From positions 1,674,001 through 1,738,000 of the forward strand of contig NZ_CP062182.1 of NCBI RefSeq assembly GCF_022700675.1: 64,000 nt of DNA, written 5' to 3'. Origin of the DNA: Acinetobacter sp. ASP199. GTDB taxonomy: Bacteria; Pseudomonadota; Gammaproteobacteria; Pseudomonadales; Moraxellaceae. Position numbers and translations under genes: made by a program. The notes beneath the pieces are model-generated. The model was not told the origin of the DNA and did no database searches. It was given only the letters and a program-made list of their open reading frames with translations. Numbering within the stretch: the stretch's first letter is position 1; the number at the start of each line of letters is the position of its first letter. Below are positions 1 to 64,000 of this stretch, piece by piece.

Positions 1-1
1 T

Positions 2-844
2 GATGTTCAAAAAACTAAACTAGCTGCAATTGAAGCTGAATGGGATACACACCCTGCACCTGCTGCATTTACACTGTTTGGTATTCCAAATGAAGAAACT
101 CAGACTACCGACTATGCCATTAAAATTCCTTATGTGATGGGGATTATTGCGACACGTTCTGTGACTGAAGAAGTGACAGGGATTAAAGACCTCATTGCTC
201 AACATGAACAACGTATTCGTAATGGTATGGTGGCATATGAGCAACTCGAGCTTCTACGTGCAGGTGATCAATCTCCTGAATTGAAAGCAGCATTCGAAGA
301 AACTCAAAAAGACTTAGGCTATGGCTTACTTCTTAAAAAATATACACCGAATGTTGTTGATGCAACTGACGAACACATTAAAGCTGCTGCAGCTGACACC
401 ATTCCACACGTTCCAAGTTTGTTCTGGGCATTCCGTGCGATGGTTGCATCTGGTTTCTTAATGCTCATTCTATTTATCCTTGCCACCATTGCAGTGGGTA
501 AACGTAATGCAGAAAACAAACCTTGGTTATTAAAATTCGCACTCTTTGCTCTGCCTTTACCTTGGGTTGCTGCACAAACAGGTTGGTATGTCGCTGAAGT
601 GGGCCGTCAACCTTGGACCATTGGTGAAGTACTGCCAACTCACCTTTCAGCTTCAAGCCTAAGTACGGGTGACGTATGGGGTTCAATCATTGCATTAGCA
701 TCGTTCTACACTGTATTGCTCATCATTGAGATGTATCTCATGATTAAATTCTCACGCCTTGGCCCAAGTTCTCTACATACAGGTAAATACCATTTCGAGA
801 AACTTGAAGCTGCTAAAAAAGCAAATGAGGAGGGTCAAGCATGA
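2..844 (+). CDS. cydA: Cytochrome bd ubiquinol oxidase subunit I, C-terminal part
   Basis: Inner-membrane quinol oxidase subunit that carries the haems and oxidises ubiquinol. The reading frame is open from base 2, so only the last 280 residues are present and the true start lies outside the window. The GRQPW motif and the following TIGEVLPT stretch are typical of CydA, and several membrane helices surround them. The stop overlaps the cydB start (ATGA at 841-844), showing translational coupling. The family and the cydB/cydX/ybgE context leave little doubt. Confidence 0.95.
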   Translation, partial: DVQKTKLAAIEAEWDTHPAPAAFTLFGIPNEETQTTDYAIKIPYVMGIIATRSVTEEVTGIKDLIAQHEQRIRNGMVAYEQLELLRAGDQSPELKAAFEETQKDLGYGLLLKKYTPNVVDATDEHIKAAAADTIPHVPSLFWAFRAMVASGFLMLILFILATIAVGKRNAENKPWLLKFALFALPLPWVAAQTGWYVAEVGRQPWTIGEVLPTHLSASSLSTGDVWGSIIALASFYTVLLIIEMYLMIKFSRLGPSSLHTGKYHFEKLEAAKKANEEGQA

Positions 845-1986
845 TCGAATATGAATTACTCAAAATTATTTGGTGGGTGTTGGTCGGTGTCCTCCTGATT
901 GGATTTGCCCTCACCGACGGCTTTGACATGGGTTCCATGGCCATCATGCCATTCGTAGGCAAAAATGACGAAGAACGTCGTGCGGCAATCAATACGATTG
1001 CCCCACACTGGGACGGTAACCAGGTTTGGTTCATTACCGCAGGTGGCGCACTCTTTGCTGCATGGCCAATGGTATATGCTACTGCGTTCTCAGGCATGTA
1101 CTGGGCACTCCTCCTCGTGCTGTTTGCCCTGTTCTTACGCCCGGTTGGTTTTGACTACCGTTCAAAACTTGAAAACACCAAATGGCGTACATCTTGGGAT
1201 TGGGGTTTAGCCGTTGGTGGTGCAGTTCCTGCATTGGTTTTCGGTGTAGCGTTCGGTAACATGTTCCTTGGCGTACCGTTCACTTTAGATGAAACTGTTC
1301 GTTCAACTTATACCGGTAGCTTCTTTGCCCTACTTAACCCATTTGCGATTGTGTGTGGTTTAGTGAGCTTATCAATGCTGTGTGCACATGGTGGTGCTTG
1401 GCTGATGCTTCGTACTGATGGTGCATTACGTGAACGTTCTGCGAAAGCAACGAAGATCATGGGTATTGTTTACCTTGCGACTTTCTTGGCTGCAGGTGCT
1501 TGGTTGTACTTCGGTGGTATCCAAGGCTATACACTGGTGACTCCATATGACACCAATGGCGTTGCAAATCCACTGGCTAAAGAAGTACTGATCAATGGCA
1601 ACCCTGGCTGGATGAATAACTATACAACTTATCCAATCACCATGATTGCACCAATCATGGGTATCCTTGGCGGTATTATTGTCGTGCTGGCTGCCTCTAA
1701 AGCCAAAGCTGGCTTGAGCTTCCTGGGTTCATCCATGGCAGTGATCGGTGCAATCTTGACTGCTGGTTTCGCCCTGTTCCCATTCTTAATGCCATCTAGC
1801 ATTAACCCTACTGCCAGCTTGACTATGTGGGATGCAGTATCAAGCAAAAATACCTTAACAGTGATGACTGTTGCGGCGTGTATCTTTGTACCGATCATTC
1901 TTGCTTACACCACTTGGTGTTATTACAAAATGTGGGGCGTGATCACCAACAAGCATATTCAAGAGAACTCACACAGCCTGTACTAA
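841..1986 (+). CDS. cydB: Cytochrome bd ubiquinol oxidase subunit II
   Basis: Second membrane subunit of cytochrome bd oxidase, 381 residues, the usual length for CydB. The N-terminus has the conserved ALTDGFDMG and APHWDGNQVWF stretches, followed by many hydrophobic helices consistent with the usual eight or nine membrane segments. It overlaps cydA by 4 bases and is followed by cydX 25 bases after its stop. A 9-bp inverted repeat (1971-1994) spans its last codons and stop. With CydA it forms the high-affinity terminal oxidase used at low oxygen. Confidence 0.97.
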   Translation: MIEYELLKIIWWVLVGVLLIGFALTDGFDMGSMAIMPFVGKNDEERRAAINTIAPHWDGNQVWFITAGGALFAAWPMVYATAFSGMYWALLLVLFALFLRPVGFDYRSKLENTKWRTSWDWGLAVGGAVPALVFGVAFGNMFLGVPFTLDETVRSTYTGSFFALLNPFAIVCGLVSLSMLCAHGGAWLMLRTDGALRERSAKATKIMGIVYLATFLAAGAWLYFGGIQGYTLVTPYDTNGVANPLAKEVLINGNPGWMNNYTTYPITMIAPIMGILGGIIVVLAASKAKAGLSFLGSSMAVIGAILTAGFALFPFLMPSSINPTASLTMWDAVSSKNTLTVMTVAACIFVPIILAYTTWCYYKMWGVITNKHIQENSHSLY

Positions 1987-1994
1987 GGCTGTGT
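1971..1994 (+). promoter_or_regulatory. Inverted repeat over the cydB stop codon
   Basis: ACACAGCCT (1971-1979) and AGGCTGTGT (1986-1994) form a perfect 9-bp stem with a 6-base loop that contains the cydB stop. No U-tract follows, so it is not an intrinsic terminator. It ends 3 bases before the AAGGAG of cydX, so it could affect cydX translation or act as an RNA processing/stability element. That role is inference. Confidence 0.5.
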
Positions 1995-2011
1995 CTTAAG
2001 GAGAGACAATT

Positions 2012-2113
2012 ATGTGGTATTTCGCCTGGATTCTCGGAATTTTGATGGCATGTTTTGCAGGTGTACTCAGTGCCCTATACATTGAACATCATCAAGATTT
2101 AGATGAGGAATAA
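2012..2113 (+). CDS. cydX: Cytochrome bd oxidase small subunit CydX
   Basis: Encodes a 33-residue single-span membrane peptide beginning MWYFAWILG and ending in acidic residues (DLDEE), the standard CydX pattern. CydX binds the CydAB complex and stabilises its haems. An AAGGAG ribosome-binding site at 1998-2003 sits 8 bases before the ATG. The gene lies between cydB and ybgE in the usual operon order. It is too short for most automatic gene calls. Confidence 0.93.
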   Translation: MWYFAWILGILMACFAGVLSALYIEHHQDLDEE

Positions 2114-2116
2114 ATA

Positions 2117-2419
2117 ATGACAGACGTTGCGATGGAAAAACCTACTGTAGACCCAAAACCCAACAAGTTTGCGATGGTGATTTCTTGCCTGTTGGCATTT
2201 CCCCTCGCAGCGGTGTTATTACTGCATCCAGCAGCGATGTTGGATGCAAACGGTGAATATAGCCACCGCGCCATGATGTTCATCATGATTGGTATTTCAG
2301 GTGGTTTTGTACATGGTGTTGGTTTTATTCCACGGCATTGGTTCTGGAAATGGTTATTTAGCCCATTTTTGGCATGGCCACTCATGCTTTGGGGTTACTA
2401 CACCTGGTTCATCGCCTGA
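2117..2419 (+). CDS. ybgE: Cyd operon protein YbgE
   Basis: Small inner-membrane protein of 100 residues that matches the YbgE family, found next to cydABX in many Gammaproteobacteria. It has three hydrophobic segments, with the conserved GGFVHGVGFIPRHW motif at about residues 61-75. The start is 3 bases after the cydX stop and is probably coupled. Its exact role in bd oxidase biogenesis is not settled. The operon ends with the terminator at 2437-2464. Confidence 0.88.
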   Translation: MTDVAMEKPTVDPKPNKFAMVISCLLAFPLAAVLLLHPAAMLDANGEYSHRAMMFIMIGISGGFVHGVGFIPRHWFWKWLFSPFLAWPLMLWGYYTWFIA

Positions 2420-2436
2420 ACATTTAGACAGAATTT

Positions 2437-2464
2437 AAGCTCTCTTCGGAGAGCTTAATTTTTA
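2437..2464 (+). terminator. Intrinsic terminator of the cyd operon
   Basis: AAGCTCTC and GAGAGCTT form a perfect 8-bp stem closed by a UUCG tetraloop (2445-2448), followed by AATTTTTAT. This is a textbook rho-independent terminator 17 bases after the ybgE stop. Confidence 0.93.
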
Positions 2465-2563
2465 TAAATACAAAGTCTTTACTCTCATATTTTTAACAAG
2501 AAAAATGATATTTTTATTACTTTTCACCTAAACTATCTTCCAAACCTATCCTGAACACGAGCA

Positions 2564-3448
2564 ATGAACTCAAACAAAGCGACATTGATTGGTCTTACGG
2601 CAGTTTTCTTATGGAGCCTCATTGTTGCGCTCATCAAAGAAGTCAGTCATTACTTTGGACCGATCGGAGGAGCTGCGTTAATCTATTCATGTGCCTCGAT
2701 TATTTTATTGCTTTCATTTGGCTGGACACATCTGAAAGAATTTCCCCTTAAATATCTAATTTGGGGAAGCCTGCTTTTTGTGTCTTATGAAATTTGTCTT
2801 GCCCTCTCTATTGGCTATTCAAGCAATAACAGACAAGCCATAGAAATCGGAATGGTGAATTATCTGTGGCCGACAGCCACGATTCTGTTTTCAATTATTT
2901 TTAACCGGCAAAAAGCCAATTTTCTTATCTTTCCCGGGATATGTTTATCTATTGCAGGAATCTGCCTGGTGCTGGGTGGTGAAGCTGGATTTAGCTTTAA
3001 AACAATGCTATCCAACATACAGGCCAATCCACTAAGTTATGGACTGGCTTTAACCGGTGTTTTTCTATGGGCTGCCTATTGCACCCTCACTGCTCGTGCT
3101 GCCAATGGCAAAAATGGCATTACCTTATTCTTTATTTTGGTGTCGATTGTATTATGGATCAAATGGATTTTCTCTGCTGAGCCAATCCCACATTTCGAAT
3201 TGAATTCCAGCATTTATCTGGTATTCGCTGCTTTTGCAATGGGCATTGGCTATGGCGCATGGAATATCGGAATTCTGCATGGAAATGTGACTTTACTGGC
3301 AATAGCTTCCTACTTTATTCCGGTCTTTTCTTCAGTGGTTTCGGCATTGATTTTAAGCACACAATTAACATTCAGTTTCTGGAAAGGTGCATTCATGGTG
3401 TGTTTTGGTTCACTGCTTTGCTGGATGGCGACTAAGGCAAAATCATAA
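2564..3448 (+). CDS. yddG: YddG-type aromatic amino acid exporter (DMT family)
   Basis: Inner-membrane exporter of the drug/metabolite transporter superfamily with ten hydrophobic segments over 294 residues. It follows E. coli YddG closely along its length (ATLIGLTAVFLWS at the N-terminus, LLFVSYEICLALSIGY, IGMVNYLWP, WNIGILHGNVT). YddG exports aromatic amino acids and related compounds. The gene stands alone, with its own upstream region after the cyd terminator. Substrate is inferred from homology. Confidence 0.87.
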   Translation: MNSNKATLIGLTAVFLWSLIVALIKEVSHYFGPIGGAALIYSCASIILLLSFGWTHLKEFPLKYLIWGSLLFVSYEICLALSIGYSSNNRQAIEIGMVNYLWPTATILFSIIFNRQKANFLIFPGICLSIAGICLVLGGEAGFSFKTMLSNIQANPLSYGLALTGVFLWAAYCTLTARAANGKNGITLFFILVSIVLWIKWIFSAEPIPHFELNSSIYLVFAAFAMGIGYGAWNIGILHGNVTLLAIASYFIPVFSSVVSALILSTQLTFSFWKGAFMVCFGSLLCWMATKAKS

Positions 3449-3553
3449 ATCTGATATATTCAACCAATGTAAAGCCTAACTTTTAATGCAATAAAAACGC
3501 TATTTTCAAGGCATCTTTAGAGCATTTATGAAACATACATGTAAAGTTCGCAG

Positions 3554-3907
3554 CTACTGTTTTAGGCATCCGGTTTCGTAAGTAGTGCCCAAATCAATTA
3601 ATGACTGATTAAAACTTGTATCTAATGAGCTAATAAATTGCAATTCATCCTTAGCTTCTGCCAGATGCAGATTTTGCTCAGAAAGCCGTTTAACCTCTTT
3701 CAAGCCTTTAGCGTAGTCACATGCCTTGGCAATCATGAGTGACGGATGTTCGCGACGATCCAATGATAAATTCAGCGCAGCCTGTTTCAATTCTAGTGCA
3801 TCATAATGCTGTTTCACTTGAGATTTAAATTCAGTTTGACTCAATGGCTTTGCCCATACAGTTGCCGACAATCCCATTAATCCCAACACCAATAGTAATT
3901 TCTTCAT
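3554..3907 (-). CDS. Small secreted protein of unknown function
   Basis: A 117-residue protein with a clear Sec signal peptide (KK, then LLLVLGLMGLSA, cleavage near VWA-KP). The ATG at 3907 is preferred over the in-frame ATG at 3925 because a GGGGG ribosome-binding site lies just before it. The mature part is mostly helical and charged, with two cysteines (KACDYA and the near-terminal GCLKQ) that may form a periplasmic disulphide. I do not recognise the family. Confidence 0.72.
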   Translation of the reverse strand: MKKLLLVLGLMGLSATVWAKPLSQTEFKSQVKQHYDALELKQAALNLSLDRREHPSLMIAKACDYAKGLKEVKRLSEQNLHLAEAKDELQFISSLDTSFNQSLIDLGTTYETGCLKQ

Positions 3908-3980
3908 CTTGCCCCCAATATGCAAATATAGCTATTTATCTAAGTTATTGAATCTTTATAACATAAAATTTTAGGCAATA

Positions 3981-4007
3981 AAAAAGCCAGAACTGGTCTG
4001 GCTTTTT
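3981..4007. terminator. Terminator, probably bidirectional
   Basis: AAAAAGCCAGA (3981-3991) pairs with TCTGGCTTTTT (3997-4007), with T-runs on both strands. It lies 15 bases beyond the rodA stop on the minus strand and most likely ends rodA transcription. Confidence 0.88.
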
Positions 4008-4021
4008 CCTTTTAATCTTAC

Positions 4022-5158
4022 TTAGCGATGGGTATGAATCGACATCACAATACCCATACCAGCGAGCAAAGAAATCACAGCCGTTCCGCCATAACTCATC
4101 AGCGGTAATGGGTCGCCTGTCACTGGAAGGATGCCACTGACCATGCCTGAGTTCAGAAATACGAAGAAGAAGAAGGTTAAACCTGTAGCCCCCGCATACA
4201 AACGTCCAAAATTATGGAAACTGTTCATCCCGATCATCAAACAACGAATGATAATAGCCGTAAATAAGCTAAACAGTAAAAATACACCAATAAAGCCAAA
4301 CTCTTCAGCATAAGTCGACATAATAAAGTCAGTATGATGCTCTGGCAGATAACCCAGATGTGACTGCGTTCCTTGCGAATAACCTTTACCAGTCATCCCT
4401 CCAGAACCAATAGCAATTTTAGACTGGATAATATTCCAGCCTGCACCTAATGCATCGGATTCAGGATCAAACAAAGTCAGTACACGTTTCTTTTGATATT
4501 CCTGCAACATGAACATCCATAGTAATGGTGCGACCACAGCCAAGGCACCCATCGCCCCAAGAATATAGCGCCACGACATACCACTTAAAAACAGTACAAA
4601 TATACCGGGAATAATTAAGCCAATATTTAAGTCAGGTTGAAGTGCAACCAAAACAAAAGGAATACCAAGTAAAATTAACGCCCCAATAATATGCCAAAAC
4701 TTGGGTGGAAATGGCTTACGCGCGAAGTACCAGGCCATCATTAGTGGCATGGCAAATTTCATCACCTCACTCGGCTGCATACTTCCCACGCCAGGCAAGG
4801 TAATCCAGCGTGTCGCCCCAAGTCGTCTTTCACCAATTACAAAGACCAGCAACAGCATGAAGATCCCAAAGGCATAAAAATATGGGCTTGCTGCTTGATA
4901 GACTTTTGGCGGAACCTGCGCACAGATAAACATCACCACAAAACCAATACCAAAACTGATCGCCTGACGGATCACCATGCCAGAATTTTCAGAGGTCGCA
5001 CTATACACCACCATCAATCCCAAGGCAGCATTTAGTAACAGGAAGCATAGCAACCATGGGTCCAGATGTAGCTTGGCCCATCTTGAAGAATCGTGCTTTA
5101 TACTCAATCCATCGCGCGCGGATTGTCGTAAAAAACGATACTGCTGAGAAGGTATCAT
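4022..5158 (-). CDS. rodA: Peptidoglycan glycosyltransferase RodA
   Basis: SEDS-family membrane enzyme that polymerises lipid II for side-wall synthesis and works with PBP2 in the elongasome. It has 378 residues and about ten membrane helices. The loop LPEHHTDFI (271-279) carries the aspartate (D277) matching the essential residue of RodA/FtsW. The ending GDPLPLMSYGGTAV is also typical. It stands apart from ispD by about 100 bases, and its partner PBP2 gene is not in the window. Confidence 0.95.
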   Translation of the reverse strand: MIPSQQYRFLRQSARDGLSIKHDSSRWAKLHLDPWLLCFLLLNAALGLMVVYSATSENSGMVIRQAISFGIGFVVMFICAQVPPKVYQAASPYFYAFGIFMLLLVFVIGERRLGATRWITLPGVGSMQPSEVMKFAMPLMMAWYFARKPFPPKFWHIIGALILLGIPFVLVALQPDLNIGLIIPGIFVLFLSGMSWRYILGAMGALAVVAPLLWMFMLQEYQKKRVLTLFDPESDALGAGWNIIQSKIAIGSGGMTGKGYSQGTQSHLGYLPEHHTDFIMSTYAEEFGFIGVFLLFSLFTAIIIRCLMIGMNSFHNFGRLYAGATGLTFFFFVFLNSGMVSGILPVTGDPLPLMSYGGTAVISLLAGMGIVMSIHTHR

Positions 5159-5259
5159 GGTGACAAAAGGTTCAAAATTAACAATGGCGAAATTATAAGT
5201 TAAAGCAGCGGAGAATTGAGCGCCACTGCTCTATTTATTATGTATTTCTTCAAATAAAT

Positions 5260-5973
5260 TTAGGCTTGTGCTGCCAAAATCAGACGAGCCAGTTCCAGAT
5301 CATCTGGATAGGTAATTTTGAGATTATCAGATCGACCCTGTACCACACGTACAGAATCCCCTACATGCTCCAGTGCACTGGCTTCATCGGTAATAGTCGC
5401 ACCATCTTGTAATGCCTGTTCAATGGCACGTTTTAACTGACCCAGTTTGGCCATTTGTGGTGTTTGTGCCTGCCACAAAGTCGAACGGTCAACCGTGGTT
5501 TCAATATCGTGACCTTGTACCACACGTTTTAGGGTATCACGTACCGGGATTGCCAGTATCGCCGCCTGATCAGTTTCAGTCGCCGTATTAACCAGATCAG
5601 TCAATGCATTTTGACTGACACATGGACGTGCCGCGTCATGCACCAATACCCAATCCTCTTCTGAAGTGATTTCCGACAGGTAAGTTAAGGCATTGAGGAC
5701 CGAATTGACCCGCTCGGTACCACCGGTGCAGAAATGGGCTTTGTCCTGATTGGAAAATGCCAACGTCTTGGCCACATCATCCTGACTGCCGATCGCCAGC
5801 ACATAACCCGTCAGTGGAAGCTGATTCAAACGTGCAACCGTATGCTCAAGAACAGTACGCTCTTGAATCATTTGATATTGCTTTAGTTCTGTTTTAGAAA
5901 ATCTGCTACCCGAACCTGCAGCTGGAATAATGGCCCATAATTTATGGTGTGCTTGGATTTTCAGCTGACTCAT
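5260..5973 (-). CDS. ispD: 2-C-methyl-D-erythritol 4-phosphate cytidylyltransferase
   Basis: Third enzyme of the MEP isoprenoid pathway; it joins CTP and MEP to give CDP-ME. The nucleotide-binding loop IIPAAGSGSRF is at residues 15-25 and HDAARPC at 112-118, with K/T/R residues typical of the family in between. Length is 237 residues, the normal size. Its start lies inside the end of ftsB (32-base overlap), the usual ftsB-ispD arrangement. Confidence 0.96.
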   Translation of the reverse strand: MSQLKIQAHHKLWAIIPAAGSGSRFSKTELKQYQMIQERTVLEHTVARLNQLPLTGYVLAIGSQDDVAKTLAFSNQDKAHFCTGGTERVNSVLNALTYLSEITSEEDWVLVHDAARPCVSQNALTDLVNTATETDQAAILAIPVRDTLKRVVQGHDIETTVDRSTLWQAQTPQMAKLGQLKRAIEQALQDGATITDEASALEHVGDSVRVVQGRSDNLKITYPDDLELARLILAAQA

Positions 5974-6328
5974 TGGTACGCAGGTCTACTTTAGAATTTT
6001 CGAGATAAATCGGTTTATATTGAGTGCTAATGGTACTCATCTGCACAAAGGTCTCATGCGGCTTAATCAGGCCCAGATCCAGACGTGCATGTTCTTCGAT
6101 GGCTTGATCACCATTTTTCAGATCATAAACTTCAGCTGCCAGTACGCGGTTGCGCTCTTTCAGCTCGTCATTCAATTCTACTTGTTGTTGTATTTTCTGT
6201 GTCAGTGCCTGATGGTCTCGATAACCACCCTCACCAAACCAGTATAAATATTGAAACCCTGCGATCGCAAAGATCGCAAGGCCCAACAGTACTTTACTCA
6301 TCAAAGAGTCGAATACATTTAACATCAA
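5942..6328 (-). CDS. ftsB: Cell division protein FtsB
   Basis: Bitopic division protein that forms the FtsQLB complex at the septum. One membrane helix (about residues 12-30) is followed by a coiled coil (LTQKIQQQVELNDELKERN) and the conserved Asp/Glu-rich EEHARLDLGLIKPHETF segment. At 128 residues it is slightly longer than the E. coli protein because of a C-terminal tail that overlaps ispD. It sits between eno and ispD as in many Gammaproteobacteria. A second start (M2) is adjacent. Confidence 0.93.
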   Translation of the reverse strand: MMLNVFDSLMSKVLLGLAIFAIAGFQYLYWFGEGGYRDHQALTQKIQQQVELNDELKERNRVLAAEVYDLKNGDQAIEEHARLDLGLIKPHETFVQMSTISTQYKPIYLENSKVDLRTNESAENPSTP

Positions 6329-6338
6329 CGATAATCGC

Positions 6339-7631
<1,293 letters not shown>

Positions 7632-7650
7632 CTATTCCTCAGTTGATTAA

Positions 7651-7680
7651 TAAAAATGATGCGTCAAAAACGACGCATCA
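7651..7680 (-). terminator. Terminator after kdsA, in front of eno
   Basis: On the minus strand TGATGCGTC and GACGCATCA form a 9-bp perfect stem (7657-7665 with 7672-7680), followed by TTTTTA. It lies 11 bases past the kdsA stop and about 30 bases ahead of the eno start. It should limit read-through from pyrG-kdsA into eno. Confidence 0.85.
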
Positions 7681-7690
7681 AGGTATTCAA

Positions 7691-8560
<870 letters not shown>

Positions 8561-8583
8561 CTAGTTTTACTCAATACACCAAA

Positions 8584-10287
<1,704 letters not shown>

Positions 10288-10403
10288 CTAGAAAGCAAAG
10301 TCAATCCGCATCAATTCAAAGAACAATAAACAATTGATTATTCTAACAGCATTTCCGATAAAAAATTAGAGTAAGTTCAGATCATTTCTATCTGGTAATT
10401 TAC

Positions 10404-10412
10404 TGCTATAAT
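10404..10412 (+). promoter_or_regulatory. Extended -10 promoter for the 10446 lipoprotein gene
   Basis: TGCTATAAT is an extended -10 element with a perfect TATAAT (10407-10412), 34 bases before the lipoprotein start. The -35 region is poor, which is common with extended -10 promoters. Confidence 0.6.
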
Positions 10413-10445
10413 ATTGTAATCCCCTCTACATTTACCTATGAAGTA

Positions 10446-10883
10446 ATGATGAATAAGAAACTTTTAATCTGTGGCGCTCTTGCAACTGGACTTTTACTTA
10501 CTGCGTGTGTGAAGAAAGAAGCTCCAAAGGAAGAAGATCAGACTGAAGTTGCTGCAGCATCGGAAGCAACCCCAGTAGAACAGCCAAATTTTGAAACACT
10601 GGAACCAGCAGAGCAAGATCAGCCTTTGATTGAAGAAGTTCCTGAAACAGTTGAAGTAATTCGTGAAGAAACACCGAATACCACAACTGAAATTCGTCGT
10701 GAAACTCGACCTGCTCAGAGCACTTCTGCTACAGATCCAGCAGCATCACAACCTGCTCAAGCACCAAAAGCCCAGGATTCTGAGACTGAGTACAAGCCTA
10801 GAACCAATTCAGGTGCAGAACAGTCAGAGGATGATGCTGTGGCGGAAGCCATTGCAGCTGCTATGCCAGCGCTTGAAAACTGA
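10446..10883 (+). CDS. Acidic, disordered lipoprotein of unknown function
   Basis: A 145-residue protein with a lipobox (LLLTAC, Cys21) after a short signal peptide, so it should be lipidated and membrane-anchored. The rest is very rich in Glu, Ala, Pro, Thr and Gln and looks disordered, with no recognisable domain. Two adjacent ATG codons (10446, 10449) could start it. It has its own promoter and a terminator just downstream that is shared with the convergent hydrolase gene. Confidence 0.75.
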   Translation: MMNKKLLICGALATGLLLTACVKKEAPKEEDQTEVAAASEATPVEQPNFETLEPAEQDQPLIEEVPETVEVIREETPNTTTEIRRETRPAQSTSATDPAASQPAQAPKAQDSETEYKPRTNSGAEQSEDDAVAEAIAAAMPALEN

Positions 10884-10896
10884 TTTAGTCTTTTTA

Positions 10897-10930
10897 ATAA
10901 AAAAACCCGGCTTATGCTGGGTTTTTTATT
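10897..10930. terminator. Bidirectional terminator containing the stop codon of the minus-strand hydrolase gene
   Basis: ACCCGGC and GCTGGGT form the stem, with A/T runs on both sides. The loop contains the stop codon of the minus-strand gene (TTA at 10912-10914), so that gene's last codons (K-N-P-A) are part of the stem. It serves both convergent genes. Confidence 0.88.
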
Positions 10931-12072
10931 GCCGTATATTCAGGTTCAGCGTTTTCTATTTCTGTCGCCGCAATAGAAAGCTGTTTCAAATACTGTGCCA
11001 TAAGACGAGTGGCCCATGATTCAGTTTTAGTTAAGCCTTGATAGAAACCGCAATGACTGCCTTTTTTCGTTGTCACTACAATAATATTCGGCATGGCAAG
11101 GATGCGGTCTTTATAGGGATGCAGATTGTTGATATGACAGACCGGATCATCTTCTGCATTCAGAATCATCAATGGGATTTTGACATTTTCAAAAACATAA
11201 ATTGGGTTGGTGGCTTTAGTATAGCTTTCATAATCTTGAAAACCAGCCATTTTAAAATACAATTTTTCAAAGTCAGCAAGATTTTGTACCGAAAGAATCT
11301 CCTCCCAAGAAGGCAAGGTTTTCCAGACGTCCTGATACGGATGAATAAAGCGTTTTAACAGTTTTTTTGCCATTACTTTGCTATAAAAAGGATGTACATA
11401 AGCAAAGCCACTTTCAGTGTTATAGCCCGGACACAGTGCAAAGGCTGCTTTGAGTGGGGTCTGCTCACCTTCTTCTCCCAGATAACGTACCAATAGACCT
11501 GTCCCGGCGGAAGAACCTACGCCATACAGTTCCGATTGCGGAAATTTATCCTGAATATAAAGTAACTGTTCACGTAAATCCTGAGTAGAGCCAAACAGGT
11601 TCATTTTCGGAACAGGCATCGGCAAATTGGCATGACCACGGCGTAAACAGAGTGCCACTCGCCAACCCGTATGCAGATGCAGATCTCTGACCAGTTCACT
11701 CATTGATTCTGGTGAACCGGTAATGGTATGCAGTAAAACAATGGTCGGCGTATCTATTGGCAGGTTGAGTCCATACCAAGCAATGCCGGTGATTCCACCA
11801 TCAGACATATTCAGCTGCTCAATCGCATCATATTTAAGTTTGATGGTTTTCTTTTTGATCAGATCAAAATACAGAATATGGGCATGCGCATTGCATAGCC
11901 ACGGTGTAGGACGGTATTTTTGCTTTAATTGTGGCAGATGATTAATCAGATTCTGAAATACGCCATTCGGGTTGTAATATAAAGTAGGCGTATCTGCACC
12001 AATCACACGGTCAAAATATTCACCTGAAAGCTGAACTACTTTTTTTATCAACATTTTCATTTGTCTTTCCAT
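10912..12072 (-). CDS. YheT/ABHD-type alpha/beta hydrolase
   Basis: A 386-residue predicted serine hydrolase of the YheT (ABHD1/3) family, members of which act on lipid or ester substrates that are mostly undefined. The nucleophile elbow is VGSSAG, the acid lies in LNAEDDPV and the histidine in KKGSHCGF, so a full Ser-Asp-His triad is present. No signal peptide is evident; the first residues are basic. MKM at residue 5 is an alternative start. The stop lies in the terminator loop. Confidence 0.85.
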   Translation of the reverse strand: MERQMKMLIKKVVQLSGEYFDRVIGADTPTLYYNPNGVFQNLINHLPQLKQKYRPTPWLCNAHAHILYFDLIKKKTIKLKYDAIEQLNMSDGGITGIAWYGLNLPIDTPTIVLLHTITGSPESMSELVRDLHLHTGWRVALCLRRGHANLPMPVPKMNLFGSTQDLREQLLYIQDKFPQSELYGVGSSAGTGLLVRYLGEEGEQTPLKAAFALCPGYNTESGFAYVHPFYSKVMAKKLLKRFIHPYQDVWKTLPSWEEILSVQNLADFEKLYFKMAGFQDYESYTKATNPIYVFENVKIPLMILNAEDDPVCHINNLHPYKDRILAMPNIIVVTTKKGSHCGFYQGLTKTESWATRLMAQYLKQLSIAATEIENAEPEYTAIKNPA

Positions 12073-12134
12073 CCGGTTATCCTTCAGTGACTTACAAATT
12101 TTATGCCGGATTGTATGATCGCTCTTGAATCAGA

Positions 12135-12537
12135 CTATTTTTGAAAGGCCATCATCCGCTGCCCCATTTGTGCAGCAAGCGCTTCAAGACCTGACTTCGG
12201 TCGAATCATCACTTCAAAATCGATGATTTTGCCTTCATCATTGAACTGAATCATATCAATACCCTTTAATTTCTTATCCTCCACATTGGCAGAAAATTCA
12301 AGTACAACATGGTTACCGTCATCCGAATAGAAAGTACGGTGATAAGTAAAGTTCTCAAACACCTGAATCACATTAGTCAGAATAAAAAAGACCACAGGCT
12401 TACCGGAATATGGATTAAATGCCTGGTGAGCGGAATACTACTTCATCTGCCAGCAACTCATTCAGGATAGTCATGTCACGGCTGTCCAGCATGTCATGCC
12501 AGCGTGCGAGTGAGGCTTGGGTGGTTTGTAAGGTCAT
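12135..12537 (-). pseudogene. NTF2-like (SnoaL-type) protein, broken by a 1-base insertion
   Basis: The minus strand starts ATG at 12537 (MTLQTTQASLARWHDMLD) and runs into a stop after FRSPGI. Removing one C from the CC at 12422-12423 restores a continuous 133-residue frame (FRSPAFNPYSGKPVVFF and on to the end at 12135). The product would be a small NTF2-like fold protein, a superfamily with varied enzymatic and binding roles. It lies next to fadH. The break could be a true mutation or a sequencing error. Confidence 0.8.
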
Positions 12538-12580
12538 TTTTGGGTTCCTTTTTTTTGTTTTGATATTTCATTTCTATATA

Positions 12581-12650
12581 AATCCCCCCTGAGCGAGACT
12601 TAAACACTGCTTTAAGTCAAAGCTCAACAAAGGGAGGTTGGGAGGGATTC
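12581..12650. repeat. Intergenic dyad element with an internal palindrome
   Basis: The outer arms AATCCCCCCT and GGGAGGGATT flank an inner perfect palindrome, ACTTAAA-CACTGC-TTTAAGT (12598-12617). C-rich/G-rich dyads like this look like dispersed intergenic repeats. The inner part starts GAG after CCT and may be related to the micro-insertions in the IS elements at 40-44 kb. Confidence 0.5.
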
Positions 12651-12660
12651 TCATATTTTA

Positions 12661-12710
12661 ATCCCCCTAAATCCCCCTAAATCCCCCTTTTGCAAAGGGG
12701 GACTTTTTTT
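12661..12710. repeat. C-rich 10-bp direct repeats ending in a hairpin
   Basis: ATCCCCCTAA occurs twice in tandem (12661-12680) and a third, diverged copy starts the stem TCCCCCTTT/AAAGGGGGA (12682-12702). A T8-type tract follows on the plus strand. The hairpin lies directly beyond the fadH stop and may stop minus-strand transcription, although its better U-tract faces the plus direction. Confidence 0.6.
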
Positions 12711-12717
12711 AAAGGAG

Positions 12718-14751
<2,034 letters not shown>

Positions 14752-14819
14752 TTAGCGTGCCTGTCAGCTGGCTATTTTTATGAGGGCTGATGTGAAATTC
14801 CTCTCATTCATCAGCTTTT

Positions 14820-14835
14820 ATGCAACTTGTTGCAT
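14820..14835. promoter_or_regulatory. Operator-like palindrome 1 (fadH/padR intergenic)
   Basis: ATGCAACTTGTTGCAT is palindromic except for the centre. It is the first of two near-identical sites whose centres are 42 bp apart (four helical turns), lying between fadH and the divergent padR gene. Confidence 0.7.
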
Positions 14836-14861
14836 TAATTTATAGTTCAGAATTGATTTTT

Positions 14862-14877
14862 ATGCAACATGTTGCAT
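14862..14877. promoter_or_regulatory. Operator-like palindrome 2 (fadH/padR intergenic)
   Basis: ATGCAACATGTTGCAT is a perfect 16-bp palindrome ending 32 bases before the padR start. It is very likely a binding site of the adjacent PadR-type regulator, and possibly of fadH control. Confidence 0.75.
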
Positions 14878-14909
14878 AATAATCCTGAGTCATTTTTCTC
14901 GAGACGTTT

Positions 14910-15464
14910 ATGTCTTTATCGCATGTTCTATTGACCAGTTTACTGGAGAAGCCAAGTACCGGTATTGAGTTAGGACGTCGCTTTGACCGTTCGATGGGCT
15001 TTTTCTGGAATGCCACCCATCAGCAGATCTATCGTGAACTGAATGCCATGTTACAAAAAGGCTGGATATCGACTATAGAAGATGAAGACAGTGGTTCACG
15101 CAAAAAGACTTATCAGGTAGAACGTCCGGGGCGTGAAGAATTGGCCAACTGGATGCTAGAACAAAGTCCACCGGCTCAACTGCGTGAAGAACTTATGGTG
15201 CGCTTACGTGCTGAAGCACAAATGGGCAGCAATAGCATCTTGCCGGAACTGGAAAGACACCTAGCGTTGCACCGGGAAAAACTGAATATTTACCGTCAGA
15301 TTTTTGCCAAAGATTTTGCAACAGCTGACGAAAGCAACCGCACACTGTATATTCATAAAATGATTCTGCAACTGGGCATCGATCTGGAAATCGGGTGGAT
15401 TAGCTGGTTAGAAATCATGATTCCAAAATTAAAACAATTTAATAATAATGACGCTGCTAGCTAG
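14910..15464 (+). CDS. PadR-family transcriptional regulator
   Basis: A 184-residue DNA-binding regulator. The N-terminal winged helix carries the PadR pattern (LLTSLLEKPSTGIEL, then FFWNATHQQIYRELNAML) and is followed by a helical C-terminal dimerisation domain. The two ATGCAAC...GTTGCAT palindromes directly upstream fit autoregulation. It is followed by an alpha/beta hydrolase (24-base gap) and cobB, probably one transcript. The ligand is unknown. Confidence 0.88.
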   Translation: MSLSHVLLTSLLEKPSTGIELGRRFDRSMGFFWNATHQQIYRELNAMLQKGWISTIEDEDSGSRKKTYQVERPGREELANWMLEQSPPAQLREELMVRLRAEAQMGSNSILPELERHLALHREKLNIYRQIFAKDFATADESNRTLYIHKMILQLGIDLEIGWISWLEIMIPKLKQFNNNDAAS

Positions 15465-15488
15465 CATATAAAAATAAGGACTCAGTCT

Positions 15489-16418
15489 ATGTCATATTAC
15501 AAAATGCCCGATGGCGAAATGCTTTTTGTACGCGAATATGGACAGGGTCAGCCTGTACTGGTGTTGTCTGGCCTGGGCATGTTGAGCTGGCAATGGGCGG
15601 CTTTTCTCTATCCACATCGGCATCAGTTCAGATTTATTATTCCTGAATGGCGCGGTTTTGGTGCTTCCAGTGATTGCAAGATTCCAGATATGGATGCCAT
15701 TTCTAGTCACTGGCTGGATGTGCAGTCCGTGATGCAGCAGTTACATCTTGATAAGGTGATGGTAATTGCCTATTCCATGGGTGCCACCACGGCCATGCAT
15801 GGCATGCACTATGGTGATTTTGCTGAGCATATCACTGCCTATCTGCATATTGACCAGACCCCAAAAATCCCGGTAGATGACAGTTGGGGCTATGGCCTGT
15901 TTGGTGAACATCATCCGGTATTTATTTCTATTCTGACCCAGATTTCAGAATTACTGGCACCACATCAGAATGTAAAATACATTAAAGATCTGGACAGTAA
16001 CACTCGCCATCAGATTGCCAAACTTTGGCTGCAGTTTATTGGCTTGCAAAATGACAATAAATACAGCCTGAAAGCCTTTGAATGGATTCTGAATCAGCCA
16101 CGCCTGCAAAGCTTGTTATTACCTTCAAACCGGGTCGACTATATGACCTGGTATATCAATAATTATCTTTACCATCGAGAAGATTACCGGGCAGCGATCC
16201 AGAAACTGCAATGTCCAGTCACTTTCCTCAGCGGCACACAATCCAAACTATATCCAGTTGAAGGTCAAACCCTGATTGCCCAAAGCATTCCACATGCCAA
16301 ACAGGTACGTTTCGAAAAATCCGGTCATACCCCGCTCTTGACTGAACCAGTCAAATTTAGCAAGGAAATCGCGGCATTTTTAAAAGCCAATGCCAAGCAT
16401 AGTCATCAGGCAGCTTAG
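15489..16418 (+). CDS. Alpha/beta hydrolase
   Basis: A 309-residue alpha/beta hydrolase of the soluble type, cytoplasmic with no signal peptide. The segment PEWRGFGASSD resembles the oxyanion-side motif, AYSMGA holds the likely Ser nucleophile, and KSGHTPLLTEP holds the histidine. An AAGGA ribosome-binding site precedes the ATG. It lies between the padR gene and cobB in the same direction. The substrate cannot be told from sequence. Confidence 0.83.
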   Translation: MSYYKMPDGEMLFVREYGQGQPVLVLSGLGMLSWQWAAFLYPHRHQFRFIIPEWRGFGASSDCKIPDMDAISSHWLDVQSVMQQLHLDKVMVIAYSMGATTAMHGMHYGDFAEHITAYLHIDQTPKIPVDDSWGYGLFGEHHPVFISILTQISELLAPHQNVKYIKDLDSNTRHQIAKLWLQFIGLQNDNKYSLKAFEWILNQPRLQSLLLPSNRVDYMTWYINNYLYHREDYRAAIQKLQCPVTFLSGTQSKLYPVEGQTLIAQSIPHAKQVRFEKSGHTPLLTEPVKFSKEIAAFLKANAKHSHQAA

Positions 16419-16435
16419 AGGAGAAAAGAAACAAG

Positions 16436-17143
16436 ATGAAAAAACTGGTGGTCTTTTCTGGTGCAGGCATGAGTGCTGAAAGCGGAATTAATACCTTCCG
16501 TGATAGTGATGGTCTTTGGGAACAGCATCGTGTAGAAGATGTGGCAACACCAGAAGCATGGCGACGTGACCCGGCACTGGTACAGCGTTTCTATAATGAA
16601 CGGCGCAAAAAGATTCTGGCTGCACAGCCCAATGCTGCGCATCAACTGATTGTCACGCTGGAAAATGCTTATGATGTGCATGTGATTACCCAGAACATTG
16701 ATGATCTGCATGAGCGTGCTGGTAGCACCAAAGTCATTCACCTGCATGGCAATATCCGGCTGGCAAAAACGTCTGGACCAAAGGCGCAATACACCACCGA
16801 GTTTTATCCGATTGAGGGGGCTGAACTGGATATAAATAAACACTTTTGTAAGGATGGCTATCCGCTGCGTCCGCATGTGGTGTGGTTTGGTGAAGCTGTA
16901 CCTGCGTATGAAGATGCACAGGACTGCATTCAGGATGCTGATATTTTTATTGTGATTGGTACCAGCTTACAGGTCTATCCAGTTGCTGGCTTGATTCATG
17001 AGATTCCATCGAATTGTAGCGCTTACTATATTGATCCAAAAGCCGATCAGCAGCACTTGCCTTCGCAGTTTGAGAAAATTGCCATGAATGCTACTCAAGG
17101 CATGCAATACCTGAAAGATAAGCTGCTGAATGAAGCTATATAA
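16436..17143 (+). CDS. cobB: NAD-dependent protein deacylase (sirtuin, CobB type)
   Basis: Sir2-family enzyme that removes acetyl or succinyl groups from lysines using NAD. It shows GAGMSAESGINTFRD (9-23), TQNIDDLHERAGS (85-97) and the catalytic HLHG (H104). Y53 and R56 match the acyl-binding pair of desuccinylases such as E. coli CobB and SIRT5. The usual zinc-binding cysteine tetrad is missing; only C138 remains in that region. Length is 235 residues, normal for short bacterial sirtuins. Confidence 0.9.
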   Translation: MKKLVVFSGAGMSAESGINTFRDSDGLWEQHRVEDVATPEAWRRDPALVQRFYNERRKKILAAQPNAAHQLIVTLENAYDVHVITQNIDDLHERAGSTKVIHLHGNIRLAKTSGPKAQYTTEFYPIEGAELDINKHFCKDGYPLRPHVVWFGEAVPAYEDAQDCIQDADIFIVIGTSLQVYPVAGLIHEIPSNCSAYYIDPKADQQHLPSQFEKIAMNATQGMQYLKDKLLNEAI

Positions 17144-17225
17144 GCAATAAAAAGACAAAGTCACCTTGACACGTTGAAACAATAATTTTTTAATCAGTTC
17201 ATTGTTGCGTATATGGAATGAACTA

Positions 17226-18125
17226 ATGCTGACGGATCTGGATGATTTTTATTGTTTTGCCCAAGTTGTAGAACATGGTGGCTTTAGTGCAGCAGAACGC
17301 GCCACTGACATTCCTAAATCCAAACTCAGTCGCCGGGTTTATAATCTGGAAGAACGCCTTGGTGTTCGGCTAATTCAACGCAGCTCACGTCATTTTGCTG
17401 TCACCGATATCGGTATGAATATTTATCGTCATGCCCAGGTGATGCTCAGTGCTGCCCAAGCCGCCCATGATCTGGTTGATCATCTCAGTACTGAACCACG
17501 TGGCATTATTAAACTCAGTCTACCTGTTTCGATTGCGCAAAACGAAATCGCGCGAATTCTACCGGCGTTCCTGAAACAATATCCTGAAATCAAAATTCAG
17601 ATGATGGTAACCAATCGTCGTGTAGATATTATCAATGAAGGTTTTGATATTGCCCTGCGTGTGCGCTCCAGTCTGGATGATGATCCAAATCTGGTGATTC
17701 GTCAGTTTGACCAGATCGAACAGCATCTATTTGCCAGTCAAGGCTATCTGAATGAATTTGGTCACCTGAAAAATCCAGAAGAACTTTCTGAGCATAAAAT
17801 TCTGAGCATGGCAGATGAACATACCGAACAGTTTCTGGTATTACATAACAGCAAACAGGAACAAAAAAAGATCCGTGTTATGCCAACAGTACTCGGTTCG
17901 GATCTGAGTATGCTGGCACAACTGGCTGCTTCAGGCTGTGGCATTACCCTGTTACCTGATAACGTGGTGCAGCAATATGTGGAACGTGGTGAACTGGTAC
18001 GTGTACTTCCGGAATGGAAAGCAGCACATGGAATTTTCCATATGGTATATCCATCGCGACGTGGTTTATTACCTGCTGTGCGGGTTTTTATCGATTATCT
18101 GGTAGAAAATTTACATCATGACTGA
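17226..18125 (+). CDS. LysR-family transcriptional regulator
   Basis: A 299-residue LysR regulator. The N-terminal helix-turn-helix reads LDDFYCFAQVVEHGGFSAAERATDIPKSKLSRRV-like in the standard family pattern, and the rest is a periplasmic-binding-like effector domain. The ATG at 17226 with an upstream GGAAT is preferred to the TTG at 17202. It resembles the AaeR/DmlR-like subgroup (PKSKLSRRV, GIIKLSLPVSI). Its target is not evident; no divergent partner gene is nearby. Confidence 0.85.
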   Translation: MLTDLDDFYCFAQVVEHGGFSAAERATDIPKSKLSRRVYNLEERLGVRLIQRSSRHFAVTDIGMNIYRHAQVMLSAAQAAHDLVDHLSTEPRGIIKLSLPVSIAQNEIARILPAFLKQYPEIKIQMMVTNRRVDIINEGFDIALRVRSSLDDDPNLVIRQFDQIEQHLFASQGYLNEFGHLKNPEELSEHKILSMADEHTEQFLVLHNSKQEQKKIRVMPTVLGSDLSMLAQLAASGCGITLLPDNVVQQYVERGELVRVLPEWKAAHGIFHMVYPSRRGLLPAVRVFIDYLVENLHHD

Positions 18126-18150
18126 ATCATGTTCATAAATCAGCAAGTAA

Positions 18151-18180
18151 AAAAAAAGCTCATCCACGAGAGATGAGCTA
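18151..18180 (-). terminator. Strong minus-strand terminator without an adjacent minus-strand gene
   Basis: On the minus strand AGCTCATC and GATGAGCT (18157-18164 with 18172-18179) form an 8-bp stem followed by nine T residues. On the plus strand no U-tract follows, so it does not serve the LysR gene well. The map transcript already has its own terminator about 270 bases earlier. Confidence 0.8.
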
Positions 18181-18424
18181 GTCAGAGTCACTACAGCATT
18201 AAGGGCTAACAACATTTACTCTGTAAATCAAAAAAATATAGAGCTTAGATTGCTCTCTTATATTTTCATCACTTGATTCTATTAACGCCAATAAATAAGG
18301 GAGATGGATACAAGGTATCTATTCACTATATAGGAATATAGAGAATGAATATCATTTACTCCACTGCAAGCTGTAGTGTTTTGTATCGTTTTGAAAACAT
18401 GTGTATATGCTCATTTACAATTAA

Positions 18425-18458
18425 AAAAAGCACTGATGCATTAAAATCAGTGCTTTTT
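18425..18458. terminator. Terminator of map
   Basis: AAAAAGCACTGAT and ATCAGTGCTTTTT form a 13-bp stem with an 8-base loop, giving U-runs on both strands. It lies 22 bases past the map stop on the minus strand. Confidence 0.88.
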
Positions 18459-18479
18459 AACACAGGAATAATCTTTTAT

Positions 18480-19274
18480 TTAGATTTCAGGATAATCACC
18501 TGTACCTTCTGGCCATGGCGATAATAATTCAAAGCCTGTATCTGTTACATAGACCATATGTTCCCACTGAGCAGATAACGATTTATCTGCAGTGACGACT
18601 GTCCAGCCATCTTTAAGTTCTTTAACCCGTGCTTTGCCTAGATTCACCATTGGCTCAATTGTAAACACCATGCCTTTTTTCAACACCAGCCCCTGACCCG
18701 GTTGGCCATAGTGCAGGATATTTGGCTGTTCATGATAAACCTTGCCAATACCATGACCACAGTATTCACGCACGATACTATAACCTTCGCGATGTGCCAC
18801 AGATTGGATTGTATAACCAATATCACCTAAAGTTGCACCCGGTTTGACGGCATGAATACCGGCAACCATTGCTTCATAAGTCGTTTCAACCAGTTTCTTT
18901 GCTTCAGCTGAAGGCGTACCGACATAGTACATCCGGCTGGTATCACCAAAATAACCATCTTTAATAATCGCAACGTCGATATTGATGATATCGCCATCTT
19001 TTAATACGGTAGTTGCTGATGGAATACCATGACAGACCACTTCATTGGGTGAAATGCAGGTGGTTTTGGTATAGCCGTAATAGCCCACATTTGCCGGAAT
19101 TACCTTGAGCGTATTCACAATAAAGTCATTACAGATGTCATCCAGGTATTCTGTCGTGACACCCGGTTTCACATGCTCCCCGATCATCGCCAAAACCTCA
19201 GCAGCCAGTCGGCCTGATATACGAAGTTTTTCGATATCTTGTTCAGTTTTAAGACTTATCGTCGAAGCTCTCAT
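18480..19274 (-). CDS. map: Methionine aminopeptidase, type I
   Basis: Removes the initiator methionine from new proteins. Type Ia length (264 residues). Metal ligands appear in the expected places: INIDVAI and YFGDTSRMY aspartates, GHGIGKVYHE histidine, FTIEPM glutamate and QWEHM glutamate. NEVVCHGIP is the other typical segment. Monocistronic, with its own terminator. Acinetobacter genomes often carry a second map copy elsewhere, which cannot be judged here. Confidence 0.96.
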   Translation of the reverse strand: MRASTISLKTEQDIEKLRISGRLAAEVLAMIGEHVKPGVTTEYLDDICNDFIVNTLKVIPANVGYYGYTKTTCISPNEVVCHGIPSATTVLKDGDIINIDVAIIKDGYFGDTSRMYYVGTPSAEAKKLVETTYEAMVAGIHAVKPGATLGDIGYTIQSVAHREGYSIVREYCGHGIGKVYHEQPNILHYGQPGQGLVLKKGMVFTIEPMVNLGKARVKELKDGWTVVTADKSLSAQWEHMVYVTDTGFELLSPWPEGTGDYPEI

Positions 19275-19614
19275 GTGCTTATCCTCAGTTTGAATCAGTG
19301 AATTATAGTCCTTTTTCTATCTCCATGCTGCACTTGTATTTTAGGATCCAGCTTTCTAAAAGCCACATCCAGGTAAATGTGATGAGTATTTATCCAACTG
19401 GCTCTCCCACAAGTTTTAAGCGTTTTTATGTCTGATATGTAGCAAAATTCTAATTATTAAATAAATTTCAAATATATATTTCTACCAAGATTTGGATACT
19501 TGGTATTTCGATGATCAAGATCAGTAAAATCAAGGCTTTTAGCAACAAAATAAACTCCAAAAATTGACCCATTTCCTCTAAAATCGCTTTCTTTTGTTCG
19601 TTTATTCTCCCTCT
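19275..19614. other. Intergenic region between map and brnQ
   Basis: No gene is seen. It must hold both divergent promoters. A 7-bp dyad, TACCAAG-N9-CTTGGTA (19483-19505), lies about 110 bases before the brnQ start and could be a regulator site. Confidence 0.6.
19483..19505. promoter_or_regulatory. Dyad upstream of brnQ
   Basis: TACCAAG and CTTGGTA are perfect 7-bp arms with a 9-base spacer, of a size that fits a dimeric regulator. No such role is proven. Confidence 0.4.
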
Positions 19615-20901
19615 ATGACAAGTCTCCGTACTCGGGATATTGTTGCCTTAGGTTTTATGACCTTTGCACTGTTTATTGGTGCGGGTAACATTATCTTTCC
19701 ACCGATTGTGGCTCAACAAGCCGGTGAGCATGTATGGTTAGCTGCTCTAGGTTTCCTGGTTACTGCAGTTGGCCTGCCTGTTATCACCATCGTGGCATTG
19801 TCTCGTGTTGAAGGTTCAATCCAGATCTTAAGCTCTCCCTTAGGTAAAGCCGCAAGTCTTTTACTGACTGTGGTCTGTTATCTTACTGTTGGACCTTTAT
19901 TCGCAACACCACGTACTGCAACCGTTTCTTATGAAATTGGTTTCTCATCTTATTTTGGCAATGAGCCAAGTAATTTGCTGATCTATAGCGTGATCTATTT
20001 TGCTGTGGTGACACTGGTTTCGCTGTATCCAAATAAAATTCTGGATACTGTGGGTTACTTCCTGTCTCCATTGAAAATTATTGCCTTAATCATTTTAGGT
20101 GTGGCTGCAGTTCTCATTCCTGCCAGCAATCCACCTGCTGCGATTGGCAATTATGTTTCTAGCCCGGTCACCGAAGGCATCGTCAATGGTTATCTAACCA
20201 TGGATACTTTGGGAGCATTGGTCTTTGGTATCGTGATTGTGCGTGCAATTACTTCTCGTGGGGTCACTGACCGTAAGCTGATTACCAAATATGCGGTAAA
20301 TGCTGCCATTATTTCCGGGATCGGCCTGACCCTGGTTTACCTCAGCCTGTTTAAATTGGGTCTGGGTAGTCATGAAGTTGCCCCAAATGCTGCCAATGGT
20401 GCGATTATTCTGCATGCTTATGTACAACATGCCTTTGGTGATATGGGTGCCTATTTCCTTGCAATCATGATCTTTGTTGCCTGCATGGTCACTGCGATCG
20501 GCCTGACCTGTGCATGTGCTGAATATTTCTCATCGATTACTCGTTTACCATACAAAGCCTTTGTATTTGTTCTGGTTGGCTTCTCGCTGGTGATTTCAAA
20601 CCTCGGTTTGACCAAACTGATTGCCGTTTCTGTGCCTGTACTGAGCGCGATTTATCCGCCTGCAATTGCATTGATCCTGCTGAGCTTCTGTGGACATTTC
20701 TTTAAAAAGCCTGCTGAAGTTGTTGCACCGACCACACTGGTTGCATTTATCTTCGGTATTTTTGATGGTCTAAAAGTTGCCGGTTTTGATTTACCTGCTT
20801 TACTTCAGAATTTACTGCTTTCTGAACAAAACATGGCATGGTTAATCCCAGCCCTGATTGTTCTGGTGATTTCAGCTGTGATTGACCGTATCAGAAACTA
20901 A
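19615..20901 (+). CDS. brnQ: Branched-chain amino acid transporter BrnQ
   Basis: Sodium-coupled symporter of the LIVCS family for leucine, isoleucine and valine, inner membrane, about twelve helices. The ATG at 19615 gives 428 residues beginning MTSLRTRDIVALGFMTFALF; the family motif FIGAGNIIFPP follows at once. The in-frame TTG at 19594 is less likely. CxxCAEYFSSI and LGLTKLI are other typical segments. Confidence 0.93.
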   Translation: MTSLRTRDIVALGFMTFALFIGAGNIIFPPIVAQQAGEHVWLAALGFLVTAVGLPVITIVALSRVEGSIQILSSPLGKAASLLLTVVCYLTVGPLFATPRTATVSYEIGFSSYFGNEPSNLLIYSVIYFAVVTLVSLYPNKILDTVGYFLSPLKIIALIILGVAAVLIPASNPPAAIGNYVSSPVTEGIVNGYLTMDTLGALVFGIVIVRAITSRGVTDRKLITKYAVNAAIISGIGLTLVYLSLFKLGLGSHEVAPNAANGAIILHAYVQHAFGDMGAYFLAIMIFVACMVTAIGLTCACAEYFSSITRLPYKAFVFVLVGFSLVISNLGLTKLIAVSVPVLSAIYPPAIALILLSFCGHFFKKPAEVVAPTTLVAFIFGIFDGLKVAGFDLPALLQNLLLSEQNMAWLIPALIVLVISAVIDRIRN

Positions 20902-21486
20902 TCTTTCTGGGCAGTGTCAATAAATCGTCTTTTTACCCAAAATACGATTTAAGCGCGATCAATAATTGTCAGGTTTTACCCAAACGGGCACTTATTGGTT
21001 CAATTCACTGCATGATGATCAGTAACCAAGCGTTTAATTGAATAAAGTAGATAAAACTTCATCTGAGAAATAATTAACTCATTCTTTTGAACAAGTTGTC
21101 ACAATCATTTTCAAAATTATTAAATTTCATTAACTTATATCAATATTCCAACAATTTTTATAAATTTTAGCATCCCACCTACATGCGTTTACATGATCTT
21201 CCCAGTAAACCACATATTGTGGCGTAAAATTTGCATTTTTCCGCTTGTACCATTTAGCTTTTATTACCTAACTCGTCCTTAAACCCAATTTAAGCACTTA
21301 AATGGTCCAGATAAATTGCTACTTTGACAATTTTTATGGTTCTACGACTAAAGTTGCTGTATTTCTCCAGCACAATTATTCGAAGCTATTGAAAAGTTCT
21401 AGTATTCGCAGTACAACTGTATGTTCAATTCTGATCAATTCACTCAGTTTTGGACATCAATAACACTAAAAATAGGAGGGATGGAG
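20902..21486. other. Gene-free AT-rich region
   Basis: No credible protein gene is seen in 585 bases. A TTGACA hexamer at 21324-21329 with a weak -10 (ACTAAA, 17-base spacing) could drive the small membrane protein gene at 21487, giving a leader of about 130 bases. No clear terminator for brnQ was found. Confidence 0.5.
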
Positions 21487-21702
21487 ATGTTATCAGTACA
21501 TTTCAAAAAGCAAGTCTTCATTGACGCTCTTAAAGCCAATTCTAACCTTGTGGTGTTTTTAAGCACTACTTTTGCGCTGATGTTGACTTTAATCGTTCAC
21601 TGCGTAATTCAAGGAAATTTAAAAGCAGAGTATTTAGCATATGCGCTGATCGTCTCGGCTGCATTTTACCTATGGGTGGTCATTGACCAGAAATATCGCT
21701 AA
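21487..21702 (+). CDS. Small membrane protein of unknown function
   Basis: A 71-residue protein with two hydrophobic helices (about 22-40 and 49-63) and a basic N-terminus (HFKKQ). The start is set by a very strong AGGAGG ribosome-binding site at 21474-21479, about 7 bases before the ATG at 21487; the longer frame from 21421 has no such site. A 13-bp hairpin follows the stop. I do not recognise the family. Confidence 0.7.
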   Translation: MLSVHFKKQVFIDALKANSNLVVFLSTTFALMLTLIVHCVIQGNLKAEYLAYALIVSAAFYLWVVIDQKYR

Positions 21703-21718
21703 TCAACCTTGATGTTGA

Positions 21719-21753
21719 ACCATATGGATGACCTGGCCACTCATCCATATGGT
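21719..21753. other. 13-bp perfect inverted repeat after the small membrane protein gene
   Basis: ACCATATGGATGA (21719-21731) and TCATCCATATGGT (21741-21753) pair fully around a 9-base loop. No T-run follows on either strand, so it is not a standard intrinsic terminator. It could stabilise the RNA or be a dispersed palindrome. Confidence 0.6.
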
Positions 21754-21811
21754 AGAAGAAAAAGAAAAGTCCAATTCAATTTTTTCCCCTTCCAATTAGA
21801 ATAAAAATAAC

Positions 21812-22270
21812 CTAAAAAAGTCCTTGCGCAGCGCCCCAAAGCAAAATTCCGGTTCCACCCAGCTCTGCTACAATTAATCCAATCATTGCCAAAGTCATTA
21901 ATATGCCCGGTAATTGAAACTTGCCGACTTGATGCGGTTTTCTGAATTGATTGATTGTATCTTGCAACATGCCATGCAGGATATAAGCACCGATTGAAAA
22001 GCTAAAAAAAGCCAGATTCAATACCACACAGATCAGATTTACAGTCTCTGAAAATTCAGAATAATAAGCCAGCACTGCAAGAATCAGTGCTGCTGGTGCA
22101 TACAGCAAGCTACTACGATGGGCAATATCGACATAATAATGTGCACGCGACTGTGCTGAACTGCGGATCTGCATATATTTCCATACCCCTGTCAGCATGC
22201 CCACCCACAAGAAAATTCCACTAAATAAAATGGCCAGTTTAACTGCCAGACTAAGTTCAATTGGCTGCAT
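21812..22270 (-). CDS. Four-helix membrane protein of unknown function
   Basis: A 152-residue inner-membrane protein with four hydrophobic segments (about 8-28, 52-70, 78-98 and 125-147) and a basic loop after the first (KYMQIRSSAQSRAHYY). The layout recalls small membrane proteins found beside metabolic genes in Acinetobacter, but I cannot name a family. It is transcribed away from the hydrolase gene at 22387. Confidence 0.7.
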   Translation of the reverse strand: MQPIELSLAVKLAILFSGIFLWVGMLTGVWKYMQIRSSAQSRAHYYVDIAHRSSLLYAPAALILAVLAYYSEFSETVNLICVVLNLAFFSFSIGAYILHGMLQDTINQFRKPHQVGKFQLPGILMTLAMIGLIVAELGGTGILLWGAAQGLF

Positions 22271-22386
22271 ATCTTAATTCCATTAAGTTCATTGTCTTGA
22301 CTTTTTAGTCATATTTTAAAGCTGTCCCTGCTCGGAACTGGTGTAGATTAATTCTTGATAATGATTCCAAAAATATAGTGTAGCGC

Positions 22387-23256
22387 ATGTCTGAATTTGA
22401 AACATTAACCATGAGGTGCAAGGATGGCTATCCATTGACAGCACGCTTTTACGCCGCCAATGAAGCCACCCGGAAAGCTCTACCTGTCCTGGTTTGTCCC
22501 GCGACCGGGATTACCGCTCAGTTCTATCACAGTTTTAATGTGTGGCTGCAAGCACAAGGTTATGATGTCTTATGTTTTGACTTCCGTGGTATTGGTCAGT
22601 CTTTGAATGGTCCTTTAAAGGAATCCAAAGCCAGCATCGTGAAATGGGGACAGTTAGATATTCCAGCAGCAATCAATGCTTTGCTAGATAAGACACACGC
22701 CCAAAAAGTCATTCTAGTGGGTCATAGTGCGGGCGGCCAGTTACTCGGGATCGTACCGAACTATGACAAAGTTGCTAAAGTTGTCGCTGTTTCTGCATCA
22801 ACAGGCCATATCAAAGGTCTTAAAGGACGTACCAAATTACTGGCCCCGCTCATGTTTGATGTGATTTTTCCACTTTCACGTTTCACCATCGGTTATGGTC
22901 CAACCAGCAAGATTGGCATGGGTGAAAACCTGCCTAAGGATGTGGCTAAACAATGGGCCCAGTTCTGTAGTAAACCCGGTTATGTCATCAATGCGATTGG
23001 CAAAACAGTTGCAAATACAGAAAATCATCATGAACAGATCACCTGCCCGATTACAGTGCTGTGGAGTACGGATGATGAAATTGCTACTGAAGCCAATGTC
23101 AAAGATTTAATCCGTTTATACCCGAATGCTAAGACCGAAATGATTGAATTGAAACCACAGCAATATGGTCATAAAGGTATTGGTCATATGCTGATGTTTA
23201 AACGTAGCCATCAGAATTTATGGCCTGTAATTGAACAGGAAATGGCTTCGATATAA
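22387..23256 (+). CDS. Alpha/beta hydrolase (S33-like)
   Basis: A 289-residue predicted serine hydrolase. The oxyanion-side segment VCPATGITAQFY, the nucleophile elbow VGHSAGGQ, an acid in WSTDDEIA and a histidine in HKGIGHMLMF fit the fold and triad. No signal peptide is present. It has a strong terminator (23277-23312) and appears monocistronic. The substrate is unknown. Confidence 0.84.
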   Translation: MSEFETLTMRCKDGYPLTARFYAANEATRKALPVLVCPATGITAQFYHSFNVWLQAQGYDVLCFDFRGIGQSLNGPLKESKASIVKWGQLDIPAAINALLDKTHAQKVILVGHSAGGQLLGIVPNYDKVAKVVAVSASTGHIKGLKGRTKLLAPLMFDVIFPLSRFTIGYGPTSKIGMGENLPKDVAKQWAQFCSKPGYVINAIGKTVANTENHHEQITCPITVLWSTDDEIATEANVKDLIRLYPNAKTEMIELKPQQYGHKGIGHMLMFKRSHQNLWPVIEQEMASI

Positions 23257-23276
23257 CTTTTTAGTTTGTGCTTTAT

Positions 23277-23312
23277 ACCATCAGGCCTGTAACCCGACCT
23301 GGTGGTTTTTTT
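23277..23312 (+). terminator. Terminator of the 22387 hydrolase gene
   Basis: ACCATCAGGCCTG pairs imperfectly with GACCTGGTGGT around TAACCC, followed by TTTTTTT. It lies 20 bases past the stop. Confidence 0.85.
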
Positions 23313-23424
23313 ATGAATATGATTTTCACTTTTTAATTTTCTAAATCAAAAAATAAGGTTTGAATACACCTCACTCAAGCCAATCTTTACATCAGGATTA
23401 AAATGAACACAAATAGATCAGCTA

Positions 23425-23560
23425 TTGAGAATCTGCTGACGAAAATAAGATATTCATATCAGTTCATGCAGATCTGTGTTCTAATACAGACAGTATGAGA
23501 TGAGCCTTATATGAGTATCACGCGAGTGATACGACTAGCCCCTAACCATGGGGCTTTTTA
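23425..23560 (+). ncRNA. Candidate small RNA with its own promoter and terminator
   Basis: TTGAGA (23425-23430) and GATATT (23449-23454), 18 bases apart, resemble a sigma-70 promoter. About 97 bases follow with three stem-loops: TCTGTGT/ATACAGA (23473-23490), GTATCAC-GCGA-GTGATAC (23515-23532, GNRA loop) and a terminator AGCCCC/GGGGCT with TTTTTA (23537-23560). No open frame of note lies inside. Expression is not shown; the family is not recognised. Confidence 0.45.
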
Positions 23561-23714
23561 TTTATTAAAATCAACAATATACACATAATTGGCGGAATTT
23601 TGGCGTAAAAATAATATTCAAAGCACAAAAAATACCAAGTTATTAATTGTTTTAAATACTTTGGATACTAAACTTTCTTGCCTCATATTACAGCATAACT
23701 TATACCAAGACATA

Positions 23715-24059
23715 TCACCAGTCGCTAGGCTTGGACTGGCTAGCTTCTTTTATTTTTTTATTTCCTCCTGATGCCTTCTTTCGTATATTTCCTTTCATTT
23801 TCAATAATTGTATTGGGGAAATAGAGGGTGCTGGTATAAAGATATTTAAATTATTTGTCATTTCTAATGCCCTCATAATGGCAACCAAGTTTTCTAAAGT
23901 TACTTCTCCTTTTTCCGCATTCATGACTGCTCTTCTCGAAACCCAGGCCTTTGAAGCAACTTCTTCCTGTGTTCTATCAAGATTTAAACGCACACGCTTT
24001 AGTCGCTCTCCAAGAATGCTTGCGATGTATTGTGCGCTATCATCTCTTGAAAACTGCAT
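23715..24059 (-). CDS. XRE-family transcriptional regulator
   Basis: A 114-residue DNA-binding protein with a Cro/C1-type helix-turn-helix (LGERLKRVRLNLDRTQEEVA, then VSRRAVMNAEKG). It resembles HipB-like regulators, with a basic C-terminal tail (KMKGNIRKKASGGNKKIK). The ATG at 24059 with the AGAGAGGG ribosome-binding site is preferred to the TTG at 24077. No toxin partner such as HipA lies next to it. It may mark the edge of accessory DNA that includes the metal block. Confidence 0.8.
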   Translation of the reverse strand: MQFSRDDSAQYIASILGERLKRVRLNLDRTQEEVASKAWVSRRAVMNAEKGEVTLENLVAIMRALEMTNNLNIFIPAPSISPIQLLKMKGNIRKKASGGNKKIKEASQSKPSDW

Positions 24060-24828
24060 GTATCCCTCTCTATTCAAATAGCCTTCAAAGACCAGAACTG
24101 TACTTCTTATAAAAAGCGAGTTGGTAGATGCAAAAAATGGACTTAAATGGACTTTTGTTTATGAATAAGTAGCAAATTTTGTAACTACCTAACAATATAT
24201 TCTGTACTACTTATAGTATCGACTCACACTAAACTTTTGATAGTAGTAATACCATCAAACTTATTGACTTATTAAGAGCCTCTTCAATTTAATTCAGGTT
24301 GTTTATCTTAGTCGATCTACTGGTAAGTTTTGCATAATAATCACTCCCCCACGAAGTAACTAATTAAAAACAGCATGGGTGCTCAGATGCAATCTGCTGT
24401 GCTGATATCAACATATAATTTAAGTAAAACTCATTGACTAGACCCCACAACTTTTGATCAAATTTTAATAAAAATGAAGCTAATCTAGTACCACGATAAA
24501 ATCATTGGGTAAACTCACCCAAATGATTTTAATAATTATTTTGGTAAATAAAAATAAAACTTACCGATGCTGAATGTAGAAAAGCTCAACCTAGGTCAAA
24601 CTTTATCGTTTCTCAGATGAGAATGGCTTATCACTATTAATTTGTATTAGGTATTTAGAACAGAATTGGAAAAGTAACATGATCACTAGCAAAATTTTTC
24701 CGCTAATAAATTGTCCAACAATGCCTTCAACCAACCTGTATAATAACTCATACCTACACCATTTTTACAGAATTGACCTATGTCAAAATTACCTTTGTAA
24801 TTACAAATATGCTTTTTTACTTAGCATT
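24060..24828. other. 769-base AT-rich gene-free region with several dyads
   Basis: No credible gene is seen. Visible signals are a strong stem-loop AAAATCATTGGGT/ACCCAAATGATTTT (24498-24530), palindromes TTCTCAGATGAGAA (24610-24623) and TTGAC-CTAT-GTCAA (24773-24786), and a TATAAT at 24739-24744. The open frame on the plus strand at 24679 runs into the end of the convergent czcD gene and is not credible. Confidence 0.6.
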
Positions 24829-25719
24829 CTAGTGCCTATGCCAATTATCATCTTCAATTTGCAGTGTCATATCACTGATATGATGGCGTTCATGAAGTAG
24901 ATGAAAAGCCTGATCGTATAATTGTTTTTGATCTACATCAGGTGCAACCAAATGCACAGTCAACACCACCTTTTTTGACGTAATCGCCCACACTTTTAAC
25001 TCATGAATACTTTGAACCCCTTCTAAGCTTAATAAATCTGATCTTAACTGCTCAATATCAATTTCTTCAGGTACACCTTCTAACAAGATATGGATACTTT
25101 GTTTCAATAAAATCCAAGTTCTTGGCAGCACCCAAAACCCAATCAATACTGCAATCAGCGTATCAATCCACATCCATCCTGTGAAATAGATGATTAAGGC
25201 ACCAATAATGACGCCAACTGAACCTAAAGCATCACTGAGCACCTCTAAATAAGCACCTTTAATATTGAGACTTTCTTTGCTACTCGAGAGCAATATTTTC
25301 ATTGAGATGAGATTAATGATCAGCCCGATTGTTGCCACAACCAACATTCCAATGCTTTGAATTTCAGGAGGATTATCAAAGCGCTGATAGGCTTCAAATA
25401 ATATATACAGCGCAACAACAAATAACATTAATGCATTAAATAATGCAGCCAAAATTTCAAAGCGTTGATAACCAAATGTACGCTTATCATCTGCAGGTTT
25501 TTGTCCGATTTTAATTGCTACCAAAGCAATCGCAAGTGCCGCCGCATCTGTCAACATGTGCGCAGCATCAGAGAGCAGCGCCAAACTTTGCGTGATAAAT
25601 GCAGCGATGACTTCAATAATCAAAAATGTGCTGGTTAATGCTAAAGCGATATAGAGTTTTTTGGCATTTTTTTCTGATGCTTCAAAATGACTGTGGTCAT
25701 GTTGATGTGAGCCGCTCAT
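24829..25719 (-). CDS. czcD: Cation diffusion facilitator CzcD
   Basis: Inner-membrane proton antiporter exporting Zn, Cd or Co to the periplasm. A His-rich N-terminus (HQHDHSHFE) precedes six helices; the metal site residues are in SDAAHMLTDA (TM2) and VLSDALGS (TM5, EVLSDALGSVGVI), and a C-terminal cytoplasmic metal-binding domain follows. 296 residues, normal. Last gene of the minus-strand czc set, 57 bases after czcA, where it supplies periplasmic metal for the RND pump. Confidence 0.93.
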   Translation of the reverse strand: MSGSHQHDHSHFEASEKNAKKLYIALALTSTFLIIEVIAAFITQSLALLSDAAHMLTDAAALAIALVAIKIGQKPADDKRTFGYQRFEILAALFNALMLFVVALYILFEAYQRFDNPPEIQSIGMLVVATIGLIINLISMKILLSSSKESLNIKGAYLEVLSDALGSVGVIIGALIIYFTGWMWIDTLIAVLIGFWVLPRTWILLKQSIHILLEGVPEEIDIEQLRSDLLSLEGVQSIHELKVWAITSKKVVLTVHLVAPDVDQKQLYDQAFHLLHERHHISDMTLQIEDDNWHRH

Positions 25720-25776
25720 CGTGCTCTCCTTATTATTGATTATTCAAGCGAAGCCGAAGCATTCGCTTGAATATAT

Positions 25777-28700
25777 TTATACTGAATAAGTTTTCGTTTC
25801 TAGTGGCTGATTGTCTTGTTTAATATTTATCCAACGATATAAAACAGGTAATAAAATCAATGTTAATAACGTGGATGAAATAATGCCGCCAATGACGACT
25901 GTCGCTAATGGTCGTTGTACTTCAGCACCTGTTCCTGTAGCAAGTGCCATCGGTACAAAACCAAGTGATGCAACACAAGCTGTCATTAATACAGGGCGTA
26001 AACGCAAGATAGCCCCTTTCCATACCGCTTCATCTAAACTGTATTGCTCTCGAAGTTCTTTAATAAAGGTCAGCATCACTAGACCATTCAGCACAGCAAC
26101 ACCCGACAGTGCAATAAAACCAATGCCTGCTGACATGGATAATGGAATATCACGTAGCCAAAGGAATAAAACACCACCTGTTAAAGCGAATGGTACGCCT
26201 GTAAATACCAAAAGACTCTCTTTAACATTATGAAATACTGCCATGAGCAAAATAAAGATCGTCAATAAAGCCAATGGAATCACAATTTGCATACGTGATT
26301 GAGCTGAAGCTAAATTTTCAAATTGACCACCATATTCAATCCAATAACCACTTGGTAAATCATAGGTGGATAATTGATTTTGTAATTCAGTTACATACGA
26401 ACCCAAATCACGCCCTTCAACATTAGTTGTCACGACAATACGACGTTTACCATTTTCACGGCTGACTTGGTTCACCCCTTCGATGAGACTGACTGTTGCA
26501 ACATCGGCTAAGACAATTTGCCCCCCACTAGGAAGCTGAATTGGCAACTGAGCAACAGTTGCTACATTTCGATCTTGATCAGTTAACCGAATCTCAAAAT
26601 CAAAACGTCGATCACCTTCTAATATTTCACCCACATTTTGACCACCAATACTGGTTGCCACAAGGTCTTGAATTGAACGCACACTCAAACCATATTGTGC
26701 AGCCAAAGCTTTATTTACCTCGACATTCAGTAATGGTAAACCTGAGGTCTGCTCGACTTTCACGGCACTGCTACCTGATATTTGCTGAATGATTTTAGAG
26801 ATTTTGGTCGCCTCAGTATTCAGAACCTCCATATCATCACCGAATATTTTCACACCAACATCACTACGTACACCTGAAATTAATTCATTAAATCGGAGTT
26901 CAATCGGTTGAGAAAATTCACTATTATTGCCTGGAATCGTGGCTAAATACGTCACCATACGGCCACGTAATTCATCTAAACTTTCTTTAGGATTTGGCCA
27001 TTCTGAACGAGGCTTTAACATGATATAGCCATCTGAAATATTGGGTGGCATGACATCTGTTGCAACCTCGGCTGTCCCCGTTCTGGCAAATACTGCCTTA
27101 ATTTCAGGGAAACTCTTTAAAAGAAGCTTTTCAGTATTCTCCTGAATACGTAAAGACTCTTCTAAGCCTGTACTTGGTGAACGCAACTGTTGTACCGCAA
27201 AGTCTCCTTCACTGAGCTGTGGTGCAAATTCACTGCCGAGTTTGGTACTGATGAATCCCGTAATCACTAATAAACACAGTGCAAAAGTCAGCACAACTGC
27301 TTTGTATTGATAAGCCTTATCAAGAATTTGCTGATATTTAGCTTTGAGCCACAACATCCAACGACTTTCTTTCTCTTGAATATCGCCTTTGACCCACAGC
27401 GCCACCGCAGCAGGTACAAAAGTGATTGATAATATAATGGCTGCAACAAGTGCGAGTACAACAGTCAGTGCCATTGGATGGAACATTTTTGCTTCCACAC
27501 CAGTTAAAGCAAAAATCGGAAAATACACCACTAAAATAATCAATTGCCCAAAAATCAAGGGACGTCGAGCTTGGCGTGCGGCTAAAAAGACCTCTTTAAA
27601 ACGCTCTTGTTGAGTGAGTTGTCGTTTTAACTGTTGCTGAGCGGATGCCAAACGACGTATACAGTTTTCAACAATGACCACTGCCCCATCAACAATAATC
27701 CCAAAATCTAAAGCACCTAAACTCATGAGATTGGCACTAATATTTTTTTGCGCCATGCCTGTTAAGGTAAATAACATCGATAATGGAATGACACAGGCGG
27801 TAATTAAAGCGGCACGAATATTCCCAAGAAATATAAACAGAATGATGATGACTAAAATGGCACCTTCAACCAAGTTTTTTTGTACCGTTTTAATTGCCTT
27901 TTCTACCAAACTGGTGCGGTCATAGACGGTTTCAATTTTAATCCCTTCGGGTAAGCTTTTCTGAACCTCTTGGATCTTAGTATCTACCGCTTTGGATACT
28001 GTACGGCTATTTTCGCCCATCGCCATCATGGCAATACCTAGCACCGTTTCTTCACCATTATAGGTTGCGCCACCTGTTCTAAGATCATGACCAATTGCGA
28101 CTTGAGCAATATCACCTACACGGATTGGACTACCGTTCGGACTTGCAATCATGGTGTTTTCAATATCACTGATATTGTTCAGTGTACCCGGCACACGAAC
28201 TGTGAGTTGCTGACCATTTTCCTCAATAAAACCTGCACCACGATTTTCATTGTTCAGTGTCAATGCTTGCTGTAATTGATCTAAACCAATATTTAACTGC
28301 TGCATACGACTCAGATCGGGTGAAACAAGATATGTTTTATTAAAGCCACCAATGCTGTTGATTTCAGCCACGCCTTTGACACGTTGCAATTGCGGTCGAA
28401 CAATCCAATCCTGAATTTCCCTTAAATCCATCGCTGTATAAGTAGAGCCATCTGCTTTTTTCGCATTCGGTTCAGCTTTAACGACCCATTGATAAATTTC
28501 CCCTAAGCCAGTCGATACAGGTGACATAGTGGGTGAAACTTGATTGGGCAGTTCTGCCTGTACCTCTTGCACACGTTGGTTAATTTGTTGCCGTGCCCAA
28601 TATATATCCGTACCGTCTTTAAAAACCACAGTGACTTGGGATAACCCATAACGTGAAATTGAACGTGTCAGCTCCAAATCTGGAATACCTGCCATGGCAT

Positions 28701-28947
28701 TTTCAATCGGATAGGTAATCCGTTGTTCTACTTCAAGTGCAGTAAAGCCATTGGCTTGGGTATTAATCTGCACTTGGGTATTGGTAATATCAGGCACAGC
28801 ATCAATCGGCAATTTTTGATAACTATAAATGCCGACAGCTATCCATGTGCAGACAAATAACATCACCCAAATGGCATTTTGAATTGAAAACTGAATAATG
28901 CGCTCAAATAATCCTTCAGGACGAGGTAAATCATGATTAGTGTTCAT
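25777..28947 (-). CDS. czcA: Heavy-metal efflux RND transporter CzcA
   Basis: Proton-driven inner-membrane pump of the CzcABC tripartite system. With the ATG at 28947 (GAGG 6 bases before) it is 1056 residues; the ATG at 28959 is the alternative. The TM4 motif DFGIIVDGAVVIVEN near residue 410 is typical of the HME-RND group for divalent cations (D..x..D/E pattern). Typical segments YSYQKLPIDAVPDITN and RSISRYGLSQVTVVF are at the N-terminus. Its start overlaps the czcB end. Confidence 0.95.
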   Translation of the reverse strand: MNTNHDLPRPEGLFERIIQFSIQNAIWVMLFVCTWIAVGIYSYQKLPIDAVPDITNTQVQINTQANGFTALEVEQRITYPIENAMAGIPDLELTRSISRYGLSQVTVVFKDGTDIYWARQQINQRVQEVQAELPNQVSPTMSPVSTGLGEIYQWVVKAEPNAKKADGSTYTAMDLREIQDWIVRPQLQRVKGVAEINSIGGFNKTYLVSPDLSRMQQLNIGLDQLQQALTLNNENRGAGFIEENGQQLTVRVPGTLNNISDIENTMIASPNGSPIRVGDIAQVAIGHDLRTGGATYNGEETVLGIAMMAMGENSRTVSKAVDTKIQEVQKSLPEGIKIETVYDRTSLVEKAIKTVQKNLVEGAILVIIILFIFLGNIRAALITACVIPLSMLFTLTGMAQKNISANLMSLGALDFGIIVDGAVVIVENCIRRLASAQQQLKRQLTQQERFKEVFLAARQARRPLIFGQLIILVVYFPIFALTGVEAKMFHPMALTVVLALVAAIILSITFVPAAVALWVKGDIQEKESRWMLWLKAKYQQILDKAYQYKAVVLTFALCLLVITGFISTKLGSEFAPQLSEGDFAVQQLRSPSTGLEESLRIQENTEKLLLKSFPEIKAVFARTGTAEVATDVMPPNISDGYIMLKPRSEWPNPKESLDELRGRMVTYLATIPGNNSEFSQPIELRFNELISGVRSDVGVKIFGDDMEVLNTEATKISKIIQQISGSSAVKVEQTSGLPLLNVEVNKALAAQYGLSVRSIQDLVATSIGGQNVGEILEGDRRFDFEIRLTDQDRNVATVAQLPIQLPSGGQIVLADVATVSLIEGVNQVSRENGKRRIVVTTNVEGRDLGSYVTELQNQLSTYDLPSGYWIEYGGQFENLASAQSRMQIVIPLALLTIFILLMAVFHNVKESLLVFTGVPFALTGGVLFLWLRDIPLSMSAGIGFIALSGVAVLNGLVMLTFIKELREQYSLDEAVWKGAILRLRPVLMTACVASLGFVPMALATGTGAEVQRPLATVVIGGIISSTLLTLILLPVLYRWINIKQDNQPLETKTYSV

Positions 28948-30160
28948 GGCCAGCCTCATCTTTTTCTAATTCAGACTTTAATAAAAAACTGCCATCAGCA
29001 ATGTATTTCTGCCCTTCAGTTAATCCAGAAATGACTTCTAGCCATTGCCCATCCTGACTGCTCACGCCCACTTCAATCGGCTGTACTTTCAGATGAACCT
29101 GTCCTTTTTCTTCAGACTCAACCACGAATACCACAGGCTTTCCTTCCACCTGCTGTAAGGCTTTTTTCTGAATTCTTAATACTGTTTTTGTTTGTGCATC
29201 AGTCACAAAAACATTTACCAAAACATTTGGACGCAGTACATCTGCTTGTGTAGTGACTTTGGCACGGACTTGTAAACGCCCTGTTTGTACATCTGCTTGT
29301 GAATTCAAGATTTGTACTTTAGCTTGGTAGTCTTGATCAGAACCATTGATTTTAAACTTTAAAATTTGCCCTGCTTGAAGCTGAACATTTGAGGTATTGG
29401 GTAGATTAAATTCCAACCAAAGGTCTTTTAGATTTTCAATCACAAAAAGCTGATCCGCCACTTGGACATTTTCACCGACAACTATGTCTTTTTGACTAAT
29501 CATGCCTGAAATAGGCGCACGAATAACAAAGCGTCCATTTTGCCCAGTTGAACCAAGTGCTTTTAAACGGGCTTGTTGAGATTGCACTGTAATTTGGGCT
29601 TGGCGATAGGCATTTTCAGCACGTTGCAAATCTTGTTTTGCCGAAATACCTTGTGACCACAACTGTTGTTCACGTTGATATTCTTGTTGTGCCAAACGCA
29701 GACTTGACTGCGCCATGCTTAAGTTTGCTTGCTGGTCAATTAATTCAGGCACAGAAAGTACAGCAAGCGTTTGACCACGTTCTACGTATTGCCCCAGTGC
29801 AACATGAACTTGCTCAACATGACCACTGAAATTCGGTGAAATATGCGCTTGCTGATCCGTATTCACCACCAATTTTCCTGGGAGAGTTACAAAGCTATTT
29901 ACCTGCCCCTGTGTGGCTGTTTCAACTTTAAGCCCATGTTCCACCATCTGCTGAGCTGTCAGCTGTATTTCGCCTTCTTCACTATGTGAATCTACCGTAT
30001 TTTCTTCAGCATGTTGCTCAGTTTCGCCTTCATGTTCATGCGTATCATTTTTTTCATTGCGGTTACTCAACCAAATCCAAAGGCTGATCAAAATAGTCAA
30101 CCCGATCAAAACACTGATTAAAATGGGTTGAGAGATTTTTCCAAATTGATGTTGTTTCAT
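28937..30160 (-). CDS. czcB: Periplasmic adaptor CzcB of the RND metal pump
   Basis: Membrane fusion protein linking CzcA to CzcC. 407 residues: an N-terminal membrane anchor (ILISVLIGLTILISLWIWL), a His/Glu-rich segment (EKNDTHEHEGETEQHAEE) that may bind metal, a barrel-sandwich and a helical hairpin of coiled coil (about 135-200), and beta-barrel domains. It ends in another His-containing tail (DEAGHEH). It overlaps czcA by 11 bases and follows czcC by 3. Confidence 0.93.
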   Translation of the reverse strand: MKQHQFGKISQPILISVLIGLTILISLWIWLSNRNEKNDTHEHEGETEQHAEENTVDSHSEEGEIQLTAQQMVEHGLKVETATQGQVNSFVTLPGKLVVNTDQQAHISPNFSGHVEQVHVALGQYVERGQTLAVLSVPELIDQQANLSMAQSSLRLAQQEYQREQQLWSQGISAKQDLQRAENAYRQAQITVQSQQARLKALGSTGQNGRFVIRAPISGMISQKDIVVGENVQVADQLFVIENLKDLWLEFNLPNTSNVQLQAGQILKFKINGSDQDYQAKVQILNSQADVQTGRLQVRAKVTTQADVLRPNVLVNVFVTDAQTKTVLRIQKKALQQVEGKPVVFVVESEEKGQVHLKVQPIEVGVSSQDGQWLEVISGLTEGQKYIADGSFLLKSELEKDEAGHEH

Positions 30161-30163
30161 GAT

Positions 30164-31492
30164 TTATTCTCCCTGACCATTCAACAGATTTTGAGTTTCG
30201 ACAAAGGCTTTTTTATTCAACTGGCTATAAGCATTGGATTGGCTGATCTCTTCATAACTTGTGCCTAGACTTAAGGCTTCAATGCTGAGTGCGTTTTGCC
30301 ATGCTTGTTTCAATATTTGCAGCTGCGCCACATGTAAATTTTGCAGTTGTAATGATGTTTGCTGCATATCTGTGATGGAGAACTTTCCTGCCTGAAAGCC
30401 TTGTAAAGTACGAGAATGGACTTTTTCAGAGAGTTGAATTTGTGCACTTGTCGCATCATATTGTTGGCGCAAACCTTTCAATTCATTCAATTGATTTGCT
30501 ATATCAAGAATTTGCTGCTTAAGCTCTCTTTGTTGGACTTGATTTAATAACTGCTGTTGGCGCTCTGCCATTGGAATCGTATATTGCTGACGATTAAAAA
30601 TATTTAACGGAATTTCGACACCCAATGCCAAAGTCGTTTCATCCGAAGATTGAGGTGTCTTGGTCTGAGTCATGTCAAAATTCAAAGTGGGTTGAGGACG
30701 GTTTTTTATCCTGAGTCTTTCTACTTTTTGCTGAGATTGTTGCATATTCAAGGCATATAGTTTTTCGAGCCAACCTTGTTGGATATTTTGCTCAACTGAA
30801 CGCTCTATCTCGCTTGGCCAAATGACTTTATTTGCTTGAATACTTAAGGAAGGTTGTGATTCTCCCCACAAATGAGACAATTGTCGTTGCGATGCTTGTA
30901 GCGCCAGTAAAGCCTGTTGAGATTGTCTTTGAACATCCAAATGTTCAATTTGAGCACGCTCATAATCCACCAAGGCAATACTCCCCGCTTGGTAACGCTT
31001 TTGGGCACTGTCTAGATTGCTTTGGCTGAGCTTAAGTTGCTTTGCAAAAATAGTCCTTTCAGTTTCGGATAATAGATACTGTGCCCAAGCATACTTCACT
31101 ACCAATTCACTCTGCGCTTGCCAAAGCTGTTCTTGCAATTGAAGCTGTTGTTCTGAAATTGCGGCTATTTTTTGATTTAACTTAGTTTGACCAAAGACAT
31201 CGAGTGGCTGACGAATACCAACACTGAGTTCTTGTTCCTGACCGGATGCAAAACCACTCTGCTCGATTGAAAAAGTTGGGTTTTGCCATAAACGGCTATT
31301 TTGATGATTTAAAGTTGCAAGTTGCTGACGTTGTTGCTGAAGTTCAGCTTGTGATTGATACTGCTGAACTTTGGCTAAAGCCTCTTGGAAATTCGAAATT
31401 TCGTATGTAGACGCATGACTCGTTTGAAAGCCAAATAGCAATAACCCAATGGCCACGCATTGACTTGCAACGGCCTTATTTTGAAAAGACAT
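30164..31492 (-). CDS. czcC: Outer-membrane channel CzcC (TolC-like)
   Basis: Outer membrane factor of the metal pump. 442 residues with a signal peptide (VAIGLLLFGFQTSHA-ST) and long Gln/Leu-rich coiled-coil repeats (QQRQQLATLNHQNSRLWQNP, RYQAGSIALVDYERAQ), the standard OEP duplicated layout. First of the tightly spaced czcCBA genes; 48 bases separate it from czcI upstream. Confidence 0.92.
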   Translation of the reverse strand: MSFQNKAVASQCVAIGLLLFGFQTSHASTYEISNFQEALAKVQQYQSQAELQQQRQQLATLNHQNSRLWQNPTFSIEQSGFASGQEQELSVGIRQPLDVFGQTKLNQKIAAISEQQLQLQEQLWQAQSELVVKYAWAQYLLSETERTIFAKQLKLSQSNLDSAQKRYQAGSIALVDYERAQIEHLDVQRQSQQALLALQASQRQLSHLWGESQPSLSIQANKVIWPSEIERSVEQNIQQGWLEKLYALNMQQSQQKVERLRIKNRPQPTLNFDMTQTKTPQSSDETTLALGVEIPLNIFNRQQYTIPMAERQQQLLNQVQQRELKQQILDIANQLNELKGLRQQYDATSAQIQLSEKVHSRTLQGFQAGKFSITDMQQTSLQLQNLHVAQLQILKQAWQNALSIEALSLGTSYEEISQSNAYSQLNKKAFVETQNLLNGQGE

Positions 31493-31540
31493 GATTATTT
31501 CCCACTCATTAAAAGATAAAAGTGGTGGGAATGTTTTAGG

Positions 31541-31939
31541 CTACCCCACCATTAGCGGGGAAAATTCGGGAGGAGGAGTTTGAGCATTTAAATCTGGCGA
31601 TCTGTAATCATTGCGCCAAGCATATTTAGGCGCTACAGCTAAGGAAAACAACAATGGAATAAAGGAATGTTGTTGCTGTTCCAATATCAAGTGCGTCATC
31701 GATGGAAGATGATCTTGATGATCCTCACCTAAATCTAAAGTCTTGGAAACTGATTCAGAGGCTTGATGACGATCATGCTGAGTATCACTTACGCATAAAG
31801 CATTGCTATGATGTCCAAAGTGATAGCTTTGATTTACTGTAATAGGTTCTTCATGCACACAAAAAGCAGCTGCCACATTCCAAAGACTTTGGAACATGAA
31901 CAAACCCACTAAGACTGTAATCCATGTTGATGAACGCAT
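31541..31939 (-). CDS. czcI: CzcI-like periplasmic protein
   Basis: A 132-residue exported protein leading the czc operon. It has a signal peptide (WITVLVGLFMFQSLWNVAAA-FCVHEE), several His residues (YHFGHHSNALC, DRHQ, DHQDH) and a C-terminal PPPEF. Size, position and composition match CzcI, a small protein at the head of czc operons whose role is probably regulatory or metal-binding. The symbol is given by context and resemblance. Confidence 0.75.
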   Translation of the reverse strand: MRSSTWITVLVGLFMFQSLWNVAAAFCVHEEPITVNQSYHFGHHSNALCVSDTQHDRHQASESVSKTLDLGEDHQDHLPSMTHLILEQQQHSFIPLLFSLAVAPKYAWRNDYRSPDLNAQTPPPEFSPLMVG

Positions 31940-31968
31940 ACGAAAACGAATAAATCAATTTGAACGCC

Positions 31969-31999
31969 ATTATAAAGCCGAGATGCGCTCAAAGGTCAA
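31969..31999 (-). promoter_or_regulatory. Promoter of the czc operon with 19-base spacer
   Basis: On the minus strand TTGACC (31999-31994) and TATAAT (31974-31969) are separated by 19 bases, the long spacing typical of promoters activated by MerR-family regulators. It ends 30 bases before czcI. No merR gene lies nearby, so the regulator would be elsewhere. Confidence 0.6.
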
Positions 32000-32103
32000 G
32001 ACCTATTATTTAGACAGATGACCAAGACCATACTGATAAATAGCAGTTGAAAATAGATCAGCTTAGGCTACTATATTGAAGTTCGAATGAATGACAAGCA
32101 TAT

Positions 32104-32520
32104 ATGTTGATTGCTCTCTCCAAAAAACTTTGGTTTTGTTGCCTTATGGTGTTTGCCATAGGATGGAGTAGTGTGTCTGTTGCTTCAGTCAAAATCATGC
32201 ATATCAATATGCAAACGTCTATGAGTGCAGATCATTGTTTAGATCAAGCAAAACCGATGACTCTGCACAGCAATACGCATGACATCAGCATGAGCAATGA
32301 TTGTCATGATTCATTCGCATTTGATACCAATCTAAATGCTAAAGATTGTCAGGAATGTGCTAGCTTCTCTTGCCAGAGTCCAATTTTTGGGCTTGATTTA
32401 GAACACACCTCACTGCATGTTCCAAATACAGTATATCGCTTAGATCGGCCTCATTTCACTTATTCGCATCAATATCTCCATGGATATTGGCAAGAAATCT
32501 TACGCCCACCTAAAACTTAA
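32104..32520 (+). CDS. Small exported Cys/His/Met-rich protein of the copper operon
   Basis: A 138-residue protein heading the copA-copB run. It has a signal peptide (LWFCCLMVFAIGWSSVSVAS) and a mature part rich in Met, His and Cys (MHINMQTSMSADHC, DCHDS, DCQECASFSCQS), ending LRPPKT. This looks like CopL/DUF2946-type proteins that precede copA in copper operons, and it probably binds copper. A TTGAAA/TATATT pair at 32047-32077 may be its promoter. Family assignment is tentative. Confidence 0.72.
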   Translation: MLIALSKKLWFCCLMVFAIGWSSVSVASVKIMHINMQTSMSADHCLDQAKPMTLHSNTHDISMSNDCHDSFAFDTNLNAKDCQECASFSCQSPIFGLDLEHTSLHVPNTVYRLDRPHFTYSHQYLHGYWQEILRPPKT

Positions 32521-32565
32521 CTGAATTATCTGAAAAATTTTTCATTTCACAATTTAGGTTAAGTC

Positions 32566-34356
32566 ATGTCTATAAAATTTAATCAAGGTCTGCTTGCAGG
32601 TATCTGCCTTGTAACATCATCATGGACGTTTTCTGCTGTAAAGGAATATCACCTTTATATTGATGAAGCGATGGTGAATCTTACAGGTAAAGCAGTAAAA
32701 CGAATCACGGTCAATGGGCAATTTCCCGCTCCACGATTGGAGTTTGAAGAAGGCGATGAGGCTGTTATTCATGTACATAATCAGCTCAAAAATCAAGATT
32801 CATCTATTCATTGGCATGGACTGTTACTCCCCGGCATAATGGATGGCGTACCCGGATTTAATGGCTTCAATGGTATCCGTCCTCAAAGCCATTTCACCTA
32901 TAAATTTAAAGTCCGCCAAAATGGCACCTATTGGTATCACGCCCATTCAAAAGGACAAGAACAAGATGGCTTGTATGGTGCATTTATCATCTATCCCAAA
33001 GGTCAAACACCTTTAGTCAAGCATGAGCAAACCCAGCGTGATTATGTGGTTATGCTGTCTGATTTTCATGAAAGCTCAAGTGAAGAGATTCAAAAAAATC
33101 TAAAAATATCGGCTGAATACTATCAAAATCAACGTGAAACTTTGCAGGATGTTTGGAAGCAAATCAAACGTGATGGATTAAGTGCAACATGGTCTGACCG
33201 TAAAATGTGGAATCAGATGCGTATGCTGAAAACCGATCTATCCGATGTTACAGGCTATACCTTTCTTATAAATGGCAAAACACCACAACAGAATTGGACA
33301 GGCATGTTTAAACCGAATGAAAAAATTCGTTTACGCTTTATTAATGCCTCTGCCATGTCCTTTTATGATGTCAGTATTCCTGATTTAAAAATGACGGTGG
33401 TGAGTGCAGATGGACAACCTGTCCAGCCTGTTAGCGTCGATGAATTTCGACTCGGCACAGCCGAAACATACGATGTGATTGTGCAGCCTAAAAAAAATCA
33501 CTACCAAATTGAAGCCGAATCTATAGATCGCTCAGGTTATGCGATTGGCACTCTACATAATGAGCTGAATCCTGTAACCCATGCTATTCATATGCCTGCG
33601 CCACGTCCACGCTCGCTTTTGACGATGGAAGATATGGGGCATAGTGGCAGTGATCATACAGGCATGGATCATTCAAAGATGAACCATGGTGATATGCAAA
33701 GCATTGAGCATTCGAAAATAAATCATGCTGCTCATACTGATCATGCAGATATGGATCATTCACAGCATGGCACAGTGAAACCACAAAAAAATGATCAAGT
33801 GGTTTATGGTTGGTCAAATTCCTCTACACCTGATGGAAATAAAGCCTTGCAATATAGTGACTTAAAGGCTTTAGAACCGCAAAAAGATACACGTGATGCA
33901 AGCAGTGAATTGGTGGTGCGCTTAGGCGGAACCATGGAGCGCTATATTTGGACGATTAATGGTAAAAAATTTAGTGATGCTGAACCGCTGAAAGTGAAAT
34001 ATGGCGAGCGCATCCGTATCAAATTTATCAATGACAGCATGATGGCACACCCGATGCATTTACATGGCATGTTTATGCAATTGGAAAATGGTCAAGATGC
34101 GGTTGATATGCCCAATAAACATACTGTGATTGTTCCTCCTGGAAAGACTGTCACCGCCCTACTCACCGCAGACGAGCTGGGTGAATGGGCAATCCACTGT
34201 CATCTGCTTTATCACATGAGTGCAGGCATGATGAACAAGTTAATCGTAGCAAATGTCAGCAATGAGCAAGTCTCTACGACGCCAATCCAAGGAATAAATT
34301 CGACTCAAGCAAACCCAGTTGCTGAAGAAAAAGGAACTGAACATGCACATCATTAA
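32566..34356 (+). CDS. copA: Periplasmic multicopper oxidase CopA
   Basis: Copper-resistance multicopper oxidase, 596 residues. Copper ligands are seen in HWHG (82-85), WYHAHSKGQ (123-130), HPMHLHGMF and HCHLLYHMSAGM near the C-terminus. A Met/His-rich insert with repeated MDHS/MNHG units (about 350-405) should bind extra copper. The N-terminus is a Sec-type signal without the twin-arginine motif usual for CopA. It overlaps copB by 14 bases. Confidence 0.94.
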   Translation: MSIKFNQGLLAGICLVTSSWTFSAVKEYHLYIDEAMVNLTGKAVKRITVNGQFPAPRLEFEEGDEAVIHVHNQLKNQDSSIHWHGLLLPGIMDGVPGFNGFNGIRPQSHFTYKFKVRQNGTYWYHAHSKGQEQDGLYGAFIIYPKGQTPLVKHEQTQRDYVVMLSDFHESSSEEIQKNLKISAEYYQNQRETLQDVWKQIKRDGLSATWSDRKMWNQMRMLKTDLSDVTGYTFLINGKTPQQNWTGMFKPNEKIRLRFINASAMSFYDVSIPDLKMTVVSADGQPVQPVSVDEFRLGTAETYDVIVQPKKNHYQIEAESIDRSGYAIGTLHNELNPVTHAIHMPAPRPRSLLTMEDMGHSGSDHTGMDHSKMNHGDMQSIEHSKINHAAHTDHADMDHSQHGTVKPQKNDQVVYGWSNSSTPDGNKALQYSDLKALEPQKDTRDASSELVVRLGGTMERYIWTINGKKFSDAEPLKVKYGERIRIKFINDSMMAHPMHLHGMFMQLENGQDAVDMPNKHTVIVPPGKTVTALLTADELGEWAIHCHLLYHMSAGMMNKLIVANVSNEQVSTTPIQGINSTQANPVAEEKGTEHAHH

Positions 34357-35251
34357 TCTTTTTTCTAAAACTGTTTTAGCATCGTCATTGTTGATGATGA
34401 GTACTGTGAGTTTTGCACACAATGGTGAAGATCATCGTTCTTATGAAAAATCGACAACTGCGCCTATTGAGTCGAGGCAGCTGAACCATGCTCAAATGTG
34501 CCATGCACAACATCAAACAAAGCATCTAAAAAAGCATGAGAGCGAGTTTACTCAGGATGGTGGTGGGCATCATGATCATCGAAAAGAGCATGGTGCACAG
34601 ATTTATGCTGTCACCACTATGGATAATCAATGGTTGGTCAATGATGATGGGACAGGTGCATTAAAGTCAGAGTTTGAGACTCGTATTGGCACAGATGAAA
34701 ATAAAGTGTTTGTTAAAGTTCATGCAGATAAAGAAGAGTCACATGATGCACATTATGATGCCAAAATTTTATATAGCCGTATGATTTCAGACTTTTGGGA
34801 TGCACAGCTTGGTGCACGCTATCGCAGTGAAAAAGTTGCACGAGCTGATCATCTTAAAGATACCGAAGGGCATGTCGATGCAGTGATTGGCTTACATGGT
34901 ATGGCACCATACTTCTTTGAAACTGATGCTTATCTGTATTTAGGTGAAGATAGCTACGCAAGTTTTAGCCTAGAAACTGAACGTGATTTTCTGATTACAC
35001 AAAAACTGATTATGCAGCCGTATTTAGAATTGGATTTGATTTTTAATGATGGCTCTAAATATGCGAAAAAAACAGGTTTAAGTGGTGTGACTGCAGGAAT
35101 TGAAACCCGTTATGAAATCAGTAAAAAAGTCTTACCTTATATCAACATTGCTTACGAATACTCAAAAGGCAATGATGAAACATCTTGGCAAAGACAATCC
35201 GACTCCACTCAAAACTGGATCTATGGCACAGGGATTAAGTTTAAATTTTAA
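34343..35251 (+). CDS. copB: Outer-membrane copper resistance protein CopB
   Basis: CopB-family beta-barrel protein, 302 residues. A signal peptide (VLASSLLMMSTVSFAHNG) is followed by a His-rich segment (HAQMCHAQHQTKHLKKHE, GGGHHDHRKEHG) and then the conserved CopB barrel (YAVTTMDNQWLVND, LGARYRSEK, WIYGTGIKFKF at the end, with a terminal aromatic). The ATG at 34343 has AAGGA upstream; the frame's earlier TTG at 34319 is less likely. It acts with CopA in periplasmic copper tolerance. Confidence 0.92.
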   Translation: MHIINLFSKTVLASSLLMMSTVSFAHNGEDHRSYEKSTTAPIESRQLNHAQMCHAQHQTKHLKKHESEFTQDGGGHHDHRKEHGAQIYAVTTMDNQWLVNDDGTGALKSEFETRIGTDENKVFVKVHADKEESHDAHYDAKILYSRMISDFWDAQLGARYRSEKVARADHLKDTEGHVDAVIGLHGMAPYFFETDAYLYLGEDSYASFSLETERDFLITQKLIMQPYLELDLIFNDGSKYAKKTGLSGVTAGIETRYEISKKVLPYINIAYEYSKGNDETSWQRQSDSTQNWIYGTGIKFKF

Positions 35252-35284
35252 GTGTGCTGTTCATACTCAATTGGATTAACTTGC

Positions 35285-35309
35285 TGCCCTTTTTCTCATG
35301 AAAAAGGGC
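35285..35309 (+). other. Hairpin after copB
   Basis: TGCCCTTTTTC and GAAAAAGGGCA form a perfect 11-bp stem with a TCAT loop, 35 bases past the copB stop. No U-tract follows; the IS element begins 9 bases later. It probably still ends or protects the copper transcript. Confidence 0.6.
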
Positions 35310-35318
35310 AATTCATTA

Positions 35319-36200
35319 GATCTCTTGCGAAAGTAAAAACCATCCCCATATAGATTTCATGAGATATCAGAACTTAAACCGTTTTTCAGATTCTGAATTC
35401 AAGCGCTTAGTTGGCGTACCTCGAGCAGTTTTTACCGAAATGGTCGAGGTTTTAGAAAAAGCAGAATCACTCAAAAAGAAATCAGGCCGTCCTCATACTT
35501 TAGCCATAGAGGATCAATTGTTATTAACACTCAATTACTTACGAAATTATAGCACTCAATTGGAGTTAGCAGCACACTATCATATTGCTGAAAGTAATGT
35601 GAACCGAACCATTAAAAAGGTTGAAGATGCCTTAATGAGATCAAGACGTTTTACTCTGCCAAAACGAAGCCTTACCACAACAGACGAACGCTTTAACTGG
35701 GTCATTATTGATGCGACAGAATGTTCAATAGAACGCCCGAAAAAAAAAATCAGAGTAAGTTCTATAGTGGTAAAAAGAAGAAACATACGCTTAAAGCCCA
35801 AGTGATCTACCATCCTAAGAGTAAACAAATCATAGGATTAGATATATCGTATGGCAGTCAGCATGACATTAAATTGGCAAGGAAAACGGTTAAGAAATTC
35901 AAACATTGTGAATATGTTATGACTGATTTAGGGTACTACGGATTAGAGCAAGATGGCTTTAAATTATTGATGCCCATAAAGAAAAAAAAGAATTTTCCTT
36001 TATTTGAAGTTGAGAAAAAGTACAATAAAATGATTGGAAAAATACGCGTTGTGATCGAACACATTAATAGTCAATTGAAAACATTTAGAATCTTAAGTGA
36101 ACGCTATCGAAATAAACGGAAAAGATTCGGTTTACGCATCAACTTAATTGCTGCACTGGTAAACCGAATCAACTTGCAATAACAACTTTCGCAAGAGGTC
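35319..36200 (+). mobile_element. IS5-family insertion sequence (IS427-like), 882 bp
   Basis: Imperfect terminal inverted repeats GATCTCTTGCGAAAGT and GACCTCTTGCGAAAGT (read inward) bound two overlapping transposase frames. TA flanks the element on both sides (35317-35318, 36201-36202), consistent with the TA target duplication of this group. The element looks intact. It separates copB from the thioesterase cluster. Confidence 0.83.
35359..36182 (+). CDS. IS5-family transposase, read in two frames by -1 frameshift
   Basis: The first frame (35359-35805, 148 residues) has a helix-turn-helix part (HIAESNVNRTIKKVED) and the start of the DDE domain (WVIIDATECSIERP). The second frame (35721-36182) continues it (KKKKHTLKAQVIYHPKSKQ, MTDLGYYG, and IEHINSQLKTFRILSERYR with the Glu). 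They join at a run of ten A residues (35740-35749), a typical slippery site, giving a transposase of about 270 residues. Confidence 0.82.
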
Positions 36201-36212
36201 TATCATTAAAAC

Positions 36213-36995
36213 TCAAGCAAAAATGGCAACAGTTTGAGTTCCAGATAAAACCAACTCCCCTTTTTCATTCCACACATGCATCATTTGATAAGAATATCCT
36301 TGATCAGAAATCAAGCTAAATGACTTCAAAAGATACCATTCGCTATGTTTAGCAGATTGTGCGAAATCAACCGACCAATTCATAGAGCTAATAGGTGCAG
36401 GTGTTTTAAAACATGCCATAGATGCTGGCGGTAGACAGTCTCCAATAATTAATAATGTAACTTCTGGTGATATATCCGTTGTATCATTTAAGCGTACCCA
36501 AGCCAGTAATTCTGGCGTTTCAGAGTTAGATACCGGAGTAGATTGACTGACAAACCGAACACTAAAATTATCGAAAAAATCTGGAACAAACATTTCCTCA
36601 GGTGGAGGTAAATATGCCTCAGGACGGTCTACCTGTGGCATTTTAATATGATTGTGCTGAATTGTACTTTTTCTGGGCGCAGCAAAAATAAAAGCTGTTC
36701 TGAGCACGAGTGCATCATGAACACGCGCATCAACAGCAATCTGTGTCGCGGACTTTCCTTGACGTAAAATTTCAGCATGAAATGTCACATTTTCAGTGAC
36801 CGGGCCAATAAACGCAATTTGCGCACTTTTTAGTGGAGGAAGCCCCTCTGGAAATTCCTTTAATGCAATCTGCAAAGCCAATGCTGCTGAAAAACCACCA
36901 TAGGCAGTTCTTCCCTGTAACCAATGTTTTGGCGGTGTATACGTTGTTTCGATGGTGAGACCGTCAAATATATCAGCTAATGTCGGCATGTACAT
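36213..36995 (-). CDS. Acyl-CoA thioesterase family protein (double hotdog)
   Basis: A 260-residue protein resembling TesB-like/4HBT_3 thioesterases: FDGLTIETTYTPPKHWLQGRTAYGGFSAAL at the N-terminus and a second hotdog repeat with SMNWSVDFAQ and SDQGYSYQMMHVWNEKGELV. It would hydrolyse acyl-CoAs in the cytoplasm. It is the last gene of a minus-strand set with an SDR and a hydrolase, all facing an AraC regulator, suggesting catabolism of a lipid or ester substrate. Confidence 0.8.
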   Translation of the reverse strand: MYMPTLADIFDGLTIETTYTPPKHWLQGRTAYGGFSAALALQIALKEFPEGLPPLKSAQIAFIGPVTENVTFHAEILRQGKSATQIAVDARVHDALVLRTAFIFAAPRKSTIQHNHIKMPQVDRPEAYLPPPEEMFVPDFFDNFSVRFVSQSTPVSNSETPELLAWVRLNDTTDISPEVTLLIIGDCLPPASMACFKTPAPISSMNWSVDFAQSAKHSEWYLLKSFSLISDQGYSYQMMHVWNEKGELVLSGTQTVAIFA

Positions 36996-37130
36996 GCGAG
37001 TATCCTTACTTATAAACCAAACTTATGTCGATGGATTTTTTTTAAGACAACATATATGGGTTTGAGTTGCATACACAATAGAAAATCACAGACTATTCTC
37101 TAAAAAATAATCTATGATTTTGTTATAAAA

Positions 37131-37967
37131 TCATTTTTTTAATGCTGCAAGCCGAATCGCTTCAATGACGTCCTCGTTTTTAAACCCAACTCGTTCTATA
37201 AATCCACGGAAAAGCCCAGGTGTACGAGCAACAAATCCATTTTTCTTCGGAACTACGACAAATTCACGGCGATTTTCTACAGCATCAACAATTGCATTGA
37301 CCACTTCTTCAAGTGCAACCATTTTCCATAAGCCTGTTTGGTTACCGCCCCAAAGTTTCAGACCGGCCGGATCATCAAAAGTTTGATCCATCAACGGCGT
37401 ATGAAAGAAAGTAGGATGGACACTGCCAACTCCGACATTAAGATGTTTAAGCTCCATACGAATACTGTTGCTTAAAGCCCAAACACCAGCTTTGCTTGCA
37501 CAATAAGATGACTGTAACGGTGAATGGAAAAAGGCAGCCAATGAAGAGATTGCGAGTAAATAACCTTGCTGCTTTTGCACGTAAGGCAAACCTGCTTTAA
37601 ATGTTCGCCATACACCATTTAAATTAATGTCCATCACTCGATCAAACCGTTCTGGACTTGCACTTTCAATTGGTTCAAAACAGGTAATACCAGCATTGGC
37701 AATCACTACATCAATCCGGCCAAAATGTACTGCAGCGCTATTAATAGCATTCTGAAGACTTTCCATTGAACAAACATCGGCTTGCCATGCCTTGGCAATG
37801 GTATATCCGCCAAGTGATGTAGCCTGTTTGTCTGCTGCTTCTAAATTAATATCCAATAAGGCCAACTTAGCTCCTTTCGCTGCAAAAGCAGTTGCCAAAG
37901 CTGAACCTAAACCACCTGTAGAGCCAGTAATTAAAATTACCAATCCATCTAAGTCATATTTTGCCAT
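37131..37967 (-). CDS. SDR-family oxidoreductase
   Basis: A 278-residue short-chain dehydrogenase. The NAD(P)-binding loop TGSTGGLGSALA is at about residues 15-26, NAG follows, and the catalytic Ser and YCASK lie near 150-165. The D in LLDINLEAAD suggests NAD rather than NADP preference. The ATG at 37967 with AAGGA upstream is chosen over the TTG at 37973. It lies 14 bases after the hydrolase gene, so the two are co-transcribed. Confidence 0.87.
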   Translation of the reverse strand: MAKYDLDGLVILITGSTGGLGSALATAFAAKGAKLALLDINLEAADKQATSLGGYTIAKAWQADVCSMESLQNAINSAAVHFGRIDVVIANAGITCFEPIESASPERFDRVMDINLNGVWRTFKAGLPYVQKQQGYLLAISSLAAFFHSPLQSSYCASKAGVWALSNSIRMELKHLNVGVGSVHPTFFHTPLMDQTFDDPAGLKLWGGNQTGLWKMVALEEVVNAIVDAVENRREFVVVPKKNGFVARTPGLFRGFIERVGFKNEDVIEAIRLAALKK

Positions 37968-37981
37968 AATCAATTCCTTTT

Positions 37982-38893
37982 TTAATTTGCTGAAACAGTC
38001 CGGTTAAGAAAATCAATTTGATCGTGAATGACTTTTTCAAAGCCTTGATTCACATAAATATCAAAATGACCTTCTGAATAGATTTTGATTTCTTTTTGTG
38101 GTGTTTTTTGAGCATGTTTTAAGGTGGTTTTTGCTGGAGCAACGCTATCTGTTTCACACACACAAAATAGCACTGGGCATTGAATTTTTGAGGTGAATTT
38201 ACCCGGAAAATATGTCAGTAGATCGAGCGCAAATCGAGCTGCTACATAATTTCGAAATTCTGAATTTTCAGGTACAAGCTGTAGATATCCATCCTCACAA
38301 TCTTTGGCTGTCATTAATGCCGCACTGTGCGGTTTCCCAGCCGATGCAACCATAATAGGTTTTGCACCAAAAATAGCACCTATTCGATCTGTTAAAGCAA
38401 GTGCAGTAACTTTAATTGAGCTGATTGGACTGGTTGCTAAGCTAGAAGCTAAACCATCTGTAAATGGGCATTGAGATATTACTGCTGCAATTGAATGATC
38501 ATTTGCAGCAGTAGTAAGAACATGCCCACCACCAAATGATGTCCCCCAAATCACAATTTTAGATTGAACAACATCTTTCTGAGTACGAACAAAACTCAAG
38601 GCTGAACGCCAGTCCTCCAATTGCTTATTGATATCCAATAACTGGCGAGGTTCACCACCACTTGTACCAAAGTGACGATAATCAAAAAGCAAGCATCCAT
38701 ATCCTGCCTCAACAAATCTTTCAGCATAAGCAGGCAAGCGCATCACACGGACTGAGCCTAGGCCATGTCCCATCACAATGATCGGATATGGTCCATTTGT
38801 AGTGGGTTTATAAAGCGTTCCACTGCAATAAGAGTTTCCAGATTTAAATTGTATTTCATTGATTTCTGGCTTCTTAGTATTTTTTACTGCCAT
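37982..38893 (-). CDS. Alpha/beta hydrolase, S15/dienelactone-hydrolase-like
   Basis: A 303-residue hydrolase. The segment IIVMGHGLGSVR, the nucleophile elbow WGTSFGGGH, the acid in CETDSVAP and the histidine in YSEGHFDIY give a complete triad. The start at 38893 has GGAG 7 bases upstream. It heads the minus-strand set and is divergent from the AraC regulator 147 bases away. Substrate unknown; an ester or lactone is likely. Confidence 0.83.
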   Translation of the reverse strand: MAVKNTKKPEINEIQFKSGNSYCSGTLYKPTTNGPYPIIVMGHGLGSVRVMRLPAYAERFVEAGYGCLLFDYRHFGTSGGEPRQLLDINKQLEDWRSALSFVRTQKDVVQSKIVIWGTSFGGGHVLTTAANDHSIAAVISQCPFTDGLASSLATSPISSIKVTALALTDRIGAIFGAKPIMVASAGKPHSAALMTAKDCEDGYLQLVPENSEFRNYVAARFALDLLTYFPGKFTSKIQCPVLFCVCETDSVAPAKTTLKHAQKTPQKEIKIYSEGHFDIYVNQGFEKVIHDQIDFLNRTVSAN

Positions 38894-39040
38894 TTTGCAC
38901 TCCATTGAAACAACAGATACCGTTCATTACTGCAACGAATGATGCAAAAGATATTGAATGAAAATGAAGCTGTTAGCTTGACTCTTAATGACAGCCTACT
39001 TGATACTTCACGCCATAAAGCTAGAAACTCAGGTTAATTA

Positions 39041-40048
39041 ATGAGCAAACCAATCTATAGAAAAATGATTCCTGAAACATACGTGCATGTACTCTATGAC
39101 TATCTTGAAGCAAAAAAAATAATCCCAGACGAAATCTTAAAATATCCTCGCCCACAACCTCTTACAAACGCTTTAAAAGGTATTTCTATTGAATTATGGG
39201 AACAATTACTTTCACGTGCTGCAATCGCCCTAGCTGATCCAATGTTAGGTTTACATCTTGGACAAAAGATTACTCCAAGGCATCTTGGCGTTTTGGGCTA
39301 TGTATTATTAGCTTGCGACAATCTTGCTTCGGCTTTAGAAAAACTGGAAAAATATCAAAGGTTAATATTCGATGTGATTCCAATGATTACACGAGAAGGT
39401 CCAGATTGGGTGGAATTAGTTTGGGACACCACCTTATACAAACCAGATTTATTGGTTGATGAAACAGGTATTACTGTCATTATGCAGTTCTGTAGAAGTT
39501 CCGTTCAGAAAAATATTACACCTATATTTGTACAATTTATGCATGATTGTCCTGATGATTTGATGCAGTACGAGCAATATTTTGGTTGTCCAGTTTTATT
39601 TAATCAATCTGAAACTGTGATACGAATTAGTAAAGAAACTCTAGAACTCCCAATAAAGACCTTAGACCCAAGTCTATTAACAATTATAGAACAGCATGCA
39701 AACCAGCTATTGGAGCAATTGCCCAAGGAAGAACCAATAATTGAGGCAGTGCGTAAAGCTATCGCACATCAATTACCACATGGTGAACCAACAATAGAAC
39801 TTATTGCAGAAAAACTTTGTCGTTCACCTCGTACACTTCAACGAAAGCTTCAAAATGCCAATACAAATTTTCGCAATGAACTTAATATAGTCCGCCAAGA
39901 ACTGGCAGACTCATATTTAAAAAATACAGATATACAAATTGCTGATATTGCATTAATGCTTGGATATTCTGAACATAGTGCTTTTACTCGGGCATATAAA
40001 GCCATGACAGGTGTTTCACCGCAACAAAGCAGAGATCAAGTTTATTAA
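39041..40048 (+). CDS. AraC-family regulator with arabinose_bd-type N-terminal domain
   Basis: A 335-residue regulator. The N-terminal domain (DPMLGLHLGQKITPRHLGVLGYVLLACDNL-type segment) is of the OruR/ArgR-like kind and the C-terminal double helix-turn-helix has LCRSPRTLQRKLQ and IADIALMLGYSEHSAFTRAYKAMTG. Such regulators usually sit by fatty acid or amino acid catabolic genes. Divergent from the hydrolase-SDR-thioesterase set, which it probably activates. Confidence 0.9.
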   Translation: MSKPIYRKMIPETYVHVLYDYLEAKKIIPDEILKYPRPQPLTNALKGISIELWEQLLSRAAIALADPMLGLHLGQKITPRHLGVLGYVLLACDNLASALEKLEKYQRLIFDVIPMITREGPDWVELVWDTTLYKPDLLVDETGITVIMQFCRSSVQKNITPIFVQFMHDCPDDLMQYEQYFGCPVLFNQSETVIRISKETLELPIKTLDPSLLTIIEQHANQLLEQLPKEEPIIEAVRKAIAHQLPHGEPTIELIAEKLCRSPRTLQRKLQNANTNFRNELNIVRQELADSYLKNTDIQIADIALMLGYSEHSAFTRAYKAMTGVSPQQSRDQVY

Positions 40049-40091
40049 TATGTATTAGTTCAGACTTGATCGTACATTCTTCTTGAAAAAC

Positions 40092-40256
40092 AGAAAGTTA
40101 CCCGTTTTGATAAAGGTGTCGAAATCTTAATCAAACAAAGGTAACTTTCTTATGTTGCATACTAACAATCAAATCATTAAACACAAAGTAGGCTTACTCA
40201 ATTTAGCCGAAGAACTTCAGAATGTTTCTAGAGCATGCAAAGTGATGGGTGTATCT
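40092..40256 (+). mobile_element. Left-end remnant of an IS481-type element
   Basis: An open frame from 40152 (MLHTNNQIIKHKVGLLN, then LAEELQNVSRACKVMGVS) matches the start of IS481-type transposases and is cut after 35 codons by the IS3 element at 40257. An 11-bp inverted repeat AGAAAGTTACC/GGTAACTTTCT (40092-40102, 40140-40150) lies before it. The rest of the IS481 gene is absent on the other side, so DNA was lost. True left boundary is uncertain, perhaps nearer 40070. Confidence 0.65.
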
Positions 40257-40290
40257 TGAACCGTACCGGGTTTGTCGGAGAGTCAATATT

Positions 40291-40316
40291 CTGAGTGAGA
40301 AGCACTGCTTCGCAAG
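40291..40316 (+). repeat. Palindromic micro-insertion, copy 1
   Basis: CT at 40291-40292 and AAG at 40314-40316 flank 21 bases that start GAG, contain the palindrome GAAGCACTGCTTC (40299-40311) and end CGC. It lies between the left inverted repeat and orfA of the IS3 element. Related copies are at 40433 and 43753. Confidence 0.6.
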
Positions 40317-40321
40317 GTTCG

Positions 40322-40652
40322 ATGACAAAATTAAAATATACCCCTGAAATCAGAGAAAGAGCGGTTCAATTATTGATTGAATCTGAAAAAGATTATCCAT
40401 CGAATTGGGCTGCGATCACCGCTATTGCGCCTGAGCAGTATACTGCGCAAGGGTTGTACTCCTGAAACACTTCGTGCCTGGCATCAAAAGCATTTAGATC
40501 AGCAAAATCCTATTAAAGTACAACAGATATCTGATCAAGAAAAAATGAAGCAAATGGAACGTGCAATTAAAGAATTAAAGCGTGCCAATGAAATTCTACG
40601 TAAAGCAGCCGCTTTTTTCGCCCAGGTGGAGCTCGACCGCCCACACAAATAA
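40322..40652 (+). pseudogene. IS3-family orfA, frameshifted
   Basis: Begins MTKLKYTPEIRERAVQLL and reads a helix-turn-helix up to AITAIAP, where a 16-base palindromic insertion (40433-40448) shifts the frame. The rest (CTPETLRAWHQKHLDQQNP and a leucine-zipper part RAIKELKRANEILRKAAAFF) is in another frame up to 40652. Confidence 0.75.
40431..40451 (+). repeat. Palindromic micro-insertion, copy 3, in orfA
   Basis: CT (40431-40432) and AAG (40449-40451) flank 16 bases that start GAG, contain the perfect palindrome GCAGTATACTGC (40435-40446) and end CGC. It breaks the orfA reading frame of the IS3 element. Confidence 0.6.
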
Positions 40653-41186
40653 TGGTGGATTTCATCCATAACAATAAAGACTTATATGGTGTTGATGCGA
40701 TTTGTAGGATTTTACCGATCGCAGCTTCAACCTATTACCGAACTGATGTGTTCTCACGAGCAATTGTTGGATGGAAAGTATCAACACACATGAATACAGA
40801 TATGGTGCTCGATGCATTAGAGCAATGCATTGCACGATCGAGGCATGCCAAAGAATGTGATTCATCGTTCCGATAGAGGTGTTCAATATCTTTCTATTCG
40901 CTATACCAATCGTTTAGAAGCTGCAAATTTACGAGCATCAGTCGGTACGACTGGTGATTCATACGATAATGCTTTGGCTGAAACGGTGAATGGCTTATAC
41001 AAAACAGAGGTGATTGAATATCTAAAAGCAGATTGGCAAGGTTTAGCAGATGTACAACTTGTGACACGAAACTGGGTAGATTTGTTCAATAAAAAGCGTG
41101 TACACAGTGCACTGGGTTATGTATCGCCTTTTGAGTTTGAAGCAATGTACTATGATAAGATTAACCCGTTAGGTCAGGTGGCCTAA
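40652..41186 (+). pseudogene. IS3-family orfB (transposase), deleted and frameshifted
   Basis: The start MVDFIHNNKDLYGVDAICRI and the end (HRSDRGVQYLS, GDSYDNALAETVNGLYK, RVHSALGYVSPFEFE) are recognisable. After STYYRT the text jumps to DVFSRAIVGWKVS, so roughly 130 codons, including the first catalytic Asp region, are missing. A further frameshift follows at about 40855. The C-terminal D and E of the DDE triad remain. Confidence 0.78.
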
Positions 41187-41225
41187 CTTAAATAAAAAAG
41201 TCTCCGACAAACCCGGTACGGTTCA

Positions 41226-41638
41226 GGAGAAGATTAAATGACTGCTACTCAAATTAAGCCACCTAAATATATATATACAGTGCAAATTACTGGATTAATC
41301 AGCCACTCATTCCTATATACGGCCTACCAGTCATTCTTATTCCTAGTAGGCCACTTTAATCAAAAAATCTAGTTATTGCCATTGTCAGCGTAAAGTTTTT
41401 CTCTGTATGATTTTCCTTTAATCTCTAATTCGTAGGACCTATGTAAAATTCGATCCATTACAGCATCAACAATAGTTGGATCAGGAAATTGCTCAAACCA
41501 TAAATTTCGGAACTTGACTTGTAATCAACCAATATATTGCTCGAAAATTAGAAGCAGTGGGTTGATGTGATTATTTCGGATTTGTTATTAGAAATTAATT
41601 GAAAGCAGTATTTTTTAAACTTTAGGTAGAATGAAAAG
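41226..41638. other. Mobile-element scrap zone
   Basis: Holds the IstB fragment (41368-41521) and unassigned DNA; the GGCCTAC/GTAGGCC-bounded stretch near 41318-41353 resembles 52933-52973. No intact gene is seen. Confidence 0.6.
41368..41521 (-). pseudogene. C-terminal fragment of an IS21-type IstB helper ATPase
   Basis: On the minus strand the frame reads LWFEQFPDPTIVDAVMDRIL, then SYELEIKGKSYREK and a stop at 41368-41370. DAxxDR and the KGKSYR ending are typical of IstB C-termini. Only about 50 codons remain, and the upstream side is disrupted. Beyond its stop lies GGCCTAC...GTAGGCC (41324-41352), perhaps from the element's end. Confidence 0.65.
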
Positions 41639-42022
41639 GTGATTTTTTCAAGTATATTCACTGGTCTTTTTATGACGGTGGGTTTCACGGCGTTAATTTA
41701 TAACTACGTGTTGATGGATGGTAATTCGGGTTTGTTCTTTTTGGTTTGGGGTGGTGGTTTCTCTCTAGCAGGATTGTATTTCCATTACCACGGAACAATT
41801 GGGCAAATTGGATGGCAGAGACAGCGCTTTGTTCGTAACACCCAAACACTTGAATGGTATAAAACTGAATACCCTCAATGTGTTGTGACTACAAATATCG
41901 TGAAATGTTGTTTTTGCGAAAGTACATCAATTCGCAGATATGCCTTAAAAAACAATACTTACAAAATTCGCAACTCTTGTGCTAAATGCGGTGAAGTTTT
42001 GTTTTATACGGATGAGGAATAA
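41639..42022 (+). CDS. Membrane protein with C-terminal zinc ribbon
   Basis: A 127-residue protein starting at GTG. Two hydrophobic helices (about 3-25 and 31-50) are followed by a cytoplasmic part with CCFC and CAKC pairs (about residues 90-117) that form a likely zinc ribbon. It lies 2 bases before the NERD-domain gene, so the two are translated together. I know no named family; the pair looks like accessory cargo between IS remnants. Confidence 0.65.
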   Translation: MIFSSIFTGLFMTVGFTALIYNYVLMDGNSGLFFLVWGGGFSLAGLYFHYHGTIGQIGWQRQRFVRNTQTLEWYKTEYPQCVVTTNIVKCCFCESTSIRRYALKNNTYKIRNSCAKCGEVLFYTDEE

Positions 42023-42024
42023 TA

Positions 42025-42861
42025 ATGACTATTCATGCGTATTATGGTGATGTTAGCCACCTGAAAAATGAACAAAAAATGTTTGAAGACTTATTAACCC
42101 AATTGAAGCTTCATTGGGGTAATAGTGAAGATTGGATTTATTTGTTCTATAACACAATGTGGTCAGGTCAGGAAATTGATGTTATTGCTTTCACCAAGGA
42201 AGCAATTGTTGTTATTGATCTAAAAAACTATTCCGGCAATCTGGTTGGGTCGGAAAATGGGGAATGGCAGATTAATGGTGAGCTTGAGGTTCAGGGTGGT
42301 TCTCAGATTAATCCATTTGTTCAGATTCGGAAGAACAGATTTGCTGTTTTAGAGTGGTTCAAAAGTGCTGAATTGTTTACCGACCAAAACTTAGGTTTTA
42401 TTAGTGGTTGCATCATCCTGAATGAGTTATCTAGTACGCAAATGGATTTATCTCATTCGGTAAGAAAGTGGTTTTATGTTACCGATATTGCCAATTCAGT
42501 GGATACTTTGTCTAGACTCCATACCAAGGGGATTAGTCTTGCTAGTGATGATATTTTATACCTAGTAAACAAGTTAAAACTTAAAGAATATTCTTGGGAT
42601 CAGGGTGTTGCTCCTAGAGAGCGCAATCTTATTCAGTCAGATGATCGTGATAGTCCAAGTAATAATAGTCGTGATCAAAGTTCCGCTCCGATCAAATACA
42701 CATTACATGATCAAATGGAAAAGAAATTCAAAGGTGTTTTAGCACCGTACCTATTTTTCTATGGAACGGTCATCATCTGTTTAGCTATTGCTTTTCATAT
42801 TGCTAATGGTATGAAAGGTGAAGGGGTTGGGTACTTATTTAGTTTGATCTTTGGTCGCTAA
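42025..42861 (+). CDS. NERD-domain (nuclease-related) protein with C-terminal membrane anchor
   Basis: A 278-residue protein. The NERD fold shows E16, GQEIDVIAF with D52 and VVIDLKNYSG with D65 and K67, matching the D...(D/E)xK nuclease site, then NPFVQIRKNRFAV. After a linker rich in Ser/Asp/Asn there is one membrane helix near residues 238-258. NERD proteins are thought to process nucleic acids. The gene follows a zinc-ribbon membrane protein gene directly. Confidence 0.78.
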   Translation: MTIHAYYGDVSHLKNEQKMFEDLLTQLKLHWGNSEDWIYLFYNTMWSGQEIDVIAFTKEAIVVIDLKNYSGNLVGSENGEWQINGELEVQGGSQINPFVQIRKNRFAVLEWFKSAELFTDQNLGFISGCIILNELSSTQMDLSHSVRKWFYVTDIANSVDTLSRLHTKGISLASDDILYLVNKLKLKEYSWDQGVAPRERNLIQSDDRDSPSNNSRDQSSAPIKYTLHDQMEKKFKGVLAPYLFFYGTVIICLAIAFHIANGMKGEGVGYLFSLIFGR

Positions 42862-42938
42862 AAATATCATCTGATGTAAAAAAGGGCTTTGTTGCACAAA
42901 GTTATTCTTGAAGGCTTCTTCGGCAATATAATTTCCAG

Positions 42939-43887
42939 ATGAAGAAGCCTGCACCTAAAATCTACCGTACAACCAATTGGTCCTCGTATAACCGAGCCTT
43001 AATTAACCGAGGAAATATTTCAATCTGGTTTGATCCTAAGGCCCAATGGTATGCACAACCTCAAGGCAAGCATGGACGAAATCAAACTTATTCCGATACA
43101 TCGATTCAATGCTGTTTAATGATCAAATCTCTATTCCGTCTTTCTTTACGTATGGTCACAGGCTTTACTCAAAGTTTGATTAAGCTGTGCAGCCTGGATT
43201 GGACCGCACCAGATTACACGACCCTCTGTCGCAGACAAAAGACGATTGATATTGCGATTAGCTATCAGAAAAGTTGTGATGGACTTCACCTACTCATCGA
43301 CTCCACTGGCTTGAAGTTTTTAGGTGAGGGTGAATGGAAACGTAAGAAACATCAGCCTGAATACCATCGGCAATGGCGTAAACTGCATATTGGTATAGAT
43401 GCTGAAACACTGCAAATACGTGCTGTTCAGCTGACGACGAATAATGTCAGTGATTCACAAGTACTCGGTGATTTACTGGATCAAATCCCACCAGATGAGC
43501 GAATAGATTCTGTCTATACCGATGGGGCGTACGACACGAAATGCTGCAGACAAGTGATTTCAGATCGTCAAGCACATGCAGTAATTCCACCAAGAAAGAA
43601 TGCCAAGCCCTAGAAAGATTCTAAAATCAGTTCAATAGAACGAAATGAGTTACTTCAAACGGTTAAACATTTAGGCAGGACCCTATGGAAAAAATGGTCG
43701 GGTTATCACCGTCGAAGTTTGGTGGAAACTAAGATGCATTGCATCAAATCTTACGAAGCAGTGCTTCTCAGGCGATAAATTAACAGCAAGGAGTTTTTCT
43801 AGTCAGGTGAATGAGATTCATGCATGCGTAGCAGTCTTGAATAAATTCACACAATTAGGTCGTCCTCATACCCAAGTTGTCACTTGA
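42939..43887 (+). pseudogene. IS903-like transposase, broken by a stop and an insertion
   Basis: Reads through MKKPAPKIYRTTNWSSYNRA, LLIDSTGLKFLGEGEW and VYTDGAYDTKC (DDE parts) to PPRKNAKP, then TAG at 43611-43613 where a tryptophan codon is expected. Beyond it the frame resumes (ERNELLQTVKHLGRTLWKKW) until a palindromic insertion at 43753-43769; the remaining codons run to TGA at 43885. Confidence 0.8.
43750..43772 (-). repeat. Palindromic micro-insertion, copy 2, in the IS903-like gene
   Basis: Read on the minus strand, CCT and AAG flank 17 bases (43769-43753) that start GAG, hold GAAGCACTGCTTC and end CGT. The core is the same as copy 1 and it lies in a different IS family in the opposite orientation. 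Confidence 0.6.
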
Positions 43888-44053
43888 ATTTAGCTCAATT
43901 AGGGTAGCTCTGCCTTTCAAACCTTTGTGCAACAAAGCCATGCCAACAACCAAGTCAAATACTTAATAAATAAAATAAACCTGAGATAACATAAGATATC
44001 TCAGGTATAACTTACATGGTTGATCAGCAAAATAATCATTGATGGTTTAATAT

Positions 44054-45652
44054 TTAAGACCAAATACTACCCTGCTCTGCAGTTGCCCTACGCTGTTTTG
44101 CCTGTTGATAAAATCTATAGAAAATCAGTGCAAATAAGATCGCTATGAGATCAATCCACCATAACGGCATGCTCACATCGGATAGCCAACTGGTGACTAA
44201 ACTAACAGGTGCAATCAAAATCAAAACCATAGCAATACTTGCCAATACCGGAGGCAGTGCTTTGCCTGCACCGCGGATAAAGCAAAACACAATTGTCAGT
44301 AAAAAGACCGCATAATAACTATAAACCATCAAGTGGTTCATACTTTGCAAATTCGTCTGAGCTAAACTCCCCCAACGACCTAATGCCATACTGACAACCA
44401 CTGCAAACACACAACCTAAACATGCACCAATACTTAAGTTAGCAATAAAATGTACATCTTTACGTTGTTTTGGTGGTAGATTTTCAGGATTTTTCTGACG
44501 CTTAATCCGCGATTCGATCCATAAAATATTGCCAGAATAAAATAAAAACGCGCCACTGATGCCAAAAATAAAATACAGCCAACGGGTAAAGTCACCACCA
44601 TAATTACCAAAATGCAGACTAAACATGGAACGTACCACTTGATCCATCGGTGTGGCATGCGTATTTAGGTTATTGGTTTTATAGGCTTCGGTTTGATAAG
44701 GATTAAACATCATGACATCATAAAGATCACCACGTAGCATTTGATTTGCACTATATAAGTTGGCACGTGCTGAAGCTTTAGCAGGGTTGTCTAAATGATT
44801 AAAACTGATAGAGCTCACTTGATAATCAGGTGCTTGACGCTGAATATTGGCAATAATCCGTTCAACGTCTAAGGTATCTAAAGGCTCAACGACTTTGGTT
44901 GCAGCAGGTCGTGCTGAAAGTGGCTTATCTTTAGAAACCAAACCACCAATCGCATCATAAATCACATCGTGATAGGCAAATGAAATCACTGTGACGCAAA
45001 TAATGATATGAAAAGGTAAGCTAGTAATGCCAATCACATTATGTGCATCTAGCCAAAAACGCTTTTTGTTTTTACCGGGTCGAATGGCAAAAAAGTCTTT
45101 CACCAATGTCGGTAATAGCACAATTAAACCGGTCATCAATGCCAAGAAATATAAAACTGCAACAAACCCCATGACATACATACCCAAGGTATGCTCACCC
45201 AATGAACCAGGAATGCCTGCTGTTTCATGCAGTTGCTCAATGAGCCAGCCCAATTTGGATAAATTTTCCTGCTCGACCTGTAAATGCCCATCTGCATTTA
45301 AACTAGCAAGCATCGCATTTTGATATAAATCTACACCCGCTTGCATTGGACTTTCGACAGGTGCTTGCCATTGCATTGGTGCATGATGAAATTCTTTAGA
45401 ATCAAAATTAAGCTGAAAACTTTTTAAAGTTTCAGGATATTCTGCTTGTGCTTGACGCACCAATTCATTGTATTGACTGAGCTGAATTTCACTCAGATTT
45501 TGCCTGGCAGGTGTCGCCCATTTACTCAGCTCATGTTGGAACATGCTGAGTCCACCTGCAAAAAAGCAAATGAACAATAAAATGCCAGTGCTAATACCAA
45601 CCCATGTATGTAAGACTTTGGCATGGCGAATAATATCGGTACGGATTTTCAC
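44054..45652 (-). CDS. PepSY-associated membrane protein (siderophore-iron reductase type)
   Basis: A 532-residue inner-membrane protein of the PepSY_TM family. The N-terminus VLHTWVGISTGILLFICFFAGG is typical, with helices also near 155-180, 205-225 and several near the C-terminus, and large periplasmic loops. Such proteins occur beside TonB-dependent siderophore receptors and some act as ferric-siderophore reductases. Here it is followed upstream by two small membrane proteins and the receptor, all on the minus strand. Confidence 0.85.
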   Translation of the reverse strand: MKIRTDIIRHAKVLHTWVGISTGILLFICFFAGGLSMFQHELSKWATPARQNLSEIQLSQYNELVRQAQAEYPETLKSFQLNFDSKEFHHAPMQWQAPVESPMQAGVDLYQNAMLASLNADGHLQVEQENLSKLGWLIEQLHETAGIPGSLGEHTLGMYVMGFVAVLYFLALMTGLIVLLPTLVKDFFAIRPGKNKKRFWLDAHNVIGITSLPFHIIICVTVISFAYHDVIYDAIGGLVSKDKPLSARPAATKVVEPLDTLDVERIIANIQRQAPDYQVSSISFNHLDNPAKASARANLYSANQMLRGDLYDVMMFNPYQTEAYKTNNLNTHATPMDQVVRSMFSLHFGNYGGDFTRWLYFIFGISGAFLFYSGNILWIESRIKRQKNPENLPPKQRKDVHFIANLSIGACLGCVFAVVVSMALGRWGSLAQTNLQSMNHLMVYSYYAVFLLTIVFCFIRGAGKALPPVLASIAMVLILIAPVSLVTSWLSDVSMPLWWIDLIAILFALIFYRFYQQAKQRRATAEQGSIWS

Positions 45653-45657
45653 TATGT

Positions 45658-45948
45658 TTAACCTCGGATGCCAAATAAAATGCCATATGCCACGGCGTTA
45701 AATACGGTATAGATCAACAGTGCTTGCCAACCTTTCGGAATAAAATACGCGATAAATACCAAAGGCAAATACAACCAAGGCACCGACCACATGCCAATTT
45801 GTGGCGCTAAACTAGGTGCTAAGTGTTTTAATGCCAAAATCGTAATCAATGAGGCGATTGCAATAGCAAGACTTAAGCCTAAAACCCATCCTGCAAGGCT
45901 TTTTGACCACCAATCCGCTTGAATTCTTTGTTGAAAAAGGAATTTCAT
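45658..45948 (-). CDS. Small membrane protein of the iron-uptake set
   Basis: A 96-residue protein with an amphipathic N-terminus (FQQRIQADWWSKSLAG) and three hydrophobic segments. It lies 5 bases from the PepSY gene and 1 base from the next gene, so it belongs to the same transcript. Small proteins of this layout commonly sit between a siderophore receptor and a PepSY protein. The exact role is unknown. Confidence 0.75.
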   Translation of the reverse strand: MKFLFQQRIQADWWSKSLAGWVLGLSLAIAIASLITILALKHLAPSLAPQIGMWSVPWLYLPLVFIAYFIPKGWQALLIYTVFNAVAYGILFGIRG

Positions 45949-45949
45949 G

Positions 45950-46210
45950 TCAAATATTTTTCTTAAATAATGCTATAAATGGCAAGAGTGACCATGTAGT
46001 GATGAGCGTCATACACCACATATATATAGCGACCAGTTTGGGTACACTACACAGCAGTAAAATCATTGAGATCATCAATAAACCACCACCTAAGATGACA
46101 TTTTTTTTAGATAATACTGTGCCAAATAAGCTTTGATGACGGTGACTGCCATAGAGCATCAAACTGCCCAATAAACATAAAGTGACTGCAAAGATTTTCA
46201 AATTTTTCAC
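45950..46210 (-). CDS. Small membrane protein of the iron-uptake set (second)
   Basis: An 86-residue protein, two or three hydrophobic segments (IFAVTLCLLGSLMLYG; LGGGLLMISMILLLCS; LVAIYMWCMTLITTW). Start uncertain: GTG at 46210 or TTG at 46216, neither with a strong ribosome-binding site. It lies between the receptor and the previous gene. It resembles small DUF-type iron-uptake membrane proteins. Function unknown. Confidence 0.62.
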   Translation of the reverse strand: MKNLKIFAVTLCLLGSLMLYGSHRHQSLFGTVLSKKNVILGGGLLMISMILLLCSVPKLVAIYMWCMTLITTWSLLPFIALFKKNI

Positions 46211-46300
46211 TCTCAATGATGCTTATATTGAAATCGCAAAGACAAACACAGCAATGAGACAGACCCATTACTGTGTTGCAATACATAAACGAGTTGAAAA

Positions 46301-48418
46301 TTAGAAATCGAAAGTCACACCCAATTTATAAGTACGACCTGCGCCCAGTGTTGTAAACCCACTGTTAAATACACCTGCCCAATATTTTTCGTCAGTCACG
46401 TTGTCAATATTTGCACGGAAAGTTGTGTCTACTCCGCCAAGATTAGTTGTGTATTTCGCACCTACATCGAATAGTGTGTAATCTGGAATAGTAAGTTTAT
46501 TCGCCTCATCTAAATATTGCGTATCTACATAGTTCATACGTGTGTTAACACTTAAGCCATCCATAAATGGAAGACGATATTCAACCCCTAAACCTGCAGT
46601 AAACTCTGGCTGACCCTGAACAGTATTTCCCTGATTTTTTATAGATTTTTTATATTCAGCATCAATATATGCCAAATTACCCCACACAATTAGGTCATCA
46701 ATCACATTACCAGAGAATCCATATTCAACCCCTTTTGATGTTGTTTCAGCACCATCTGTCGTAATTTGATTGAAATCAGGATTCCCGGTTAACTTCTCAA
46801 CCATAGTGCTCGGCTTTTCAATTTGATAAGCAGCTAAAGTATGCAGCCATGAACCATGTTGATATTTCGTACCAATTTCATACTGTTTGGTTTGGAACGG
46901 GGCAAATGTTTTACCTTCATTTACATCTTTAATCGAGGGCGTAGCACTATTATTGACAGTACTGCCTTGAGTGAGTCCTTCAACATAACTAGCATATAAA
47001 GAAATATCTTCACCCCAAGGTTTAACCACGACACCCAAACTTGGAGAAACCTTATCAGACTTGTATTCAGTGTTTTTGAATGGATTCTTCACATCTACAT
47101 CTTGATAACGTAAACCCAGAATCAATTGCAACTTTTCATCTAATAATGAAATTTGATCCGTTAGAGAGTAGCTAGTGAAAGTATTATCCGCAAGATTGAA
47201 CATTTCAGGTGCATTAACAGGCATAGCTCCTGACTGACTTGGATTATACAAGTTAGTTTCAAATCTAGTTGAATTTGCAGCATCATGCTGTTTTGTATCT
47301 CTGTGTAAATAGTCCGCTCTTAGACCTACTACATGCTTAACTGAACCAGTATTAAATGCACCCTCTAATCCTAAGTTTGCAGCTGTGTTACGTTGGTTCA
47401 TTTTCACATGGTAATATTGAGATTCAGCATCACCATTTTCTTCAGTTACTCTTACACGCGTACCAAATAAATGTCCTTGGTACTTTTGCTCTGCTGTTCC
47501 AACACCAGCAATAACTTTTAAATTATCTAATAACTTGTATTCACCTGATAATCCGATGTAATTTGCAGACTGTGTGCCCCATAAGTTGGGCAAGTAATTT
47601 GTACGTCCATCAGGAGCATCAAGCACCTTTGTTAATGCTGCAAAAGACACCATAGCTGGTGAGCCACCATCTCGGTTGTCTTTTGTAGAATATGCATCTA
47701 AATTAATTTTTGCTTTATCCGTCGTCCAGTCAAGACCGATGACAGCAGAAATAGTTTCGTCTTCCAGACCATCAACTACATGTTCACCCTGACCATAGTT
47801 TGCACTTACACGTGCACCGAACTCTTGGTTCTCCCCAAAGCGACGCGCAACATCAAAACCTGACTTATAGAATCCTTCATCTTCAAAGTTGGCAGTTACG
47901 CGTGTCAATTCTTTATCAGCACGTTTGGTATTTGCAATAATTACACCACCAATGTTTCCACTTGGAGCCATACCAGCAACTAAAGCATTCGGTCCTTTTA
48001 ATACGGTAACTGAGCTTAAAATATCAGTCGAAACTCGACCAGATGGTGCCATACCATAAGCACCATTTAAATTCAGGTCATCCCAGTTAACATTGAATCC
48101 ACGAATATTGAAGTTTTCATTTAAATGTCCACTATTCGTTGTAGTACGAATACTTGGATCAATTTTTAATACATCCATCACTGTAAGCGCATGTGCATCT
48201 TGAATGGCTTGATCACTGTAATTACGAATGGTAAATGGCGTATCTAAAACGTCTTTTTCACCTAAGATATTTAAAGTGGCTTTCTTTTTCAGTTTGCCTG
48301 TGACATCAGTTTCTTGCGAGTCTGCCTTAACCACAATTGTTGCTAATTGGATCGAATCTTGTGCATAAGCAAAAAATGGAATACTGATTAAAGATAAAAA
48401 TAAAAAATTTCTTTTCAT
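46301..48418 (-). CDS. TonB-dependent siderophore receptor
   Basis: Outer-membrane receptor, 705 residues. The ATG at 48418 with AGGGG upstream gives a signal peptide (KRNFLFLSLISIPFFAYA-QD). The plug domain has VLDTPFTIRNYSDQAI and FNIRGFNV, then LKGPNALVAGMAPSGNIGG; a 22-strand barrel follows and the chain ends in YKLGVTFDF with terminal Phe. It looks like the FhuE/ferric siderophore subgroup. Two Fur-box-like sites lie upstream, so it should be iron-repressed. Confidence 0.93.
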   Translation of the reverse strand: MKRNFLFLSLISIPFFAYAQDSIQLATIVVKADSQETDVTGKLKKKATLNILGEKDVLDTPFTIRNYSDQAIQDAHALTVMDVLKIDPSIRTTTNSGHLNENFNIRGFNVNWDDLNLNGAYGMAPSGRVSTDILSSVTVLKGPNALVAGMAPSGNIGGVIIANTKRADKELTRVTANFEDEGFYKSGFDVARRFGENQEFGARVSANYGQGEHVVDGLEDETISAVIGLDWTTDKAKINLDAYSTKDNRDGGSPAMVSFAALTKVLDAPDGRTNYLPNLWGTQSANYIGLSGEYKLLDNLKVIAGVGTAEQKYQGHLFGTRVRVTEENGDAESQYYHVKMNQRNTAANLGLEGAFNTGSVKHVVGLRADYLHRDTKQHDAANSTRFETNLYNPSQSGAMPVNAPEMFNLADNTFTSYSLTDQISLLDEKLQLILGLRYQDVDVKNPFKNTEYKSDKVSPSLGVVVKPWGEDISLYASYVEGLTQGSTVNNSATPSIKDVNEGKTFAPFQTKQYEIGTKYQHGSWLHTLAAYQIEKPSTMVEKLTGNPDFNQITTDGAETTSKGVEYGFSGNVIDDLIVWGNLAYIDAEYKKSIKNQGNTVQGQPEFTAGLGVEYRLPFMDGLSVNTRMNYVDTQYLDEANKLTIPDYTLFDVGAKYTTNLGGVDTTFRANIDNVTDEKYWAGVFNSGFTTLGAGRTYKLGVTFDF

Positions 48419-48469
48419 GATCAAGCCCCTATACATCCAGTTTTAAATTTTGCACACATCATACACTCG

Positions 48470-48512
48470 GTTAATGATAATTATTTACATTAAGATAACA
48501 ATTATCATTTGA
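48470..48512. promoter_or_regulatory. Tandem Fur-box-like sites upstream of the siderophore receptor
   Basis: The 19 bases at 48470-48488 match the Fur consensus GATAATGATAATCATTATC at 15 of 19 positions by eye; 48494-48512 match at about 13. They lie 52 to 94 bases before the receptor start, where iron-dependent repression by Fur is expected. Confidence 0.72.
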
Positions 48513-48856
48513 ATTTTCTGTGTTTGATTTTGATTTGAAAGTAATTTTCGATCAATGAAACTACTAATTTAAATATGATTACTTTGATTGAGGAGCTAAA
48601 AAATTGATCAAGGTCCATATTTTTAGCTTAAATCTGATTGAGTTCTGCAATCATTCGACTCATTTTTTAGTGTAGATATTAGATTCGAGGCTTAGACATA
48701 TCTTATAAATTTAAACGAATGTGATGGCTCAAAGAACTACGGCTCTCAAAAATAAAGATTTAAAAATACTTAAGGAGCACTAGCTAAACGAATAACATGT
48801 TGGACCGTGCTCCAAAGATGAAAAGAGAATCTACAATTAATTAATTTTTAAATCCC
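48513..48856. other. Region between the receptor promoter and metR end
   Basis: No credible gene is seen. A stem GGAGCAC/GTGCTCC with a long loop lies at about 48775-48822. Short frames inside (14 and 19 codons) are not supported. Confidence 0.55.
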
Positions 48857-49774
48857 TTATTCATAATAGCTGTTTCGCTTCTTTGAAAAGCGATCTAGCT
48901 GTTTTAGAAAGCCTTCAAAATAATCTTTCTGTTTTTCATCTGTACGATAACCTGCGTAAAGCGTTCGTCTTAGCCCTTCAGCTGCAACACAGTCTAAACG
49001 ACGTGATGTGACCCAACCTTTTTGTTCATATTCATTCACCACCCAATCAGGTAGCGCACCGATCCCTCGCCCACTGGCGATCAACTGAATCAGCATTTGA
49101 GTCAGTTCTGTGGTACGAATCTGTTTCGGTTGAATATTTGCAGGAATAAATAATTTAGCCATGATATCCAAGCGATGCTTATCGACGGGATACGTAATTA
49201 AGGTTTCTCCTGCAAGTTCTTGCACAGTAATACTTTCAGCACGAACTAAAGGATGCGTGGTTGATAATACCAAGCGAGATTCATATTCAAATACAGGAAA
49301 GTATTCCACTCCTTTTAAGGCAATCGGATCAGCAGTAATCAACAGATCAAACTCTCCATTTTGCAATAACTCATGTGGGTTTGATTCAAAACCAGAAGCA
49401 AAGTCTAAATCGACATCAGGATATTGCTGACGGTAGACATTTAATAAAGGCATGAGCCAATCAAAACAGCTATGACATTCAGAGGAGAACGTAATTCGTC
49501 CCGTTTGACCATGCAAAATTCTGCTGATATCTGCTTGTGCAATTTGTACTTGTGGCAAAATTTCATCGGCTAGTTTGAGCAACCGTTGACCTACATTGGA
49601 AAATGAAACAGGTCGAGTACGCCGATAGACAACTTCTGTATCAAAGTATTGGTCAAGCTCTTTTAGCTGATGCGACAAGGCTGAAGGTGTTAAACATAAA
49701 CCACTAGCAGCTGCCACCAATGAACCATGTTCACGTAGTGCAACCAGTGTTTTTAGATGGCGAAGTTCAATCAT
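48857..49774 (-). CDS. metR: MetR-like LysR-family regulator
   Basis: A 305-residue LysR regulator close to MetR: MIELRHLKTLVALREHGSLV and LCLTPSALSHQLKELD at the helix-turn-helix, then ECHSCFDWLMPLL, in which E. coli MetR has ECHSCIQWL. MetR binds homocysteine and controls met genes. It sits last in the mesX-mesD-reductase run, and a matching palindrome lies just upstream of it (49830-49846), fitting autoregulation. Confidence 0.87.
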   Translation of the reverse strand: MIELRHLKTLVALREHGSLVAAASGLCLTPSALSHQLKELDQYFDTEVVYRRTRPVSFSNVGQRLLKLADEILPQVQIAQADISRILHGQTGRITFSSECHSCFDWLMPLLNVYRQQYPDVDLDFASGFESNPHELLQNGEFDLLITADPIALKGVEYFPVFEYESRLVLSTTHPLVRAESITVQELAGETLITYPVDKHRLDIMAKLFIPANIQPKQIRTTELTQMLIQLIASGRGIGALPDWVVNEYEQKGWVTSRRLDCVAAEGLRRTLYAGYRTDEKQKDYFEGFLKQLDRFSKKRNSYYE

Positions 49775-49797
49775 GTTGTCTTAACGATGTCCTCATT

Positions 49798-49836
49798 ATT
49801 CATCATCAGCATAACGCAAATCGTTTGATGATGAAT
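49798..49836. promoter_or_regulatory. 10-bp inverted repeat upstream of metR
   Basis: ATTCATCATC and GATGATGAAT face each other across 19 bases. The right arm overlaps the MetR-type box at 49830-49846, so the two form nested half-sites and could bind a regulator tetramer. Confidence 0.5.
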
Positions 49837-49846
49837 TTAATTCATC
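49830..49846. promoter_or_regulatory. MetR-type operator before metR
   Basis: GATGAATTTAATTCATC is a 17-bp palindrome that contains TGAA-N5-TTCA, the MetR consensus pattern. It is 56 bases before the metR start. Confidence 0.72.
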
Positions 49847-49886
49847 TTAAATTTATTTAAGAGACTTATTTTCACTCATTTTAAAT

Positions 49887-50387
49887 TTAAGCCAGTTCCA
49901 TTTCACCGACCTGATGATAGGCACGATTGAAATACACCAATGATGCGTGTTCTACTTGATTGCGCTTGATAGCAACAATCGGGCAAATGAAAATAGTATG
50001 TGTACCCACTTCTTGGATCTGCTCAATTTCGCAATCAAAACTAACCAAGGCATCTGCAAGCGCAGGTGAACCGGTTTCTAAAGTTGACCACACACCTTTC
50101 TCAAAGCGTTGTTCAGCACTAAGTTTTGCAGAAGCAAAAGCATTCGATAAATCGGCTTGATCTGCATTCAGTACATTCACACACAGCACTTTATTTTCCA
50201 CAAAGTTGGCATGCGAACGAGATGATTGATTCATACATACCAGCAATGTCGGTGGGGTATCGGTCACACTACACACCGCAGATGCGGTAAAACCATGTGC
50301 ACCGGCTTCACCCATCGTGGTCACGACATTGACTGCACTTGTGAGTAAAGACATTGCGTTTTTAAAGTCTGTCGCTTCAATCATCAT
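49887..50387 (-). CDS. Flavin reductase family protein
   Basis: A 166-residue protein of the HpaC/RutF-like flavin reductase family (FKNAMSLLTSAVNVVTTM; GAHGFTASAVCSVTDTPPTLLVCMN; NVLN). Such enzymes reduce FMN or FAD with NAD(P)H and hand it to a partner. It lies between mesD and metR on the same strand; co-occurrence with mesX/mesD suggests it supplies reduced flavin to this methionine-forming system. Confidence 0.86.
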   Translation of the reverse strand: MMIEATDFKNAMSLLTSAVNVVTTMGEAGAHGFTASAVCSVTDTPPTLLVCMNQSSRSHANFVENKVLCVNVLNADQADLSNAFASAKLSAEQRFEKGVWSTLETGSPALADALVSFDCEIEQIQEVGTHTIFICPIVAIKRNQVEHASLVYFNRAYHQVGEMELA

Positions 50388-50455
50388 CGTATTTCCATGT
50401 GACTTATGTACAATATTTTCATATAGAGAAGAAGTTCAAACACACCTCTCCCTAA

Positions 50456-50478
50456 CCCTCTCCTGACTCAGGAGAGGG
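50456..50478. repeat. Palindrome between mesD and the reductase gene
   Basis: CCCTCTCCTGA and TCAGGAGAGGG form 11-bp perfect arms around one C. No U-tract follows, and CCTCTCCCTAA lies just before. It looks like a dispersed intergenic palindrome and may still affect how far transcripts run. Confidence 0.6.
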
Positions 50479-50491
50479 AACGTTCAAAGCA

Positions 50492-51535
50492 TTAAGCTTC
50501 AAGTTCTTTGCGAACAATCGCAGCACCGGCACTTAAGGCTTCGAGCTTGCCACGTGCCACTTGACGAGAAAGCGGTGTCATACCACAGTTGGTTGATGGG
50601 TACAGTTTATCTGCATCAACGAACTTCAGTGCTTTACGTAAGGTATTCGCTACTTCTTCAGCGGTTTCAACCTGATTGGTTGCGACATCAATCGCACCGA
50701 CCATCACTTTCTTACCACGGATGAGTTCAATCAAGTCCATCGGTACACGTGAGTTTTGGCACTCAAGTGAAATGATATCGAGTTTCGACTGTTGTAGTTT
50801 CGGGAATGATTCCTCATATTGACGCCATTCGTTACCTAATGTTTGCTTCCAATCGGTATTAGCTTTGATGCCGTAGCCATAGCAAATATGCACCGCAGTT
50901 TCACACTTTAGACCTTCAAGCGCACGCTCGAGTGTAGGCACGCCCCAATCATTCACTTCATCAAAGAACACGTTAAATGCAGGTTCATCAAACTGAATGA
51001 TATCCACCCCTGCTGCTTCAAGCTCCAAGGCTTCTTGGTTTAGAATTATGGCAAATTCCCACGCCAATTTTTCACGGCTCTTATAGTGACCATCATACAG
51101 TGTATCAATCATGGTCATTGGACCCGGCAAAGCCCATTTAATCGGTTGATCGGTTTGGCTACGTAAGAATTTCGCATCATCGACAAATACGGCTTTTTTA
51201 CGAGAAACTTCACCAACGACTGAAGGTACGCTGGCATCGTAACGGTTACGAATACGCATGGTTTCACGTTTTTCGAAATCCACACCTTCAAGATGCTCAA
51301 TAAAGGTCGTGACAAAGTGCTGACGTGTTTGTTCACCGTCACTGACAATATCAATGCCTGCACGCACTTGTTCATGCAAAGATAACTTTAACGCATCACG
51401 TTTTGCTTCAAGTAACTCATCGCCTTCAAGCTTCCAAGCAGACCAAAGTTTTTCAGGTTCAGCGAGCCAAGATGGTTTCGGCAAGCTACCTGCTGTTGAG
51501 GTTGGGAGTAACAATTTTGTTTCTGAACGGGCCAT
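50492..51535 (-). CDS. mesD: Core-MetE methionine synthase MesD
   Basis: A 347-residue protein equal to the catalytic half of cobalamin-independent methionine synthase. The zinc ligands H216, C218 (HICYG), E258 (SLEC) and C317 (TNCG) are all present, with the homocysteine-binding DGEQ near 66-69. The N-terminal half that binds polyglutamyl folate is absent, so the methyl donor is not the usual folate. Homologues called MesD are known to need MesX, here the preceding gene (40 bases away). Confidence 0.9.
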   Translation of the reverse strand: MARSETKLLLPTSTAGSLPKPSWLAEPEKLWSAWKLEGDELLEAKRDALKLSLHEQVRAGIDIVSDGEQTRQHFVTTFIEHLEGVDFEKRETMRIRNRYDASVPSVVGEVSRKKAVFVDDAKFLRSQTDQPIKWALPGPMTMIDTLYDGHYKSREKLAWEFAIILNQEALELEAAGVDIIQFDEPAFNVFFDEVNDWGVPTLERALEGLKCETAVHICYGYGIKANTDWKQTLGNEWRQYEESFPKLQQSKLDIISLECQNSRVPMDLIELIRGKKVMVGAIDVATNQVETAEEVANTLRKALKFVDADKLYPSTNCGMTPLSRQVARGKLEALSAGAAIVRKELEA

Positions 51536-51575
51536 GTCTAATCTTCTATCTAAAATTCAGTTCTAATTTGGGTAC

Positions 51576-52577
51576 TTAAGCAGCTGCGGATTCTGTCACT
51601 TTAAAATTGGCAGCCCATTCATCAAGAATGTCTTTATACGGTTTGATAAAGTTTTCTTCAGTCCATTTACCTTGTTTCACCGCCAACTCACCACGTTCCA
51701 CACGGTCATATACAATACGTGTCAGTGAATAATCGCCATAACTTAAGCTCGGTTGATATTCGACACCTGCTGGAGAATTAGTGTTATAAATTTCAGGACG
51801 ATAGATCTTTTGGAAGCTTTCCATTGTTGCAATGGCACTGATCAATTCAAAATCAGTGTAATCACGTAGTAAGTCACCAGCACAGTAGAATGCAAGCGGT
51901 GCATTGGCACCTTGTGGCTTAAAGTAACGTACGCTTAAACCCATTTTGGCAAAGTAGGCATCGGTACGAGAGTAATCGTCATTGGTGTATTCCACACCAA
52001 GTACTGGATGGACATTTGCCGTTTGGTAATACGTTTTCGTGGTCGATACGCTTAAGCAGATCACAGGATGTTTCTTAAATTCAGCTTTAAAAACTTCTGA
52101 ATGTACCAAGTGTAAATATAACTTACCGTGTAAATCACCAAAGTTTTCAGGCATTTCATTGAATTTACAACCTGCGGCTGGCAAGACTACACTAAAGTCA
52201 TAATCACGTACGTATGATGAGAAGCTATTGCCAATCATGCCTTCAATACGCTCACCTGTTTTATGATCAATGATTGTGCTTTTCAACGTTTCAATAAATG
52301 GGAAAGTTTGACCATTGCCTTCGATATCAATTTCCGCAGAGATGATGTCGATTTCAAGTGAATAACGATCACCTTTTGGATTATCTACTGTGGCAAGGCT
52401 GTTAAAGCGATTGTTGATCATTGCTAATGTACGACGCAGGTTTTCTTGGCGGCTTTCACCACGCGCTAAATTGGCAAAGTTTGTAGTTAAACGGGTGTTG
52501 TTGGCTGGTTCGTAATTCTCATCAAAACGAATGCGTTTGATTGAACATTGAAATGCTGTACTCATAGAGATTGCCAC
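51576..52577 (-). CDS. mesX: MesX (DUF1852), partner of MesD
   Basis: A 333-residue DUF1852 protein, the required partner of MesD in published work on folate-independent methionine synthases. No catalytic motif can be named from sequence; it has no signal peptide, so it acts in the cytoplasm. It heads the run mesX-mesD-flavin reductase-metR. A perfect MetR-type palindrome lies 89 bases before the start. MesX may supply or transfer the methyl group with reduced flavin and oxygen; this is inference. Confidence 0.88.
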   Translation of the reverse strand: MAISMSTAFQCSIKRIRFDENYEPANNTRLTTNFANLARGESRQENLRRTLAMINNRFNSLATVDNPKGDRYSLEIDIISAEIDIEGNGQTFPFIETLKSTIIDHKTGERIEGMIGNSFSSYVRDYDFSVVLPAAGCKFNEMPENFGDLHGKLYLHLVHSEVFKAEFKKHPVICLSVSTTKTYYQTANVHPVLGVEYTNDDYSRTDAYFAKMGLSVRYFKPQGANAPLAFYCAGDLLRDYTDFELISAIATMESFQKIYRPEIYNTNSPAGVEYQPSLSYGDYSLTRIVYDRVERGELAVKQGKWTEENFIKPYKDILDEWAANFKVTESAAA

Positions 52578-53236
52578 CTAAAAATTTTATAAAAATCTAA
52601 ATTTCTGAATGGCTAGATTTAAACGTGAATTAGAACATGAGTAAAACGAGTTAATTTCAATAAAAGATGAAATTATTTCATCATTCACTTTGGTGGTTAT
52701 ATCAGCAGTCTTTACAGAACTGCCAATAAAATATAATAACCTCAATATTTCAAAAGCTTAGCTAAATATAAAGTCAATTATTTTTGAAAATTTCTTCATT
52801 TAAGATATGTTCGTTTAAGAAGTATTGATTATCTTTCATTATAAGATGAGAAAATATCATGCTTTTAAAACATAATTATCTGATTCAAATCATCCAAATA
52901 GCGTATTTAGTAAATCTGTGTGCATATTCTTATATAAACCTACCAGCTATTCTTACTCGTAGCCTAAAAAAGATAACTTTCCTAAATTAATCAAATTTAC
53001 CCGACAACTTGAGTCTGAGTGCTCCCCCAGTTCTGCAAAAAATTGAACACTGAAAAATGCGACGTAATGATGATTCACATGTACACCTATTCGCAGATGC
53101 CAAGATGAGTTAATCCCAATTATAGAATGGGTGAACTCAGAAACTATCTCTTCATTTATGGGTAATTAGGCTATAAAAGCGTTAGCAAATTCAGCAATCA
53201 ATACCGTCATTGCACCCAATGGCAGTATGTTTTCTT
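52578..53236. other. 659-base region upstream of mesX
   Basis: No gene is seen. It holds the MetR-type operator at 52666-52682. At 52933-52973 a stretch resembles the IS21-type scrap at 41318-41353 (CCTACCAG...CTATTCTTACTCGTAG), so part of the region is probably mobile-element debris. Confidence 0.55.
52666..52682. promoter_or_regulatory. MetR-type operator before mesX
   Basis: GATGAAATTATTTCATC is a 17-bp palindrome containing TGAA-N5-TTCA. It differs from the site before metR only in the central bases, so both should bind the same regulator. Confidence 0.78.
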
Positions 53237-53458
53237 CTATTTGGTATCGATGTCATACACCCAATTGTATGCTTGTTTATCTGTGGTGCTTTCACAGACA
53301 TAATAGTCATGATCCCAAGCATCTTGATGGAAGATTTCTTTTTTATGGTAAGTCACCTGTTTACCATTTTCGACACAGACAAAACTGTCACCTTGGTCTT
53401 TGACTTGGGTTCCGTTGAGGAAGCCACCGATACAGAGGAAGCGGGATTGTTTGGGCAT
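53237..53458 (-). CDS. Small hypothetical protein
   Basis: A 73-residue protein (MPKQSRFLCIGG start), mixed charge, three cysteines, many Asp/His/Tyr residues and no membrane segment. I do not recognise it, and its ribosome-binding site is weak. It lies downstream of the nuclease gene on the same strand with a 28-base gap, so it may be read together with it. Confidence 0.5.
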   Translation of the reverse strand: MPKQSRFLCIGGFLNGTQVKDQGDSFVCVENGKQVTYHKKEIFHQDAWDHDYYVCESTTDKQAYNWVYDIDTK

Positions 53459-53486
53459 GATAACTATCGCCGAATAAATTCAGATA

Positions 53487-54080
53487 TTACATTTTAGATG
53501 ATAATTTTTGAAGCATACCCTGTAAATTATCATCATAATTTCCTATCTGCTTATTCCAAAATAAATTATTTTCAATAGATTCTAAAAATTGAATAGGATC
53601 AACTCGGTCGATTGATTTTTTTAAATCAAAGTCTGAGTTTACAAACGAATCCATAAAATCCTTATGACCATTCAAACTTATAATAATTTCATCTAAAGAG
53701 ACCTTTAAATGATCTCCAATATATTCATGATCAAACTCTAGCGTTGTATCAATAACCCAAGTATGAAGCACAACTTCACTTAAGTCAGAAAAATGCTCTT
53801 TTAAAAAATATTTTTTAATATATTCAACTTTTTTATCTAGTTGGTAACTAGCTTTATTTAATGTGAAATTTTTATATTCATGAATTTCCTGAATACTACT
53901 TCTTATATACGTAGATTTCACTTCTGCAATAATGACATGATTTCCATAAATTGCTATTAAATCTATTTCCCCAGCATCCGTACCAATAGGCTTATACGAG
54001 GTAAACACTTTGAAGCCAGTTTTTTCCAGAATTTTACCTAATCTAGATTCGATATAATCGGTTTCTTTTCTCAATTCCAA
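53487..54080 (-). CDS. PD-(D/E)XK-type nuclease protein, separated from its upstream partner by IS30
   Basis: A 197-residue protein. GEIDLIAIYG with D40 and VIIAEVKST with E53 and K55 form the D...ExK nuclease motif; E11 precedes as in many members. The best start is TTG at 54080; the IS30 element begins just upstream. With the element removed, AGGTGG would lie 4 bases before the TTG and the upstream gene would overlap it. It may instead be the C-terminal domain of that larger gene, with a frameshift. Confidence 0.7.
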   Translation of the reverse strand: MELRKETDYIESRLGKILEKTGFKVFTSYKPIGTDAGEIDLIAIYGNHVIIAEVKSTYIRSSIQEIHEYKNFTLNKASYQLDKKVEYIKKYFLKEHFSDLSEVVLHTWVIDTTLEFDHEYIGDHLKVSLDEIIISLNGHKDFMDSFVNSDFDLKKSIDRVDPIQFLESIENNLFWNKQIGNYDDNLQGMLQKLSSKM

Positions 54081-54087
54081 CCCGCAG

Positions 54088-55149
54088 ATTCAAATACCAA
54101 GTGCGACATATTTGTAGTTAGTTGAAAAAGTTAGGTGTATTAAAATCATTAGACTTTTTTCAACTCGCAATTGGAAAGCACCCAATGAAGCAATACACCC
54201 AACTTTCTCAAGATGAAAGATACGAAATTTATGCTGCTTTGAAAAGCAAATCTTCAATCTCTACCCTTGCCAGGGAGCTTGGACGTTCTCGATCAACCCT
54301 TTATCGTGAGATCAAAAGAAATACTGGAAAACGTGGATATCGAGCTCAACAGGCAGAGAAATTTTCAAGTCAAAGACGATATCGATCCTCTTCACAAATG
54401 ACAGATTTTGCTCTCGTTTATATTCGTTATCTGATTGGCTTAGATTGGTCTCCTGAGCAAATTTCAGGTGCTTTAACACAACGAGGTTGGCTTGATGTGC
54501 CTTCACATGAATGGATTTATCAGTATGTTTATCTAGATAAATCTAAAGGTGGTAAGCTCCACCTTCATTTAAGGCATCAAAAGAAATATCGTAAACGAGG
54601 TTATAAAAATACAGACCGTAGAGGCCAACTCGTTGATAGAACAAGTATTCACTGTCGCGATGAGGTCGTCGAGAAACGTCAACGCCTAGGTGATTTTGAA
54701 GGTGATACCGTGATAGGCAAGAATCACAAGGGGGCATTATTAACTCTGGTTGAGCGCAAAAGCTTGTATGTACATATCGTTCATTTGGGACAAACTAGAA
54801 CCACAACTAAAACGATTTCGTGTGCTTTAGCATGTTTGCGCAGCAGTCATGCCTACAGTGTAACCTTTGATAATGGTAAGGAGTTCTCCGAGCACCGGCG
54901 GATAACGGAAGCAGGGATAGAGACGTACTTTGCAGATCCATACAAGTCGATTCAACGAGCCAGAAATGAAAATACCAATGGTCTGATCAGGCAATATCTG
55001 CCAAAATCATCTTCGTTTGATGAAGTGTCAAATGAACAAATAGAGCAGATAGAATTTGCTCTCAATCATCGCCCTAGAAAAACACTAGGCTGGTATACGC
55101 CTAGTGAAGTTATGGCTGGTTTTTATACTGTTGCACTTGCTGCTTGAAT
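54088..55149 (+). mobile_element. IS30-family insertion sequence, about 1.06 kb
   Basis: Imperfect inverted ends beginning ATTCAA and sharing CAAGTGC (54088-54109 and the reverse of 55128-55149; 17 of 22 match) flank one transposase gene. CCGC lies next to both ends and may be a target duplication, though the exact limits are uncertain by 1-2 bases. It sits at the border of two minus-strand genes. Confidence 0.82.
54185..55147 (+). CDS. IS30-family transposase
   Basis: 320 residues. The N-terminal helix-turn-helix begins MKQYTQLSQDERYEIYAAL and has STLARELGRSRSTLYREIKR. The DDE core shows DFEGDTVIGKNHKGALLT (Asp), VTFDNGKEFSEH (Asp) and RARNENTNGLIRQYLPK (Glu), the family signature. The frame's earlier TTG at 54122 is inside the inverted end region and is unlikely. 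It looks intact and could be active. Confidence 0.9.
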   Translation: MKQYTQLSQDERYEIYAALKSKSSISTLARELGRSRSTLYREIKRNTGKRGYRAQQAEKFSSQRRYRSSSQMTDFALVYIRYLIGLDWSPEQISGALTQRGWLDVPSHEWIYQYVYLDKSKGGKLHLHLRHQKKYRKRGYKNTDRRGQLVDRTSIHCRDEVVEKRQRLGDFEGDTVIGKNHKGALLTLVERKSLYVHIVHLGQTRTTTKTISCALACLRSSHAYSVTFDNGKEFSEHRRITEAGIETYFADPYKSIQRARNENTNGLIRQYLPKSSSFDEVSNEQIEQIEFALNHRPRKTLGWYTPSEVMAGFYTVALAA

Positions 55150-56679
55150 CCGCCACCTATTTTTATGTAATTTTCTTAAATAATTCACAATTGATGTATT
55201 TATATTCTGAAAGGCAGACATCCATGGAAATTGAAAGATAACATCATCAATTTTAAAAAAAGGTTTATGAGAAAATGAATATTCCTCAGTTTCACTCTTT
55301 AAGTCACAAGTCCAGAATTCATAAACATTTTTAATTCTTTGTAATTTTTCTTTTTTACTACCACCATAAAGTAGAGAAAATTGTTTACTATATCTATTCT
55401 GAATCGTTGAAAAAAGCAATGGTAGTTTAAAATGTTGAGACTGTAAGCCTGAAACGAACATATACATTTGAGCATTATAATGATCATAAGAAGCAAGCAA
55501 GTTTTCATATATATTTACATGCTCATTAATAGAATGCATTTTTATACTCATTTGTACTAGTAACGCATCAAAGATGCTAATAATTTTCTCATCAATATAA
55601 ATATTATCAATACCATACACTTGTTTTAGCTGCTCAATGATTCCAAAAATATTTGATATAATCCCTAAATCCCTACCACCCCCCATAGAGATCAAATCTT
55701 GTGCAGAAAATAAATCTGATTTAACATATTCTAAAGTACCAATGTAGTTCCAATATGCTAAATTAATACTATTCTTTATATACCAATTATCATCTTCTAC
55801 ATCACTTACGTGTAGAAGTTCACCATTTTCTAAAAAGTAATCAATTTTTTTATTAAAACTATAAGATTCCAATACATTTCTTTTAAAATTATGTAATTCA
55901 ACTTTTATTGCAACCATCATTTTGAAAATTTCATAATCATCAACAAGATCATTTTTTAAATTCTCACCAGTTATTATCGGAAAATATTTTTCCTCAAAGG
56001 TTCTAAAAACCATTTTCTCATTTATAACTACTTTGTTTTTTCTTGAGTTTTTAATAATTACTTCAAATGCTTTCCAAATTGTCTCTGGAGAATTTGTTTC
56101 ATTTTCATCATATTGGTAAGGAATACAATCTATAATTTCTTCATGTGGTATTAAATATTCATAGGCATATAAACTACTAAATATCATTGCTGTCACTTGC
56201 CCAATGTTTAACTTCTGCTTTATTTTCTCATAATCTTCAATTCTATATGTATATTGTTCTTGCAAATGCTTTACGGTTTGCATGAATTTCGATAACTGAT
56301 CCAATTCCAATTGTTCAGTTATTTCATTTAAAATATTCCAAGAATGATGTTCTGGCTTTAAAATAATACCTGAATAACGAATGGCTAAAAGACAACTTTT
56401 TATATCTAGTTTTAAAATATTGATAAGAATGGCTGTATCAGTAATTTCGTATCTTATGAACTGGCTCAAGGCTAATATGTAAACTTCATTTTTCGTATCA
56501 TTTATTGAGATCTGTTCTATAAAACTAGAATGCCAAAACATATCAAATTTATTTTTATAATCACCAATTTTTGGCTGTGAACTTTTATATAAAAGTTCTT
56601 TAACAATTTTTTCTTTAGCTTTTTCCAAACCTAACTCTAAAGCCAATTGTTCAAATTTTTCTTCGTAATGATTTTTCAT
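55123..56679 (-). CDS. Large protein of unknown function, C-terminus altered by IS30
   Basis: A 518-residue, mostly helical, charged and AT-rich-coded protein without signal peptide. No known domain is recognised. The native sequence runs to LRKLHKNRWR; the last codons (IQAASATV) come from the IS30 end. The nuclease gene lies on the other side of the IS. Its C-terminal PFFKIDDVIFQFPW then N...L segment is the kind seen just before nuclease domains in large proteins, so the two were probably one gene or an overlapping pair. Confidence 0.7.
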   Translation of the reverse strand: MKNHYEEKFEQLALELGLEKAKEKIVKELLYKSSQPKIGDYKNKFDMFWHSSFIEQISINDTKNEVYILALSQFIRYEITDTAILINILKLDIKSCLLAIRYSGIILKPEHHSWNILNEITEQLELDQLSKFMQTVKHLQEQYTYRIEDYEKIKQKLNIGQVTAMIFSSLYAYEYLIPHEEIIDCIPYQYDENETNSPETIWKAFEVIIKNSRKNKVVINEKMVFRTFEEKYFPIITGENLKNDLVDDYEIFKMMVAIKVELHNFKRNVLESYSFNKKIDYFLENGELLHVSDVEDDNWYIKNSINLAYWNYIGTLEYVKSDLFSAQDLISMGGGRDLGIISNIFGIIEQLKQVYGIDNIYIDEKIISIFDALLVQMSIKMHSINEHVNIYENLLASYDHYNAQMYMFVSGLQSQHFKLPLLFSTIQNRYSKQFSLLYGGSKKEKLQRIKNVYEFWTCDLKSETEEYSFSHKPFFKIDDVIFQFPWMSAFQNINTSIVNYLRKLHKNRWRIQAASATV

Positions 56680-56686
56680 AAAATAA

Positions 56687-56716
56687 TAAGGGCTGATTTC
56701 TCAGCCCTTATTTTAT
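56687..56716 (-). terminator. Terminator of acnB
   Basis: TAAGGGCTGA and TCAGCCCTTA (56687-56696 with 56701-56710) form a 10-bp stem with A/T-rich flanks on both sides. It lies 34 bases past the acnB stop and just before the 518-residue gene. Confidence 0.85.
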
Positions 56717-56749
56717 ACCGCTTATTGCTTATTAATCAATCAATTAAGA

Positions 56750-59389
56750 TTAAGCCAATTGAGCAGCAGCAATTTTCTTAGTATCGATGTCTTTAGCAGC
56801 ATCTGTATACTCGCCCATCTTGTCGAAGTTCAAGTATTGGTAGATGTCAGCAGACATGCTGTCGATTTGAGCAGCGTACTGTTGGTATTCTTCTGGAGAA
56901 GGTAATTTACCTAATACAGCAGCAACAGATGCAAGCTCAGCAGACGCTAGGTAAACGTTAGCACCTTGACCTAGACGGTTCGGGAAGTTACGAGTAGAAG
57001 TCGATACACAAGTCGTGTTCGGTGCTACACGTGCCTGGTTACCCATACATAGTGAACAACCTGGCATTTCTGTACGAGCGCCAGCTTTACCATAAGTATT
57101 GTAGAAACCTTCTTCCATCAACTGGTGTTCGTCCATGCGAGTTGGAGGAGCCAACCATAGACGAGTAGATAAAGTGCCACCAGGTACTTTGTCTAGAAGT
57201 TTACCAGCTGCACGGAAGTGACCGATGTTGGTCATACAAGAACCGATGAATACTTCATCAATTTTCACGCCTTGAACGTCAGAAAGAAGTTTTGCATCAT
57301 CTGGGTCGTTTGGACAGCAAAGAACTGGTTCAGTAATCGTAGAAAGGTCGATTTCGTACACTTTCGTGTATTCAGCGTCAGCATCAGCTTTAAGAAGTGA
57401 TGGGTTAGCCAACCATTTTTCCATGTTCTCAACACGGCGCGCCATAGTACGAGCATCGCCATAGCCTTGTGAAATCATCCACTTAAGCATAGTGATGTTA
57501 GAACGTAGGTATTCAGCAACTTTCTCTTCAGAAAGCGTGATCGCACAACCAGCAGCAGAACGTTCAGCAGAAGCATCAGAAAGTTCGAATGCTTGCTCAA
57601 CAGTCAGGTCAGTTTCCATTTCTGTCAGGTCGATCTCAAGGATACGGCCAGAGAAAATGTTTTTCTTACCTTTCTTCTCTACAGTCAGGTCACCTTCTTG
57701 GATCGCTACGTAAGGAATTGCATGTACTAGGTCACGAAGCGTGATACCAGGTTGCATTTTACCTTTGAACTTCACAAGAACAGATTCAGGCATATCAAGT
57801 GGCATAACACCAGTTGCTGCAGCGAATGCTACAAGACCAGAACCCGCTGGGAATGAAATACCGATTGGGAAACGAGTATGGGAGTCACCACCAGTACCAA
57901 CAGTATCTGGAAGAAGCATACGGTTTAACCAAGAGTGGATAATACCGTCACCTGGACGTAGAGAAACACCACCACGGTTCATGATGAAATCAGGAAGCGT
58001 GTGTTGCATTTGAACGTCAACTGGTTTTGGATACGCAGCTGTGTGACAGAAAGATTGCATTACCAGGTCAGCAGAGAAGCCTAGGCAAGCCAAGTCTTTC
58101 AATTCGTCACGAGTCATAGGACCAGTTGTATCTTGAGAACCAACTGTAGTCATGCGTGGTTCACAGTAAGTACCTGGACGGATACCTTGACCTTCAGGAA
58201 GACCACAAGCGCGACCAACCATCTTCTGAGCAAGGGTGAAGCCTTTGCCAGTGTCAGCAGGTTGTACTGGAGTACGGAACAGAGTTGAAGGCTCAAGACC
58301 AAGCTCTTCACGTGCTTTAGTTGTCAAACCACGACCGATGATCAGGTTAATACGACCACCCGCACGAACTTCGTCTAGAAGTACTGGAGTTTTAAGGTCA
58401 GCTTCAGCGATTTGAGCGCCGTCTTTGAACGCAGTTACTTTAGCAGCAGCTTTGTCAATCTTAAGGGTGATTTCATCGCCCATGTTCATGTTTGCTACAT
58501 CGATTTCAATTGGTAGCGCACCAGCATCTTCCATTGTATTGAAGAAAATCGGAGCAATTTTAGAACCTAAGCAGTAACCGCCTTCTTTCTTGTTCGGAAT
58601 GTGAGCGATTTCGTCACCAAAGAACCAAAGTACAGAGTTAGTAGCAGACTTACGAGAAGAACCTGTACCAACAACGTCACCTACGTAAGCAACCTGGTTG
58701 CCTTTCGCGATTAAGTCTTTAATTTGGCTTAATGGACCAACTTCACCTGGTTTTTCAGGGTTGATACCATCACGTTCGTTTTTAAGCATTGCGTTCGCGT
58801 GTAACGGAATGTCTGGACGGCTCCAAGCGTCTTGTGCAGGTGACAAGTCGTCTGTGTTGGTTTCGCCAGTTACTTTGAAAACTGTCAGTTTGATTTCTTC
58901 TGGAACGTCTTGACGGTTTGTGAACCATTCAGCGTCAGCCCAAGATTGAAGAACTGCTTTCGCGTTTGCATTGCCTGCACGTGCTTTGTCAGCAACGTCA
59001 TGGAACGCATCAAACACAAGAAGAGTTTTCTTTAACGCTTCAGCAGCAAGTTCTGCTAGTTCAGCGTCGTCTAAAAGTTCTACTAAAGGAGCAACGTTAT
59101 AACCACCAAGCATAGTGCCCAGTAAGTAAACCGCACGTTCTTTAGAAACTAGTGGAGAAGTCGCTTCGCCTTTTGCCAATGCAGCTAAGAACGCAGCTTT
59201 TACGTATGCAGCTTGGTCAACACCTGCAGGAACACGGTTTTCAAGCAAGTCAACTAGGTATGCTTCTTCACCCGCTGGTGGATTTTTTAATAATTCAACT
59301 AATGCAGCAGTTTGAGCATCGTCAAGTGGCTTCGGTGGGACTCCGAGTGCGGCACGTTCTTCAACGTGTTGGCGGTAAGCTTCTAGCAC
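56750..59389 (-). CDS. acnB: Bifunctional aconitate hydratase 2 / 2-methylisocitrate dehydratase
   Basis: TCA-cycle aconitase B, 879 residues, usual length. Domain order is AcnB-specific: N-terminal HEAT-like domain (MLEAYRQHVEERAALGVPPK), swivel domain, then the catalytic domains. The 4Fe-4S ligands are in IGSCMTNIGH and in PGCSLCMGNQARV. QDTTGPMTRDELK and FCHTAAYPKPVDV are other signatures. It is monocistronic with its own terminator. Confidence 0.97.
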   Translation of the reverse strand: MLEAYRQHVEERAALGVPPKPLDDAQTAALVELLKNPPAGEEAYLVDLLENRVPAGVDQAAYVKAAFLAALAKGEATSPLVSKERAVYLLGTMLGGYNVAPLVELLDDAELAELAAEALKKTLLVFDAFHDVADKARAGNANAKAVLQSWADAEWFTNRQDVPEEIKLTVFKVTGETNTDDLSPAQDAWSRPDIPLHANAMLKNERDGINPEKPGEVGPLSQIKDLIAKGNQVAYVGDVVGTGSSRKSATNSVLWFFGDEIAHIPNKKEGGYCLGSKIAPIFFNTMEDAGALPIEIDVANMNMGDEITLKIDKAAAKVTAFKDGAQIAEADLKTPVLLDEVRAGGRINLIIGRGLTTKAREELGLEPSTLFRTPVQPADTGKGFTLAQKMVGRACGLPEGQGIRPGTYCEPRMTTVGSQDTTGPMTRDELKDLACLGFSADLVMQSFCHTAAYPKPVDVQMQHTLPDFIMNRGGVSLRPGDGIIHSWLNRMLLPDTVGTGGDSHTRFPIGISFPAGSGLVAFAAATGVMPLDMPESVLVKFKGKMQPGITLRDLVHAIPYVAIQEGDLTVEKKGKKNIFSGRILEIDLTEMETDLTVEQAFELSDASAERSAAGCAITLSEEKVAEYLRSNITMLKWMISQGYGDARTMARRVENMEKWLANPSLLKADADAEYTKVYEIDLSTITEPVLCCPNDPDDAKLLSDVQGVKIDEVFIGSCMTNIGHFRAAGKLLDKVPGGTLSTRLWLAPPTRMDEHQLMEEGFYNTYGKAGARTEMPGCSLCMGNQARVAPNTTCVSTSTRNFPNRLGQGANVYLASAELASVAAVLGKLPSPEEYQQYAAQIDSMSADIYQYLNFDKMGEYTDAAKDIDTKKIAAAQLA

Positions 59390-59683
59390 GGTTTATTCCT
59401 CTTTTTTAAAAAATTATCTGTGAATTTCTACTTTATAAAGCTTCACAAACAATATGGACTCTCAAATTTTACTAAAATTCCAGTTAAAAGTTAATGCAAG
59501 TAAAGTGTTTCTTTGTGATGCTCATTATTTTGTAAATAAATGATGTGCATAATGATTATTTGATAATCAAAAATCTGTTTTCTTGCATAAATTAAGCTCT
59601 AATTGAGCACTTTTAGCTGAATTTCACTTATAAAAAAGGCAACACGAATGTTGCCTGAGTTATAAGAAAAAAGATACTCCACC
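59390..59683. other. Intergenic region upstream of acnB
   Basis: No gene is seen. It must hold the acnB promoter, which I cannot place with confidence, and contains the terminator at 59636-59656. Confidence 0.5.
59632..59656 (-). terminator. Terminator of the 59684 gene
   Basis: On the minus strand GGCAACA/TGTTGCC (59638-59644 with 59649-59655) has a 4-base loop and is followed by TTTTTT. Confidence 0.85.
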
Positions 59684-59953
59684 TTAGTGTACTGTGCTTG
59701 TGCTCAAATATTGGTTAAATGCATCACGACAGCCTTCAAATTTGAGTACACACTGGTCTTCATAGGTGCCATTGTGATTGTTACTGGCAAAGGAAATATC
59801 GACCAGATAAAGATTTTTATTTTGATCGAGCATACGTTTTAAATTGACTTTATCGCCCACACTGAGCACATAGTTTCCACCACCAATGATGGCCATGCCC
59901 TGTTCATCTTCGAGCAACAGATCTGCATGATGTAAATATCCCACAACATTCAT
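59684..59953 (-). CDS. Small hypothetical protein
   Basis: An 89-residue protein (MNVVGYLHHADLLLEDEQG) with an AAAGGAG ribosome-binding site ahead of its ATG, so it is translated. Alternating hydrophobic residues suggest a small beta-rich fold. Two cysteines (DQCVLKFEGC) may pair. No family is recognised. It has its own terminator. Confidence 0.7.
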   Translation of the reverse strand: MNVVGYLHHADLLLEDEQGMAIIGGGNYVLSVGDKVNLKRMLDQNKNLYLVDISFASNNHNGTYEDQCVLKFEGCRDAFNQYLSTSTVH

Positions 59954-60145
59954 AATACTGCTCCTTTCTAATTATTTTGGAGATATTTTCATTATTCGAT
60001 ATTTAGATAAGTATTGCTATATTTTAGATTTAGAATTTGTCACAAATTGTACATGATGCTTAGGCTATTTTTATAAGAAATTAGCATCAGATAAATAACT
60101 TCTACAAGCTTGCATAAAATAATTTGAATATGGCAAAGCTATAAA

Positions 60146-60168
60146 AAACCGTTCCTTAGAACGGTTTA
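60146..60168. terminator. Terminator whose loop holds the stop codon of the 60156 gene
   Basis: AAACCGTTC and GAACGGTTT pair around CTTA (60155-60158); the stop TAA (minus strand) is in the loop, and the last codons K-P-F are in the stem. A-rich DNA at 60143-60148 supplies the U-tract on the minus strand. Confidence 0.82.
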
Positions 60169-60515
60169 TAATCTGGTAATTCGTCATGCGGTGTCGCAAT
60201 ACATTTTTCAGTATATTCGGCACGGATTTTTTCACGCGCTTCTTTCACATCTTTGTTGATTTCATCCAATGGCATTTTATAAACGTCATCAATAATGGTC
60301 ATGACAAAACCTTTAGTGGTTTCATCTTCCACCTTGCTGGCATGTTCAACAGCTTTTTCTTTCTCAATGCCATTTTGACGGTCCAGCATAATACTGCGTG
60401 CAGCATTGCCCACACTACGACAATAACCTTGCCACTGCTCTTCAGGGGTGAGTGGTTTCTTTTCGGCACAGCCGACCAAAGCCACCATAACGGATAAAGC
60501 AAATAACTTTTTCAT
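60156..60515 (-). CDS. Small lipoprotein of unknown function
   Basis: A 119-residue lipoprotein with signal peptide and lipobox (VALVGC, Cys16), preceded by an AAGGAG site. The mature part is helical and charged (EEQWQGYCRSVGNAARSIM, EKAVEHASKVED) with two further cysteines. I do not know its family. It is followed upstream on the same strand by another lipoprotein gene. Confidence 0.78.
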   Translation of the reverse strand: MKKLFALSVMVALVGCAEKKPLTPEEQWQGYCRSVGNAARSIMLDRQNGIEKEKAVEHASKVEDETTKGFVMTIIDDVYKMPLDEINKDVKEAREKIRAEYTEKCIATPHDELPDYKPF

Positions 60516-60595
60516 GAACTTCTCCTTACGAGGGGCAATATAAAAGATCGTAATGGATTTGTCATTTAAATTAGTCGTAGCCGAACAAACAAAAA

Positions 60596-60616
60596 AAGCC
60601 CTTTCGGGCCTTTTTT
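60596..60616. terminator. Terminator after the I78-type lipoprotein gene
   Basis: GCCC-TTTC-GGGC lies between A7 and T6, working on both strands. It lies 12 bases past the stop of the minus-strand gene at 60628. Confidence 0.8.
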
Positions 60617-60627
60617 ATGCGTTTGAA

Positions 60628-61056
60628 TTAACCACAAGTTGCTTGAATAATCTTTTGATTGATTGGATTTACAGTGACGGTGACGCGCTCTACACGATAA
60701 TCCATTGTTACTGGCTGCCCAGGTTTTACTAAACGGACAATTTGAGCTTGGCTAATCGCCTTGATCTGATCTTCAGTCAATTTTGCTTGGCCAATCAGCG
60801 TCTTAGCCTTATCAGCTACACATTCAGTTTGGCTACTACGGAATAATGCCCACTCTTCAACTACTTGCCCATTTAGCAAATGGCAATAACCCACCTGACC
60901 ATCAACTTCGTTATGGATTTCCAGCTTTCCACCCTGATCCACACAATAAGCACTGGCAGGGTTCGGCATGCCAATACGCGGTGTTTCTTCTGGCTGCTGT
61001 GCCGCACATCCTGTTAATGCAGCGATCAGCATGCCCAGATATATGATTCTTTTCAT
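60628..61056 (-). CDS. Lipoprotein with DUF333 and peptidase-inhibitor I78-like regions
   Basis: A 142-residue lipoprotein (lipobox LTGC, Cys17). Residues about 28-65 (NPASAYCVDQGGKLEI, GYCHLLNGQVVEEWALFR) match DUF333, seen in hemolysin-like small proteins. The end (LTEDQIKAISQAQIVRLVKPGQPVTMDY, then INQKIIQATCG) resembles the I78 peptidase inhibitor fold with its final CG. It would be in the periplasm or outer membrane and may block proteases. Confidence 0.8.
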   Translation of the reverse strand: MKRIIYLGMLIAALTGCAAQQPEETPRIGMPNPASAYCVDQGGKLEIHNEVDGQVGYCHLLNGQVVEEWALFRSSQTECVADKAKTLIGQAKLTEDQIKAISQAQIVRLVKPGQPVTMDYRVERVTVTVNPINQKIIQATCG

Positions 61057-61282
61057 CGGCGATCTTCTTCTAAAGGATTATTCCGCCTTAATTTAGCATA
61101 GTCATCCCCAAGAAAGTTTATCTAAATGTATGTAAATCAATGCTGAAGCTTCTATCAGCAATAAATTATGTACCCAGATATCGCTCTGCTGCAATTCAGC
61201 CACAAGAATACTGAGTAATGTGGTTTGAGTGCTATGCAGGTTTGCGCTAAAATTTGCTTGAATTTTAAACTTTTCTGCGGCT

Positions 61283-62542
61283 ATGCAAGATCCCCAATTC
61301 TCCCTCAAGGAATACCTCTCTACCGTGCAGGAGGTGGTTAAACTTACCTTCGACACCCCGGTATGGGTCAAGGCAGAAATACGCAACCTGAATATCAAGG
61401 CAGGTCATTACTATCTGGAACTGGCAGAAAAAGATCCGGACAATGATCAGGTCATTGCCAGTTGCCGTGCCACCATCTGGAAATTTGCTGCACAAAAAAT
61501 TGTGACCCCATTTGAACGGGAAACCGGGATTGAGTTAAGTCGGGATTTAAATGTTCTGATTAAGGTCAAAGCCAGTTTCGATCCGCAATATGGCTTTTCC
61601 CTGAATATTGTTGAAATTGATTCCAGTTATACCCTCGGTGACATTGCCCGACGCTATCAGGAAATCGTGCAACGACTCACAGCAGAAGGTTTGATTGAAC
61701 GTAACCGGCAATTACCAACACCATTCGATCTGAACCGGATTCTGGTGATTGCTCCTGAAAATGCTGCGGGTTTAGGTGACTTTAAAAAAGATGCTGATGC
61801 CCTTGCGGACGCACAGGTATGTGAATTTATCTATCATACGGCAACGTTTCAGGGCAATACCGCACCGCAAAGCATTCGGCAAAGTCTGGCTCAAGGACTG
61901 AAACAGTGGGCAGAAGATTACGCAACGGCACCTGATTTAATCGTGATTATCCGTGGTGGTGGTGCTGTAATTGATCTGGCTTATCTGAATGACTATGAAC
62001 TGGCTGCCCTACTGTGTAAGCGCAGCGTGCCAATCTGGGTTGGCATTGGTCATGAAAAAGACAAGACCATTCTGGATGAAATTGCGCACCGTTCCTTTGA
62101 TACCCCGAGTAAAGTCATTGCCGGGATTCGCAATCATATTGTGGAACGTGTGCAGGATGTCATGACCAATCTGCAAATTATCCAGCGTAGTTCCCGGCAG
62201 CAGATTCAGGCCTATCAAAGTCAGAATGATCAATCGATGGCATTGATTGAAAACATTGCCAATGCCAAAGTCTCGGATGCCTTGAAAGAAATCACCCAAT
62301 TGAAATCCAATATCGGCAATTTGGCCCGTCAGCAAACCCGAATTGCACAACAACAGATTGAAGCATTGTTACGCGAAACTCTAATCCAGAACCCCAAAAC
62401 AGTCCTTTCCAAAGGCTATGCCATCGTCCGACAACAAGGTCATGCTGTACGTTCTGTCCATGAGCTTGAAAGTAAGGTTCAGGTCGAAATGCAGGACGGT
62501 ACTTTTGCAGCCAATATCACACAGGTAAATCCATATGAGTAA
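61283..62542 (+). CDS. xseA: Exodeoxyribonuclease VII large subunit
   Basis: Catalytic subunit of ExoVII, which degrades single-stranded DNA. 419 residues: an N-terminal OB fold (FSLKEYLSTVQEVVK, VWVKAEIRNLNIKAGHYYLEL), the catalytic domain with IIRGGGAVIDLAYLNDYELA and GIGHEKDKTILDEIAHRSFDTPSKV, then a long coiled coil. Followed by xseB with an 8-base overlap, giving the full enzyme. Confidence 0.95.
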   Translation: MQDPQFSLKEYLSTVQEVVKLTFDTPVWVKAEIRNLNIKAGHYYLELAEKDPDNDQVIASCRATIWKFAAQKIVTPFERETGIELSRDLNVLIKVKASFDPQYGFSLNIVEIDSSYTLGDIARRYQEIVQRLTAEGLIERNRQLPTPFDLNRILVIAPENAAGLGDFKKDADALADAQVCEFIYHTATFQGNTAPQSIRQSLAQGLKQWAEDYATAPDLIVIIRGGGAVIDLAYLNDYELAALLCKRSVPIWVGIGHEKDKTILDEIAHRSFDTPSKVIAGIRNHIVERVQDVMTNLQIIQRSSRQQIQAYQSQNDQSMALIENIANAKVSDALKEITQLKSNIGNLARQQTRIAQQQIEALLRETLIQNPKTVLSKGYAIVRQQGHAVRSVHELESKVQVEMQDGTFAANITQVNPYE

Positions 62543-62732
62543 TGACCATACTTTAAGCTTTAAAGAAGGCTATGAAATTCTAAAACGGAATGCAGAATTA
62601 TTGGATGCTCAGCAGGAACCGGATATTGATAATCTGATGAAGATTGTTGAGGAGTCCATGGCAGCCTATAAAGCCTGTAAAACACGTGTCGATGCGGTAC
62701 AACAAGCATTAGATGACACTTTTAAGGAATAA
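62535..62732 (+). CDS. xseB: Exodeoxyribonuclease VII small subunit
   Basis: 65 residues, the small helical subunit of ExoVII: SFKEGYEILKRNAELL and then a helix with many Glu/Asp and Ala residues, ending in a coiled-coil pattern. Its start lies inside the end of xseA, the usual coupling. XseB oligomers bind the XseA coiled coil. Confidence 0.9.
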   Translation: MSNDHTLSFKEGYEILKRNAELLDAQQEPDIDNLMKIVEESMAAYKACKTRVDAVQQALDDTFKE

Positions 62733-62816
62733 ACTTTTAAGTTTTATATCCTGTTAATTTATGTCTTAGATTATGTGATGAATTTTAAAATAAAGCTTAG
62801 GCTATCTTCTAAATAT

Positions 62817-62844
62817 AAAAAGCCTTCATTGAGAAGGCTTTTTA
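62817..62844 (+). terminator. Terminator of xseAB
   Basis: AAAAGCCTTC pairs with GAAGGCTTTTT around a short loop (62817-62842), and the T-run extends beyond it. It ends about 85 bases past xseB. Confidence 0.85.
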
Positions 62845-62856
62845 TCTTGGAACATG

Positions 62857-63006
62857 CTATTTTTGCTCTCTTAACGGATTTTCCGGCTCTGCATTCGGTT
62901 TTTTCTCAGGCTTAACATTCTTATAAGTAGCCTGATTGCCCTTATCATCGTTGGACTCTTTGTGTGGTGTGACATCTTTATCTGATTGCTCGGATAGCTT
63001 GGTCAT
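62857..63006 (-). CDS. Very short hydrophilic protein
   Basis: A 49-residue frame on the minus strand (MTKLSEQSDKDVTPHKESN start) with an AAGGGAA ribosome-binding site 5 bases before the ATG at 63006. It is rich in Lys, Glu, Asp, Asn and Pro, without hydrophobic segments, so it is probably disordered and cytoplasmic. I do not know a family. Confidence 0.55.
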   Translation of the reverse strand: MTKLSEQSDKDVTPHKESNDDKGNQATYKNVKPEKKPNAEPENPLREQK

Positions 63007-63127
63007 ATATGTTCCCTTATCTGAATATGCTTAACCCATAGATATGACAGATTGTGACCTACATCAAGGATAGAAATGTTGTACATCTTTATCATTTTAA
63101 AAAGATAAGATTTTCTTCAACGCCACA

Positions 63128-63160
63128 ATTAAAAAAAGCCCTCACTTGAAGGGCTTTTTT
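63128..63160. terminator. Terminator of tamB
   Basis: AAAAAAGCCCT and AGGGCTTTTTT form a strong stem with a 7-base loop and U-runs on both strands. It lies right after the stop of the tamB frame. Confidence 0.88.
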
Positions 63161-63163
63161 CTT

Positions 63164-64000
63164 TTAGAAGCGCCAATTGTAGAACACGTCAATGGCTCTT
63201 TCGAGGGACTGACTGGCTTCCAGATACAGACGCTGATTCATTTGATAACGCAAAGTCAGTTTATTCACTGGGGTAAAGACACCCACTCCATAACGAATAT
63301 ACAGATCTGGTGTGATATAACCAGTGACGGATACCTGTGTATCATCACCTGTACCCTGTGCATCTAATGCCAAACCGCTCAAACCAAAAGTACGACCAAT
63401 CTGGTTGGTCAATGCGCGTGTACCACCTAGACCCAAACTAATCCCCGCAGCGGCAATGGTATTGTTAACATCAGACCTGAAGCTTTCAGACTGGCTTAAT
63501 GCTGAACTACCTTCATTGATCCGGCCGGTAATCAAGGCATTTAATGCTTCCTGTTCAGACAAGCCAGCATCGTTATACACCTGAATCGCAGGACTTGAGG
63601 CTGTACCGGTAACACGTACACCTACAACGCTACCCTGTACAGATTTGTTGGCATCAATATCCAGTGTCGGATTCGACAATGGGCCATTGAAACGGGCAAT
63701 GGCACGGTTCAGATCCAGACTCTGACCATACGCTTCGATTTTCACCCGCTGTGATACACCAATCGCACCATTGGCACGCATCGCTGTTTCCAGACCACGC
63801 TGAGACAGATTGACCCGTCCAAGCAGTGGAATACGACTATCAAAGCCCTGGAAGATCACCTGATTACCCAAGGACACCGCAACATCAGCACGAATATCCC
63901 ATGGGCGTGCCGATTTTAGAATCGCCAGCTGATCCTGACCTTCCTGTACTACACGGACATCAGAAGACACACCAACTACTGGTTTAGACGCTTCCGGCAT
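63164..64000 (-). CDS. tamB: Translocation/assembly module subunit TamB, C-terminal part
   Basis: The last 278 residues of TamB (DUF490), the inner-membrane-anchored periplasmic bridge for outer-membrane assembly and lipid transport. Typical repeats (GSVVGVRVTGTASSPAIQVY, EQEALNALITGR) and the ending SQSLERAIDVFYNWRF are visible. The gene continues past base 64000, so this is partial. Its partner tamA would normally lie further on, outside the window. Confidence 0.93.
   Translation of the reverse strand: MPEASKPVVGVSSDVRVVQEGQDQLAILKSARPWDIRADVAVSLGNQVIFQGFDSRIPLLGRVNLSQRGLETAMRANGAIGVSQRVKIEAYGQSLDLNRAIARFNGPLSNPTLDIDANKSVQGSVVGVRVTGTASSPAIQVYNDAGLSEQEALNALITGRINEGSSALSQSESFRSDVNNTIAAAGISLGLGGTRALTNQIGRTFGLSGLALDAQGTGDDTQVSVTGYITPDLYIRYGVGVFTPVNKLTLRYQMNQRLYLEASQSLERAIDVFYNWRF

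Follow-up and report, generated by a model that had tools for sequence, protein, structure and literature searches.

Three hairpin inserts in two insertion sequences

The window, a stretch of 64,000 nucleotides from Acinetobacter sp. ASP199, carries two insertion sequences (IS) that hold three short hairpin elements:

40256..41234, plus strand: host 1, IS3-family insertion sequence with ends TGAACCGTACCGGG.../...CCCGGTACGGTTCA; 979 bp, internally shortened
40296..40316, plus strand: hairpin element A, 21 nt, TGAGAAGCACTGCTTCGCAAG; upstream of the IS3 transposase start; cluster C9
40432..40451, plus strand: hairpin element B, 20 nt, TGAGCAGTATACTGCGCAAG; within the first IS3 reading frame; cluster C4
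42885..43939, plus strand: host 2, IS5-family (ISAha3-like) insertion sequence
43750..43770, minus strand: hairpin element C, 21 nt, TGAGAAGCACTGCTTCGTAAG on the minus strand; 3′ part of the IS5 gene; cluster C24
40291-40316 (plus), 40431-40451 (plus) and 43750-43771 (minus): pattern matches from the window scan

The first host is 330 bp shorter net than an annotated IS3 relative of 1309 bp with one transposase gene, and its piece 40830-41186 matches NF033516 (transpos_IS3) under the curated cut-off of that profile. In the second host, 42939-43613 matches NF033579 (NCBIfam transpos_IS5_2), and several plasmid relatives are annotated as ISAha3 family. These assignments confirm an earlier sequence-only reading, which had placed two inserts in an IS3-family element and one in an IS903-like gene, IS903 being a group within IS5.

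The pattern CTGAG(N)CGYAAG matches the window three times against 0.36 expected (sd 0.64), and 1 of 100 shuffled windows reaches three matches. All three sites have insert-free relatives. The inserts proposed by the sequence-only reading are real but their boundaries had to be moved, as these relatives set the element as T-GAG...CGY-AAG; the CTGAG counted at the head of the first insert belongs to the host.

Nor does removal of the inserts rejoin a CTAAG site, as had been supposed. Element A replaces 6 host nt and its right junction shows three more differences; element B replaces 7 nt and element C 5 nt, the last with one mismatch within six nt on each side. Clean junctions, without mismatch, are seen at the second site only, where flank identity to an empty copy is 98.3%. 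The insert of element C is also found in a second IS5 copy of the same genome (C1:1882613). Element A ends shortly before the transposase start codon, and a frame is thus shifted only by elements B and C (net +13 and +16).

A large family of hairpin micro-elements

We found that the three inserts are members of a large family of hairpin micro-elements in Acinetobacter and some other Moraxellaceae. The pattern matches 979 times in 149 genomes of the genus compared to 24 times for the reversed pattern, and 128 of the 149 genomes are positive, with G092 (54 pattern matches), G000 (33) and G086 (31) being the richest. The genome of Acinetobacter sp. ASP199 itself has 47 loose-pattern matches versus 12 in the control. 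Absence outside the Moraxellaceae rests on a comparison of 187 genomes, where the pattern is at control level (23 matches versus 33 in the control); a contig scan gave at least 120 stretches.

The element is built as T-GAG-(stem-loop)-CGY-AAG and is mostly 20-21 nt long (20-25 nt seen); longer forms also occur, one of them a 39-nt insert. Since the search patterns fix the ends TGAG and CG(C/T)AA, relatives with other ends are missed, and the boundaries rest on the junctions of filled and empty sites. The first stem pair, left free in the search (the next two pairs were fixed), is Watson-Crick in 226 of 234 instances and in 47 of 55 distinct sequences, with all four pair types present. Another set of instances, and those of the empty-allele analysis, were chosen for stems of at least 4 bp.

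Identical element letters recur in unrelated genes and intergenic repeats. Inverted tail-to-tail doublets occur in a conserved repeat of about 300 bp. Of 177 chromosomal copies counted over 13 genomes, 40 are part of a doublet; the six copies that G065 and G140 have on smaller contigs were excluded. An Rfam search with ten loci gave no match at E 0.1.

Two origins had been suggested from the sequence alone. One was a tiny mobile palindrome whose ends are conserved and whose hairpin varies, found in unrelated hosts; the other was a footprint left by one excised element family. The footprint is not supported: identical letters are found at many unrelated sites, and where the empty allele encodes a conserved protein motif, that allele must be the older one. 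The mobile palindrome is supported by genus-wide copies with compensating stems, by near-identical hosts that have the empty allele at the corresponding position and by an insert that differs between plasmids. Both checks proposed with it, on intact relatives and on copies in related genomes, point the same way: insert-free relatives were found, and so were many further copies.

The hairpin takes the place of five to seven target nucleotides

An empty counterpart was found for 34 of 108 site clusters, and not for the other 74 in the DNA compared. Using the best-scoring pair per site cluster, the replaced target length is 5 nt in 2, 6 nt in 18 and 7 nt in 14; the comparison permitted 0-16 nt and none fell outside 5-7 nt. 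The subset with at most one mismatch per six-nt junction (n = 26) gives 5, 6 and 7 nt at 2, 13 and 11 sites, and the subset without junction mismatch (n = 9) gives 6 nt at 4 and 7 nt at 5. As the element stands for 5-7 target nt in 34 of 34 cases, it replaces sequence instead of simply inserting.

An earlier gapped comparison, in which pure insertion and duplication were permitted, found neither in 422 non-filled pairs, including the target-site duplication expected of MITEs moved by DDE transposases. A loss of 5-9 nt fits 326 of these pairs; the other 96 are larger, mostly copies filled with an element that differs in length. In a second gapped comparison (3-10 nt permitted), 5, 6, 7 and 8 nt were lost at 1, 8, 4 and 1 of 14 sites. 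The lost length does not track element length for elements of 20-23 nt.

The target shows a short preference: across the 108 site clusters, T is found at -1 in 5, a purine at +1 in 98 (C in 1) and G or C at -2 in 94, with a purine also preferred at -3. One type of element occupies identical IS3 catalytic-motif codons in hosts whose flanks mostly share 55-71% identity (placement judged by eye on conserved motifs; some pieces also checked against profiles). In pattern-selected samples the preferred site seems to differ between stem types, which would be consistent with the hairpin itself acting as a guide. Inverted-repeat symmetry of the flanks was not found at offset 0 (1.15 of 6 paired versus 1.29 shuffled); at offsets 4 and 5 it reaches 1.59, values that have no shuffled control.

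Copies show no overall bias in replication direction (60 with versus 67 against; several chromosome lengths were rounded, and 10 terminus-proximal copies and 6 from smaller contigs excluded), the two richest chromosomes leaning opposite ways (24:11 and 13:23). This gives no support for a strand-specific fork model.

A host scan at 101 site clusters used 92 of the 93 left pieces and 94 of the 97 right pieces that were long enough; these match transposases plus many ordinary genes. At least five non-transposase families match on both sides, namely tRNA-synt_1, THF_DHG_CYH_C, AtuA_ferredoxin, TusA and DUF559. Some ordinary-gene instances, for example L207, may be chance pattern matches. IS genes are probably frequent hosts because they are numerous and expendable. 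Judged by length, most elements frameshift their hosts.

Replacement could also be accounted for by an accident of replication or repair, in which illegitimate double crossover at forks or gaps takes up short, exonuclease-protected hairpin single strands without a dedicated enzyme. The genus includes naturally competent species, short-patch events of illegitimate double crossover are reportedly known in A. baylyi, and some junctions show clustered extra changes. Nonetheless, the cleanest pairs keep host similarity up to the very ends of the element, inspection by eye shows no microhomology of the element ends with the empty alleles, a target preference exists, and there is no overall replication-strand bias. 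The replaced length is also near-constant in all 34 cases, a count to be read with the ends being pattern-fixed and longer forms existing. Overall, we regard such an accident as unlikely.

Recent gains and probable conversion between IS copies

The best five of 14 filled/empty pairs have flank identities of 99.8, 99.2, 99.0, 98.3 and 97.8%. Three pairs thus have flanks at least 99% identical, indicating recent gains. In the closest pair (L304/L295, 99.8%) the right junction carries clustered differences, and the relative L206 matches better there. At one plasmid locus, the orthologous IS3 copy has a 39-nt insert in one plasmid and lacks it in three others. The IS3 copies at this locus are visibly mosaic, and the difference possibly reflects conversion from a different IS copy. 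An IS of L218 also has the 39-nt insert of L361, so conversion between IS copies blurs some cases. Separate hits close together are seen as well: element positions differ by 3 nt between L171 and L349, two copies of one IS type, and between L311 and L317, whose flanks are 95% identical.

These mosaics, together with insert-bearing IS copies at more than one place and several site clusters that hold many copies with related flanks, are consistent with insertions that happened once and were later inherited and converted among IS copies, with no present-day mobility. Since some clusters lie in related repeats and many copies were inherited with their host repeat, independent events are indeed fewer than clusters. 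The number of site clusters, the same element 3 nt apart in near-identical IS copies and the flank identities of the closest pairs nevertheless make this account improbable.

Candidate mobilisers and known repeat families

RAYT (REP-associated tyrosine transposase) matches occur in 12 of 149 genomes, 2 of them over the cut-off. None is found in G092, G000 or G086, nor in 30 of the 35 genomes with at least 10 copies, and RAYT presence is not associated with copy number in the 149 genomes (p = 0.38). With none in the three richest genomes, RAYT transposases do not account for the family. Y1_Tnp (PF01797), found in 26 of 149 genomes, is present in G000 and G086, absent from G092 and from 25 of the 35 high-copy genomes, and does not track copy number (p 0.11). 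For RVT_1 we found a weak uncorrected association (medians 6 and 4, p = 0.025); it was rejected as well, 17 of the 35 high-copy genomes lacking it, with none in G000 and one each in G092 and G086. Thus, no mobilising gene was identified among RAYT, Y1_Tnp and RVT_1 in the 149 genomes.

Could the hairpins still be REP sequences moved by RAYT, with single copies as remnants of inverted doublets? A short dispersed palindrome with compensatory stem variation is what a REP or REPIN looks like. PMC3116915 and PMC3733652 describe REP, BIME and REPIN sequences as palindromes of 20-40 nt, some in inverted doublets, with copies in genes and other palindromes; our intergenic copies and the doublets of the 300 bp repeat resemble these, and 3 of 10 scanned RAYT-like loci have element copies nearby. 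However, the element has no GTAG or CGTC tag (the flank profile of the site clusters is only R-S-V on its left and R on its right), is mostly single and has no cognate RAYT that we could find. It also differs in its frequent transposase-gene sites and near-fixed target replacement; RAYT and Y1 chemistry is not known to lose any target. The nine RAYT-like loci read carry other palindromes as REP, namely a GTAGGGGCG.../...CGCCC REP in 6, the GTAGGGTGCG type in 1 and others in 2. At L279 and L283 the hairpin, as judged by eye, landed inside the RAYT's own REP and replaced 7 nt, so the lead given by hairpins beside RAYT genes was dropped. Taken together, a REP origin is highly unlikely.

Finally, there is scarcely any chance that the hairpins are ordinary sequence of these IS genes: three window matches alone would be a 1-in-100 shuffle event, but the excess of 979 over 24 matches, the relatives without inserts and the same letters in unrelated genes and intergenic repeats argue otherwise.

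Other families share single traits. In IS200/IS605 a hairpin with an unpaired foot is a possible recognition signal, as in our element, but single-strand chemistry expects no target loss, and most high-copy genomes lack the Y1 transposase that would act in trans. RPE-1 of Rickettsia is much longer than these hairpins. According to PMC3733652, Rickettsia palindromic elements are likewise inserts within genes; many are in frame, whereas the Moraxellaceae hairpins mostly frameshift their hosts.

The small dispersed repeats of cyanobacteria (SDR5 and kin), said to have been described by Elhai et al. in 2008, are hairpins of about 20-27 nt with fixed ends that lie inside other repeats and have no known mobiliser. 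Our element is alike by description: a dispersed hairpin of such size, with conserved ends (pattern-fixed, the junctions supporting the boundaries) and insertion into other repeats. SDR5 reportedly inserts exactly between two HIP1 nucleotides (PMC4390886), whereas clean insertion was seen at none of our 34 sites, which lose 5-7 target nt and share a short preference, and our family lives in Moraxellaceae. We found no description of such elements in Acinetobacter in the literature searched, including passages of PMC3733652, PMC2884548, PMC4390886, PMC3116915 and PMC3224125; the last reports that two close A. baumannii strains differ at 40 intergenic regions in short sequence repeat number.

A probable mobile hairpin with proposed swap-in integration

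We conclude that the inserts probably belong to a mobile hairpin family, similar to SDR and REP, with an unusual swap-in integration, recent gains and a putative mobiliser acting in trans. This reading accommodates the observed dispersal, covarying stem, recent gain, 5-7 nt loss, short target preference and use of IS3 motif codons. The unit would move as a single-stranded or cruciform hairpin, whose foot (TGA...GCAAG) would be recognised by a protein. Target strands might be cut 5-7 nt apart, or the stretch might be skipped by the replication fork, and the hairpin would be swapped in for it. The putative protein is probably supplied in trans by the host or a mobile element, and copies would then spread onward with the IS or through conversion between IS copies.

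More tentatively, this could be a new kind of transposition, in which a dedicated putative enzyme, with a preference for certain transposase catalytic-motif codons, swaps a hairpin of about 21 nt into a gap of 5-7 nt, and the hairpin spreads largely by invading, and often disabling, IS. To our knowledge, such a hairpin would be among the smallest mobile DNAs described, and we know of no transposition chemistry that fits the 5-7 nt swap-out junction rule.

If right, a unit too small to encode anything would be actively mobile across a bacterial family to which hospital species belong. Many natural before/after pairs are available for working out the mechanism, and the frequent landing in transposase genes bears on how insertion-sequence load is shaped.

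A hairpin element dispersed through Acinetobacter

The three stretches reported by the sequence-only reading are all present in the window according to a direct pattern check. Based on alignment with relatives, the unit is T-GAG-stem-loop-stem-CGY-AAG (the hairpin element).

Features of the window
25777-34356: block of metal-resistance genes with a CusA/CzcA-type RND pump and a CopA-type multicopper oxidase, lying upstream of the IS cluster
40256-41234: IS3-family copy with two hairpins, net 330 bp shorter than a 1309 bp relative
40296-40316, plus strand: hairpin element A
40432-40451, plus strand: hairpin element B
42885-43939: IS5-family element, host of C
43750-43770, minus strand: hairpin element C

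The pattern CTGAG(N)CGYAAG is found 3 times in the window for 0.36 expected, a number reached in 1 of 100 shuffles; alone, this count is not a compelling case for a real family. Across the window's own genome (3.05 Mb), a loose pattern gives 47 matches compared to 12 for the reversed control. Around 20 of the 47 are clear palindromes by eye, and a manual count gives 36 element copies in this genome. We then used a tighter pattern, TGAGNAGN{3,8}CTNCGCAAG, with its reverse as control. In 149 genomes of the genus it yields 979 matches versus 24, with at least one match in 128 genomes (median 5, maximum 54). Outside the family, the pattern gives control-level counts in 187 genomes of the order (23 versus 33, counted manually from the table). 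Two of 6 further genomes of the family have matches, palindromic solely in genome G323. All the matches listed (80 of at least 120 stretches) come from Acinetobacter, Psychrobacter, Alkanindiges, Moraxellaceae or gammaproteobacterial MAGs, apart from two Streptomyces-filed contigs. The latter (L122 and L162, Streptomyces cinereus JCM 3040) carry the hairpin within IS3-like genes and are, at a guess, contamination.

The element is 20-21 nt long in 228 of 246 instances (longest 25), as found with search patterns that fix both ends and that variants with different ends escape; we take these ends as true boundaries because the junctions of filled and empty alleles (with and without the element) support them. 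Of 234 instances, 226 have a Watson-Crick first stem pair, the position left free by the search, as do 47 of the 55 distinct sequences; A-T, C-G, G-C and T-A all occur. Thus, the hairpin is conserved rather than its letters.

A search for longer relatives hit 18 of 148 genomes, with 29 matches in total versus 21 for the reversed control (manual count). By eye, 27 are hairpins of 43-48 nt that share their start with the short element and have a (G/T)CAAGACGNAGTG-like end; the remaining two are a short element with that tail and a chance-like match. Relatives of 43-48 nt, TGAGC(A/G)A...GCAAGACGNAGTG, have their own varying long stems (loci L364-L392, L053, L227, L229 and L249), and this form is possibly the parent of the 21-nt element. 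Loci L361 and L218 contain a 39-nt variant that includes another hairpin. A conserved, genus-wide intergenic repeat of about 300 bp (TGATACTCGGAAACGTCATCCGCAACTG...ACTCCGTCAAGA; L223-L236, alignment A3) holds a tail-to-tail hairpin pair spaced by about 9 nt, and no Rfam match was found among the loci tried.

Integration replaces a short target

Among the DNA compared, we found an empty allele for 34 of 108 clusters of instances sharing an insertion site. In all 34, the element replaces 5 nt (2 clusters), 6 nt (18) or 7 nt (14), in a comparison allowing 0 to 16 nt. Some clusters are situated in related repeats and do not count as independent. With at most one mismatch per six nt at each junction, 26 clusters are retained (5/6/7 nt: 2/13/11); with none, nine clusters lose 6 nt (four) or 7 nt (five). 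A gapped comparison permitting duplication and pure insertion revealed neither in 422 pairs, and a second found 5-8 nt replaced across 14 sites. Replaced length shows no dependence on element length.

Flank identity reaches 97.8-99.8% in the top five filled/empty pairs. In cases where a conserved transposase motif is encoded by the empty allele, that allele must be ancestral, so the filled ones are gains. An orthologous plasmid IS3 copy has an extra insert in L361 that is absent from three other records; since this insert recurs in an IS of L218, it may also have arrived by conversion. A non-coding example is locus L283, where the REP GTAGGG-GCGTATT-GAATACGCCC, of the type associated with REP-associated tyrosine transposases (RAYT), is found both empty and with the element replacing GCGTATT.

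Target preference and hosts

The element is hosted by intergenic palindromic repeats and by IS genes. Pieces adjoining inserts match transposases of IS3, IS5, IS1595, IS256 (Mutator) and IS200/TnpB type, plus ordinary genes. Flanks of the 108 clusters have a purine at -3 in 87, G/C at -2 in 94, T at -1 in just 5 and a purine at +1 in 98, with C there once.

By eye, all 24 instances of type TGAGCAGTATACTGCGCAAG in the empty-allele comparison set lie within IS elements. The codons of the IS3 transposase motif GNCWDNA hold 14 of them, the first IS3 frame 8 and the vicinity of the IS5 start 2. Among eight hosts with the same element at the GNCWDNA site, 26 of the 28 pairs have 55-71% identical flanks and the remaining two 81 and 95%; the sameness of the element is by selection, as instances were picked by exact pattern. 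Insertion points also lie 3 nt apart between close copies (L311/L317 and L171/L349). The divergent flanks and this offset argue for independent hits, yet IS copies have visibly undergone conversion as well.

The IS3 copies at a single plasmid locus (L298, L360-L362) are mosaics in which short patches have been converted, among them the surroundings of the first catalytic aspartate. In the window's genome, a MITE-like repeat with ends TTTCATAAATCA/TGATTTATGAAA (by eye) carries one or two hairpins in copies L005, L008, L010, L014, L026, L027, L275 and L276. In MAG PMG_235, nine contigs (L109, L113, L119, L138, L148, L152, L153, L155 and L169) terminate within 3-11 nt of the hairpin, all at one site, as if a hairpin-bearing IS copy had multiplied there; the homologue in L142, of the same site cluster, is IS1595-like.

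Element A is located before the IS3 start codon, and B and C shift frames. Outside the window, a 21-for-6 exchange leaves the IS3 frame intact. IS3 elements use a frameshift; L360 and L362 annotate a single transposase gene spanning the exchange, and its length of 1235 nt, not divisible by three, is in line with this frameshift being joined. Insert-bearing IS copies are found at more than one place in the window's genome.

Possible mechanism and known relatives

We propose that a protein would recognise the hairpin foot and would swap the hairpin for a staggered target stretch of 5-7 nt. Alternatively, hairpins could be captured at replication gaps. Clean junctions, near-fixed target loss and target preference each speak for protein-driven exchange rather than gap capture, and for these reasons we prefer the former. 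Copies show no overall replication-strand bias.

RAYT genes are found in 12 of 149 genomes and are absent from the three richest in the element (G092, G000 and G086). RVT_1 occurs in 59 genomes (one each in G092 and G086, not found in G000) and Y1_Tnp in 26 (one IS200-type in G000, three matches in G086, not found in G092). Across the 149 genomes, copy number has no relation to RAYT or Y1 and a weak, uncorrected one to RVT_1. All nine RAYT-like loci read have their own palindromes other than the hairpin element, with REPs GTAGGGGCG...CGCCC in six (L279, L281, L283-L285 and L289) and GTAGGGTGCG in L277; two RAYT-like loci have the hairpin element inside.

The nearest known relatives are cyanobacterial small dispersed repeats (SDRs) and REP/REPIN elements, and the hairpin element departs from each in at least one defining feature. 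On this basis we reject a RAYT-driven REP; the hairpin element instead works like an SDR, a likeness that need not mean membership.
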